This document shows positions 1 through 64,000 of a stretch of DNA of 64,000 bases, in pieces. The translations under genes were made by a program, and so were the position numbers. Every line of letters starts with the position of its first letter. The first letter of the stretch is position 1. The DNA is from Nautilus pompilius (Eukaryota; Mollusca; Cephalopoda; Nautilida; Nautilidae): contig JACATO010002453.1 of assembly GCA_018389105.1 (NCBI GenBank), forward strand, positions 111,067-175,066, read 5' to 3'. The notes beneath the pieces were generated by a model, which saw only the letters and a list, made by a program, of their open reading frames with translations, did no database searches and was not told the DNA's origin.

Positions 1-888
1 CTACCGGTTAACCCGATGAAGGGTGGATAATGACTTGAAATTAAGAAAATATACTGTTACTCCAAATAAATCTATAAGATGTAGTGAAAGAGATTAAAAT
101 ACAGCCAAAGTCATTGACTCGATCACGACAAATGTTTGATGTCGTTTGAGAATATTGAGTAAAACGAGAAACCAACGATTAAGGTCCCGCCATCACGTGT
201 TACAGGATGGCTGACCTATGAACTGAGGTAACAACGCGTTGTATTACGTAATAAGCTGCCTGTGTCGCCATCAGATCGCATTCCTCAGAAAGATAAATTA
301 GAGTTCATAAGCAAATGGTTACCACTAGATGTCGCTGGAATTGTCCTTAACGAAGTTCCTTTGGCAGCCAGTTAAGAAAACAGAAGATGATGTATCGCCG
401 AACCAGCTTTGACGGTCTTCTGCCGTGCAAGCGGCTGAGGAACACACACCCACCTGCCGCGGAAAGGAAGAAGACCACTAGCAGTCGTAGATAATTTCCG
501 AACGCAAAAATAAAAAAATAAAAAATAAATGTAAATAATAACAAAAAAAAAAATAAAAATACGAATAGAAAGATGGCGAGTGAGTCATGCGCGACCCGAC
601 ATGTCAATGACTGGAATGCCCGGATATTATCAATAAATCTGGCTGCAGGCCGGCTACACACAGAGAGCGGTCGGAAACAAGTCGGCGTATGTGAGTAAAG
701 GAGGAAAAATGTGCCACGTTAATTTCCAATCATTGAACGCTCAAATGTTACAACGACAACAACAACAAAAAAAGAGGTGGGGGATTCTTTATAGTATCTT
801 TAGGCTTGGCAGGAATTCCGGTTTTTCGTATTATAACAAATCCGGTAGCCAGGAGAAAAATAGACGCAAAATCTCCTGATATCGAGGC

Positions 889-892
<4 letters not shown>
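1..892. other. Gene-free stretch
   Basis: No supportable gene. There are A-rich runs near 505-560. A 38-codon open frame starts at an ATG at 573 in a good initiation context (AAGATGGCGAGTG) and ends before 700. It contains a GTGAGT that could be a splice donor, but nothing else supports it. The minus-strand frame over 347-661 is Phe-rich and lies over the A-rich runs, so it is probably not coding. Confidence 0.6.

Positions 893-925
<33 letters not shown>
893..925. repeat. (GA)n microsatellite
   Basis: Uninterrupted GA dinucleotide run, followed by a G run and then A-rich sequence. One of many GA/CT tracts in the window. Confidence 0.95.
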
Positions 926-928
<3 letters not shown>

Positions 929-2132
929 GGGGGGTACAACAAAAAAAACAAACAGAAATCAAAAAAAAAAACGAAACTTGCTAACTAATTTACCGTCTTC
1001 CTTTCTTTCGGGATGCTGTTATTGGCAGAACGGAATCGCCGAGACCATCAGGAGATGTACGAGATCTGACAGTTTTCGCAGTACAATGCAATAGCCCGAC
1101 TGAGAAGTTTTCCATTATGTAGCTCCTATTTTTATTTTTTTTTTTGGTATTTTTAGTTACAAAGGTATATAAAGTTAATATATTTTTTTTTAAAGCCGAT
1201 TTGGTGTCTATAATCACGGAAAATAAAAAGGATCGATGCGAAGATGAATGCAGCTTCGTCCATTCTGCTTCATTAGTATTTATAGTGAGAACGTTTAGTT
1301 TGAGAAACTGACACCAGGGGATTTCTTCTAGTGGAAGCTTCATACGCCAATTGGCACCCGGATTTGAAGAAGGAAAGATTAATTAAGAAAAAAAAATTGA
1401 AAGTAGGCAACCTTAAGTTGATATAAAATGTATTTAAAAATGAAGTTTAGTGCATTTTAAAGGTTAAACTTCGACGATGTTGTTAGTAGCTTTGTTTTTG
1501 CAGGATTAGTAGAGGCTAAAGGATAAAACAAAGGCCAGAAATACCATTTTTGCACTAGAAATATTAAAAAATATATATAAATAGGCACTGGATGCTCAGG
1601 GCATGTAGTGCTAGTAAAGCTTTTCCATTTTTTAAATAATCTAAAACGAATTTCTGTTTTCTTAGAAAAACTCGATCGATTTTAGTCCTAACGGCAGGCA
1701 AGCACGTTGATAGAACGGAAGAGCAGATGTGCGCATGTCAAGTAGCGTAAGATTTGGAGCGATCTCCAGCAGAAGAGTCAATAAAAACCTGTATAGAGCT
1801 AAATACATAAAGTAATATTTTCTCGAAGTTAGTTTTCTTTTTAAATGTTAAGATTAATTATTATCTGCTGAACTCTTAGCAGAGTTCCAAATGTCGAGTT
1901 CTTTCGTATTCACGATGTTTGTTTGTGTTTTTGTTTTTTTTGTGAAAGATAAAACTACTTCAGCAAAAGAACATTTACTTAAAATACAGCTTTTCTCCCT
2001 GGCTAGTCAATAAAGCGGGACCCGCTCTCTTTTATGCTTCTTAATTTGTTAAGCATTATCCTATTTTAATACCGCAATTATTGCGGCTACTTTTGTGTTT
2101 TCAGGTTGTTGAGAAACGAAAACATACATTCC

Positions 2133-2133
<1 letters not shown>
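926..2133. other. Gene-free stretch
   Basis: AT-rich sequence with homopolymer T and A runs (about 1130-1145 and 1183-1192). Nothing recognisable was seen on either strand. Confidence 0.6.

Positions 2134-2195
<62 letters not shown>
2134..2195. repeat. (TTA)n trinucleotide microsatellite
   Basis: About 20 perfect TTA units. On the minus strand they give a poly-Asn run in an open frame, which is an artefact of the repeat. Confidence 0.97.
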
Positions 2196-2676
2196 GGAAA
2201 TCCTGATATGATGTACTTCAAGTGCCGATTTTATTGTAAATAAAAAAATGTATTCTCCCAACACTTATCTAAAAAAACAGTAGATTGAACTTTGCCTGCC
2301 TATCGAGCTTTTATCTGTCACTGGAAGACAGACGGTTGGTTGGTTGGTTGGTTAGTCGGCCCACCGGTGATCTTCACCTCTCCTGTTTTCACGCGGGGAA
2401 ACCAACAGAGATCGCGCCCACTACCGCACTCGCTCAATTCCGTCAAGAAAACCAGCAGCAGCCGTCGGACGGCAGGGACGGTTCCAGGAAACACGACGCC
2501 AAGTTTTGATAATTCGATTTGAAGAAAATTTCGATCTTTATCAAAAAATAAAAAAGAGACGAATTAATTGTGAAGCTGAACAGAAGTCATGGCGACGAGA
2601 CAATCAAGAGGGGGACACGTGTCGAGCTTTTGGTTTGGAGATGGATTTTTGCTAAAGGTGTTTTGGGTGCTGCAGG

Positions 2677-2993
2677 TATGCAGGGGGGGGTCAGAAAGTA
2701 ACTATGCAGTGGAAAATTTATTATGATCTTATTTCAGTACATTAACTCTTACATTGAATGCTGAACTCTCCAAAAACGTTTTGCAATTCTTCAGATGTTA
2801 TTCCTCTAATGGAATTGATGGCGGCCTGCCTCAGTTCATCGACAATATGGGGATCGTTTTCAAACACCTTCGCTCCCACTGCTCCTCACAGGTAAAAGTC
2901 CGGGACCTGAGGTCAGGATAGCGTGCGGGGACAGGTATCGAAACTGATTGCACATGTGCTCCACTGCACAGTTACTTTCTGATCACCCTGTAT
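2677..2993 (-). mobile_element. Internally deleted IS630/Tc1-mariner-type DNA transposon with terminal inverted repeats
   Basis: The ends form an inverted repeat. The right end (about 2960-2992), read on the minus strand, is ACAGGGTGATCAGAAAGTAA and onward to TGCAGTGGA. The left end (about 2679-2713) reads GCAGGGGGGGGTCAGAAAGT and onward to ATGCAGTGGA. Both ends lie next to TA, the usual target of this superfamily. Between them the minus strand encodes a transposase C-terminus: VFENDPHIVDELRQAAINSI, then about 25 more residues and a stop codon near the left repeat. Just upstream is a recognisable DFYL*GA, equivalent to the DFFLWG motif of these transposases, with the Trp codon changed to a stop. 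One base is missing in the PDLTP part. The N-terminal and central catalytic regions are absent, so this is a dead, MITE-like deletion derivative of about 315 bp. Confidence 0.8.
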
Positions 2994-5900
2994 ATCGATA
3001 CCAATATTTAGATGTAGAGATTAAATTAACCTTTTGGAAATAATATCCTTGCGTAAAGATTCTTGTAATCGAGAAGGATTCTTTGTGGTTAAAACTGGTG
3101 TGTGTGTGGCGGTCGTTACTCAGTGACTGACGTAGTAGGAGCCATCACCTCTCCGCCAGTCGTACCATCCATCCTCCTCCCCTGTAAGATGAGGTTTCCT
3201 TAAGACCGTAGATTTTATTTAATCTGCTCATCGCGTATATCACACCGCGGTAACAGGAGGAAAGCTTTTCAGGAAAGTATTTGTGTTTGCGTTCAAAGTC
3301 AGCACTGAACCAAAGGGTATCTTACGTCGGCTGCGTCTCCACCGTGCAGAACTCGCTACTCGTGTTGCCACATACCGCTTTCCAAAGGTGGACTTTATCT
3401 TTTTGTTTCTGCGTATAGATGCACTCTTTTCTTTTGCCAGTGAAACGTCATCACCTGGAGGGTAAAGAACTAAAGATGGGAGATGACGACAGGACATGAA
3501 AATATTGTTAACCGATGTACAATTAAGGGTAGCTGGTCCTTTGCATCCGACAGCACGTCCTGGACCCTGTAGGTGTGAACTTTGGCCGCCCCCAGGACCA
3601 AAATGAGGGGCCATCGCTTGCTGTTCATGTGAACGCCAAAAGCGGCTGCGAGCCGAACTCTGTGACCGATCAAAGATTTCCTCTTTTTAAAGGCTATGTG
3701 TTTTTTTTTTCTGCGATTTTTTTGCGCAAGTTAAATAAATCGAAGACTGTTTAGGAGTAATTATTAACTATAAGGGGGCGACAACCGTTTGTTTCACTCT
3801 GTGGCTCTATTTACTTTTCAGGTGTGCAGCCAGCGCGGAGATGGCTTTTTTCTCGCCTCTCCAGATATAAGAAGAATGCGGTCCGAGCCGCTCAGATCCG
3901 GCTAGAAACAGCTGTTTGCCATAATCCCACGAGAAGTTCATTAAAATCTGGTTTTCAGACGTACAGCTGGAGACGTCGTTAAATAATACATCTTTGTCGA
4001 TCTTTCTCAATCATGCAAAGATCTCCGTGTCCTCAGATAATGGCACCGTTTGTCAATGAGACAGACTGGGGAAAACATCTGTGCGGGGCAGGATTTATGG
4101 GTGATGAAGTACTAGTCGAAAGAGAGCGGGGGAGATGAGGCTGACCGTGACCGGTGCTGAACCGCGTAATGTCGGCTTTGGTAAATGGGCAAATGTTGCA
4201 GGAGAGGAGATAAAAATGTGCAAGAAATTTCGAGAAAGTAAATATATTCCAAACCTGACATATAAGGAGAGGAGGGTTGGACCGCATCGTCAGGGTGATC
4301 ATGTTAGCAGTTGTTCTATAGTAAAAGCTACAGAAAATACAGCACTCGTCAAAATTATTTGACATCTTTAAAAAAAAAAACGACATGATTAATTCGTCGT
4401 TTAGCGTCGTTTTACTTCGGCTTAGGTTTGATTGTGATACAAATGATATCTGTAAAGTTTAAAGCTATCAAATTTAAAGAATCCCAATTAGTTCAAAATT
4501 TCAATTACAACGAGTTGAGCAGTCCATTTCTTTCTTGAATTGTTACAAAATATGCGTGTTAAAAAAATCTACGGTTTTGCTTGTTTACTCACATTACACA
4601 AATTATTTTACTGTGGTCAGCAGCGTGGGCCACATGTCTGCTCGGGGAGTGATGTGAGGAGAGAGAATTCCCAGAGGAGCCGCTTGAGAAGATTTCTCGG
4701 TCTGGAGACTCAAAGAAGTAGATTTACATAGGTTAGCTTTTGTCCGGATAACTTTTTCTAAAGATTCATCTGGTGACAGCACGTTGGAAAGGGTCAAAGT
4801 GCACAGGAACTGTATTATCGAACAGGGGGAAATCTGTCGTCGACGAGACCAAGTCTAGATTGTTAGGACACAACGGGCTGGCTTTTGCTGAAAGAGGGCA
4901 GGAGGGAAGCTAACAGAAACTATGTTGTCCTTACAGTCAAAGGTGGTTGGGGAAAGTGATAAAATATCGGGGATTGCATCTTTTATCGTGTGGTAGGAAA
5001 TCTGAACAACGACTGAATCGTGAGCAAGAACGTTTATCACAGTATTCTTCTTCACCTGATGTCCGAAGCGGACTTGGGGATAACTGGAAGGAGCTGACTA
5101 CGCACCTAAAAGGATATTGACCAAAATGCGGATGTCTCTAACAGCGATGGAGGGGTTTACCATGAGTCCCAATCTAAATAGTTCTGCGAGTAGCTGGGAC
5201 TAGTTAGACACCATTTTGGAAAGAAAAAAAGATGTTGATTCCGCCAATTAGCAACATTTCTGGGAATCGCTGCAGGAGAAGTGGGAGAACAGAACTCGGA
5301 CTACACACTCTAGCCTAATTATTGAGAGGATTCCAAATGAGTTTTTGACACATTTCTGATCCTCAATCGTATTGATTTGGTTTGTTTTATTTAGACGAGT
5401 TCAGGTTTATTATAACTTTTATAATTAGTAATAATCACTTCTTTCTCTTTTTTTTACAACGGTCTAAGTGTACTCAAGGGTCACTCGCCCCTGCTCTTCT
5501 ACGAGCTCCTCATCTCGTCACCGTCGTCTGTCCGATCGTGACGCTACTTTCGAGACCATCCACCAATAGTCCTAAATACCCAGAAGAGATGTAGTATGCA
5601 CGAAGCATAACCTACTACTTACCTGCAATCACAGTAAAATAAAAAACAGAGAATTAGCTATTTTTTTATGCGAAGACTTATTTAGATTGGCATGACTTCC
5701 AATTATTCCAATAAGCTCTTGTATGCTTGCGTTTTATAGGTAATGAGTAAGGGTTTTCCTGACATTAAGACTATAGCTAAGCCCTTGATTTTTCGCACCT
5801 GTAATTTGGTTAAACATTATAATAAAGCAAGAAGTCAACGTGCCTTATATAATATTCCAGGGTTGGGAAAATATCCTTTGATGCGTTCTATGTGATATTA

Positions 5901-8900
5901 CTGTTATATCCTACATATTTATAATTCTTTCGCTATAAACATAGTTCCTAGCTCCAAATGTTGCAAACGATTTAACCAATTCGAGATTATATCCTCTACT
6001 TGTTTTTATTTGTGTGTGTGTTTTTTTTTCACTGTGACTAAGAGAACAAGAAACTAAAAGTATCTTTCGTGGTATTGCTGTCCAACATCGATTGTGGTGT
6101 TCGCATTACAGTGTAGATCAACATTTATCTATTCATTCATTTAGTTATTTAGTAATGCTATGGTGTTTTTTTCCTGCTTTCTGGATGTTTTAGATAGTAG
6201 TAAAAATACTTTGCAAATGGAGATTATTTTTGTAACCCTGTTGAAATAATGCCGTTCCTTGTCTCTCTTTCATGCTATTAATTTAATGTGGCATCCGCAG
6301 CCATGGGTGTATAAAAATCAAATTATCTCCCCTTATTGCTCATGCCCCGCGGGCATGGACCATGGAAGAACGTTGCATTACTAACTAATAACCAGTCTAT
6401 TGTAGCCACCGAGGTCTCTAGTCTAACGGTGAGTTCTCGGTGCCTCTTTCTCTCTTCCATATCAAGCTGCTGCCGTTCATATCGATTAGAAAACTGGAGA
6501 ACTGCGTTAGTCCGCTACTTACGCATTCGTCTTAATCCAAGTAACCAGCTCAAATATAACAAAAATATAAAAGGGGCACTTTCTGCGTTCTTTAATTCTG
6601 AATTTGAACATCTCGAACCTTCGTTTCAAAAACACTCGGAGGCCTTTTCAGTGTCCGATTAATTTGTGCGGATAGGGAAGAAAAGGATACTGAATGTCCA
6701 AATGTGTCAAGTGGAATTGAGAAGATCCCGCTAATTAGATATTTAATTAGACGAGTGGGACTCGGTAATGCAATTACTCAAACATGAGCCAACGTTGCAT
6801 CAATTGGTCATTTTCATAACGGCTGCTTATCTGACGAGTATCCCGACCGCCTGACCACGCCACGCCAACACGTCGCGATTCCTGATTTTCCTTCTTCGCG
6901 AAAATCAGATTTTTCTTTAATTTTTTACAGATGGTGAATGGAAACTTCTCATTCTCCGATCCCGACAGTGCAAGGAGACTATAAGAAATCGCATGCGAAA
7001 CGAGTTTGCAGTGAAATCCCGGGTGAGTAATATATAAGAAAGACGCCCAATCTCCAGGATTCATGGTTATTAACGCCGGTGATGTCCCATTGGTGCTCAC
7101 GAAGAAGAAGAGTCTGGGTCTGGACCGTTCCCAGCGGTTCCCCGAAGGCTGGGGATGGCTATGCACACGGCACCCCTAATTCACACATCATAAGGCGTTC
7201 TGAACGAATGTGGACAGCGTTGGTTACAAATTTGTTTTTCGTTAATATCTCTAGGCAGAAAACAGAGGTTAGTAATTTTATTTTAGGCGATTTTATTCAA
7301 CTTGACGGTGTAACACGAGCGAGAACGTGCATCAGAAGAGATGATTGGAACGATACATCAAGTATGACAAAGAAACCCAAAAGAGGGAGAGAGAAAAAAA
7401 ATGGAATCACACGAACACGGAGGCGTTATGAAAAGATTAGGTGACACTACTGTCCGGTTTCAAGCTGCAAATGCGATCTTTTTCTAAAGACCGTCTATCA
7501 CTTGCAAATCTGCCTGGAAATATTTAGCTTTTTACATCGATCTTTTGTGTGGGACCTCTCAAAGCCACTGAGATAATAACAGAATTATTACATTTGTTCT
7601 AACGCAAATGTCTGGCATTCGGTTTTAAAAAATCCGTTGTACAGTTCTTTAATCCAATTTGCTGGAATTCCTTGCTTGCATACATCTTATGAAAACCTTA
7701 ATATGATATATCGCAGAAAATGGTGAATGTGGTTCTTTCTCATTGTCCACTGGCATTTGCTGGGTCTGTTTTCCCCAGGTTAGTTTAGAAAGATTATATG
7801 AAACGTATATATGTGTGTGTGTGTGTCTCGGACTCTTTATGTTCCTACCATTTTGCTAGTGCAAACGCATGCGCAATAACCGTTTTCGAAGAGTATTTAA
7901 ACATTTTACAGTTAATTTCTCTCAGCCCTGGTAAAAATATTTTAAATTAACTTAATTTTGTCCAAATAAAAAAATTTTTTTTCGAAGTATATTAGAATTT
8001 GTATTTGTTAATCTTAATGTTGTTTGCTAGATCAGATAAACATGATGTGGCCAACAACCAGAGCTGAACGGTTATCCTGTCTCCTAATCTACCCGAAGCT
8101 GAAAAGAAGCAAGCTCACGCGTAACTTTAAATAACCTTCCAGTAGAAGCAATAACACTGGATGAAGACTAGAGGAAATAGCTAAGATTACATTTATCTTT
8201 AACCATAGAAATAGTAAACTATCTGATTTCCAGTATTTTCAGTTGCTCGCCAAAGAAAACTAATCTAATTCTAGCGCTGGACAGAACCACCTATTAAAGA
8301 TAAGGTAAACCACCATCCGGTTGACGTCACTTCCGACATCTTATTAAAAGGAATGAAGTTTAAAATCTATCACTGAAGATCATTTCTAACAATATTTAAT
8401 GACATTTATTGATAGAAATGAATATGACGTGGCATTTACTGGCATTTACGGATAGAGATAAATATTTCGTCACATTCATTGACACCAGAAGTCACTTTTT
8501 GTCCAGTTGGTAATCCATACACTGTTAAAATATAAGGTGAAATGTTTCTCGAGATTTATCTTATATTTACACGAAAATTAAAAAAAAAACAAAAACGGGA
8601 ACCTCGAGAAAAGGGCAGTTTTCTTGGAAACTATGTAATTCTATCCTAATTTTTTTCTTTCATCGATATAATGCCATTTTTTCTGCTTTGCTTTTATCCA
8701 AGAATTTTTTTGTTTTGTTTTTCTATTCAGTTGTATTAGGTTGACGAAGAATAGTTTTAACATTCACCTCAACTGACCTCGCATTACAACGGAGTACGTG
8801 ATACATTCGAAATTCATCTGGTTTGTCCCAGTTCTTTATTTTGGCTCATTAATGCAGTAAAAAGGACAGATTTCTATTGACCGGAATCCGAAGAACTAAG

Positions 8901-10129
8901 AAACGGTGCTGGCAAACGAAGACAGACGCTCGATAATATAATGAAAAGGAAAATACGGCTAACAAATCAGTGGGGGTACTCGGAATGTGCAAGACTGTTA
9001 TAAACAAACGTCGTGGGTGGGATTGTTAATATGACGCCACCCGTTGGTAAGTGTAAGTTATTTAAGGCCATTATAGCGGAGGTGCCAGCGGGCAATTATC
9101 CATTCACGCTACCAAGTCTCCGTTATGAGCACAATCCCATTTCTTGCGTTTCTCCTTCCTGCGTATCCCTAAACCGAGTGTGCACGACGCGGACTTCAGA
9201 AATGCACAAGCGACCGGGGACGGAAGTACGAGAGTAGAACCGGGTACTGGTTTTGCCGGGTTCCAACCGCGTGCGATCAATTTTTTTAGTTTTCCGTGGC
9301 GAAAGAGCGAGGAAGCATCCGAAAAGGCTGTTGAGAGAACAAGGATGGTTCTTGGTTTTCCTGCTCCGCAGGGTGCCGTATTGATCAGACGCCTGGACCA
9401 GAAACTTGCCCTAAAAGTCATCGAACTTTACTTGCGAGGTTCAGTCGCTGAGCTCGAAGGAGGAGACGAACGGTTCCGTGGATTCTCTCACCGAACCAAC
9501 AGTAGCGATGGAGCGTAGGTTCTAAGCCCTATAACGTGCAGACTGGAAACGATTGCAAACAAACAACAGAATGAGTAAAAGGATCATGTGGCAGAGAACG
9601 GTTTGAATATGCTTTCAGTAAGAATAAAGCAGCGGGCAATAAACGTGTGATGCCTTTTTTTTATTACGAAAGCCTATTGTAAGTTCGCGGGGAGAGAGTG
9701 GCGCTGATATCGAGGAATGTCCGACAGGCGGGTCTTTACCCGGCTGGCCTTGCTGAAGCCAAAATGGCTGCGTCTCATCGCTTTGTCGCGACTAAACCAC
9801 GCCGTCGGGAGCAGTTTACGCGAACACGGGGTGAATTGTCTTCATGCTGGTGAGGCCGCTTGTACTCTGAAAATTAGCAACTTATCACTAACGTTTTGGC
9901 CCTTTAAATTTAATCACCCCCAGCATTTGCTCGTCCCCTTTCCCGGTAATAAGAGCAGCGATGGTTTCCCATGGAGTATTTGGAATCATATCTAAAGTAA
10001 AAGAACGACAAAATCTACCGGCGACGTGGACACTAAGAGCAAATAGTTACTGTTTAATACGGCGGACTGCAAACCCGGGCACTTCTAGCTGGTTTACTAA
10101 CTAATACAACACTTTGTTCTATTTACAGT
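2994..10129. other. Gene-free stretch of about 7 kb
   Basis: No gene or transposon could be supported. It holds a GT run at about 7812-7827, A/T homopolymers and a perfect TGACGTCA at 8322-8329. The largest open frames (for example 6774-7166 minus, 7079-7444 plus, 9144-9518 plus) overlap frames on the opposite strand, lack recognisable domains and are within the length expected by chance. 9100-9500 is somewhat GC-richer, with opposing open frames on both strands, but I do not recognise either product. Confidence 0.5.
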
Positions 10130-10160
10130 GGTGGTCAAAATTATTGCGTCGCCCGAAATC
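10128..10160 (+). mobile_element. Solo Tc1-like terminal inverted repeat
   Basis: The sequence TACAGTGGTGGTCAAAATTA followed by TTGCGTCGCC matches the typical outer end of Tc1-family elements: TA target, then CAGTGGTGGTCAAAA. I found no matching opposite end or transposase in the next 2 kb, so this looks like a solo end or a heavily eroded element extending to the right. Confidence 0.6.
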
Positions 10161-11315
10161 ATTCTGGCTTTTCGAGATGTAACCGCAGGTCGGGTAATGC
10201 GATGCGTGACTCGGATTAGCTTTGTTCATGTTTGATGGCTACCCGTTTTATTTTTATAAATTAACTTCAAAGCGCACAGTCCACGGTCTGCTTCTTCGCA
10301 GCTGCGCCTCTAGCAAGAACCGCCAGGGAGATGTGGTGCAAAGATCACGTGTCTGTCTGGACCGTGGTCGGTCGGTCGGTCCAGTTTATCTGGTCATTTT
10401 TACACTGTAGCTCGCGAAAGGCTGTGTAGCAGTTTCGGATGCTGCCGCAAGTGATGCTACCGAAGTGAGCGCTCAATGCATGAAGAAGCACGCACACACA
10501 CACACACCACACACACACACACACGCACACGATCCGGCCTCTGGCACTCGCTCGGGCGGTCTCTCGGTTCTTAATTCAGCCATTAAAGATAAAGTTGAGA
10601 TTGATTTCCGCACGGTTCTAACGGACCGCGACCGAATTTACACGTGACGTAAGCGACCAGGAAACCGAGGACTGTTCATCTGTCGAACGTTTTCGTCCAG
10701 CGATCGTTAACTCTTTCCAGCAGGCATGGATAACACGATACCCGGACCTGCCCAACCTGCATGTCGCTTATGTCCTTACTTTGTCACGGTTTTATGCCCA
10801 CTTAGTATTGGGACAATTAAATCCACGGGTGGATTTTTAGACCGCGCGGTTGTACTCGATCAACTTCGCTAGTCGCCGACCGGAAGTTTGGTCTGCTGAC
10901 AGGTTCCGTTATATGTTCTGTAGGGGGTCTGCGGTCGTCCACTCGTTTTAAGGAACACGGAAGTTAACACACTTAGTTTATGATCTCGGAGTAACTAATC
11001 TGAGAAGTAAGGAAATAAGTATTATTATTATTAGTATTATTATTATATCGGTACCTCGGGGACTCCTTCTTCTCTGAGCCAGAGAGTAAAAGGGAGCTTC
11101 AAATGGAATTCGGGTGAAAAGGCATCGCCCGGCGTCTCCAGCAAAAACTGAGCTATTGCCATAGTTGGCTTTTAAATGGCTGTTCTCACCATCGATTGAG
11201 TTCCTTCTTTACTTTTGCTTTTGTTTGTAGTTGTTGTTGTTGTTTTCTTTTTTCTAATGAGTCCCATCATTTCAGTTTAATCCACAGATCATCTAAAATC
11301 GCGGTTACCAAAAGA
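10161..11315. other. Gene-free stretch with simple repeats
   Basis: Contains (GGTC)n at about 10366-10382, a CA-rich tract at 10490-10529 and ATT repeats at about 11020-11046. No supportable gene was seen. Confidence 0.6.
10490..10529. repeat. (CA)n microsatellite
   Basis: Interrupted CA dinucleotide run. It is translated in some frames as Thr-His or Val-Cys repeats, which are artefacts. Confidence 0.9.
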
Positions 11316-11395
11316 GGGGTCAGTCCTCGGCTGTGGGCCTTCGTCCGATCTTGAAGGCGACTCCGGCGCGTGGCCAATAGTCCGCGGCTGACCCC
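11316..11395. repeat. Imperfect inverted repeat (hairpin)
   Basis: Two 24-nt arms, 11316-11339 and 11372-11395, are imperfect inverted copies. The outermost 8 nt (GGGGTCAG / CTGACCCC) pair perfectly, and the inner parts pair with mismatches. The loop is about 32 nt. It could be a tiny palindromic MITE or part of the GC-richer repeat that continues to about 11550. Confidence 0.5.
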
Positions 11396-11554
11396 CAATA
11401 AAGGGTGTGGACAGCGTTAGCCAGTAAAATAACGCCCCTAATTCCGCGCCTCAGACCAAGGTTGGCATCTATTGGTGCAGCGCCCATGCGCTGTTGGTCC
11501 CCCTAAACTGCAAGCGTCGGTCGAAGGCAACTAACGATCCGCTTCTTGTGCGTG

Positions 11555-11680
11555 AGAGCCGAGTGGTTAAGTCTGCCAAATGGAAAGGAAATTAGCAGGT
11601 TTCTGACCAGCAGCGGTGATGTAATATTACACTTACAACAGCATTTCCGTGTTCCCACCCTAGATTCGAACGTATTTTAA
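11555..11680 (+). repeat. tRNA-Leu/Ser-like SINE remnant
   Basis: GAGAGCCGAGTGGTTAAGTC at about 11554-11573 resembles the D-arm/A-box of a type II tRNA. A weak B-box-like GATTCGAACG lies near 11662-11671. The spacing (about 90 nt) is too long for a real tRNA gene and no acceptor stem can be formed, so this is at best a degenerate tRNA-derived SINE. Confidence 0.3.
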
Positions 11681-12132
11681 TTGGGTGTGTGTTGATGGGG
11701 GGGTATGTGTTCTCGCACATCGCGAGACAAACCACAGAAGGTGTTCACAAACGGCGTGTCGCTATTTTATTAAGGGTGGCGAGGGAAAATCCCCAGGACT
11801 CCGGCACAGCTCTTTGGGTCGCGATTAATAGGGAAAGTGAAAGCGTTCCTTATTTCTCCGCATCAGGTGACACCGCAGCGAACCGACCGACCCGGCCTGT
11901 TGTTTGTCCTCGGAGATCGAAGCGAACTCGTTACCTTAAATGCTCTTGCCGCCGCCATTAGTAATTCTCCACAGGTGTGCACCAGAAAGTACCGCATCCT
12001 GTGCAGTTGATGCAGGTCGTCGGTGTAAGCAGGAGGTGCACCTACCTTATGGTCGCGCAATTTTAGCTGAGCCCCTTTTCGTGTCGGCGAAAAAAATGTT
12101 TTCAAAAAGGAAGGAATGATGAGATTTTCTAA

Positions 12133-12341
12133 CTCTCTCTCTCTCTCTCCCCATCTCTCTCTCCATCATCATCATCATCTCTCTCTCTCCATCTCTCTCT
12201 CCATCATCATCATCATCTCTCTCTCTCCCCATCTCTCTCTCCATCATCATCATCATCTCTCTCTCTCTCTCCATCTCTCTCTCTCCATCATCATCTCATC
12301 TCTCTCTCTCTCCATCTCTCTCCATCATCATCATCATCTCT

Positions 12342-12412
<71 letters not shown>

Positions 12413-12416
12413 ACTC
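12133..12416. repeat. CT-rich composite minisatellite with CATCAT blocks
   Basis: Repeated units of (CT)n, CCATCTCTCTCT and (CAT)4, about 35-60 bp long, make up five or six copies before collapsing into pure (CT)n. The Ser-Leu-His open frame across it (12116-12715) is an artefact of this composition. Confidence 0.93.
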
Positions 12417-14072
12417 TGGGAAACATTAGATCTTCATCCGGACGGCCTGGAAACGGACTTGTTTGGTCCACTGAAGAGCTTTGGTTCTTACAAAGGCAGC
12501 CTAATTTGCGCCTGTACGATCGGATATTAACAGATCTGATTTCCAAATTTCTCGTTTGTACTCGCGGTTCGCAAAAAGTTTCGATGGGTTGTCAGTCAGT
12601 GTGTATTCTCTACGATTTAATTCTTGTAGCCGGCCCTTTACGCGGAGAAGAGCAAAGGAAAAAAAAAGGAGTGTCAATTAATCACGTTTATGCACTCTTC
12701 TGGAGTTTTGTGTAGACAGGGTACTCGAATAATCGTTGGAATCCACTTCGAAACATGGCGGAGTGAATATTTACCGTGATGAAAAATATCAAAAAAAAAA
12801 TTTTATTCCAGTATCCAGTCTACACGGACAGAGGAAACTTCTCTTTTTTGCTTTATTCTTATTTATTTATTCATCGTTAACGTATTTTTAATGTCTTAAC
12901 TCATCAAGCGACAAAATTAGCGTATTATCCGATGTCATTTTCATAGAGCTACTTTGCTGCTTCACATCTATGCCTGTGAGAAATAGCACTGTCGTCCAAT
13001 AGTTGGCTTATTTGATTGCTGATCGAACACTGGATATTATGTGTGTGTAAGGTGTTTGAACTAGCTGCTGCTTCAAAGGTTTGTTAATTTTTCTTTAGTC
13101 TCCGCCCGAGAATTCAAGGCTGACAGTTAGTGTGTCAAGATGCAGTGCATCGAAGTTCTACTTTGTGTCATGGGATGACGTCAAAGCGTCTCGGGTATTC
13201 CCCATTCAGGCTCAGTCGTCTCCCGGCAGAACGTGCCGGATTGTGGGACGCCACTCTACTGCCGAGGTCCCACTTTTCAGTATTAGCTAAGAGGGGAATC
13301 CCGCGCGACTGACTGGTTAGAAAAGAAAAAGAAGAAACCATACCAAGGACCAATCCACTTGACTACCGCGCCGCCATACGTTTGAGTACTATTCTTAAAA
13401 AAGACGGATGTGGTTTGTCGTTGTATGCTAACGTCCGTGTTACAAAGGTAAATCCTAAAAAGGAAAAGATTAAGTAGTTAATCCAGGTCAAGGAGTGGTA
13501 TTGTCGAAGCATCTGATTTTAATAAGTGATCAGGGTTCTTTCCTTCATCCTTAAACTTGATCGGTTTTTGCAAACAACAACAAAAATATGATTATAACCA
13601 TTATAACGATTGGTGGCTGTCGTCCACTGACGTCAGAGATGGTGCTCCACCGAAGAGAGAATTGGATGATCGAGTCGCGGAAGAAAACGACGACAGTCAT
13701 CGAAGGATTTCGTCTGAAAAATGAAACAAAACAAAAAAAAAACAAACACCGCGATGTCGTCCGATGGCCGGCATGTTTGCTGGAAACCATGAGATCTATG
13801 GAATTTCGTCTACAATGCAACGGCCGTAGGGAAGCAGCATACCCAGAAATCATCTGTGGACAACAAGTTCCAGCCATCGTTTGAAACAGCCTAAAGAAAC
13901 CGGAGGCGGATTCTAACTGGGGCCTGTACAATGGGACTTCCGCATGCGGCGTTTACATTCGAGGCCTGAGGGTCTGTCCCAAGTCTTCATTGTTCCTGTA
14001 CAGCTAGGAGCCGTCGAAGCTAATACAATGATCTCATGAACGTCTAGAATTAAAGCAAAAATAATTGAACCA
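12417..14072. other. Gene-free stretch
   Basis: No supportable gene. Two perfect TGACGTCA sites occur, at 13176-13183 and 13628-13635. The opposing open frames at 13551-13931 (minus) and 13588-13884 (plus) shadow each other and show no family motif. Confidence 0.55.
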
Positions 14073-14073
14073 A

Positions 14074-14155
<82 letters not shown>
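14073..14155. repeat. (CT)n microsatellite
   Basis: CT dinucleotide tract with a few CC interruptions. Confidence 0.95.
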
Positions 14156-15359
14156 AAGAAACAAAGTTAACAACAAAGATTGTGAGCCAAAATCGGCATG
14201 AACAAACTGCACAAAAACTTTGCATTGCACTACAGACAGAAAAAGAGTTGCCCCCCTTTAATCGAGTTTTGTCCGAGAGCGCGTGCCACTTTGACGTGAC
14301 GCATAACTAGTAAGCGAAGTGACGGAGTGCCATCAGAAACTGTTGAAAACCAAACAGCCAACCAATTGGAAAACGTTTAAGTAAACAAGAGTAGAAACGA
14401 CAATTGTTAATATTATTACGTCATTGACGCGATATATCTTTTAGAAAAATGGCAGCAGAAGCTTAAACGAGATAACACGAGAAGTCGTATAAAACACGGT
14501 GAGGTTTTTTCACAATGATGCCCAGAAATGTGTTGTAATCGAGTTCCCGCTGTGTGGCGCTGTTTGTACTAAAGAACGCACTGCGTGAAATACGAAGATT
14601 TTCTTATCGAAAGCCATCTGGAAACTCAGTGATGTCTACAGAGCGTCATTTGGAAGCAATCTGAAAACTAGACTTTTTATCCTTTTATCCAACGATAGAT
14701 TTAAGAAACGAATATTTTGCTCGAAGTTTTTTTTTTTTTAAAAAAAAATAAAAATTTACGTATCTTTCTCTTTGTTACTCTCAGATAATTGGTTATTGTA
14801 TTCGCAATTTAAAACGCTGAATAACTGCATTGTCGTCTTATAATCCTTTGGTAGCTTATAGATGTATATCAACAGGACCAGTGTTAACCTCGAGTACAAA
14901 TCCTTTACTTTATTTAACTACCTCCTCGTTTTCTACAACGATTAAGGTAATAATTACTGTTTTCAATCTTTTAAATGTTGGAAAATGCCCTTCTGCTAGT
15001 GTATATATATATAGCGTATAAATTACATTTTTATTGCATAAATATAGGGAGAATATCTTCTATATTATAAAGCACTTTCATTCAGCCAGCCAATAACTAA
15101 GAACTCGTTCCCACAATGCAACACTGCAAAAGCCATCCCTGCAGATTCTTCTAGAAGGGTCAGTTGTCTCGGCAGCGTGAGAATATGATGTACACGATTC
15201 AGGACGGATGAAAAGAAAGTTGGGAAGGATATTAGAAAGCTGACCTCATGACCTCGTGTTTAGTGGACACATCTGTGGTGTGAATGGTCGGGGCTTAGTG
15301 AAAAGGTCAGTCTGTGGAGGTAGGTGGTGTCAGTTTTGTACCGCACTGAGGCGGTTGGC

Positions 15360-15500
15360 GAAGTTTGTTTAGATTGTCGGGGACCGGCGCGCAGGACGGA
15401 GAGCCGTGGTGCGGCGCTGGCAAGTGCTTGTGACGTCACTCATTGTTCCACTCCTCCTTAAAAAAGAGCGCCTGAAACTCTCTACAGCAGCCGTGAGTCA
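15360..15500 (+). promoter_or_regulatory. Candidate promoter: GC-rich block, CRE and TATA-like box
   Basis: A GC-rich segment at about 15370-15420 is followed by a perfect cAMP-response-element palindrome TGACGTCA at 15431-15438. A TATA-like TTAAAAAA lies at about 15458-15466, and an AP-1-like TGAGTCA at about 15495-15501. A CRE close upstream of a TATA box is a common animal core-promoter arrangement. A strong splice-donor-like ACA|GTGAGT follows at about 15560, and a 125-codon open frame (15674-16051) with a possible donor at 16041 lies further on. No transcript evidence is available, and the open frame is not recognisable. Confidence 0.3.
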
Positions 15501-17951
15501 GATCACTAACACGAGAATATTTGATTAAATTTTTCTTTGTTTGCATTTTATAACTCACAGTGAGTAATGTCACCTTGGAAACCAAGTCGTGAACGTTATA
15601 AATATAATTTGAAGCTGTTTCCTCGAAGAATTAGCAGATCCTCGACTTTCCTTGGACGGGGCCTCTTACGGGCTTGTGGCTTGTAATGTCGGCGTACCCA
15701 GGACCAGCCACCTTCCCTCCGTCCCTGTCCGAGCGTCTCTGCGACTCTGCGATAGCTCCTTCATCAAGCTCCCAACCAAGACACACAAATAAAACGGAAG
15801 CCCTTCGTTTCGCAGTTAACAGATGTTCTTTGTCGCCTCGAAGTCAGCAGCAGAACGTATTTCTGAGGTTTACTTGTTTTGTCTACGTTTGGAAGCAGAC
15901 AAGAAAAACAGCACCGCCGTTCGTTAACGTACAGCACCGGTCTGAGCAGAACTCGCAGCCAATCCTTTTTCCTTTGGCCGAGAAGAAGCCGCCTCCTGCT
16001 TCCCTCTGCAGGACTAGAATCACATGTTTCCGACTGGTGAAGGTATTTTGATAGAAATCTTTCGAACAAGTGACCAGACGCGGGCGGAATACGATACCCT
16101 ACAGAAAGAAAACATGTCTGGCAGCAATTTGTCTCGGGTCTGAACACTGGCCCTGGCGGCCATCTGTCGTTCATACAGAAGACTCCTTTGTTGGATCTTC
16201 TTTAAAAAATGTGAAGAAAAGAATAAGGATTTCTAAGGAATGTATCGATAGAGACAATGTAGAGATGATTTTATCCTTTGTTTATATCTGCGGGTGTAAA
16301 TCGTTTCTTTCTTCTCTTAAAGGAATAGCTGATTTCCGAAACCCTGTGCACGTATGGTTCAGCCCCGGCATACGCTTCAAAATAAAGCATCGGGTGCTGC
16401 TGGTGAGATGCGAAATACCTTTCTAATATTATAGCAGATAACTAATTATGCCTTTAAAAAAATTATTCGTTAGCATCTATGTACTGATCATTCTAACGCA
16501 GTAACTTCCCTTGGAGATGGAATTACAGAATGTTAGCTTTAAAAATAATTACTTACGTTTTAACAGAAGAAGAAAAGCCGACTTAAAAGAGTTAAATGGT
16601 CAGTGCACCTTTTTTTAAAATTCAATCTAACGGCCGGAGTAGTGAATATCACCTCTTGGAAGCGGAAACATTATGCGCTTTAAAGAACAACAGTTTAAAA
16701 TACTTTAAATAATAGTTTTACCAGTCCATAATTAATGTGTAATTATTGAAATTAGCCGATGATCGCAGTGAGGTGCCGATTTATCTTTGCTACGGCAGCG
16801 CTTCGGGTTTTAATGGATCCGTTCTGTGTATGGTGTCTGGTTTGTGGCGACGTTTCTCTTACTCTTCAGTGCCAGCTCGTTTAACGTTGGTTTTTCCGGG
16901 TGCTCCGTTTTTTTTTTTTTTCTTTTATATCTAGTCCGGCGAACTTTGACTCTTTTCTCGATAAAGACGTTGGTTGTTAGTGCTCGTCGGGTCGTACCAC
17001 AGCACGATGTAGTTACGGTCAGATATCAACCGGGCCCGCCCACCACCTCCATTATCCCCATCCTTACCCAAAATGTATCCAAATCGCGGTGAGCCCCTGG
17101 ACAGGAAAAGGATGGCCAGGCAACGGAAACCACAACGCAACCAGGGAGAAAACATCGCGGTCAAGGTATTTCGGCTGCGCACGTTTGCTCAGTTATCACA
17201 GATGTTGGAGAGTATATCCTTCCTGAGATGTAATGAACAAATACAAGTAGTATTCAGGAAATGAGTCACATTCTACGTCACCAATACTCTTCGTTCGCAG
17301 GTAGGAAGATGGCTCTTGTTGGTATATATTTTGTTATTTATTAAGCTGGAGTTGGGGGGGGGATAAGAGAGAAGTGTGAAATCACTTGATGGCTAGGTGG
17401 GAAAAAGGAAACACAATTTATTCTAAATAAGCAGTAGTGTCTAGAACTCTGGGTAGAAATATCGTTTAATTACTTCTTAAAGCCAGACAGAAACACAATT
17501 TATTGAGAAAGGTAACGCGAGCAGTAGAGGAAGGGTTAAACATAAAATTTATTCGAGCAACGTTGTGGAGGTAATTGGGAGTTACTGGAGATGGTTACAA
17601 AAAAACAACAACAACAAAAAGAAAGGGAGGCAATTAAACCGAAGGAAACGGGATAAGCTAAAAAGCGAACAGGTGCAAGTAATTAACTGAAGAGAGATCG
17701 AAAGCTGTGAAGGGACAAAAAAAAAAGGGGGGGGCAAGATATAGAGTAGCAACATGGAGGCAAAGTGAAGCAAACAAAGTTAGTAACCGGTCTCAGGAGA
17801 TAAGAGAAATTGATGAGGTTGCGAACTCGGAAAAACTCAAAGATGGCGTTGAAACAGCTTGAGATACCTCGTCTGTTAATTATTGTCATAAACAAGAAAA
17901 CTGAGCGAAACAGATAGCGATAAATGAGAGATGGGCAACAAATGAAGATGC
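15501..17951. other. Gene-free stretch; unrecognised open frames
   Basis: The open frame at 15674-16051 (plus) is Ser/Gln/Arg-rich, ends next to a possible donor (AAG|GTATTT) and lies downstream of the promoter-like block. It has an opposing frame on the minus strand (15764-16174), and no family could be named. The rest holds only homopolymers. Confidence 0.4.

Positions 17952-18025
<74 letters not shown>
17952..18025. repeat. (TAA)n microsatellite
   Basis: About 24 TAA units with one interruption (ATTAAT) near 17981. Confidence 0.97.
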
Positions 18026-18026
<1 letters not shown>

Positions 18027-19432
18027 TAAAGAAAAAAAAGGAAGTTATTTTCGTGGTGGCTCGGCCGGTCTCAATTAGAGAGGCTGCATTATTGTGATAA
18101 AATAGTTATTTATTTACAAAACAAGAGAACATTGCTTTTGCTCTTTTTTATCATTATTTAATTCTTACATAGGTAACTTGGAATGCTTATTTATTTACCT
18201 TTAAGAATTTTCCCACGCAAATTCTGTAAATCATATTAACAGAATTTTAATAAATCGCTGCAATCTCAGGCTGAGATAATACTAGTGCTTACACGAAACA
18301 TACATGGCCGCGCGCACCTGTGTGTGTGTGTGTGTGTGTTCCGAATGAACCTCTGACTAACCGGGATGGCAGAAGGGAGACCATGCGGAACGGTTTGCGA
18401 CCAGCTCTGGTCTCAGCCAGACTAGCGAGCACCACACGCACCGCAATAAAAAGCCAGCCCACTAACAGGTTCCTGTTTTGTACTCTGCCGAAGCTTAACT
18501 GATGATTCTAAAAGTTTATAACAAAAACTCCAGTTCGGCGTAAGGTTGGATAATTTTTTACCAAATAAGAAAATCTATATACGGTCAGAATTATATATAT
18601 ATATATCCTACACCTGATGTGTTTAATGGATGAAGCGCTGAATACTGCCGGTCTTGCGTCACTTCCGACTTCGGCTCTTTGTTGCTCAGATTTGGGAAGA
18701 AAACAACACGGCCAGCGAGATACGCCAGACGGAATCGTCGCCCCACCCCTGCGGTCCGGTAGCCTGCCTACCACCGGGATACCGCAATACTACTTCTACC
18801 AAAATACATTAATAGTAATTTTTAACCAGGTTAACGTTTTGCTTGTTGGATGCTTGTGTTACTACGGCAGTCTTACCGAAAGTAATGGACCTTAAATAAT
18901 CACATGGAAAAGAGAGAAAAAAAAAGCATCGTTCGTACAAATTGGTAATTTTATTCACGCAGAATTTAGTGTCGTCCGTACTCATTATCATCAGCAGCAG
19001 CAGCATTGATATGCAGCGCAGTTGGGGTCTGCCATGAGCAGCGTGTTGAAACAAAGAGGTGAAATGGAATTTCTCACAAAAGTAAATGTACGGCTTAAAG
19101 ATATTCGCGTGCGGCTGCAGAATGTGCACAGTCTACTAGCATCACTTATTTAAAGATGAAAAATGTCAGTACATTTCGAGAGTAGAAAGAACGACAGTGA
19201 AGATAGGCCACGTTCGGGCAGCCACCAAGTGCTGTGACACGAGAACAAAACTCCAGTGGATGAGCTGGTTCGGGCATTATTTCCTTTTAATTGGATTTAG
19301 TATTTCCATAAGGTGCAGATGTTATAATCTGTGTGAACACTATCACAATTCTGTCCAGACCGTAATGTTTTTTGTCTGTAATTAATTAAGATTCATTATT
19401 CTCAACAAGACCCAGGAACATTGATTAATAAT
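18026..19432. other. Gene-free stretch
   Basis: Contains a (TG)9 run at about 18320-18338 and a TA run at about 18594-18606. No gene, tRNA or transposon was recognised. Confidence 0.6.
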
Positions 19433-19528
19433 GTATACTCTAGGGACTTTCAAATGAGATCCCATCGGATACGATTATGGCGATTCTATTTTAGTCGGGT
19501 CTCATTTGAATGTCCCCAATATATAACG
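19433..19528. mobile_element. Small palindromic MITE-like element
   Basis: The left arm at about 19443-19463 (GGGACTTTCAAATGAGATCC) and the right arm at about 19498-19516 (GGTCTCATTTGAATGTCCC) are near-perfect inverted copies. The similarity extends weakly outwards into TATA-rich ends. The 32-nt centre is unique and nothing is encoded. It directly abuts the GA/TGACGTCA minisatellite that begins at 19531. Confidence 0.6.
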
Positions 19529-19530
19529 AA

Positions 19531-19735
19531 GAAGGAGAGAGAGGAGAGAGAGAGAGGAGAGAGAAGAGAGGAGAGAGAGAGATGACGTCATTACAGAGAG
19601 ACGACGTCAGTAGAGAGAGTTGGAGAGAGAGAGAGAGATGGAGAGAGATGGAGAGAGAGAGAGAGAGATAGAGAGAGAGAGATGACGTCATTACAGAGAG
19701 ACGACGTCAGTAGAGAGAGTTGGAGAGAGAGAGAG
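19531..19735. repeat. GA minisatellite with TGACGTCA cores
   Basis: Two tandem copies about 100 bp apart of a unit with TGACGTCATTACAGAGAGAC followed by GACGTCAGTAGAGAG. The copies start at about 19582 and 19682 and are embedded in GA runs. Each copy has one full TGACGTCA and one CGACGTCA variant. It belongs to the same family as the arrays at 38.4, 39.9 and 58.9 kb. Confidence 0.92.
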
Positions 19736-20646
19736 TCTATATTTGATTCCCTGATAATGATTATAATTAACTCCAAAGATTTAAATTATTTTAAATTATG
19801 CAAATGTACGATTAGTAAAAACCCTGTAAACTATCCATAATTCTGGTAGTCAGGTATAATCAAACATTATGCTTTGACGTTAAAGAGCCCGACTCAACAT
19901 GATTAAAAGAACGGGGAAGATGGGGATGACAGTGTACGACCTGACGTCATTTTTGAGGATGAACGGTGACAAACCGTTTGTTTCCGGTAAATAATCTCGC
20001 CGAGCAACTTTAACGAACGCAGCTTTGTCCCCCCCCCCAGTTTCTTTATTCCGCCCTGTCCTCACCTGACCCGGCCAGTCAGTCAGCTGCTGCAGTAGAT
20101 ATTCATTGCCTAAGCGTTTCTCTTTTAACCATCTGCCGGCGTGAATGGGGAACTGAGCTGGTCAAAAGTGAGCGTGCCTCGCTCTCCAGCAGACCAACCA
20201 TTAAACGTCGAATACCGATGGCGACTGACAAGGTGACGGAAGATCTAATCCGAACGTGATGTTGAGCGGATAAGAAAAATGCATCTTAAATTTTAAATCC
20301 GGTTTTCGAACTCGCCTCCCCCCCCCCCTCCGCGTAGGTCGACCGACCCCACAGTGCGCGACGGTCGGATTTAGGAGAATGTCAACCTACCACCAGACCT
20401 AAGATGGAAAAAAACCATCAGAGCCCCACCCAAAGTCGACAGTCGAGAGAAACTTAGAATTAAGGCAACGGCGGAGATCTCCCGGTAGCTTTTAACTATG
20501 TCTCAGGGTTCACTTCTGCCTGCGGTGTGGAGCAGGGTTAGCTGTGCGACTTAACATGTCCGAGAAGAACATCCAGACCGCAGCGAATGAGTAAGCACGT
20601 GAGTGCAGGTCAAGAGTTCGCGTTAACACTACTAAATTACCATAAG
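19736..20646. other. Gene-free stretch
   Basis: One TGACGTCA lies at 19942-19949. C homopolymers occur at about 20029 and 20318. No supportable gene was seen. Confidence 0.6.

Positions 20647-20699
<53 letters not shown>
20647..20699. repeat. (ATT)n microsatellite
   Basis: About 18 perfect ATT units. Confidence 0.97.
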
Positions 20700-21392
20700 C
20701 TTCGCGCGCCGGTAGTCCCCTAACTGCAGAACTGCATGTCTGTCGGCGCGGAGGTAAAGCAGAGCCTCCCTTGGAATAGACAGATGACGTCAGAAACGGT
20801 ATCCACTTAGGCGGAATTAGAATGGGAAAAAGTGATACATATTTTTATGATGGCGTGCAGCGGCTATAACATGATGGAATTAATCAATTCTCAGTTATTC
20901 TTGTCAGGGCTCACAGACCGCGCCACAACTAATCAAATATAGAGGCTATTTGTTGCGAACAACTGCCGAATATTTGCCAACAATCCATTAGGAGAGCGTG
21001 CAAAGAGACGGTAGTTAGGAAGACAGCAAACACCTCAATAACTTCGAACAATTAAATTGTTGTATACTTGGTATTTCCACCCTTTTTTTCCCTGTACTTC
21101 TTTCCTTTTTACTTTATTTACTAATTTATTTTTTTAAAAAGTATTTTTACTGGTGATTTGTTTACCAGACGAGCTCAGTTCCCGTAAACTCCCCCCACCA
21201 TCGGCTTATTAACCCTAGCCCTGCCCAACACGCTGTCTGTCCGCCGAAAAGTAGGTACGACATTCGCCGCTTCTCTCTGCTGTCAAACTGAAAACGTGTT
21301 CTCGGGGAACCCCTCGAGCGGGGAAGGGTTAGTTTTCGAGACTGTAAGGGATATTTTTTAAGAAGGAAATGGACGTGTAAGACGGTTGGTAC
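20700..21392. other. Gene-free stretch
   Basis: One TGACGTCA lies at 20785-20792. Nothing else was recognised. Confidence 0.6.
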
Positions 21393-21508
21393 AAAAAAAG
21401 AGATCGAGAATTAACCACCCTCGGAATATACGCCAGACCGAGCCGGTGGCGACCGGGATTCGAACTGGCGTCTTCACCCTAGCTATCCCTGGACCACCAC
21501 GCAACCCA
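21393..21508 (-). repeat. tRNA-derived SINE unit with A box, B box and Pol III terminator
   Basis: On the minus strand there is an A-box-like TGGTGGTCCAGGGATAGC (21499-21482). A good B box, AGTTCGAATCCCGG (21466-21453), follows at tRNA-like spacing. A run of seven Ts, a Pol III terminator, lies at about 21399-21393. The arms do not fold into a proper tRNA: the T stem and acceptor do not pair. This is therefore a short tRNA-derived SINE or SINE head rather than a tRNA gene. Confidence 0.6.
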
Positions 21509-24500
21509 AAATAACTCATCTTAGAAGATTTCATTGATTTTTAGCGATTATCTGCTGTTTATATAATTATTTAAGCACACACACACACACACAGAGAGAG
21601 AAACTAAATATAATTCATAGTAATAGAGAGAACAAAGATTCAATTAATTGTGGTCAATACGGATTTGAAAAGATGCCTAAGTTTGTATTTGACATAGGAT
21701 TCGGCTCGAACGCTAACTGTCCTCCGTTCCATTCGTTGGCACACGCATGCACTCTTTAAGTGACGTGAGTCGGTCACATATTTTGAGGTCTTTGTTCGCT
21801 TTAATCTCTGCCCGGTTCTCTTCAGAGGACGTACAGTGCGCCCTCACAAAGCCAGGCAACCGACCACACATGTAGTGCTATCAGGTAAACATACTGATTA
21901 CCTGCGCCTGGATCGACCTCAATTGATCACCTGTTGTGGTTATTGACGTATTCATTCATTAGAGAGTTGCCTACTGTTGATGCTCTTCGGTTTTCTGGAT
22001 CCCGCTGAAAACGACAATGCCGTTGTCATAGTGATTGCTCGAGCCATATTTGTAATTTATAACTGTTGGCATCATTTTTGTCATTTCCGTGGTTGACGTC
22101 ATATCCAGTTCAAGCCGCCGGATTTGTACACTTTTCTGACAGAGTGTTCGTAGTTTTCGCTATTTCCTTTCCAGCTGCACTGTCTTGTAATATTCGAGCA
22201 TCTCATCCTTTACTCTTGTTTGTCTTCCTTTACAAGTCTTTCTCTTGTCCGCGCCCCCATGCTTCACAGTCTTCCCAGCAACACATCGCATTTCACCTGG
22301 TTATTTGTTACCTTTCCTTGACGAAGAGCATACGCAAATTAAATCAAAGTTTATCCCGTTTACCAATCAGTAAATAATTTTATCAAACCCAGAAAGCCAC
22401 AGGATAGTGGCCACAGCACTGACACCGAGATCGATGCTCTCATTCTTATCTTAGAGTCTTCACACTTATGGAAACCACGGGGCCATATCAATCGGCGTCG
22501 GTACGATTCGGCTAAGTAGATTGATTTTGCTAGCGTTTGCTGGCTTTTAAATAGGCAATTAATTAGCTCTTCGGAACGTAATTCGGCTTCCATCTCCCCC
22601 CCCCCCAGCCTCGATCCCTGAAGAAGTCTCGCGGAGTATCGATTCTCCACAGTGACCGGCCAATCCGCCGAGCCCGGTAAAGCACCGACAAAGTTGTCGC
22701 TGTCAATGCCAGCTTCGTTTCCTCTCTGGGGACAGTAGGTTCGAACCGACCGAACCTTTCTTTTTTTTTTCTTTTTTATGAAAAGCAAAGGAATTTTTTT
22801 TAAATTTCCTAATGTTTTGGTGTCCGCAGGGAAAGTTTCCTCAGCAGTTACGTGCGACGATAGCCGCGGCAGCTGCCACCAAGCAGTAAGACAATCGAGG
22901 CCGTATCTTTATCCATGAGAAACTAATCGGAATCCATCCTTCCAATTCACAGCACAGTTATGCTAATATTTCCTCGCTGCCAAAATGGCTCTCTCTCTCT
23001 CTTGGAGGGAGGGAGGGGGGAGTAAATAACGATTATCATTGTAGTTTTTATATTCGTTTAAAAACTTGCGTTATTGCAAGTTCACTCGAGAGCTGGCGGG
23101 TTGAATGACAGACTACCACCATGCGACGAGCCCGAGTCCATCCCGGCCGGGTCGAGTCGGACCGGAGTACCTTTCCAGCATGGCGTCTCCTATCTTCCGG
23201 CCCTGTGGCTTTTCTCCAGCACCTAACCGTGGTAGCGGTCCCGCGGGTACCTCCCAGGACCCCTAACTCGCTTGGTCGACCCTTCTCGTGCCCCTTCCTC
23301 GCTGACGGCATATGCCGAGCAGACAACTTATTTACTTTTGCACTTAATAATTTTTTTTTTGTTTTTATTCTTCAAACTTTACAAATTATGCGCACATTTT
23401 ATCAGCGATACCATTTTTTCCTTGAAAACTAAATCGTTAGAATTATTTAAAGAAATTTAATAAGAATTCAGATTCTTTAATTACAGAAAATTTGCTTCAG
23501 TCTGAAATATCGATATTTCAATGTGATCTCATTACTGCCATGGATTTCCATCATCGACCCTCAACAGCGCAAAGTTTCTCAAAATGAGCTTCCAGAAACC
23601 TGGGTCCGAGGTCAGAAAAGTTATCCTCATCATTGGATGCAATGACGCTCAAAGATACGCTAGCACGCACACGTGTACCGCTCGTGTTTTACGTATAGAT
23701 GGACTATTTGTTTTGGTTTTGCTGTTTTTAATTAATTAAGTCCGATGTGACGTATGTGAGCAAGATGTTATAAGAAGACCATTCCACCTCGCTCGGAGAC
23801 TGCTCCTGCTCCTGGCTGGCTCCCATTGTTTATTTAACATTTGATGTGTTACTAAGTCCACAGACAAACGAAGAACGAAACAAGCCACGCGGAACGGCAG
23901 AGTTAGCTTTTCTTTTCTATATTCTAATTAATTCTATTTTGTAAATAAATCATTATTTGCATTAAAGGTCGCCCCCCCAGTATTTCCAGAATTAGGTGGA
24001 ATAAACTAATTATGAAGGCACTAACATAAAATATGAAAATATGATAAAGAAAACAATTTATGCATTTTTAATTGATTTAAAATATTTACCTTACAATTAT
24101 AGATATAATGCAGTGAGAGCCACCAAACTCCAAAAAGAGTCCCAGCCGGTTATCCTTTAGGGAATTACTTTATTTGTTCCTATTACTGAGGTACAGAAAG
24201 TTATACTACCCTAGCTCCCTTTTCTCGATATTTAATTTTACGATGAAAATGATTAAATCTGAGTATCCGGAGTTTGATGGAGGATTTATCAAAGTTTTAC
24301 GCATCTTTCCTGTCAGATTATTTCGGTTGTCTATATCCAGAAATACTATAGACCATAGATTTAAACTGACTAAATTGTAAATGGCTATCTGCGCCAAATT
24401 TGCTATACTTCATATTTAATGTCGTGTGGATACAACGTGAGAGAGTTTCCTTAAGTCAGTCATTAGAAATGGATTAAAGATAGCCTTTTGGTCTTTCGAG

Positions 24501-25719
24501 ATCATTTTGGAAAGCCAAACCGATGAGCGAATCGTTTTCATTGGAATTTGCATAAGCCAAAATGGCCGCTTTATTTTTCCTCATGAGAACTGAACTGAAA
24601 AAGACCATTTACTGCAATTAATTACGTCGGGGGTTAGTGGAGTTATATTGTGGCTGCCAAAGAACCTGCTTGGTTGCGATACCAGTTGTTCTGGATCCAT
24701 GCCACCTTAGAAAGTGCATATACAATACAACATAAGGGGCTTGTGTACTTCGTATTGGTAAGGGAATTGATAGGGTTACAAGATAATAAATAAAAGAATG
24801 GCAACGGTTTGATCACGATAATGAATTCTTTAACGCTGGGTCGCTCTGAGACTTATACATACCTACTTGAAATAAAAATGCGGAAACACTTTGCACCTGC
24901 TAAGTATGAACCGATTTTGGAAACTTATCCCATCAGTCCGCTGTCTTTGGTGACCAAAACTTTTGGAGGGAGAGAAAAAAGCAAACAAAAACAGGCGGAA
25001 GAACTCAGAAATGGTAGAGCGTTTATCAGATCAACGTGAATCCAAAACACTATCCACTAACTGTCCACGTCACGGTGACCAGAGAGCGCCACGTCCTACA
25101 TTACATGCAAGGATGATATAGCGTTGCAAGATGCTTATTATCTCTCTCGCCCTCTTTTTATTTCTTTTTCCCAGTCATATATCTAGATTTGTAGAAGATA
25201 CACCGTTGATAAAAAGCTTTCACACCACACGCCTTATAAGTAAGTAGAAAAATATGCATGGAATGTCTTTTATTTTAGGACTGAAGACTTCCTACCGATT
25301 ATAGAAAAACAACCAAGACATAAATAAGCTCATTTTAAAATTTTATTTTAATGTAAAATGAAAACAAAAAAAAAAGACAATTTTATCTTGCAATCCAAAA
25401 GAAACGAAAATATTGGAAGCTGAACCCCAGTTGAAGAGTAGAAAGATGGAGTAATTTATTGGTAACAGAATTTATTTTATTATAGTTTTCAATTTATCTG
25501 CAAACTTCCATCACCTTCACACTCTTGGAAAATCGGTCTGCTTCGTTAAGCCGTTAGCTTCTGACCGACAAAGAAATCTTGCCTCTCAACGAAACCCTAT
25601 TATGATTGCTAATCAACTTTGTAAGTTTTAACTAACTTAATCTGTCTATTTGTTTATTTATGACCCTGTAGATAGATAGAAATTATGTTGATAAAATGTA
25701 TGTTGTTAAATTCCTTGAG
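21509..25719. other. Gene-free stretch of about 4.2 kb
   Basis: An AC/AG run lies at about 21574-21600 and a TGACGTCA at 22094-22101. 23070-23300 is a GC-rich island with opposing open frames and no recognisable family. A CT/GGGA run lies at about 22990-23020. No supportable gene or mobile element was seen. Confidence 0.5.
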
Positions 25720-25834
25720 GTTTGCTTTAAACCCCTTTGAGGAGTACAATCGTATATTCACGGGGACTGGATATTGGCCTTGACAGAGTAATCCTGTAAA
25801 TATGCGGGCTTGCTCTTCAAAGGGTTAAGCAAAA
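25720..25834. mobile_element. Palindromic MITE-like element, copy 1
   Basis: The two ends are inverted copies. The left end has GCTTTAAACCCCTTTGAGGA and the right end, read in reverse, has GCTTAACCCTTTGAAGAG; each continues toward a TATTTACGG-like inner block. Total length is about 110 bp with no coding content. The core shares a direct-orientation block of about 50 bp with the element at 26289-26433. Confidence 0.6.
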
Positions 25835-26288
25835 GAAAAACAAACAACCCAATATAATCTAACCTTTCCAAAGAAGCGGTCAGTCTTCGACACCTAAGTT
25901 CACAATATTAGAAGAAAGATAAGTTCAAAAAATATAAAAGTAAATAAAATAATATGGTAAACAAAATAGAAACGTTTTCCTAACAAGGATAAATTAATGT
26001 AGATATATTCTATTTTCAATAGTATATTTAGATAATAACTTTATAATGGAAGAACTGCAATCCAGTCGCTTTATTTGACATGTATCCTGGAGGGAATAAT
26101 TAATAATTGCCGAGCATACTCTACCAGTTAAATATTGATGGAGAATTAGCCAGGCTATAACGGCAAGACGTTACCATTATTGGTTTTTAAGAAAACTCCC
26201 ATAATGCAGTATATACGCCGGACTTTGGGTCTTGAACCCTTTGTGATCCGCCCGATATTTGGAAATACTGATCGCCTGACTTTGCAAC

Positions 26289-26433
26289 TGTTTCAACCTC
26301 TTGAAGAATAAAAACTGAATATTTACGGAAAGTGGGTACTGATCCTGACAGAGTATTCCCGTATATATGTTTCCACGGTTTGGCGGGGTCTAGGACACCC
26401 CTACCCGTAAATATATGGATACGCGCCTCAAAC
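26289..26433. mobile_element. Palindromic MITE-like element, copy 2
   Basis: Shares with copy 1 the core ATATTTACGG, then CTGACAGAGTA, then CCCGTATATATG, with scattered substitutions. Its own ends are imperfect inverted copies (CTCTTGAAGAATA at about 26298 against GCGCCTCAAAC at about 26423). A further CCCGTAAATATATGG lies at about 26404-26418. Two diverged copies 500 bp apart show that this is a repeated family and not a chance hairpin. Confidence 0.55.
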
Positions 26434-28394
26434 ATAGCTGGATAAATAGCACGGAATGTTGTGACTACATATGGCTCAGAAACAGGCTCTCGGTGTTTTA
26501 GGGAAAAAATTCACTGGGATTTCGGTTTTAGCTATTACCGGAAAACAGCTGTCAACAGAGAGTGGAGAGTTCAATTTCCATTTCCGTTTAGTCAATTCGA
26601 AGTAAAACAAAACCTTGCAGGCTGCCTTGTGGGCGAAGACGGCATGGAATCTGAGCCGAATTTCAATCCACCGATAATGCGACGGCGCGCGGGTCGTGCT
26701 AAAGCTGATTGTCGATAGAGAGACTAAAGCTAGAACTTTGACCGAATTCCCCATTCCCCAGTATTTACGGTTAATCAAGGCCGTGAAAGGCTACTAGGAT
26801 CCGAGTTTAGTCCGCGGAGGTGGGCTCGCTTCTCTGCGAGCACCGTATTCTCGGAAAGCCTCCTTAATTACATCAGAGAGGATCTCGTTTAGCGAAATCT
26901 CCAAATATCGACACGCTAACGTGTGCATCCTCTTTACGCGAGTGCTGACGACCTGTTGCGGACGCGCACTGACTTTGTTAGCTCTTTTCGACAGGTGTCT
27001 TCCCGTAACAAACGGATTTACCTCACCGATGGGTACGTAACGTTCTTGCAAAAACATCCTCGAAGTCTCACAGCAACAACTGCAAACCTGACGTCTGTCT
27101 TTTGTGCGTTACTATTCTTTAAAACTAAATTTCTTTTTAATAATTACGATAACACAACAAACATATTCCGGTAATGCCAATCAAAGGTATTTTACACCTG
27201 GATCTTTCTTATATTAAATTTATAACATTCGTACAAACACCACCGACTCATAATTCAATACCGTCAGCAAGACAGGTAGCACGTGACTAACGCCTTTCCT
27301 TCCTTCATTGTCCCTAATTGCACTAATTTTTCAGACAAACAAAAAGAGCCTCAAACAAACTTCTTTATATGTGTCTGTATTTATAGCCGTTTCAGATCTG
27401 ACTAATTTTACTTTCACTTAAAATCTAATAAATTCTTTATTTTTTTGGTGTATTTAAAATTGGGTTTCGAATATTTGCGTTCATTTTACTTATTGTTAAT
27501 TCGTGTCTCTGAGAGGAGACTGAAGAAGAATCAGAGGGTATCCACACTACGAATATTTACTTCGTGCCGGCTCCAGAGTAACCGAACCTCGTGTAGTCAC
27601 GTGGTTCACGCGGACGCTGCCTCGGTCAACGTGCTCTACTCTTACAAGGCATTGAAAAAAAAACAAAGATTGTTAGCGAATTTATAGTTTGAACATAGCA
27701 TAGTATTTACTCACGGAGGGAATAATCGCTTCTCTCAGGTTGTGGTTCTGATGGCCTGTAGCTGCAATTTCCAGTTATTTCTCTATTTGCTCTATAAGAT
27801 ATTGTAATATCATTAGTGATTAAAGACAATATCTGTAGAACTTTCATTCTTCATCCCAGCAAAGGAAAAATAAAAGTTAAAGACGGTAACCAGCGTACAG
27901 CTGGAACAGAACTCTGTGATCAAACAAACACAAAAACCATCATCTTTCATCTCGGAGTTATTTAAACCTAAGCATTTTCTCTAACAACCGAAAAACAGCT
28001 GAATAGTTCTCCAATACTTAAATTATATAGTCAAACGGTTTCTCTCTATCTTTTTCTCTTCGTAAAAAAAAACAAAAAAAGGGAATTAAAATACTCAAAA
28101 TCTTTTTTATTTCCAAACTCTTAAAACTTAAATCACGTTCACCAGTAGATCGGAGACCCTGAATTGGAAGCAACGTTAAAAGTCCCTTTAAATTATCCTG
28201 TTAAATCGACCTAGTTGAAATCTGAAAGCAAAATGCATTTTTTTTTCAAAATATAATATGACTTTTCATCTAACAGAAACCGATCTGCAGTTCAAACCTT
28301 TGAATTTTCTTAGAGCAAGAACGTATTAATTTCAAATGGAGCGCGATGATCTTGAAGTCGCCCTGCCAACCTTACATCTTTTTCTTTTCTAAAG
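26434..28394. other. Gene-free stretch
   Basis: Opposing open frames at 26461-26718 (plus) and 26476-26778 (minus), and at 26794-27057 (minus), show no recognisable motifs. 26760-26960 is GC-richer and could be an unidentified repeat. Nothing else was seen. Confidence 0.5.
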
Positions 28395-28507
28395 AACTCG
28401 CCCAGGTCGATGTGCAGCGATCAGGTAGCATCATCCTCCGTGTTCGTCGCACAGATGTTTATACAGGGAAAGAGAGCAACAACGATGACAAACTGCCCGG
28501 AGCTTGA
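28395..28507 (+). CDS. Candidate terminal coding exon, product unknown
   Basis: A strong acceptor (CTTTTTCTTTTCTAAAG, ending at 28394) is followed by an open frame. It includes LAQVDVQRSGSIILRVRRTD, then a polar tail ending NDDKLPGA and a stop at 28505-28507. The composition looks protein-like: mixed, with no simple repeat. No upstream exon was identified and the frame is only 37 codons, so this is a lead only. Confidence 0.18.
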
Positions 28508-28772
28508 GGAGTAATGACGTTAAAAGGTTAAACTATATGGACAGCAAATATATATATATATATATATACAATATCCTTGATAAGAATCCTCACGAACTGC
28601 GAAGTTTGGAGTGAAAACTCAGGAGGATTTTTCTCACTCACTCACACACACACACACAACACCTGCGCGCCAAACAGAGGCTCAAGGTGATTTATGAATA
28701 GAAGACCACTCATGATTCTTCCTTCCATTGTCTGCATAACTTAAAACAAGTTTTTTTTATTAAATCTTGGTA

Positions 28773-28849
28773 TGACGTCATAATTCAGTATTTTAAAAGG
28801 GCGATGACGTCATGATCGGAAGAAAGGCTACCTACCGCTCATGACGTCA
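28773..28849. promoter_or_regulatory. Cluster of three perfect CRE palindromes
   Basis: TGACGTCA occurs at 28773-28780, 28805-28812 and 28842-28849, outside any simple repeat. Spacings are 32 and 37 bp, near three and three-and-a-half helical turns. In animals this palindrome binds CREB/ATF-type bZIP dimers. Three perfect copies in 77 bp of otherwise unremarkable DNA suggest an enhancer or promoter element, or a decayed copy of the window's TGACGTCA minisatellite that has lost its GA tracts. Confidence 0.45.
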
Positions 28850-29110
28850 CATTCGAGTGTCTATTTGAGAAAGTAGGGGTCAGGTGTTTCATTACTTTTA
28901 TTAGTTTGGAATATTTTACTTAACTGGAATCAGAAAAAAAATACAAGTTTTAAATGCCTTTTATTTAAAAATGATTATTTCTTTAATTTAATTTTAATAG
29001 AGAGATTAAATAACAACTAAAGTAGTGCGTGTTAGGTATATATTTTTAGTTATAATTTATCCTGGATTACTATCTTTATGATAGAAACAAATACACAATA
29101 AACAAGAGAG
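28850..29110. other. Gene-free stretch
   Basis: AT-rich; nothing recognisable. Confidence 0.6.
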
Positions 29111-29111
29111 G

Positions 29112-29174
<63 letters not shown>

Positions 29175-29253
29175 GAGAGAGAGAGAGAGAGAGATTGGAG
29201 AGAGATGGAGAGAGAGAGAGAGAGGATGAGAGGGAGAGGGAGAGAGAGAGACT

Positions 29254-29297
<44 letters not shown>

Positions 29298-29318
29298 GGA
29301 GAGGGAGAGAGAGAGACT

Positions 29319-29364
<46 letters not shown>

Positions 29365-29412
29365 AGCGAGAGAAGAGAGAGAGAGAGAGATGGAGAGAGA
29401 AGAGGAGAGAGG
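29111..29412. repeat. (GA)n microsatellite/minisatellite
   Basis: About 300 bp of GA with dispersed interruptions (ACTGGAGAG, ATGGAGAG, ACTGAGAG). No TGACGTCA is present. Open frames on both strands (Ser-Leu, Arg-Glu) are artefacts. Confidence 0.95.
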
Positions 29413-29965
29413 ACGGCTGTTGAAATCATAATTCTACGAAGCTGAACATAATTATTCCATCTATAAACATTTCAAATGCGGCAGGAATGCAATTTTATAT
29501 TTACCAGCACAACTGTAAAACAAATTTAAAAAAAACAATCTTGATTTATATTTGGTGTAATGCTTATACTTAATTTAGCATTGTATTGCGATAGATAAAC
29601 TACCATTCATCTTATGATGTGCTCTTTGTCATGCTAAATGTATCAAAATCCTTATTGGTTTCATAGCAGCAAACTGGAAAAATACTACCTTCACCTTTTC
29701 AGGCTAACAAGTCTCATAGATGTACAGTCTTTGTTTAATCTCTCTCTCTCTTTGCGTGTCAAGATCACATCGCCTTCTCAATGCGAACATTAATTTCAAA
29801 ACCCCTTGACATTTCCCGCAGGCAATTTCTGAATAACCAAAGCTCGTTTTTTTTTCTTTCTGTTTTTCTTTCCCTCATGCTTTAATTGCATACTGATACC
29901 CAATGAATTCATCAGTGATGGAGAATATTACACTAATATACCACGAAGTTGCTTGATTTCCTTCT

Positions 29966-29971
<6 letters not shown>

Positions 29972-29999
<28 letters not shown>

Positions 30000-30000
30000 G

Positions 30001-30036
<36 letters not shown>

Positions 30037-30045
30037 CTCCTCTCC
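29972..30045. repeat. (CT)n microsatellite
   Basis: CT run with a CGCT interruption and a CTCC-rich right edge. Confidence 0.95.
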
Positions 30046-33000
30046 GCCACCCCTCTCCCCTCCTTCTCAACCTTTCCAAAACATATTTGGGGAAGCTCTT
30101 CCATGATTAATTCTCTTATCCTCTTCTCAATAAACTTCACAAAAATCAATGCTGAAAACGAACTTTCGAGATCGAAACATGGAGAGGAGAAAACGCTTTA
30201 CGGAGTTAATTGAATCATTTCCTCTTACAGAAAATTTGCGTAGATCTCCTTCTCTCTCTGTTCCTTCTCAAAGACGTAGATAGAAAGAGCTGTATGTCCC
30301 CGCAGATAAAAATTATAGATTGGAGTTATTGGAAACACAAGGGTGTAAGTTTAATACTAATTCATTTTAATAATTCACTATTCATTATTTCCAAATACGA
30401 TAATAACAATACTTAGGAATTATATACATATATAGTTTTTCACTTTGTGATCAGAAGTGCCAATTTATGCAATATTGCCGCGAGGTTGCAGCATTTGGAT
30501 AGAGATGAAGGCGGCGGCGATAGGAAATAATGCAATTCAATCTCTTACTTCTCTACTTGAAAAAAGGGATTTCCAGTTTTCAAGTATTCGCGTGAAAGCA
30601 ATTACATACTAAACAAGTGCGCTCAGTTTCGATAGTCTGCCATAGAGGACGCTCTGAAGATAAGCTGTGACATCCAGTAATATCGCTGGAGGTGGGCGGA
30701 GCTTGGGCAGCATTATTTGGCAAGAAGATACTTGACTAATGAAATACAATGTTTCGTTGTGTGTGTGTGTGTCAATGAGATAGAGAGTATGGATAATGAA
30801 TGGTTTCGATAGAATTATCTACACGTGACAGAAGACAATCCATACGTCAGCTCTTTTCTACGAAAACACATCTGAATAGTCGGACATTTTCCACGTATAT
30901 TCTGATATTCTGCTTTTTTTGTTTGTTGTTGCTGCTGCTGCGGTGTCTGGATGCCAAATAAGCTCGCTCGTGTGTACGCGAAACAGCTGTAAGAAATTTA
31001 GATAGAACTCTTCATCACTATGCTGAATGGATGGATGACAGACAGGTAGCATTAGCAGGGAAGTTGCTAGCGGAATTGGTGCCGAGCGACGCCTGGAAGA
31101 AGGGACAGAACGACTGCCAAACGGATTCGGTCACTTTTGTCTTTTGTAGTTTCACTGTAGAGTTAGTTCTACGAAATGCCCAGATCTGCTTTAAATTACT
31201 TCTCGACGAAGAGAGTAATCGTCATCTTTAATGGCTGGTATAAAGATCCAAAAGACCACCTTAACGTGGCATTTTTGTAGCTATTAAATACGAAAGATAG
31301 GCTTTGAGTTCTGTATATTAGTCAATGGCGTTCAAGCAGAAATTAACAAACCCATCTGATCGAGTGTCAGTCTCAATCTAGAATCTCTCTTTGGGTCGCT
31401 AACTACATTCAACAGACCAACCGCGCGCTTTTTAAAATTTAATATGATGAAAGCTTTCAGATAGAACATAACGATTAGCGACAAATTAGTACATCGATAG
31501 TACATTTGATCTGATTTTTAACCGAATCAATGACATTTTGTAAATATTTACACCGAGTCTTCAAACAGAGTTAGAAAGGATGCTTATAAACGGATTTTAC
31601 CGTGTCCAAGACCCCGACTTTCCGCACCCTCACCACACTCCGATTTCTGTTTCTTTTACAAGTTTTTACCATTCTTTCTAAAAGTCTAAAACCGTAGAGA
31701 ATGGCCGCTACGTGCGCGTTCACCACTGCCGGCATATCACCAACAAGTGGATAGGTAAAGTTTGTCTTGTATTACTATCATTATTCGCTCTCACGGACGA
31801 ACCAAAAATAATTAAATATTAAAAAAAATAATAATAATACAGATTATTCTTCGGCTACAGAACCGAGCGGATCTAGATCGGTCGGAACAGTTGGTTGTCT
31901 GGGTATTCGAGATTCCGGATAAACGGAAAAATTACCGAACACTAAGATGAATACATAAGTAACTGCAACACACCGTTTGAATATTCCCAAAATAAAATTT
32001 GTTTAAATATAAAGTTTTCTTCAGTTAATTACTGATGGTGAGATGTTTTTACTTTGTTTTGTTGCCCTTAGTCGTCTTCTCCAGACAACGTAATCGTCGA
32101 ATACTTATTTTTAACTGCTGCATAACGTCTCGAGGTGTGCCAGCACTTCTACTCCTACATCACAACCGTCTACGTCTTGTCACTCGTTCATGTCTTCCGT
32201 AGTTCGCTTCTCTCTGAAAGCCCGACTATCAGATAAAGTAAGCCGACAGAGTCCAGTACTGTCTCAGGTGTAAATCTAATTAAAATATATATCTTCTATA
32301 AATTCCTGTGAGCTGTTAAAAAATAACAATAAAACCGGATGTGCTACAATGACGTTGGGAAGGGGTTATTCCCCCTGCGCAGTTACTGTCGAATTCCATG
32401 TTAGCACTGGAAGTATTTAAATTATTCCTGGTCTTGAATCCTGAATCCTCTCTCTTCATTTTCTTTAATTAGCACGCAGACACTTCATAAGCAGGATTTA
32501 GACACAACGACACCCCGAGTCCGTGGTTGTATACACTAACGATAAACAGCTTCGTCCATTTCTTCATCGGCTGTCGTGAATATCCTTATGTCTCTGTTGG
32601 TGCCAGTTCCCACAAGAGATTCTGCTGTCGAATTATTCCCCGACTCCCCTTCTTCTTTGAACTTTTCAGTATCTCAGGAGCCGCATCCTTACCTTTGGAG
32701 TGCATGTATGCTCTGTGTCGGTGCAGAACTAGCCCATTGTTTTCAACAAAAACGTTATTTAAATAAGTAGAAATAAATTATTTTTAAATGATGAATAATT
32801 ATATACCTGCAGCAAACAAAGATTCTATTCGGCTGGTTTATATTGCTAAGAAACAAAATTCGCAAGCATATTTTTAACATGCAGTCCAAATAAGAGTGAG
32901 ATCAGGACATTCGAAGTTCGGATATGTGAGATTCTACTGTAACATGCGAAACACTGGGACAAATAATCTGCTAACTGTAGTTAATGTTTCCTAGACAAGA

Positions 33001-34937
33001 CCTGGATGTTACTGTTCATCATTCTAAAGAGTAAGCGCTGGAGGTAAGTAAATCTATTAATTCTGCGTTACAAAACTTGTATTCGCCAAATCCTTTAGAA
33101 TTATTAAAGGAGGAAGCAGACGGAATTCCTGAATGCGCCCGTACACGCTGTGTTAAAAAAGTTTATTTTTTTATTTTTTACTTGCTTGCAATCTCTGCCA
33201 TCTAATAATGGACGTGTACTGATAATTAGTGGTACACTCACCTTCGATTCTTAAGCAAAGAATCCATTAGTTTATCAATCACATTTTGATAACGGTATTA
33301 AATTACATGTCACAATGGCGGGCGGAGTGAGTTATCATAGATGGAGCGAAACTATGACAGTTGAGCCACACTACACAGATCACGTAGCAAACCTGATTAT
33401 ATTAACATTCCAAAACGCATCCATCACTTCCTCCGTCGATAGCTTAGAAGAACCCTTTGGCGTCTTTTGCGGGGAGGGGGAAACAAATCTGTTTTGATTA
33501 AATTCGCAAGCCCCTCTCTCTCTATATAAATATGCTGACCACGCCTCGAAATATACACATCGATAACTGCAGCCTCGGTCGGCTTCGCTTTCCTTCAGCT
33601 ACGACCGCTCGCCTTCCTTATGCTATTTTACCTGTTTGCCTGCTTCCCCCAGATTTACCGAACGCTCTATGCCTCTCTGCGGGACGGTCTGCTCACAGAT
33701 CGATGCGATGAGTGTTCATGTTTCTACAGTTGCAAAAGCGGAACTCTCCACATAGGGGCGTAAATGACTGAATCGGCAAACAGCTTCGATCAGTGAACAT
33801 TTGTCAAAATATTTAAAGATCGATGTTATTCCTTTTGCGGGTCTGTTGGGGGGGGGGTGTGGAAAACCCCAACTGTTCGTCGTGTCGTTTTACTTATTGT
33901 GCTAGTTTGTGTAGGGTCCCTTTATTATCATCGCCGAGTCAGCGTAATGTCATTTTTATGCATCCTTTTTTTTTTTTTTTAGATATTTTTACGTCTACAG
34001 CCCACCTCGTGAAAACAGGTGAACGATTTCTTACGCCTCGGACAGGTGTAACAGCCTCCGGCTATTAAATATCTATCCTTGCTGGCGTCTGCGAGGGAAC
34101 AATGACCTGACTCATCCCATTCCGGCGGTAGCCTACCACCGTCGTTGGGTTTAAGAAGGTTTCAGCAAGTTTAACATCACCACCCTCTCCTGAACAGAGA
34201 GGAAGAAACGCACTCCTTTTCGTGACGTTATCGTTGTGCACGGTACCGCGTGACGTTCATCCACCTGTCTCAGAGTTGTGCACATCGCTGTATAACGTTC
34301 AGCTGCGCGTCGCCGTTGAGACACACAGGTAGCGAGCTCCAAAGGCTTGGTAAAGGTTCTGTCTGACCTCAACACCTTATTTTTTTTTACACTTCTTCCC
34401 AAAAATTCCCTACACGCCAAAAATAACTAAAGCAAAATGTATTTAACTAATTTTATATGCGTTTTCCAATAGTCACGCGCTGCGTGTTTACGATTTAGTC
34501 AAGAAAAGAAACTTTTGCTGACCTTCCCTTGGAAAGAGTAAAAGGATACATGAGGATCTCAAAATTGTCCCGATTAACCCCCTCTCTACATATCGCCTCC
34601 TCCCTTTTGGCTGAAGGAAATCGATGAGCGAAAAAACTGGATCCCGCCGGTTATCTTGGAGTTATGCCTCGAGTTTGATGAACTTCGGGGTTCCACGGAA
34701 CATCCTCCATGTTCTTGTCTCCGTTCAGATTAAACTGGGGCTTCTATATTTTTTTTCTAACAGCAGCTGTGCGCACCGCGAGAGCAGCTTTATTTCGTTC
34801 TCACCGCCCTTTCTTTCTTTCTTTCCGGGTCCTATTTAGGGGGGCCCCCCGAACTGTTGGTATTCCCCTCCCTCCCTCCCCTAACACATGCACTTCGATT
34901 TTACCCGTATCTTCCAGCCACCACGTTTAAGGGAGGA
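30046..34937. other. Gene-free stretch of about 4.9 kb
   Basis: Contains a TG run at about 30757-30772, a TATA-like TATATAAATA at about 33523-33532 and an ATGGCGGGCGGAGTGAGT at about 33314 that resembles an initiation site followed by a splice donor. A T run lies at about 33967-33980 and a G/C palindrome near 34840. None is enough to call a gene. Confidence 0.45.
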
Positions 34938-34938
34938 G

Positions 34939-34983
<45 letters not shown>

Positions 34984-34995
34984 GAGAGAGATGGC

Positions 34996-35051
<56 letters not shown>

Positions 35052-35062
35052 AGAGAGCGAGT

Positions 35063-35095
<33 letters not shown>

Positions 35096-35130
35096 GGAGT
35101 AGAGAGAGAGGAGAGAGAGCGAGAGAGAGA
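34938..35130. repeat. (GA)n microsatellite/minisatellite
   Basis: GA tract with interruptions such as GATGGCGTTGAGAG near 34989-35002 and GAGCGAGTAGAG. The GGCGTTGAGAG piece resembles the GGCGTTAGTACAGAG element of the repeat at 39.95 kb. Confidence 0.93.
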
Positions 35131-36661
35131 CTGTTAATTCAGTGAAACTTTAAACTCCGCTCTGATTGATGGCAACATGGCTTCCGCCGCACCGAACGAA
35201 CCGTTGCTGTAACTCGAGACAAAGTCGATAATTAAACCGGAGTAACTTGAACATCCACGCCATTGGCAAGAAAAAGAGTTTCCAGTCTCCTGAGGAAAAC
35301 AAAAAGCACTCCAAAATCCTCGGTTGTGAGAGAGTCTTAAGTACACTATCAAATCACAGACGTTATTATTATTATTTTCTTAATGTGACTGAAATATAGG
35401 GGCCAGGTACATTCTATCACAATAATACATTCAGAGTTGTAGATAGCAGCATATTTCTTAAAGATGTCGCATCCTATAAACGAAATCTTTCGCATTTTGC
35501 TTCATTAAAAACTTACAAGGAGGCAAAGGAATCCGTCGAGTCAATGAACAGTTAGTTTCTGAACCGATTTCATGGTCTTAAGCAGTTTCGTGGCGCATAA
35601 GCTGATATTTTCTACAGGGAGAATACGGGAGTTTAATTGTGTTTTAGAACTAACCTAAATTCTTGCCGGACAGGCAACTAACTATTCTACTACAAACTGA
35701 GGCTTACGATTTATTTTATTTCTGTTTCGGTCTCTCCTGGCAGGAAGGAGATTAAAATATATATATATATATGACGAGATGGAAAAAATTTAAGAAATGA
35801 GCTTAAGGCATCGTTTTACTGGTGCACCAGAAATGGCCTTGTATTTCAATTGTTAGAGTTTGGCCAGTGAGATAGAACATTGAAAAGAGAAGTAGGAGAA
35901 AGGCTGAGTGGGGAGGAAGTGGTAGAAATAAAAAACCAGGAATCTTCTAGCAGATCAAAAGAATGGGCGGCTGGGACATTGTGTGAAGGTCTGGTTTCGG
36001 TTCTCGCTTGGATATGACTCAGTTTGGCGATCTGCAGTTCTTCTCGCTTTTCCTTAACAGTTAGTCCCGGCTGAGTGACTTTTCTCCTGGAGACTCCGGT
36101 TTCTTCTCACAGATAAACGCAAGATTTCTAGTAAGGATTTTCTGTGTTCTTGCGGTGGAGGGTCCCGCCGATAACTCTCGACTGGCTTGGGCTTGACCAT
36201 TACCGCTGAAAAGCTCTCAACCTTACCCAGGTAACATGTTTTGGTCACCAAAGCTGATGCCGTCGGTGCCCGTCCAGACTATCTTTTGTGAGATATCTTC
36301 AAGACCTTGGTCAGCAGTTCACAGAGTCTTAGCAAATGGTCTCCGGCTTATTTGATTAACTCCTAACGTCCAGGGTTTCTGGTTCTGCAGCAGAGTTTGG
36401 ACTGAGACGTTAAAGCTTTGATTCCAAGTTGCCATCAGTCACCGATATAACCTCTTTCTGATTGTTTACTAATTTGATTTATATCTGCTTCTTTGCTGTT
36501 TAAGTTTCATTTCAGCTGCTGGTTAACTGGAAATTGTTTGATCGATTCAGCTATAACAATTTTTCGAAATGCGAGCTGCTGCTTGGACACGTCTTCTTTC
36601 TCTTCCTCTTCCTCTTACCAAATTATTATGAGTTGGTTGAAAACGAGGCTAAGAGTTTGTG
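35131..36661. other. Gene-free stretch
   Basis: A TA run lies at about 35757-35771. The minus-strand frame at 36054-36251 is Lys/Arg/Pro-rich with an internal donor-like GGTAAGG but is unrecognised. Nothing firm was found. Confidence 0.5.
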
Positions 36662-36823
36662 TGAGAGAGAGAGACAAAGAGATGGAGAGAGAGAGAGAGA
36701 TAGATGATGATGATGATGATGATGATGTCAGTACAGAGAGAGGTGATGTTACTACAGAGAGAGAGAGAGAGATGATGATGATGATGATGATGATGTCAGT
36801 ACAGAGAGAGGTGATGTTACTAC

Positions 36824-36856
<33 letters not shown>

Positions 36857-36937
36857 GAGAGAGAGAGATGGTGATGGAGAGAAGAGATAGAGATGGAGGG
36901 AGAGACTGAGAGAGGAGAGAGAGAGAGAGAGAGAGAC
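36662..36937. repeat. GA minisatellite with (GAT)n and degenerate CRE units
   Basis: Two tandem units of about 75 bp. Each has (GAT)7, then GTCAGTACAGAGAGAGGTGA, then TGTTACTACAGAGAG and a GA run. The unit has the same layout as the 58.9-kb array, but the TGACGTCA has decayed to GATGTCA/TGATGTTA, consistent with C-to-T loss at CpG. Confidence 0.9.
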
Positions 36938-38391
36938 GTTATTTTACGACTCGTCATAATCCCTATTCTCCGGCCAAAGAAGTCAATCCAGTTTCTGTCG
37001 CCCCCACCAGGCGACGCTCTATTTAACGTCTCACTGCAACCGCGCCAGGTCAGTCAATTAGCGAGAGTGACTACTGAGATGTAAAGAAGTAGTCGCTAAT
37101 CTTCTAACTCCTCTCTTAGTCGCTGGCTTCTTTGACCCAGTCAGTATCTCCGACACAGCTGTCAACTGCGCAAGTTGTACGAATTAATCTTATCGAAAAC
37201 CTATCACCTTTCATCAAAACCATATTCTGCTGACCAGACAAGCTAAAGACGTTGCGGAAAGGCGGAATTCGCAGAAAACGAAGACACGTATGTCTGGCAC
37301 GCTCGTTAAAGGTGAGGTGAAGAGAGGAAGAAAGATTTTAAGTGAAGAGCACCTGATAAACAAACATGAATTTAAATTATAATCCTTTTTTTAATCGTCT
37401 GGTGGGCTTCGAATACACTATCGAACAAGATCGATACAAGTTTAATCAAAGTGCCAAACACTGAAGTTTAGCCGAAATTCTAAAATAATAAATAAATTTT
37501 TTTTTTTTTTTTTTTTACTTCTGATAGAATGAACATAGATAGACAAGTTAGGGATAAGTCTTTAATGAAGCTCACGTGTTTTGGACCCATCCAAGAACCA
37601 TCGGGTATTTTCTACTTGTTTACGGAACAGGTGAGAGGAGCAAAAAATACAGCCACAATCGGCGTGTCGGCTCTGTACCAAGACATCGCATGGCAACCGT
37701 TTTACCGATGAAAAGGGTTACCGTTGATGAGACTGAAAACACACAAAATGATCAGGGATTAGCGCATGAAGATTAACCGCCTGATTTCCCTGTTTTTCTT
37801 AAGGAAGTCGGTCGCCATCACCTTTGAAGAGAAGAGTAATATATAGAAAACAGCAACAACAACAACAGTTATAAAAAAAACAGAGAAGAAATTAGCATCA
37901 TTGAAAAGGGGGGGGACGTAACACGAGGAAAATCTAATCAGACGGTTTTTTTCTGTTTTAGTCTGATTCTTTATTCTTTTCCTTCGCCGTTAGCACGAAC
38001 ACAGAACACGCACAACAATAAGCCGGCCAGCTCATTATCCACAGAATTACTTCTTCTTTTCGCCATCAGTAAATGTGGCGAGCCACTCACTCCTATTATA
38101 GTAATTGTCGGCGCTTTAATTTCTTTCTTTTTTAAAAAAAAATATATAGATATATCGTTTAAATTCTGCCTCGTACAACCGGTTTTGTATTTTTTTTTTA
38201 CTTTTAAGACTCTGGGCTATGGAATCTTAACTGTCGTCTCTCACTCTGGTAATGCGAGATAATATGGTTCTCGCAAAACACGGAACCGAGGGATTCGCAT
38301 GTGTTGCGTGTTCGTTTACACGCGCGCGTGACTGATAATATGATCACGAAATTAAAATCACTCGACACTGAGTTCTACAATGACTTCCGGG
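36938..38391. other. Gene-free stretch
   Basis: T homopolymer at about 37498-37516 and CAACAA repeats at about 37853-37868. No supportable gene. Confidence 0.55.
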
Positions 38392-38946
38392 TCTCTCTCT
38401 CTCTCTCAATGAAATGACGTCATCCCTCTCTGTAATAATAACACCATCTCTCTCTCTCCATCTCTCTCTCTCCATCTCCTCTCTCTCTCTCTCTCTCTCT
38501 CTCAATGAAAGGACGTCATCCCTCTCTGTAATAATAACACCATCTCTCTCCATCTCTCTCTCTCTCTTCAATGAAATGACGTCATCCCTCTCTGTAATAA
38601 TAACACCATCTCTCTCCATCTCTCTCTCTCTCTCTCTCAATGAAATGACGTCATCCCTCTCTGTAATAATAACACCATCTCTCTCCATCTCTCTCTCTCT
38701 CTCTCAATGAAATGACGTCATCCCTCTCTGTAATAATAACACCATCTCTCTCTCTCTCGCTCTCTCTCTCTCTCAATGAAATGACGTCATCCCTCTCTGT
38801 AATAATAACACCATCTCTCTCCATCTCTCTCTCTCTCTCAATGAAATGACGTCATCCCTCTCTGTAATAATAACACCATCTCTCTCCATCTCTCTCTCTC
38901 TCTCAATGAAATGACGTCATATCTCTCTGTACTAACGCCATCTCTC

Positions 38947-38977
<31 letters not shown>

Positions 38978-39109
38978 TTCTATGAAATGACGTCATCCCT
39001 CTCTGTAATAATAACACCATCTCTCTCCATCTCCTCTCTCTCTCTCAATGAAATGACGTCATCCCTCTCTGTAATAACACCATCTCTCTCTCTCTCCATC
39101 ATCTCTCTC

Positions 39110-39157
<48 letters not shown>

Positions 39158-39306
39158 CTTCTCTCTCTCTCTCTCTCTCTCTATGAAATGACGTCATCCC
39201 TCTCTGTAATAATAACACCATCTCTCTCCATCTCTCTCTCTCTCTCAATGAAATGACGTCATATCTCTCTGTACTAACGCCATCTCTCTCTCTCTCTCTC
39301 TCTCTC

Positions 39307-39342
<36 letters not shown>

Positions 39343-39376
39343 ATGAAATGACGTCATCCCTCTCTGTATAATAACA

Positions 39377-39414
<38 letters not shown>

Positions 39415-39525
39415 GAAATGACGTCATCCCTCTCTGTAATAATAACACCATCTCTCTCCATCTCTCTCTCTCTCAATGAAATGACGTCATCCCTCTCTGT
39501 AATAACACCATCTCTCTCTCTCTCC

Positions 39526-39561
<36 letters not shown>
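38392..39561. repeat. Large TGACGTCA/CT minisatellite, 15 units
   Basis: Tandem units, mostly about 60-85 bp, each consist of CAATGAAATGACGTCATCCC, then TCTCTGTAATAATAACACCA, then a variable-length (CT)n tract with CCATCTCT blocks. I count 15 cores. Fourteen carry a perfect TGACGTCA and one (near 38512) has GGACGTCA. Two variant cores (near 38905 and 39252) read GACGTCATATCTCTCTGTAC followed by TAACGCC, and both are followed by a core with TTTCTATGAAATG. This indicates duplication of blocks of units. The non-CT core is far more conserved than the CT spacers. This is not a CRISPR array: the spacers are simple sequence and the DNA is eukaryotic. Confidence 0.97.
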
Positions 39562-39565
<4 letters not shown>

Positions 39566-39943
39566 TCCGGGCATTCAAACTGTCCGCCGAGGCACCATCA
39601 AGATCAAAGAATTTAGCTTGCATCCAAAACGGCAAAAGTTGTGGCGTTTTTAACTTAGGTTACCACAGCAACCATTCAGCGGCTCGTGCAACCGTACTAC
39701 CGATTTTGTGGAGAAATATTAGACAGTGCTGAACCGGAAACTTCTTCATCCGGTAACAAACGCAGTAGGTTACAACGCCACGAACTCGGCACTGAAAGAG
39801 TTAAAGCAACAATAAAATAAGTATATAAATACACTGAAAAAAGAAAAAGGAATACGTTTCATACTCTCATGCAGACATTCCTTTCTTCCTGTACATATTT
39901 TCGACGAAAAGGTCTGAAAGTTTTAGAATTAAACCCGAAAGCC
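39562..39943. other. Gene-free stretch
   Basis: Unique sequence between two TGACGTCA repeats; no supportable gene. Confidence 0.55.
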
Positions 39944-40014
39944 AGAGAGAGAGAGAGATGGCGTTAGTACAGAGAGATATGACGTCATTACATTGAGAGA
40001 GAGAGAGAGAGAGA
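39944..40014. repeat. Short GA/TGACGTCA repeat
   Basis: A single unit in GA sequence: GATGGCGTTAGTACAGAGAG, then ATATGACGTCATTACATTGA, then GA. Read on the other strand, it corresponds to the variant unit of the 38.4-kb array (ATGACGTCATATCTCTCTGT followed by ACTAACGCCATC). It is therefore an inverted copy of that variant, about 0.4 kb from the array. Confidence 0.9.
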
Positions 40015-40499
40015 TATCGTATAATCGCCTTTCCACATGTTTTTCTTATTATCTTACCTGTGGTTCTCTTTCTCGTGATGATTTGATCGCGTGACTGCGC
40101 CATCTTAAACAAGACTTCTAGTACTTGTTTACCTTTTTTGTTCAATTCCAGTAAAAGGCAGCTAAAGATGCACGGCTTAATTATCCAAATTTCTGCCGCC
40201 ATTAACAAATTGGAAAGCGGAATCCCATGAAAAGAAAGCTGATGATGATATTGGTGTTTGTTTGTTGTTTTTTTTCTGTTGCGAATGATCTTACTTACCT
40301 GGTAAAACCTGGCAAGGAGAGCAAATATTCCAATAAACCGCAGAATGGGCGCACCGCCTATAATAAATCGTTCTCTATCACCTACTTTTGAAAATTGAAA
40401 ATTTCCACTCCAATGCCGGCAATAAGTCAGGCTCCAAAGTACAGACGCATAGGCTGCTTAGTTAGACTAGAGGTTAGTTGAACAGGTCGCCATTCTCTT
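40015..40499. other. Gene-free stretch
   Basis: No supportable gene. A T run lies at about 40267-40276. Confidence 0.55.
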
Positions 40500-40690
40500 T
40501 CCGCACCAACGCTGGGATGACGTCAGCTCGTAGCGACTGGTTCCCCTCCGCTACCCCTGTCAGAATTACGGTTTGACATCAATTCACCGCTCTGCGGGTT
40601 CTTCTGCCGTTTTGAGTGATTGGTCGAGACTCGGCTACCTTTACATAAATAAATGCTCATGCCCTTTTCTTAGTCTCGTCCACCGTGAAG
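40500..40690 (+). promoter_or_regulatory. Candidate promoter: CRE, CCAAT and TATA-like boxes
   Basis: A perfect TGACGTCA at 40518-40525 is followed by a reverse CCAAT box (ATTGG, 40619-40623), a TATA-like CATAAATAAA at 40644-40653 and an initiator-like TCTTAGTC at about 40668-40675, some 25 bp beyond the TATA-like box. The order and spacing suit an animal RNA polymerase II promoter reading to the right. No convincing first exon follows within 300 bp: the ATG near 40862 opens only a short frame. It is also compatible with chance. Confidence 0.3.
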
Positions 40691-42065
40691 GGAAGACGGT
40701 ATAATTGGTGAACACTTCACGCCGGGGCCACCGTGTGCCACTGAATCTTCTCGCGCGTTCGCATCAACGCGCCCCACCCACGCTGTACGTCACACCAGAC
40801 TTAGCGCGGAGAGAGAGAGCCACTCAGAGTTAATACCCGGCCGAAACTTCAGCACCGCGAGATGCTTGTACTAAAATCTCCCGTCGAGCCTGGCTCTCTA
40901 CCCTGACCACTTACTGACGGGGGCTGGTTACCCCAACCTGTCGCAGTGACTCATAAGGTCTTTCTTGGAAATCATCTATTCGATTCTTGGATTTAAAATT
41001 GCAAAAAAATTTCTTTTTTACTTTTCGTCATTTTTCCATTAAGTATTCGAAAAATTACAAATCGGCTCGAACTGTTATGCAAATTCAGCGATTTTAATTT
41101 GAATTTGTCGAGCGAAATTTTAAAATTCTATGTTGATGCAAAACCTTAGGTTCCAAGGCTAAAACTTGTCCGCATAATTGTGCTAAACGGGCCCTTTAAA
41201 GTCTACAGTAATAAATCCCACTTATATCGATATTAATTCTGGCTTCCCGACGACACGAGACAGCTGACAGCTGACTGACAACGCTGCATTGGAAGAACGT
41301 TTAATTACAAATGCAGATAAAACCAAAGGTTTGCGATGGAAACTGCTCTTTTAAAAATGTATTTGCTCCCGACAGTAGTTCAGGAGACATGCTTTGCACC
41401 CCGAGATCTGGCGAGTATTTTGTGGCTGATGGCATCATAAACTAAAAAGTAAATCATCTTTCTTAATACGATGCTCTGAGCAGCGCGAATAACGCTGTTG
41501 GTCGGGTTCAATTTGTCAGAAAATATCATGCAGATACGGAATGGTGTTGGTGATGATGCTACTACTGTTGTACTAGCGATGATGTTTCATACTCTTATTA
41601 TTTCGATTGCACTGAACAACAAACATTTTGCTACTGAGGTAAAAGTATGACTTAGTCTAACTCGATTATGCTGTTTCCAAATCAGAAATCAGAATTAACC
41701 TAATACGTAAGGATTTTTAGCTACAGAAATGAATGGAAATCTAATATATTTTGAGTGTTCTTTTTAGTACTGTGTACACACAACAGGCTATGCAGGAGAA
41801 CCACATGGTTGCCTGCTTACATATACAAACAAATACTGCTCCTCATGCGTTGTAGTGGAGAAGTGTCAGTTGTATGCTGTTCTTCTCAATGTTTCGGCAT
41901 AGTGGTAGTTTCTCCGTAAGTAATCTATATTTTCGATCTGTTTGATTTATTTTGTTGAGTAAACAATTTTGTTCAGTTTTTATTTTTGAGCTTTTAATAC
42001 ATGAAATGTTATTTTATTTCAAATTCATATGAATAGACAAAAGTGTCTGAACAGTGCAGACTGAC
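40691..42065. other. Gene-free stretch
   Basis: 40690-40900 is GC-richer and the remainder AT-rich. No gene was recognised before the pseudogene beginning near 42066. Confidence 0.5.
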
Positions 42066-43665
42066 TTTGCTATGTATATGGCAAATATATGTCTTGTAAC
42101 CAACGGAAAAACATAACCAATCAGCTCAAGATCGCATACAACCATTACTTCCGTTGCAAGATGGATGACCAAGACAAGACATGGGCACCATACATATGTT
42201 GCTCTGTTTGTACCTCCGGACTGACACAGTGGTTAAATTGGAAATGATGCCATTTGCTGTGTCAATGGTGTGGCGGGAGCCAACGAATCATCTCAATGAC
42301 TGTTACTTCTGCACGGTTAAAGTGGCTGGTTTCACCAAGAAAAACAAAAACAAGATAACATATCCTGATTGCAAGTCAGCACTAAAACCTGTGCCACGTG
42401 ATGAGGACAATCCGGTACTCGTGCCACCAGCTACTGCTGAAGTTGAAAGTGATGATGGTAGTGGTAATTCTGATAAAACTGAGCTTTACAAATCAGCAGA
42501 ATTTTAATCAGAGACACAACCTCACCTGATCAACCTGGAAGAGTTAAATGACCTTGTCAGAGACCTGGAGCTGTCTAAGCAAAAGGTAGAATTGTTTGGC
42601 TTGTGTTTGCAAGAGTGGAGCTTGTTGGCAGAACTCATGAAATTTTTTCATTTGTGTGCGCCATGCTAGTTTGGCAGCATTCTACCAGATGGAGAAAAGT
42701 GCTGCACTGATATAAGTGACCTCATGAAGCAATTAGGATATGAACACCATTCTGACAAATGGAGGTTATCCATCGATTTTAGCAAGCTTAGTCTGAAAGC
42801 CGTGTTTTACCACAATGGCAGTGAAAAGCCATCTATGCCTGTGGCACATGCTGTCAGTATGAAAGAGACGTACGAGTCCATGGAACTTCTAATGAAACTC
42901 ACCAAATATGCTGACCACAGGTGGAAACATATGCGGTGACTTAAAAGTGACAGGCCTATTGCTTGGTCTGCAGTTTGGATATACCAAACGTACGTGATTC
43001 TTGTGCTTGTGGAATAGCAGAAACGATGCAAATCACTATAAGATCAAAGAATGGGCATCAAGAACAGACCATACTCCAGGATAATTCAATGTGCAACATG
43101 TGCCACTGGTACATCTGCAAAGAATATTTCTTCCACTATTGCATATAAAGCTGGGCCTAATGAAGAGCTTTGTAAAGGCAGTGAGTGTTGAAGGTGTGGG
43201 ATTTCTTTATCTGAAAGAAAAATTTGGAGTGATTTTAACTGATGCCAAATTAAAGGCTGGAATATTTGTCGGACCACAAATTCGTGATTTATTTTCCGAT
43301 CCAGCCTTCCAGTCCAGGCTTAACCCACTGGAGCTGGCTGCATGGGAGGCTTTCAAACTGGTAGTCCACAATTTCCTTTGGAACCACAAAGCAGACAACT
43401 ATGCCGAGTTGGTTCAAGGTATGATAAGAGCCTTTGAAGAAATGGGTTGCTGTATGTCGCTGAAGTTGCATTTTCTTCATTCACACTTGGAATTGTTTCC
43501 AGCCAACCTTGGTGCTGTGAGCGATGAGCATGGAAAGAGGTTCTCTAACACATAAAGTCAATGGAGACCCACTATCAGTGGAGATTCAGCTCCAAGTTGT
43601 TGGTTTCTTCAAAGACAAACCACTGCTATTGACAAGCGTAAAATCAGGTACTTAAAGCATTTATA
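42066..43665 (+). pseudogene. Broken copy of a repetitive, uncharacterised invertebrate protein family
   Basis: The translation can be followed with interruptions over about 500 residues. An N-terminal Cys-containing segment (CYVYGKYMSCNQRK, then WAPYICCSVCTSG) is followed by a frameshift near 42240. Next come SMVWREPTNHLNDCYFCTVK, LNDLVRDLELSKQK, WRLSIDFSKLSLKAVFYHNG, CGDLKVTGLLLGLQFGYTKR, HIKLGLMKSFVKAV and LKLHFLHSHLELFPANLGAV, ending with VSDEHGKRF and a frameshifted CWFLQRQTTAIDKRK. Damage includes in-frame stops at 42505 and about 42668, a one-base shift near 42926, further shifts around 43000-43090, and a stop after KRFSNT at 43553. From memory of family resemblance, this multi-copy protein is widespread in insects, cnidarians and other invertebrates, is usually intronless, and has no assigned function. 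Its copy number and the paired Cys motifs suggest a transposon-encoded protein, but I did not find terminal repeats here. It is not functional as read. Confidence 0.75.
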
Positions 43666-43948
43666 AACAGTTAATATATACTTTATACAATGTGTTTGAG
43701 CTTATGGACAACAGTTACTGTACAATATACAACGTGTTTATATTGTGAAATGAAATTATTTTTTGCAATTTTGTGATGTGCTGGATTTAATAATAAACAA
43801 GGACTGAAAACGGCATTTTTTTGTAACTATAAACCCTGACGGGCTGGGTCAGTTCTGACTTCAGATTTGGAATCAGCTGCTTGATTTGTTAAAGGACAGC
43901 TACATGCACCTCAGTAGCAGACGAAAAGCTATCTTTTGTGTTGTCCAG
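43666..43948. other. AT-rich spacer
   Basis: Contains AATAAA at about 43791-43796, possibly a relic polyadenylation signal for the preceding copy. Otherwise nothing was recognised. Confidence 0.4.
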
Positions 43949-44127
43949 TGTTATTTATCGATTCTTTGAAGAAGAAGAAAAAAAACAAACGGTTCTGCCG
44001 CGGTCTTCAAAACGTTCCAGATAATGTCGAGAAACCGAAAAGTTCTGCTACCCTTGACGACGGTAGCCAAGAAAGAAACGTTTTCGAAATGTCGATGGGA
44101 GAATATTATTCAGATGGCGATAAATAA
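43949..44127 (+). CDS. Candidate terminal coding exon, product unknown
   Basis: An acceptor-like CTTTTGTGTTGTCCAG ends at 43948. The frame reads LFIDSLKKKKKNKRFCRGLQ, then a polar, acidic tail ending SMGEYYSDGDK, with a stop at 44125-44127. An AATAAA overlaps the stop (44123-44128) and a T-rich stretch follows. The Lys/Arg cluster followed by a polar Ser/Asp tail resembles a juxtamembrane region plus cytoplasmic tail, but no transmembrane exon was found upstream. The KKKKK run comes from a GAAGAAGAAG simple-sequence patch, which weakens the case. Confidence 0.28.
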
Positions 44128-44519
44128 AATTTTTTTTTTTTAATCTGTTTATTGCAATGTCGTGCACTGTGGAAATCTTCACTTTTTAAAAACTGCTGCC
44201 GTAAAGAACTAGCAGACACCTTTCAGATATAAGGTTAGTGAATGTGGTGTATATGCTAAGTGGAGCTTCGTCGACTGAGAGAAGCTGCATCATTGTCAGT
44301 AAATGCCAGGACATTCCGACAGCACATTTTTACTTTTGTACACTTTATGACTAAACCTTCCCTTGTTTTGTTTTTGTTTTTTGTTGTTTTCAGTTTTACT
44401 GTCACTTTCCTCCTTCTGAAGGAAAATCTCCCGGTTATTGGAATCAAGTAAAAACCTTTTTTTTTTCTATTGTAATACAAGTCCAGCGACGACCAGCTCT
44501 CCCCCAAGACGGTCCGGCT
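44128..44519. other. Gene-free stretch
   Basis: T-rich with no supportable gene. Confidence 0.5.
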
Positions 44520-44732
44520 CGCATTTGAAATGTCGCCTCTCTTGGTTTCCGATCTACGGCAAAAGTTCGATCGATGATCGAAAACATTTCTTAAGCCACC
44601 GCGCTAAAATGCGATAAGACCGAAGGCCGACTTCAGATTTGGGCAGCGTATTGCGAAGACGTCATCTCTTCAAATTCTGGCCACGGGGCCGAACGGCGTA
44701 GTTCGCTTAACAGAAGAAGAAGAAAAAAACGG
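44520..44732 (+). repeat. Unclassified dispersed-repeat fragment with AAG-type 3' tail
   Basis: A moderately GC-rich block ends in CGCTTAACAGAAGAAGAAG followed by A-rich sequence. The end is similar to the 61.24-kb block (CGCTAAGAAGAAGAAG). Such short AAG-repeat tails are typical of non-LTR retroelement or SINE 3' ends. I could not identify a reverse-transcriptase segment here. Confidence 0.25.
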
Positions 44733-46439
44733 TTTTGATAGAATTGGTACTCTGGTGAGCATCCCGCCGCCAGTCGTTAAAGAACCCGCACAGGGTTTCT
44801 TCACTTCGTCTCCAACCAAAAAAAAACTCCCATTAATCTGCGATTTCAATCACAGAAGAGAATGGCCATCAAAATCACTTTCTCGGGCCGGCTGGAGTCC
44901 ATAAAAAGGTAACAATCGCCGAGTCTGATTGCTCAATACGCTTTTATGGCCACGAAAATCTTTAACTGTTGTTTCGGTCTCGGAGTCATGTAGCGGGGGG
45001 GCTGGAATCGGAAAGTGGCCGACTGGCTAACGTATAATACTGAGAGACGCAAAAAGTCTTACTGTAAAACACGGTGAGGTTACGTGAAAAAAAACAAAAC
45101 AGAATTGTCAGCGAACAATTTAACTTTCGCAATCTGTTTTATTACTTTCCTGAACCGAGCTCGTCAGTTTTTGGTCTGTCGTGCACCGATACTGATTAAA
45201 AAGCGACGTCGTTATTACAAGCCGCGCGATACCTGCCGATTTCTGGCATCTAAAACAGTTGGGACAGTTACTGTCAGTTTGAACAGACTTGTAGTAAAGA
45301 TTGGTCTTTGAAGGCAGGCATCCAATAATTTCAGCTCTTCTGAGTAATTTACATGCAGTATTATTTTCCGTGTGCGGCGTGGTTCGGTGGTTTGTCACAA
45401 AAGGTCCGATACTGTCGACCTCGGCGGGGGGGAGCCTTAATATAAGTATTTTTCTTTTAATATGGGAGGAAATAGTAGACACCTAAAGGCCCTGTGGTAA
45501 TTATTCTGCGTGACTGGACATAGCACGCGAGTCTTGTTTTGATATTTTATGGCGGAAATATACGAAATCAAGATTCGAGACGGCAAGAACAGATTGCTTT
45601 ATGCTTCTAAATATATATATTAGTGACAGCAGAAGAGAGGAAAAGAAAACATGAAGCCATCATCGACAGCACAAGCTGGGAAATCACGGTTAGTAACAGA
45701 GCATACAGGGAACCAGAGACTGAAGGAGAAATGAGCGAAGAAGAAAGCACCAGAAGACTGAAACGTCATTAGTGCGTTGACTTCGTCCTCTGGCTGTTCA
45801 TTGCCCTTCTCCGCGTCCGAATTATCTATGGCGAGAATGTCGTTCGACTCTTCAGGCAATCGCGACACTGCGCCAGGGCGCACAGAAGCAGCTGAACTGA
45901 TCTGACGCTTACACCATCGTCTGGCTGCCTGACCCAAACCAGATTATAAAATGAACCATTTTTTTTTTAAAGAAGAAAGTAATAAAAATGTACTCATTTA
46001 TTAGAAATTTGCAAGAAAAGGCACAAATCTTTGCTATAATAATAATTTTTTTTTAATTGTGAGAGTGCGAAAACGACCGAAATGTTTGGTGTTGGCGTAT
46101 TACCGGATGTTCGATCGAGGCGCCACCACGTGAGTCTTTACTGTCGTGAAAACATCGCGCTGCGCTGCAGCCGTCTCTGTGTTAAGATTCGAGCAGACAG
46201 CAGAATTGTCGTTTGCTCAAGGAACTTATTATTGCCTTTTCCTCCGATTATTATGCTTTTGACAGAAACAGAAAATATTAGATAAGTTATTCCCTGGCTG
46301 GATGGTACAATGTTTTGTCATGTGAATTTAATAACCGCATCAGTGAATGTGTTTGACCGGAATTTACACATCTCGAGCTCAAGAGTGATAATGTGCATAC
46401 TGAACTCCGGGTGAGTAAGTATGGGTGGATCCTGTCATA
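44733..46439. other. Gene-free stretch
   Basis: Open frames at 45120-45482 (minus), 45301-45486 (plus) and 45620-45937 (minus; an acidic segment DNSDAEKGNEQPEDEVNALM) have no recognisable family. The last has protein-like composition but no splice-site support. Confidence 0.45.
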
Positions 46440-47320
46440 TTCCCTCCGTTTATATGACGTTGCTTTACAGGCCGTCGGACAGAGTCAGCGACATGTTTGT
46501 TAAACATCTCGATATTCCTTCTGCGTCTGTGACCAATACTCTTCTGTTGACATCGCCTATGCAATAGAGATTAACCGAAGAAAAGTCCAGCGTCATCTCC
46601 ACCTACCTGGTTACAGAGTGCAGCACGCGAGAAACTCGAGTCTCATTAGGAATAAAGCCGTCTGAAGGTCTGGTAATAAGACATGGCTGGCATGAACATC
46701 GAGCACTGGTCGCTCGTGGTCTTTCAGATGAGGGTAAGTTTCAGCAGTTCACGTTTAAAAGTATCATGTGGGTTTAGAAAAGACTCGAGACGAATCTAAA
46801 CCACAGGATTCTTAGTTCTAATCTAAGTATGGAGACGAAAGTCTCATAGTAGGCTAGAATCTGGAATGATGAGAAGACGTAATTTGCGTTTATCGAAAGA
46901 CGTCTCTTTTTTTTTGCCGAATATACTGCCATCTTAAAAACACATTTACCATTGTACCAGCATGGCATGCATCATACCTGAGATTCGATGACCATATTCC
47001 TAAAAAAGCTGGAATAGAAATCAAGACATTTAATTTCTGGCCACCAGAACTTCTTATATGAATCTAATCGAGCACCTGTGGAAATCAGTTGCATCGTCCA
47101 CGTCCCGCCCACTCGTTAGCTCTCACGGACATAGGGGAACCAAGTCCAGACGGTAGGGTTAAATCTAGCTGACCCGATGCTAAACAGGTTATATACATGC
47201 ACTCCATGCTGCAGAAGATGGCTCGACCAAGTGCTAATATAAAATGGCATTTTTACGTTGTCTTTATTTCCACCTTTCTGCAACAACTACTATATTGTGC
47301 TAGGTTGCCAAACTATTAAG
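46440..47320 (+). pseudogene. Decayed Tc1-family transposase
   Basis: Fragments in shifting frames match the Tc1 layout in order. A putative helix-turn-helix region lies at about 46450-46570. VQRHLHLPGYRVQHARETRV at about 46590-46650 continues into SLRNKAV. WHEHRALVARGLSDEGKFQQ carries the first catalytic Asp (46727-46729) of the FSDESRF-type motif. A degraded VPAWH segment lies near 46955. SYMNLIEHLWKSVASST carries the final Glu (47070-47072) of the DPNPIEHLW-type motif. The right end near 47300 (GGTTGCCAAACTATTAAGGC) resembles a Tc1 terminal repeat. The left end was not found. Many stops and frameshifts make this a dead DD34E element. Confidence 0.75.
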
Positions 47321-48837
47321 GCAGGGCGCTGAGTAATGGCTACAACAGATACCACGACTGAAAACAACCCATGTGCGTTTCCAGCCATATTTTTGCTTGT
47401 GTATCTTTAACCGTTTTCTTTTTTTTAAAATATAGAATACTTGCAAATGGTTTTGTCAACCGTGTTTGTCCGTGATATAACGGGGTACTCTGTGACAACA
47501 TCCGGAATTCAGTACACGTTGAAAAGGCACGATTAAGTAGCGTTTTCCGATTTGAAACGCTTCATCGGCTCCTCGTGAAGATAAATAATTGGCGGCGGTC
47601 AGACGTAACTCTTCTTTACACAACCGGAACTGCTCCTACAGCCAACGGAAGCGCGATTCGTCACCGCTGTTACTGCGGCTACGGCGCGCGCATCGTCCTT
47701 TCACTTTCGGATTTGCAACCATATTTCTGCCCCCCCATTAACCCCGTAGAACAGCAGTGCATCGTGCAAGAGTTGAAATATTATGGAATCATTCGTTCTA
47801 GAGGTTTAGTTTGGTGAGTCTCTGTCGAAGACGATGACGGGGAGAGCTTGTCGAAACGTCAGCGTTCTTTGGGCGGCAAGGGAATCTCGACGATACATCG
47901 GTTTATCGGTGATAAACAGCCCGTCCGATGGGAGCATTCCCTTTACACGTGGCAGGCAGACACGGAAGGGGAGATAACTCGTGTTTTCAGCTGCAATAAC
48001 GTGGTTGATTGCATACATGATATGCACACGTGTTTTATGTGTGAGTGTGTGTAGTTTTAAATGGCGTCAATGGAATTTATAAATTTATGAAATATCTCGT
48101 TGCCGAGTCGTTTCCGGTAGAAGCTCCCAGAAAAAATCCTGAACAGTACAGCTATCCGCGTGGAAAGACCGCTGCACGTGTTCGCCCGTCTATCCTCGAG
48201 AGGTCCTTTTAAAATAAAAAAATGGCAAGCAGCGGCTGGCGGTCCACAAATAAAAACACAATTCAGCATCTCTGAAGAGCCAGGTCGCAGCGCCACCTGG
48301 CCAAGCAGAGCGCACAAAAGAGGCCTGCTTGAATAAAAATAGAGCTCCTCATCTATCTTATCTCGGTTTGTCAGTCGTTTTAAAAAATGAACAGCAACAC
48401 AAACAAAAACACTTTCGTGTAATGCAAGAAAAATTAAGAGAATCGCAGAATCGATTAATCGGGATGTCGCGTGCTAATAATTTCTTAAATATCCCCCCCT
48501 TTTCAACCCCCTGTTATTTGTTTTCTTCGCTGAACGTCTAATCTCTTTCTCCTTTGCCAGTCTCCATAAGAAAGGCGATGGTAACGACTTTGTGGAGACG
48601 CTAATGCGGATATACACCTAATCCTTCCCCCTCCGAGTTAAAACTCAAAGCATTCTCCACTAGATCAGAAATGTATTTAAATAACATCTCGTCACAGAAA
48701 CTTAAAACCCAGAAAATGGTCAGGCACAGTCCGCAAACTGACTTTCACAGAGTTATCGCTACGATTCTCTTCAGCAGCCCGAATTTGTCGGTTTCTTGTC
48801 CAGCTCTTAACATCGAACGACTGGGACCGACATTTTG
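47321..48837. other. Gene-free stretch
   Basis: The frame at 47575-47817 (plus) ends in ELKYYGIIRSRGLVW directly before a donor-like TTG|GTGAGT. It could be an exon or part of a retroelement, but I cannot name it. Nothing else was supported. Confidence 0.45.
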
Positions 48838-49045
48838 TGGTACGCAAGGGAGGCAATCCCGGAACCCCTGGTGAGAATGCTTGGTGCCTTCAGACCGTGC
48901 TCTGTCCTGCGTCATGAGACGTATTGCACTTCCGGCTTCTACTAGACCTGTGGAAAGCCACTGAAAAGGAACCCAGACCTGTAACCGAACTCGGATTCTC
49001 TTCTCTTTAGCACGTTAACCACTAAACCACCGTCCGTCCCGAACC
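48838..49045 (-). repeat. tRNA-derived SINE, minus strand
   Basis: Read on the minus strand from 49045, there is an A-box-like TGGTTTAGTGGTTAACGTGC (about 49030-49011). A B-box-like GAGTTCGGTTAC (48992-48981) follows at tRNA-like spacing, and then a body of about 140 bp. The B box departs from consensus, so the copy is old. No clear target-site duplication was found. Confidence 0.6.
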
Positions 49046-51038
49046 AGCAGCGATATTCAAATAATTTTACATTACCAGGAACGAGTGTACACTTGAACAA
49101 AATGTACTTAATGGGTAAAAAAAAAACAAATAGTTTAGAAACAGTTAGGTTAGTAAATATTTAATGCTAATATGTATGCAATTATGTGCATTGATAAATA
49201 GATTATACGCATGAAATATGAGATATTAAATGATTGGTTCACACTTCTGACTGGCAGTATATGTTTATATTTTTTGGTAAACTTGTGGATTGGAAACAGA
49301 CATCGGTTAAGGGAAAACAATCTTAATTTCTCATGGTGCTTGCTTTTTATTTAGTAACAAGTGGCATGTGGTCCGTTTTCATGCAACCGGAAGGCGTGAC
49401 AACGTTGCGTACCTTTCTTCGCTAAAATGAAAGTTGGCCACGAGTAACATTTTTTTCACCTAAAAATTTGCGTCTGAACTTTCCGAAATGAAGTGTATGC
49501 TTGCCGATACTTTCAGACCCGACAACCCAAGTTACTGTTGCTAGCGCTTGGTCACGGGAGACAACTCTTGCTGCCAATATTTCATGGTTGCGATATAACG
49601 TGGGGAGGTGTCCCCTTGCTTCGTAAAAAAAAAAATAGGTATTTGAATATAACAAAGTCGCACCTCTTGCGGGGTAGAAAGGAAACGGAGAAGACCCATT
49701 CATGCCAGACTTTATTTACTACGCAAATATTCCGATGCAATTTATATTCTCCCTTTAAATTTCCTGTTTTCATTGAAATGTTTTTAGAGGAGAATGAGAA
49801 GGGGAAATAGGGGGATAAACAGGTTGTTTACTTTTACTGCCTGGTGTGTCTTACACACCAGGCAGGCTCCAAAGAATTCCTTCTTTAAGTGGTGCAGATG
49901 AGAGCGCGTCCCGAGGAGGTGGTTTTTAACCCTGTTCCTCCCGGAGTCCGCTCGTCAGACGCCCAGGCTGGACGGGGAACCGACCAAAGTCTTCGCTTCA
50001 CTTGTTTTAATCTGCGATTTATTGACTACTAATTTTCATTAAGCTCTCGCGAAAGCACGAATATGGTCAGGTTGGAAGCAGGGGGAAAGACGTGACGGAA
50101 GCCGATACGCTTTACCACGGGTGACCGTTTTTCAAACGGCGAAGATAAAAAGAGATTGCGGATCTGTGTTCGTTCCATCCTCTCCCGACGCGGAGTCTTG
50201 GCCTCGCCTCGGTAGCCGGCCCGAGTCTACGTCAGTAACGTGACCAGCCGCTGGAGAGACGCGATGCCCTTTCCGCTATTCTGCTCTGCAACGTCACGTG
50301 TAGAATTTTCGACGACCATGCGTCTAAATTTACGTTCGATGCCACAGCTTCGGAACCAATGAATCTTTTACTTCGGTTGGTGAAATCCCTTAGAAGCGTT
50401 TCCGTAAAAAGAATGGCTTACAAAATCTTTCGCAGTTATTAAAGTATAGCCATTTATAGAGGAAAAGAATAAATTGTGGAGATACTGAGCAGCCGTTTTA
50501 AATTCAAAATTAAATAAAGAAGAAATTGCTTGTTTGGGTTTCCTCTCGTGGACCAGTCTGCTCTGTCCGTTACCGACGGCTTCACCCTGCTTTAGTGAAC
50601 ACACAAGACTGGTAAAAACTCTCATTGGGGAGGCTTACCAACTGTAAGTCAATCGTTAGGTTGTGGGTTTCGGTTAGTTGTTTACTAGTTTGACCATAAA
50701 AGAAATACAAAGCACTATTTTCAATATTGTTTTCTTCGTTCTTTCTCTGTTGATCAGTTTTCTCCTTTTCGTTTTGTTAAGTATCCTTTCAGTCCTCTCT
50801 CTTTTGTTTGAAACCGCATGACTATCTTATTGCTAAGATTACCAATCGCCAACCATCAAAACCATATTATTAACTAAGAATCATCACATCAACGGAGTCA
50901 GCCATCTTGTGTGTCGAAATTCTTTGGAAAAAAAGAAAGTTGAGAAGGCATTGACGACAAATCACGCGAACGCTATACTGCGCACCGTCTTGCACAATTA
51001 TGATGCACAATCGAACAGCTTTGTCGTCTTCTTTACAG
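49046..51038. other. Gene-free stretch with possible promoter features
   Basis: 50200-50300 is GC-richer with ACGTCA/ACGTGA half-sites. GCCATCTTG at about 50900-50908 (minus-strand CAAGATGGC) matches the YY1-type motif found in many animal promoters. These sit upstream of the candidate exon at 51039. No open frame is convincing. Confidence 0.4.
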
Positions 51039-51145
51039 GAGAACTATGGCGTCGATCAAGCACGTTCTGAAAATACAGGAGACTTTTAGTTGTGGGAAAT
51101 TACGCCACATATGTTCGCACCAGTTATCTACAATCCCCAATGTTG
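51039..51145 (+). CDS. Candidate first coding exon, product unknown
   Basis: Flanked by a good acceptor (TTTGTCGTCTTCTTTACAG ending at 51038) and a strong donor (TTG|GTAAGT at 51145/51146). The ATG at 51046 opens MASIKHVLKIQETFSCGKLR, then HICSHQLSTIPNV to the donor. The peptide is basic, lacks acidic residues apart from one Glu, and has amphipathic character, as in a mitochondrial presequence. That reading is an inference. The downstream exon was not identified. The open frame continuing to 51327 would be intron read-through. Confidence 0.35.
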
Positions 51146-51418
51146 GTAAGTGGACAGTTAATGCACACATTAAGGCAGACAACAGTCTGTTAAATGTCCA
51201 TATTAATAATCTAGGATTATATGACTTTTACGAACTTCCATTTGGAAACTTTTCCATTAAACTTTATACTAACCCGAGCAAATTCTTGAAACGAAATATT
51301 TTTGTCGGGGGGAGGGGTTTGGTTTAGTTATATTTTACTTTCGCTTTGTATCACACGGGTTAACGGTTCTTTCTAAACCCTCTCGGAAATTCCATGTCCT
51401 GAGTATCGAGGTCTACGG
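51146..51418. other. Spacer between candidate exon and SINE
   Basis: Nothing recognised. Confidence 0.4.
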
Positions 51419-51430
51419 ACATCTGGCAGC
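51419..51430. repeat. Left target-site duplication of SINE
   Basis: ACATCTGGCAGC, identical to 51713-51724, defines the left border of the inserted SINE. Confidence 0.9.
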
Positions 51431-51493
51431 GCCGGCCCGGTGGGGCAGGTGGTAGCGGGTTAGCTCCGTAAGGGGACCGTTGCTCCTGTACCG

Positions 51494-51504
51494 GGTTCGA
51501 TCCC
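51494..51504 (+). promoter_or_regulatory. Pol III B box of the SINE
   Basis: GGTTCGATCCC matches the B-box consensus (GGTTCGANNCC) exactly. It lies about 40-50 bp downstream of the A-box-like segment in the tRNA-like head. Confidence 0.75.
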
Positions 51505-51516
51505 AGGTTGGGGTCG

Positions 51517-51573
51517 GAGGAGAGTTGTCGCTGATGATCGCCATAGCGTGAAACAGCTGTACGACATCTCCTT
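51517..51573 (+). ncRNA. Type I hammerhead ribozyme motif within the SINE
   Basis: All conserved core positions are present in order. CUGAUGA lies at 51531-51537. Stem II is 51539-51541 paired with 51546-51548 around a CAUA loop. GAAA lies at 51550-51553. The short stem III is C-A-G/C-U-G (51554-51559), then U-A (51560-51561), which fits the N-U-H cleavage triplet as GUA. Stem I is 51526-51530 (UGUCG) with 51562-51566 (CGACA), then a two-base U-G bulge, then 51518-51523 (AGGAGA) with 51567-51572 (UCUCCU) plus a G-U pair. Predicted cleavage is between 51561 and 51562. Weak points are a U-U apposition at the base of stem II (51538/51549) and a self-complementary, loop-less stem III that could work only poorly as a monomer. 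Short stem III is a known trait of animal type I hammerheads, which can act as dimers. Confidence 0.8.
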
Positions 51574-51712
51574 GGTGTCCGTCTTGAGAGAGACCTCCCG
51601 GGTCCTTGGGTCCCACGGTGTCGGGGGACCGGGCCGTTTGTCGGCTCGACGAACATCTCTCAGTTACGAGGAGGACTCGGCATTTGGGCGTCCAACTCGC
51701 TTAACAACAACA

Positions 51713-51724
51713 ACATCTGGCAGC
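51713..51724. repeat. Right target-site duplication of SINE
   Basis: ACATCTGGCAGC, identical to 51419-51430. Confidence 0.9.
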
Positions 51725-54700
51725 AGAGAGCCGGAAGGAAGTGGGTGTGAATCAGCAAGTAGTTGCCTAGGTATGGTTGAGGGGCTCTCGAGCGGGTGGT
51801 TATGGTGCCAGCCAATCAACAAACACTTAACCGCGGAACTCCATCACATGTACCCGGAAATAACTATACTAGAACATTTTTTCTTTTTTTTTTGTTAGAT
51901 GTGGGAGGAAATCGGAATGGCTGGAGAAGCTACGCGGCCCAACAGTTGCGGATAGGTGGAGGGTGTCTCGTATTGGGGTTTCCGAGTAAGGTTAGCAAAA
52001 GGATAAATGGTAATAACCGAGAAAGAAAATCTAATGCAAATACCCGTCCACCATTTTAGTGGATAATGAAATACTGTAAAATAAAAGTTAACGGAATTTA
52101 AACGTCTTTTAATTTTATGCTAATTGAGTCTGATAAAAACTTTCGAGCGTTTAAATTTAAAATCCGGGTTTTAAAATAATGCCAGCAACAGAGGGTGGGG
52201 CGGGGGGGGGTGTTAGAAATACACCAAAAAAATTAACCAAATCGCAAATGCGAAATATTTCGCGAGATAAGTGATTTTCAAACTAACAGGTAAACGTCAC
52301 AGAGTCACGAGTTATCTGTAAGGTGTCAGGAAATGGAAGTATTAGGGAGCCGACGATGTTTTCTTTGACTAACGGAATGGATCTGTGTCGAAAACGCGGG
52401 CTTGGAATTCCCTGCCCTGTTAGCCGGTGACAAATGCCCTGGTAATTTAAAATCGCCGTCTACACATTTCCTGTCGGAAAGCGAGAAACATGACAGCGAA
52501 AGGGGAAAACAGGGATGGCAAACCTGCTGGCGAAGAGGAGGAGGAGATTTGTTTTTTTCTCTTTCTCACTCTCACTTTTCGCTTGCTAGCGATTCTGGAT
52601 TTTTTTATTGTTGTTTTTTTGTTTTTTACTTCAGCGTTTTTGGTTGCATTCTTCTTGCGATGTAAAGTAATTTTTAAAAAAAAAAAAAATAATTTAGAGC
52701 TTTATTTTCTCCCGCATCAGAGCATCCCCCCCCCTCCCAACATCAAAAAGGTTGGAAAAATTGGCAATCCATAGCCGTCACGCTTAGAAACTGGAAAAAG
52801 AATACTACGGGCTAGCGAGTTGCTTCCCGATCCATGAGCGATCTGCTCAAACGGCAGGGAGACACGAGGCTGCTCGTTCCGATCCGTCTCGCTGAGGACA
52901 TTTCTCTGTACAGAGATGACCATCGAGCGCGCCTTTAATCTACGCCGGTTTCTCGTGTCGTCACCAGCCAGAGAAAAGAGGCGAAGTTTAAATTGCCAGC
53001 TCAAAACCTTTCTCGGAAAATTTTCTCTTAAAATCGAAAGATGATTTTTCTTTGAGGTTGGATCTTCCGTTTGATGCAATCGAAGCAGGTTAATGATTTG
53101 CTCAAAACGGGTGTTTATAAAACGTGTTTTCTGTATCCATTCATTCATCATCATGAAAAATTAAAATTACGATATCCTTCTTTCACCGACGCGGGTCGGC
53201 CATATTAGATAATTTATGTACCACGCACCTGCGAAAATTCAATCACTGTCTACCCGGCATTGACGGTTGCTCTGGTGAGTGTTTTATAAATATAGTTAGG
53301 GAGTGGGGTCAGCGCCAGGTCCTGACGTGGACCTTACTGGGGCAAATATAACGGTATTACGGACCAATAATAAAAGAGATCACTGAACAATGGAGCCGTA
53401 CATTATGGAAAGGATATTCCACTCTACATCTCCACAGTAAATACAGAGGAGTTGAAAAACTGCACCAAGTTAAAAATGGTTACACATCGGTTACCGGTAA
53501 TCAACCATTATGCATGTCAAAACCCCACCATTTCTGCCACTACTATTGATTCTGCGAGAAATATCAGCATAGTGTTTTGGTGCCGTGTGTTGTTACATCT
53601 TTAAAATTTTTTACTCTCCTCCTATGGCGAGAACATCTTCGAATCCAAGCAATTGCTCACCAGCTTTCTGGTCGATTATGCTTTATTAACTGTAGTATGG
53701 GCTGTATTAGTGCTTAGTGTAATAGGTAGCTAGCTGGATATAAAGCCCTCTTTGATTTATGCTTACCTAGAAATTTAAAGAGAATGATAGCTTAATGGTC
53801 AGTCCTTCTAGACTGTTTATCCGTGCAATTTTAAACTGTTAGCAGATATCTACAAAGTACATTTCCTGGTGTAGTTTAAATAGTAACCATTTGAGTGGAT
53901 GTAATCGTATATTCTATGAAAAATACGAATGACGGAAGTATGATTTTCTGTATAAAAGAGAGTGGATAATCTTGCACTTGGAGCACACATTCTAAATAGC
54001 AGATATTATATTGGTATAAGAATGTAGTAAAACTTGTTTTCCCTGGAGAAATGTATCCTGTTAGGATCGTAAAAATGACCGATCGGATCATAGTATCCAC
54101 CATCTAGGCTGGCAAAAAGTCTTGGCAGGCCGAATACTCAGACAGTCTGGCACAAGAATGGCACGAGGCCATACGCCATGGGATTCCACGTCCTATGGTC
54201 GACACGAGTAATCAATTATTTAACGTAATTGACCCCATTAGAGTCTGCTGTATCGTTGACGTCCCGAGGAGCTGGAGACCTGAGCAGGAACAGAAAAGCT
54301 TCCGGTGGAAGATGCCAAACGTTTACATTCAGACACCTAGGTTCTCCTGCGGATGCCTTACAACCTGAATCTTGTTTCCACGTGGCGCCACCTACTGACC
54401 AGTATGGTTGTCGAAGAGATGGCTAATAAATTTGTTATCGTGCAAGTATTTGGGCTAAATAGGAAAACAGGCAATTAAAAAAGATTTTTTGAAATAAAAT
54501 GCGAAGGAACTATTTCTAAGGAAAAGTAACATTCGCAAGAGTTTTTCAGTGAAAGCGTAAAATTACGCAAATAATACAGATAAACTGAGCAAACGCTCAA
54601 ATCAGAGCTATTAGCACGAACCGAACAGCCCAGCATCACGAATAGAAGTAGTTGGATACCTTAACAAAGACCTCTCAGTATGTTCTGCACGTTATTTTGG

Positions 54701-55720
54701 CAGAAAACCCTTTTGTGAGGTAAAGCAGACAATAACGCAGCTGTATCCGACACGAGGCTAAACGAAGTGGAGAAGGTGACACTTTCCAATAAAAGGAAAT
54801 AAGTTAGGATAGAGGAAATAATCAAAAAATCGCTTCTAAAGTAATTCCTACTGAAGTTTTAGAGATGCAAGAGGAAGAATGAAACTATCGCACAGCACGG
54901 ATTTTAGCGAAGATCGGATTAATTACACGGCAACATTAAAGACAAACACGTCCAAAATCTGAGTATCTTTGCTCATTATGCCATTGTTTGAACTATCACC
55001 GAAATATACGGTACACAGGAGTAAATCACAGATGTTCCGGATCTGTCTCCATATCGCGCTAACCGGTCAACCGTTCTCCAGACGAACAAACACCGCGGCT
55101 CCATTGCTCAGACTTTGGTTTGTGCCCAGTTTTGGGGTTTGTAGTTATTTCTTTACTTTGATTTTATATTTCATTAATATATTCTAAACACACAAAGTAA
55201 ACGGCATTTAACTACACTACAGTCAAAAGTATGAAAAACAGTTTAATTTATCAGGCTGCGGATCTTTGTGAATTATTTCATAAAAAAAAGAAATAACAAC
55301 ACATTATACTTTTTGATTTCTTAAAAATAAAATAAAGGAATGTATTTTTATACGGCTGACTACATTTCGTTTTCTGAGGAAAACGAGCAAATCGTATCTC
55401 ACACTATTATTTACTATTTTTATAACCGTTTCCCTGAAAAGACCCAGTGTTGCGAAAGACATTTTAGAATCAGGACACGGGAGTCGTGTTGCATGTTCGT
55501 AAACACCTGCACACGGTGCTGGCATGGAGGGCAGAGCCATCTGGCGTAGATGGTTTTCAACGGACATTGTTCTTGTCTTCCGGATGATAAGTTCGGTCAG
55601 GTGTAGCGTTTACCCGCCGCTTAATCAAATAGACTTTGCTCGACTTGAAACAGCGCCGAAAATTCTTCTAGTCGGCGTCTTCCTGTTTGAATAATGTGGC
55701 AGGTCGAGTGTAGACTATGC
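51725..55720. other. Gene-free stretch of about 4 kb
   Basis: The minus-strand frame at 52717-53154 (145 codons; starts MMMNEWIQKTRFINTRFEQI) is the longest non-repetitive open frame not tied to a known family. Its composition is protein-like, but its length is within chance expectation and no motif was recognised. 53350-53750 has short open segments without a nameable family. Nothing else was seen. Confidence 0.45.
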
Positions 55721-55723
55721 TCC

Positions 55724-55776
<53 letters not shown>

Positions 55777-55800
55777 ATACTCTCTCCTCTCTCTCTCTCA

Positions 55801-55832
<32 letters not shown>

Positions 55833-56354
55833 CATTTCTCTCTTTCTCTCTCTTAATCTCTCTGTTCATCTCTTTATTCGTCTCTCTCTCTATCTCTCGC
55901 TCTCTCATCATCTCTCTCTCGCTCTCTCTCCTCATAGCTCTCTCCTCTCTCTCATCTCTCTCTCCCTCCATCTCTCTCTCATCTCTCCTATCTCTCTCTC
56001 ATCTCTCTCTCTCTCCCTCTCATCTCATCTCTTCTATCTCTCTCGCTCTCTCTCTCTCTCTCTCATCATCTCTCTCACTCTCTCTCTCTCTCTCTCTTCA
56101 TCTCTCTCTCTCTCATTCTCTCTCTCTTCATCTCTCTCTCTCATCTCTCTCTCTCATCTCCTCTCTCTCTCCTCATCTCTCTCTTCATCTCTCCATCAGA
56201 TCTCTCTCTCTCTCTCTCTCTCTATCTTCACCATTTCTCGCTCTCACTCTCTCTCATCATCATCTCTCTCTCTATCTCTCTCTCTCTCTCTCATCTCCTC
56301 CTCTCTCCATCTCTCTCTCCATCATCTCTTTCTCTCCCTCCCCCCTTTCTCTCT
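55721..56354. repeat. Long (CT)n-rich tract
   Basis: About 630 bp of CT with CATCT, TTCATCT, CGCTCT and CCATCT interruptions. Two long Ser-Leu open frames (220 and 244 codons) arise from it and are artefacts. No TGACGTCA is present. Confidence 0.96.
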
Positions 56355-58684
56355 AGTAATTAGCAGAATAGCCATGCTGGCAAGTACAATCGGTGCAAAA
56401 GCGAAAAAGAAAGGCGTCTTATCGTTGAATTGTAACCGATCAAACGAGTAGTTATCGGCGGACGTGCAATTCTAACGTAACATCGGAGGGATATGTCCGT
56501 CCTGCTCAACGGGTAGAAGTGGTTACCTGTCGCTTTGTTCTTGGCCGTTATTAACCTGGACGATCCGCCGTAGATCAGCGGTTAATTGTAGCTGATGCTC
56601 GCGTAGGCGAGATGCGAAAGCAAAGACGAAATGGACATAAAAATTACATTGTTCTCGGAGATCGCCATAAGACAGACATCGCCAAAACCCCCAGCGAGGG
56701 ATCCTCATTTGGAATTTGAAGAAAAACACTTTATATGAAAGGAAAGGAGCAAGGAAACGGGCAGCGGGCGGGTGGTGGACAGGCGAGAAAGACTTCACTT
56801 TTGAACATCTAAATATGGACGAATCTCCTCGAGCGACCGCCGCCTTACGTAGTCTCCACGTAGTAGTTGTTGTACTGTGGAGTCACATTTCCTGGCAGAC
56901 AGGCGTTTGAGACAATTGCCAAATTACCGAAAGCTATCTAAGGTGTCGGAATAGTGCTGAAGAAACCGAGATTTAAAATGACATTATAACAGTAACCACT
57001 TACCTAGCCCCCTTACAGAGGGCCTGGGATAAAGTGTCCCTGCCCTGTAGCCTGCGGAGAAAAGCGGACAGGAAATTTCTATCTAAAGAGCGATTCTAGC
57101 CTACCCGCCGACCGACCCCTTCCAGGGCACCACACCACCCACACCTGTCACTTCCTAGTATCATCTTCCTTCCGGTGCTCTCAAATAATTTCTACGTTAA
57201 CGCAATGAATGTCAGCTTTTGCAGTCTTCTTCTAGCCAGTGCCATCAAGAGATAACGGTTAAATTTATTCTGCTTTATCAGAGTTCATTAAAACGTTCTT
57301 CATTATTGTTCGTGACGCGAGATTTGGATGGCTATTCTATTCCTTTGGTTCCGTGTTTAACATATAACGCACTTGTTTTACTTCGTTGATTTGCATCTGG
57401 ACAGTTGTTTAATAGTAAGATGAAGATGCAATGGTAAACTAATCCATAAACCAAGGGCTGCGTGTGTTAAACTTTGGCTAATGCGTGATCGTTAATAAGT
57501 AATATAGTTAGGATTTTGGATAATCCATATTGGCATAGGCAGCGTAGGACTTGTAGTAGGGTAAAAACGGGAGCTGTGCTCGATAGAACTCTTGTAGAAA
57601 TTCTTTAGTTATCTGAAGACGAAAATTATTAAATAATTCCAACTAGGCTGTATAAGTATTTTTGTCGATAGACATTTTCTTTTGAGGTTGAACTCATGTG
57701 AGAAACAGGGACTGGGGTAATTATTAAAAGTACATAAAGGGGGAAAAATAATTCTGAAATTAGAATAATCCTGTTTTGTGGGTAGGCTACGATATATTTT
57801 GGTTATTATCTGCTCTCTTCTCGTAATGGTGGCGCGGTTCCATAATTGGTCGGATCAGCAGCCTCCATAGGACCGGTACGCGCCGGGTGAGGTCGCTGCG
57901 TTCGCAAGTCCTTTTCCAAGATTCCTCTGAGGCTGTACGCTAGACGCAATCGAAGATTCTTCTTCTCTCCGTAGTGGAAGAAAAGGGAACAGGAAAAGGA
58001 AAATGACGGAAGAAATACGAAATCAAAGAGAATTAGTTTCAGGTCCGACCGCTCCGCACGCCACCTGGCGGATGGAATGGCGCAGCATGACGCGCCATCA
58101 GCAAGACTCTGGCTGGTGACCAATTCCTAGCACGCGAACCTAAAATAGAAAAAAATAACAAAAGCAACAAGAAATAAAATCATCAAAACTAAGGAGAGGA
58201 ACAGACGGCCGCTGATGTAGAGATCTACACACACACACACACCCCCTCGTGAGAAGGGATTTATTTTAAAAAGAAACAAACCTGCTGCATATACTTTTAC
58301 CTTTACCTGTAGCTAGCCGTCGAAATGGCAACGTTCCAGCTTCATCTCGCGGCTCCTTTTTCCTGAGGTATCAACTGTCGGTTGTCGGTTTTCGTCAGCT
58401 CCATTCGCTGCTGCGTAAAAGAAGAGAATTAGAAAAGAGAGAAGCGCTTTCGTTCGTCTCGCTTCTCTGTTGTTGGGTTATCGTCTTACGCACTAAATCC
58501 AGTATCGCTGGACATCACCAGTGCGTGGCGACTCTCTAAGAGAACTCTTCGGTTTTAGATGTGGGAGCAAACCAGAAGGGGCTCGCGCTGGTAAAGAAGA
58601 GACAAGTCATTCCCAGAAACACTCCGGCAAGGGGGGGGGCCCACGCCTTTCAAACTGAGGCTTCCCCACGCATTAAAGCCGCGC
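56355..58684. other. Gene-free stretch
   Basis: An AC run lies at about 58228-58243. GC-richer patches (about 57000-57130 and 57830-57910) contain no recognisable coding motif. Confidence 0.5.
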
Positions 58685-58720
58685 TATATAAGGGGCAGCT
58701 GGTGCTTTCATGTTTGGTCC
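58640..58720 (+). promoter_or_regulatory. Candidate TATA promoter
   Basis: A good TATA box (CTATATAAGG, about 58684-58693) lies in a GC-rich context (GCATTAAAGCCGCG just upstream), with possible start sites near 58715-58720. The open frame across it has no homology that I recognise. This is a low-weight suggestion. Confidence 0.22.
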
Positions 58721-58930
58721 GACTGCACAAAAGTCAGCGCGATCAGAAACAAAGTAAAGGACACGTAATTTATCCAGTCTCAGTTGTCACTCTTACGTTT
58801 GACGTACTACGCCGTTACTAATTTCCTCATGACTATTAACTCTATTGTATACATATAAAAAGGTTACTTGCAATGACCATGTAGTTTGTTTCTCTACGGG
58901 TGAATAATTTCCTCATTGTTATGTGTGTGT

Positions 58931-59108
58931 GAGAGAGAGAGAGAGAGGTGACGTCAGTATAGAGAGGGGGAGAGAGATAGAGAGAGAGAGGTGACGTCAT
59001 TACAGAGAGACGACGTCAGTATAGAGAGATGGAGAGAGAGAGAGAGAGAGAGAGAGGTGACGTCATTACAGAGAGACGACGTCAGTATAGAGAGATGGAG
59101 AGAGAGAG

Positions 59109-59144
<36 letters not shown>

Positions 59145-59148
59145 AGAT
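58931..59148. repeat. GA minisatellite with TGACGTCA cores
   Basis: Units of GGTGACGTCATTACAGAGAG, then ACGACGTCAGTATAGAGAGA, then TGG(AG)n occur twice, about 66 bp apart. A partial unit (GGTGACGTCAGTATAGAG) lies at the left edge. There are three perfect TGACGTCA and two CGACGTCA sites. It is closely related to 19531-19735 (TTACAGAGAGACGACGTCAG in both), although the flanks are unrelated. Confidence 0.93.
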
Positions 59149-60230
59149 TACATGGGGAATAATTGAGGAATATATATCCTGTGATATCAAAGTTTTTACG
59201 TGATATGTTTTTTCTTTTAAATTTTAATAATGGACAAGTATTTGTAAGTGCATTCACCGTGACTTCCGATACCTGTTGGCGCTTGTTTTAAGCCAGGGTT
59301 CTTGGTATAGTCCGCTCATCTCTCTATATAATGCAGGGTACATTTACGATCCAAGCCAGGTGTACTCTGCGGCATCAGGCCCCTAGTTAGACAAACCTAT
59401 TACTTATTATGGTACGGTGATGTACGGTGGGGGGGGGACGGGGCGGACGTCTTCAGAATTACGTCCTGTTTATTACCCCCTGGCTGTGCAAGCGAACTAG
59501 CCAATTTTGCATACATTTTCCCAAAATTGTTAACGGGCTGGATCAGAGGATTGATATTGTTTGAATATGTGCATGCATGTTTTAGTTTACACTCAGGCCA
59601 AATGCTGCGCTACGTAAAGGTACTTCATGTACTACTGTATCCTACAATACTGACACAGAGCTAAACAGTATAAAAAGGGGGGTCCAACGTCTTTATCCGA
59701 GGCTACCACAGTAATACGTCGGGCCCTGTTCGCGATCGGAAACGTAGCAACCTTTTGACGAACTTTCGCCAAACGTTCTTTTACTCGCCTCCTCTGAAGA
59801 CAGGACTAAGTCATCAGATCAAAGTCCTCGACAAGATACTCAACGTTTTCTCTCGTACACCTCGTCAGCAGCAGCAAAGATAAACAGGACGGCTGGGGCT
59901 GGTCTCTCTGTACGGCCCAGTAGGTAAACCAGTCGTGAAACTCAAGGATGACGCCTAGGCTCTTTGACTCCCCTGACACCTAAATGACGTACGCGGAGCT
60001 CTGCTGGCGGCGTAGACCAATCGGCATTTGGCGGTCGGTATCACCTGCCTGCGCAGACATTTGAAGAGACAGCAGGGCAGGTGTACACGACCTTAAATAG
60101 TTCACTGGCGGGGCCTCGAACGCGAGCGGTCATCTATCATAAACGTGTTCTGCTTCGTGAGCGAGCGTCGTGGAAGCAGATTTATGGATTTATCAATATT
60201 CTATCAATACAGAGGAAGCTGTAACTTACA
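59149..60230. other. Gene-free stretch
   Basis: G run at about 59429-59437. No supportable gene. Confidence 0.55.
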
Positions 60231-60233
60231 TCT

Positions 60234-60285
<52 letters not shown>

Positions 60286-60384
60286 TCTCTCTCTCTCACT
60301 TCTCTCTCTCTCTCCATCTCTCCATCTCTCTCTCTCTCTCCCTCTCTCCATCTCTCTCTCTCTCTCTCCTCTCCTCTCCTCTCC
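60231..60384. repeat. (CT)n microsatellite
   Basis: CT tract with CACT, CCATCT and CTCCTCTC interruptions. Ser-Leu and Arg-Glu open frames here are artefacts. Confidence 0.95.
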
Positions 60385-60599
60385 CACAAGAGACTGTAAC
60401 ATCGCGATAAATATTCAAAACGGCGGATTCTTTATCGCCAACCGCTCCACAGTCCGCTGATGCATCACAGATCCCTTTGGCGTAGAAATATCCACAGACA
60501 TAACAAAAAAAGCGAGGAATACCAATTAGAATGAAACAGTAGAACGATTTTTAAATTAATTTTCAATTCTAATTTCAGTCCAGGTTGACAAATGAAGCC

Positions 60600-61258
60600 C
60601 AAAGACCTGCAACTCGGGTAATTATGCCCCCCTCCAGTCGCCATCATCGTTCTGCCACCCCACACCCTATCGGGTTGTCCTCCTTCGGGTACCGGCCCCA
60701 CTGACTGGTAGTTAACTTGTTGTTTCAGTTTATCACCCGTGGTCGCCCGTCGCTGATTTAAATATCTGTAAAAGACAGCAACTTTCATGGGTCCTAAACA
60801 ATCGTTTTCTCGGACAGGGCGATTTACTACATGTCCAGTACATTGGTTCTTTGTCGGGGCGACCACCCCCAACCAGGCGTGTACCCGGGTGGCGGATTGG
60901 GGAACGGCCTCCGGATATGGAGGCTAGCTGCGAAATAAGCCGTTCCCAGTCACGGGCCAAACTGGCGTCGGTTCTATCAGGAAGGGGTGGGGTAAGCTAC
61001 CCCTAAAATGCCAAAGTGTCCCATGACGGGCAAGGGCCGCCCTAAAAGCCCTGCCCCGGGGTGGGATCCTCGGAGAAACAACCCCCCCCCCTGTGCTCCA
61101 GGGTAGGACGTATGAGCCAGGAGCTAAGGGCGGGGTAACCCCTACAGAAAACCTAGAGAGCTGAAGTCAGAGGTACTGCGCCGGTGCGCGCCCTCTTAAC
61201 AAACCACAGCACCAAGCACCTTACGCCAGCGGCGAACGCTAAGAAGAAGAAGAAACAA
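60600..61258 (+). mobile_element. LINE-like (RTE/CR1-type) 5'-region fragment
   Basis: A GC-rich block, unlike its surroundings, ends at GCGAACGCTAAGAAGAAGAA. The plus frame at about 61184-61255 reads RALLTNHSTKHLTPAANAKK followed by Lys. From memory, this resembles the segment just before the endonuclease domain in animal non-LTR retrotransposons often annotated as craniofacial-development-protein-2-like. No endonuclease or reverse-transcriptase motif follows: the sequence changes to AT-rich unique DNA after 61260. It is a truncated piece or a SINE sharing that region. Confidence 0.35.
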
Positions 61259-62762
61259 TTAGTTTTCACGCAATCAATGAACTTTAAATATGAAACGGGT
61301 GTTTTTTTTTGCTGCGAACCTCACCTTTCCCCCAGCATCACGTGCTTAGTATTTCTATCTCTTTTTCTCATATCACCAAAAAAAAAAAAAAAAAATAAAT
61401 AATAAAGTTAGCAGGCACTCGAACAACGGTCGGTCTTATATTCGTTCTCGTTCTCTTTTACCCCTCTGAACGATTAACGCCATCACGTTTTTTCCCACCC
61501 ACCCCCACTTAAAATATTACCCACAATCCATCTGTTAGCCAGCCAGCACACCAAATAACGGCAGTGGCCCGGAGGTAGAATTCTGTTCAAGAATTCGAGC
61601 GATTCCATAAACAAAGTCGTCGCCTGAGCCCCTTCGCCTCTTCCTGTGCTCCTGCTTATCTTTAGAATGATTCCCATCATCTATTACACTTTTCTGCCCG
61701 ACTATCAAGTGTTTATTCGTTCATGTTCCTGCCACGTCCATTTGTTTACACCGACTAAACTTCACTCTCTTTGTTCTCTCCGCTGAGGAGACTAAGAAAA
61801 TATATATATATATATATTTTTTTTTAATCTTAAGATGACCTCTCCCCTCCACTCCCAACAAATAGCGGCGGTGATAATTGAAACTGGGAGTGGAAGGTAA
61901 TGGGGCCAGCGAGAATGGGCTCCCCAACCTCGCCACGAAGGTCAAACCGTTCTCATATCGAACACTGGAGCCAAAGACGGTCGATTGCTTCCGTGAGCGA
62001 TATTTTCAGTCCGTGGAGAGAGAGAGAGAGAGAGACCGGAAGCTCTTCCCACGCGTTCTGAGTTAGGGATACCGCCCACCCTTTTCTGCCTCTTCTCCCC
62101 CCCTCTCACCACACGATGGTCAACGGGTATAATGTACACTCCCGAGCACGTGGTTTACCGGTTTCCGGGACTCTTACTTTTGTTACCTGATTCCGTGCCG
62201 CCGGCTGGGTGTGGGAGGTCTAATTGATTCCGCGTACGGCGGAAGTTTGGAGAAGGCGTGACGCCCGTGGAGAAACACCGGTGATGATCGCCTGACACCT
62301 GCCGCCGCTAAGGTCAGCCGTCTCCGGTGACTCGAACGGCCCGGCCCCCCCCCCACAGCTGTCGGTGCGCGGCCGTCCAACCTCGGCGGTATGCACCGGT
62401 GAGAGCGAACAATAATGGCTGCTGTAAATTAAGTCCGTTGACGCGAGAAATCTCTGCCCGGGAAGAAAATAAGAAAACAAAATGAGAAATAACTCGCATA
62501 ACCCGCCGAAAGTAAGTTTTCTTTCTTCAATTTTCTTATTATGATCTTTCTTCAAACGCCCACCATCTCTTTTGTGCACACTGCATCACCACCTGCTATA
62601 TATAATGTGTGTGTGTGTTTTAAAAAAGACGAACGCGATGGAGAAAGTCGCTAATAACAAATCTGTACACACCAGAACAGAGAAAGTAGCTTTCGTATTG
62701 TTTCTAAAGGGTTAAAATAGACGGCGAAAGCTCTTCATTTGTTACAGCACAATTATTATGTC
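61259..62762. other. Gene-free stretch
   Basis: An A run lies at about 61379-61397, a TA run at about 61800-61816 and a GA run at about 62016-62034. No supportable gene was seen. A GC-rich patch at 62190-62400 has overlapping minus-strand frames with no known motif. Confidence 0.5.
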
Positions 62763-62911
62763 GGAAACAGCGTGTTGGTGTGGGGAGGCATCACCAGAGA
62801 GCTTGAACCACTGTTGATGATCATGCACTCTGCTTACAAGGCAAATGAAGCCCGTTTTGTTGTGAGAGATTACCTACTGTTTGCTGGTTCTGCAGTGGCT
62901 AGTAAAGTTTG
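62763..62911 (+). pseudogene. Tc1/mariner transposase fragment
   Basis: The frame reads GNSVLVWGGITRELEPLLMI, then HSAYKANEARFVVRDYLLFA and a stop near 62911. This matches the GGSVMVWGGIS...RY...IL..HVVPF block between the first and second catalytic Asp of Tc1-type transposases. Neither the flanking catalytic motifs nor terminal repeats could be seen, so it is a short relic. Confidence 0.65.
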
Positions 62912-64000
62912 ATTTGAGACCACAGAACACGTGCTGATCTGAAGCAAAAGGACGCTTGACTACTGGTGAGCTAGCATCATCCTGACCAAGTCAAAATTTA
63001 GTGACAGATGACTGACTACGAAGACACAAAATCGATGTGCGTTTGTCTGCAAATGGCCCAAAATTAGCCATGGGAAGTTTGGATGGTTCTGAGGCAAGCA
63101 CCGGATCCGGCCGGCCTCTGTCCAGAGCGACTTTGACACAAACGTTCTCCAAGAGACTATATATGAAACGGTTATTATCTTTAAGGTTTAGCTGCTGTCT
63201 CGGAAACCCGAAATGCAAATTTGGATAAATTAATTTTTACTGTTTTTTTTTTTTTTTAAATAATATTATTAAAATCTTCAGAGATGCGCAATTCACGAGG
63301 CTTTTCATTTTCCTATAATCATTTGCTGAAAATATGTAGGTGGTGTCTGGTGAATGTCTGAGCAGCGTTATTAGTAGTCGGATCGTGTGGCCAACAGGTG
63401 GTGGACTCGACAGGTGCACTCACGTTGATTCTTCTCATTCATCTGCTTATACATGAATATAAACGACGTTCAGCCAAAATGTGTATTTATTCTACGGTTT
63501 AAGATATAAACTACGTTTTTATTTTATATTAATTGTACATCATGTTAATTAATTTATTAATTTTGTATTCTGTGGAACAGCCTTTTCTATTAGCAGAAAC
63601 TTATAAAAGCAACCAACCGTAACCGATAGTTTGTTTTTTTTTAAGTTAACCCGCTGTATACCACCTGGCATCACACCGCCCTTTCATGTTGAGCCGTGTG
63701 GGCACCTTTCTTATTAATACGATAACCCTTTCGGAACGACAAATCCGCATCAGTCCAACCAGAGGTGTTTTGTATCACGAGCATGTTGACTAAATACAGA
63801 GCCAGTTCAACACAAGGGAGGTAAAAACTGACGTGGTAAACGGAGGGTTAAATAAACGCAAGGATGTGCCCGTTCATTTCTGCCAAGCGTAACGAAAAAA
63901 ACAGATTAGTTGGTATTAAATTGAGTATATTGACTAATCTTTTTGCTTCTAGAAATAAACATTAAACGGTGTGTAAGTCCCACGTCGGATTTACAAGATA
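62912..64000. other. Gene-free stretch to window end
   Basis: T run at about 63243-63257; AT-rich beyond. Nothing recognised. Confidence 0.55.

Follow-up and report, generated by a model that had tools for sequence, protein, structure and literature searches.

A candidate type I hammerhead fold at the centre of a young SINE family in Nautilus pompilius

A stretch of 64,000 nucleotides of Nautilus pompilius DNA (contig JACATO010002453.1; hereafter the window) contains a full-length copy of a short interspersed element (SINE) family, designated here family A, whose centre resembles a hammerhead ribozyme. In our preferred reading, to which we assign a probability of about 0.6, this element is a young tRNA-derived SINE with a true type I hammerhead fold at its centre; head and centre would share their ancestry with those of a second family, B, and probably with those of two further families, C and D, the 3' body having been exchanged. 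The dispersed family, its target-site duplications (TSDs), the hammerhead core, the covariation of stems and the sharing of parts between families were observed directly, and both the fold and the homology are well supported by sequence comparison. An earlier note, made from the letters of the window, had proposed a hammerhead embedded in a SINE at this place; the SINE and the fold have held up, the fold mainly through relatives of the element, and self-cleavage is still only a prediction.

The element and its family

The layout of the element is given in Table 1. All of the SINE hallmarks that the earlier note had listed (B box at 51494, AAC tail and 12-bp TSD) are present, and the element belongs to a dispersed family. 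A search of the genome (727.6 Mb) with window positions 51400–51740 returned 43 matches, namely the query, 39 near full-length copies matching at 94–97% and three partial ones; this search scored the best 40 of 1247 first-look candidates, so that the near full-length copies number at least 39. The resulting family A alignment contains 37 sequences (39 copies plus the window copy, minus three duplicates). TSDs of at least 8 nt were called by the script in 30 of the 37, although among these calls the repeats of L031 and L046 are of AAC type only and possibly belong to the tail. The 3' tail of family A occurs at 225 genomic places when up to three mismatches are allowed, compared with none for the control. 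Family A is identified as a SINE by copies that are dispersed, flanked by TSDs and tailed with short repeats, and these copies indicate a young, prolific family that has recently been active.

The putatively tRNA-derived head contains a B box and resembles that of family B, but ARAGORN called no tRNA, and a loose A-box pattern had no match. By eye, insertions of family A favour CAG/CAA-rich targets (for example, the flanks of L010, L012 and L036), and the targets are sometimes the tails of older copies. Two loci, L058 and L094, are family A-like with a different 3' end (GACTCGACAGAGAACAGGCC...), and L094 has G at 10.1. Elsewhere in the window there are a tandem repeat array (38392–39561), with related pieces at 19535–19735 and 36655–36936, and a 156-codon open frame (43085–43555) with no Pfam match at E 0.01.

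Table 1. Features of the family A element, in window coordinates
Feature	Position	Strand	Basis
5' target-site duplication ACATCTGGCAGC	51419..51430	+	12-bp direct repeat
Family A SINE, full length including tail, 282 bp	51431..51712	+	genomic copies
tRNA-related head	51431..51515	+	B box; resemblance to family B head
B box GGTTCGATCCC	51494..51504	+	pattern match
Central domain with hammerhead fold (type I layout, open end at stem I)	51516..51573	+	sequence, descriptor, covariation
Stem I, 5' strand: outer GGAGGAGA, bulge GT 51524–51525 (2 nt), inner TGTCG	51516..51530	+	
Catalytic core CUGAUGA	51531..51537	+	sequence; conservation
Stem II: U-U mismatch 51538/51549, CGC 51539–51541, loop CAUA, GCG 51546–51548	51538..51549	+	
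Catalytic core GAAA	51550..51553	+	sequence
Stem III palindrome ACAGCUGU	51553..51560	+	sequence, folding
Predicted cleavage site A51561/C51562	51561..51562	+	inferred
Stem I, 3' strand CGACA + UCUCCUU	51562..51573	+	sequence
3' body	51574..51702	+	similarity to family B body within shuffles
Hot spot of truncated family A 5' ends, family position 148/149	51578..51579	+	5 loci, by eye
(AAC)n tail	51703..51712	+	sequence, copies
3' target-site duplication, ACATCTGGCAGC again	51713..51724	+	12-bp direct repeat

The hammerhead motif in the window copy and its relatives

The hammerhead core (CUGANGA, GAAA and UH) is complete in the window copy, as had been claimed, being read from the sequence as CUGAUGA, GAAA and the U-A at 51560–51561. 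Stem I, which has five inner pairs and an outer section interrupted by a 2-nt bulge on its 5' side, is also extended and bulged as described earlier. The three plausible stems of the earlier note fared less evenly: stems I and II covary among relatives, but stem II has a U-U mismatch at 10.1/11.1 beneath its three pairs, and this mismatch is found in all 37 aligned family A copies, the window copy included; stem III is an 8-nt palindrome, ACAGCUGU, which allows at most two pairs and a tetraloop within one molecule and eight pairs between two molecules. The predicted cleavage site lies at what we take to be position 17 of the hammerhead anatomy.

The motif, once seen, was turned into a descriptor that tolerates a single mismatch at the foot of stem II. 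This descriptor matched once in the window (both strands), five times across 300 Markov-simulated windows (again on both strands) and once among 20000 simulated elements (sense strand). At the gathering cut-off, Rfam gave no hammerhead match in the whole window, and at E ≤ 10 the segment 51400–51760 received two matches, neither of which is a hammerhead. At minimum energy the predicted structure is a hairpin in which CUG of the core is paired to CAG, with a z of only −1.35; in monomer folding the alternative hairpin reached −23.0 kcal/mol compared with −14.3 kcal/mol when the core was held open, and the latter structure lacks stem III. Cofolding of two copies produced an intermolecular stem III together with stem I in the dimer arrangement for one of six sequences, the family A consensus, in which stem II was shifted and took up the G and A of GAAA; the arrangement was not obtained with the other five.

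Relatives were sought with the pattern CTGATGAVN{5,30}GAAACAN{2,8}TGTA, in which V leaves out the T that the window copy has at 10.1. It matched the genome 207 times, against 21 for the reversed pattern. Among the approximately 100 matches listed, by eye about 49 look like hammerheads, about 27 like a mariner-like transposase coding class (CTGATGAAAGCTTTCTG...), and the rest like neither; since only about half are hammerhead-like, the 207 as against 21 are not all hammerheads. Thirty-three loci were parsed (13 retained from 30 excised, and 20 further ones) and labelled by script as B (24), C (four), D (one) and A (four), L084 carrying label A although it reads as B; the evidence base is thus four loci for family C and one for family D. 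Family B has a tRNA-type head, a stem II of GGGC/GUCC and a 3' body unlike that of family A; a canonical stem II is often present in it, and its tail pattern occurs at 457 genomic places (control, 0). Direct repeats of at least 11 nt, such as TGATGTGCAGATT around L068, flank 10 of the 33 loci, eight of them B, compared with 8 of 1056 mismatched flank pairs. Between families A and B, head plus hammerhead align better than all 500 shuffles, and for the 3' body 384 of 500 shuffles score as well; B and C have some body sequence in common (1/500 shuffles). The hammerhead domain is common to family A and the older family B, and probably to families C and D.

At the gathering cut-off, an Rfam search of 10 relative loci matched none. 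At E ≤ 10, hammerhead models matched 10 of 15 relatives, four below E 0.05 and none above its cut-off. One of the three loci in one set, L068, matched Hammerhead_HH9 (30.1 bits, E 2.3e-4). In the second set nine of 12 loci matched a hammerhead family at the expected place (E ≤ 10), three of them (L091, L084 and L083) below E 0.05, and the best, L091, matched the type I model RF00163 with 30.1 bits against a cut-off of 34 (E 3.4e-4). L078, L082 and L087 had no hammerhead match at E ≤ 10, and the family A-like loci tested scored poorly (L082 without a match, L094 at E 8.1). The earlier note had held that the lack of a covariance-model hit above threshold would refute its proposal, and formally such a hit is lacking, in the window copy as in the relatives tested; sub-threshold matches at the right place, together with covariation, outweigh this.

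Covariation was examined over nine pairs of stems I and II in 55 sequences, namely the 33 loci and 22 distinct family A segments. Compensatory change, for which the earlier note had proposed that genomic copies be collected, appeared as 57 double-change cells compared with 27.5 in shuffles (0/500), with 80.1% of cells paired compared with 73.3% (0/500); the shuffles ignore relatedness, and the 57 are largely one A-to-B difference counted across many copies. For the 33 loci alone there were nine double-change cells against 3.3 (0/500), and the paired fraction, 78.6% against 76.3%, was barely above shuffles (6/500). The main changes are C-G to U-A at 1.2, U-A or U-G to C-G at 1.3, and C-G to G-C at 10.2–11.2. 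Because the 33 loci were found with a pattern in which the core and some of stem III are prescribed, invariance at those positions is a product of selection by the search. A hand-picked set of 24 of 50 segments, which omitted several broken-pair segments and L027 (stem II broken on both sides), was 87.9% paired with 16 double-change cells against 5.4 in shuffles, and two further covariation measures on this set stayed within the shuffles. The relatives present three stems with the open end at stem I; I and II covary, and in most sequences III was prescribed by the search pattern.

Conservation of the core was measured in 85 copies of family A with distinct flanks, of which 55 were tail-anchored and 30 best-scored. 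All 13 core letters are intact in 77 of the 85, and non-CpG divergence is 0.8% in the core compared with 2.6% elsewhere, the non-core part of the hammerhead region standing at 4.9%, above the 2.6% of all non-core sites. Alternatives common to at least four copies occur at none of the 13 core sites and at 18 of 200 other sites, so the core bases do not vary freely, as the earlier note supposed they would if the motif were spurious. The deficit at core sites is nevertheless weak: p is 0.035 by site resampling, and it is 0.064 when the set is restricted to the 55 tail-anchored copies, 48 of them intact, with a divergence of 1.1% in the core and 2.9% elsewhere.

Self-cutting and alternative readings

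Of the 225 places, 70 tail-anchored family A loci were classified, 56 as full length, 11 as truncated and three as rearranged in other ways; L142 and L143 are duplicates, which makes the full-length count 55 of 69. None of the 11 truncated copies starts at the predicted cleavage site (family position 132), and retrocopies of a cleaved 3' fragment are therefore unsupported. By eye, five (L099, L101, L112, L132 and L153) start at 148/149, with TSDs, and two at 162. At L142/L143, L105 and L010, 3'-half units of family A, without head or hammerhead, adjoin SINE copies. Because full length is dominant and none of the 11 begins at the predicted site, the retrotransposed RNA was mostly uncut and the predicted cleaved 3' fragment is an uncommon template; self-cutting in family A is probably slow, conditional or lost.

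A life cycle consistent with the preferred reading can be outlined. RNA polymerase III would transcribe the family A SINE, a LINE enzyme would copy the mostly uncut RNA by way of the AAC tail, and the new copies would enter CAG/CAA-rich targets. With its palindromic stem III and U-U mismatch, the hammerhead may cut with low efficiency in monomeric RNA and perhaps more readily in a dimer, and a cut at A51561/C51562 would separate the head from the retrotransposable tail. A bolder version seems to us doubtful: the hammerhead would be what defines the central domain conserved across a widespread SINE superfamily, and this weak or dimer-dependent ribozyme would have been maintained by selection while 3' bodies were exchanged, limiting or timing retrotransposition of the SINE itself.

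It is possible, if on balance rather unlikely, that the ancestral SINEs had a working hammerhead of which family A, through the U-U mismatch, has lost the useful activity, the segment being kept as inheritance or as a structure that serves some other purpose, for instance LINE enzyme binding. The mismatch is present in 37 of 37 aligned copies, the window copy lacks an Rfam hammerhead match, full-length copies predominate, and cutting does not stop family A, since the family is young and prolific. Set against these points are the 77 of 85 copies with an intact core (though p is only 0.035–0.064), the absence of alternatives in at least four copies at all 13 core sites compared with 18 of 200 other sites, and a precedent for an active hammerhead with a U-U mismatch, the axolotl HHR_Amex2, in the portion of PMC7229834 drawn on here.

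We think it improbable that the domain is chiefly a barrier, with reverse transcription, or some other cut, ending where the stem I helix begins and so leaving 5' ends at 51578/51579. Five of 11 truncated copies do begin there, 17 nt past the predicted cleavage site, and by eye TCCGAC at the hot spot can pair with GTCGGA preceding stem I; but the numbers are small, and the tandem half units also begin at 149, so that a separate short source element could explain the hot spot.

An animal retrozyme, in which the motif would cut tandem transcripts into unit RNAs that then circularise, shares the class of motif and a similar size (170–400 nt), and amphibian retrozymes also have a short palindromic stem III, as described in the part of PMC7229834 used here. 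It is very unlikely for the present element, whose copies stand singly, flanked by TSDs and ending in AAC tails. Model R1, for which 24 of the present sequences (the window copy among them) served as input and which is hence no independent witness to the central domain, has one match in each of 38 loci out of 60 and two in none; tandem hammerhead units and retrozyme arrays thus found no support in these 60 loci, and the tandem units at L142/L143 and L105 repeat the 3' half without a hammerhead. Chance resemblance inside a hairpin, in whose favour are the minimum-energy fold and the silence of Rfam hammerhead models on the window, is scarcely credible, since about one in 20000 simulated elements matches the descriptor and the relatives both covary and receive Rfam matches.

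Relation to known elements

The schistosome elements Sm-alpha and Sj-alpha are SINE-like and contain a hammerhead (PMC2770079, PMC8490949, PMC4918200), and Sm-alpha is related to tRNA-Gln (PMC2770079, PMC4918200), as far as the portions of these papers drawn on here describe them. By the same descriptions, the present element is like Sm-alpha in being dispersed and SINE-like and in uniting a tRNA relation with a type I hammerhead, and differs from both in its palindromic stem III. Unlike in the schistosome elements, two families here, and probably more, with different 3' bodies have the domain in common. The suggestion that a self-cleaving SINE of this layout may be new is thus reduced by precedent (PMC2770079, PMC4918200) and stands in part: the element is a new variant rather than a new kind. 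A literature search, mainly of openly accessible papers, listed no report of several SINE families with a common hammerhead outside the schistosomes.

Minimal hammerheads of Penelope-like elements cleave as dimers. A very short stem III, like that found here, is described for such variants (PMC7229834, PMC8490949, in the parts drawn on), whereas the present motif lies inside a 282-bp element with a tRNA-related head and an AAC tail. As far as the same portion of PMC7229834 goes, helix II of the axolotl HHR_Amex2 starts with a U-U mismatch, stem III there comprises two pairs and a tetraloop, and the HHR_Amex2 repeat was 22% cut in one hour as a monomer, and more as a dimer. The window motif is like this non-LTR retrozyme hammerhead in all these structural respects and in being of type I. 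In contrast to animal retrozymes, described there as tandem and circular, it occurs in single copies with a tRNA-related head and an AAC tail. Metazoan retrozymes could themselves count as a novel SINE family, according to the part of PMC7761336 drawn on here.

Families A and B have a constant head and centre and differing 3' bodies, a layout like that of SINE superfamilies with a conserved central domain. The MetaSINE superfamily, for example, has a 66-bp Meta domain, and to our knowledge the conserved central domains of SINEs have no known function. The superfamilies so described, in the portion of PMC8010984 drawn on, are V, CORE, Deu, Nin, Ceph, Inv, Pln, Snail and Meta. In N. pompilius a SINE central domain would have a definite, testable chemistry, and it poses a measurable paradox, in that an element dependent on being copied in full harbours a motif predicted to split it in two. 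Our results suggest that these SINE families, as they evolved, retained a self-cutting motif in their RNA, or a vestige of one.
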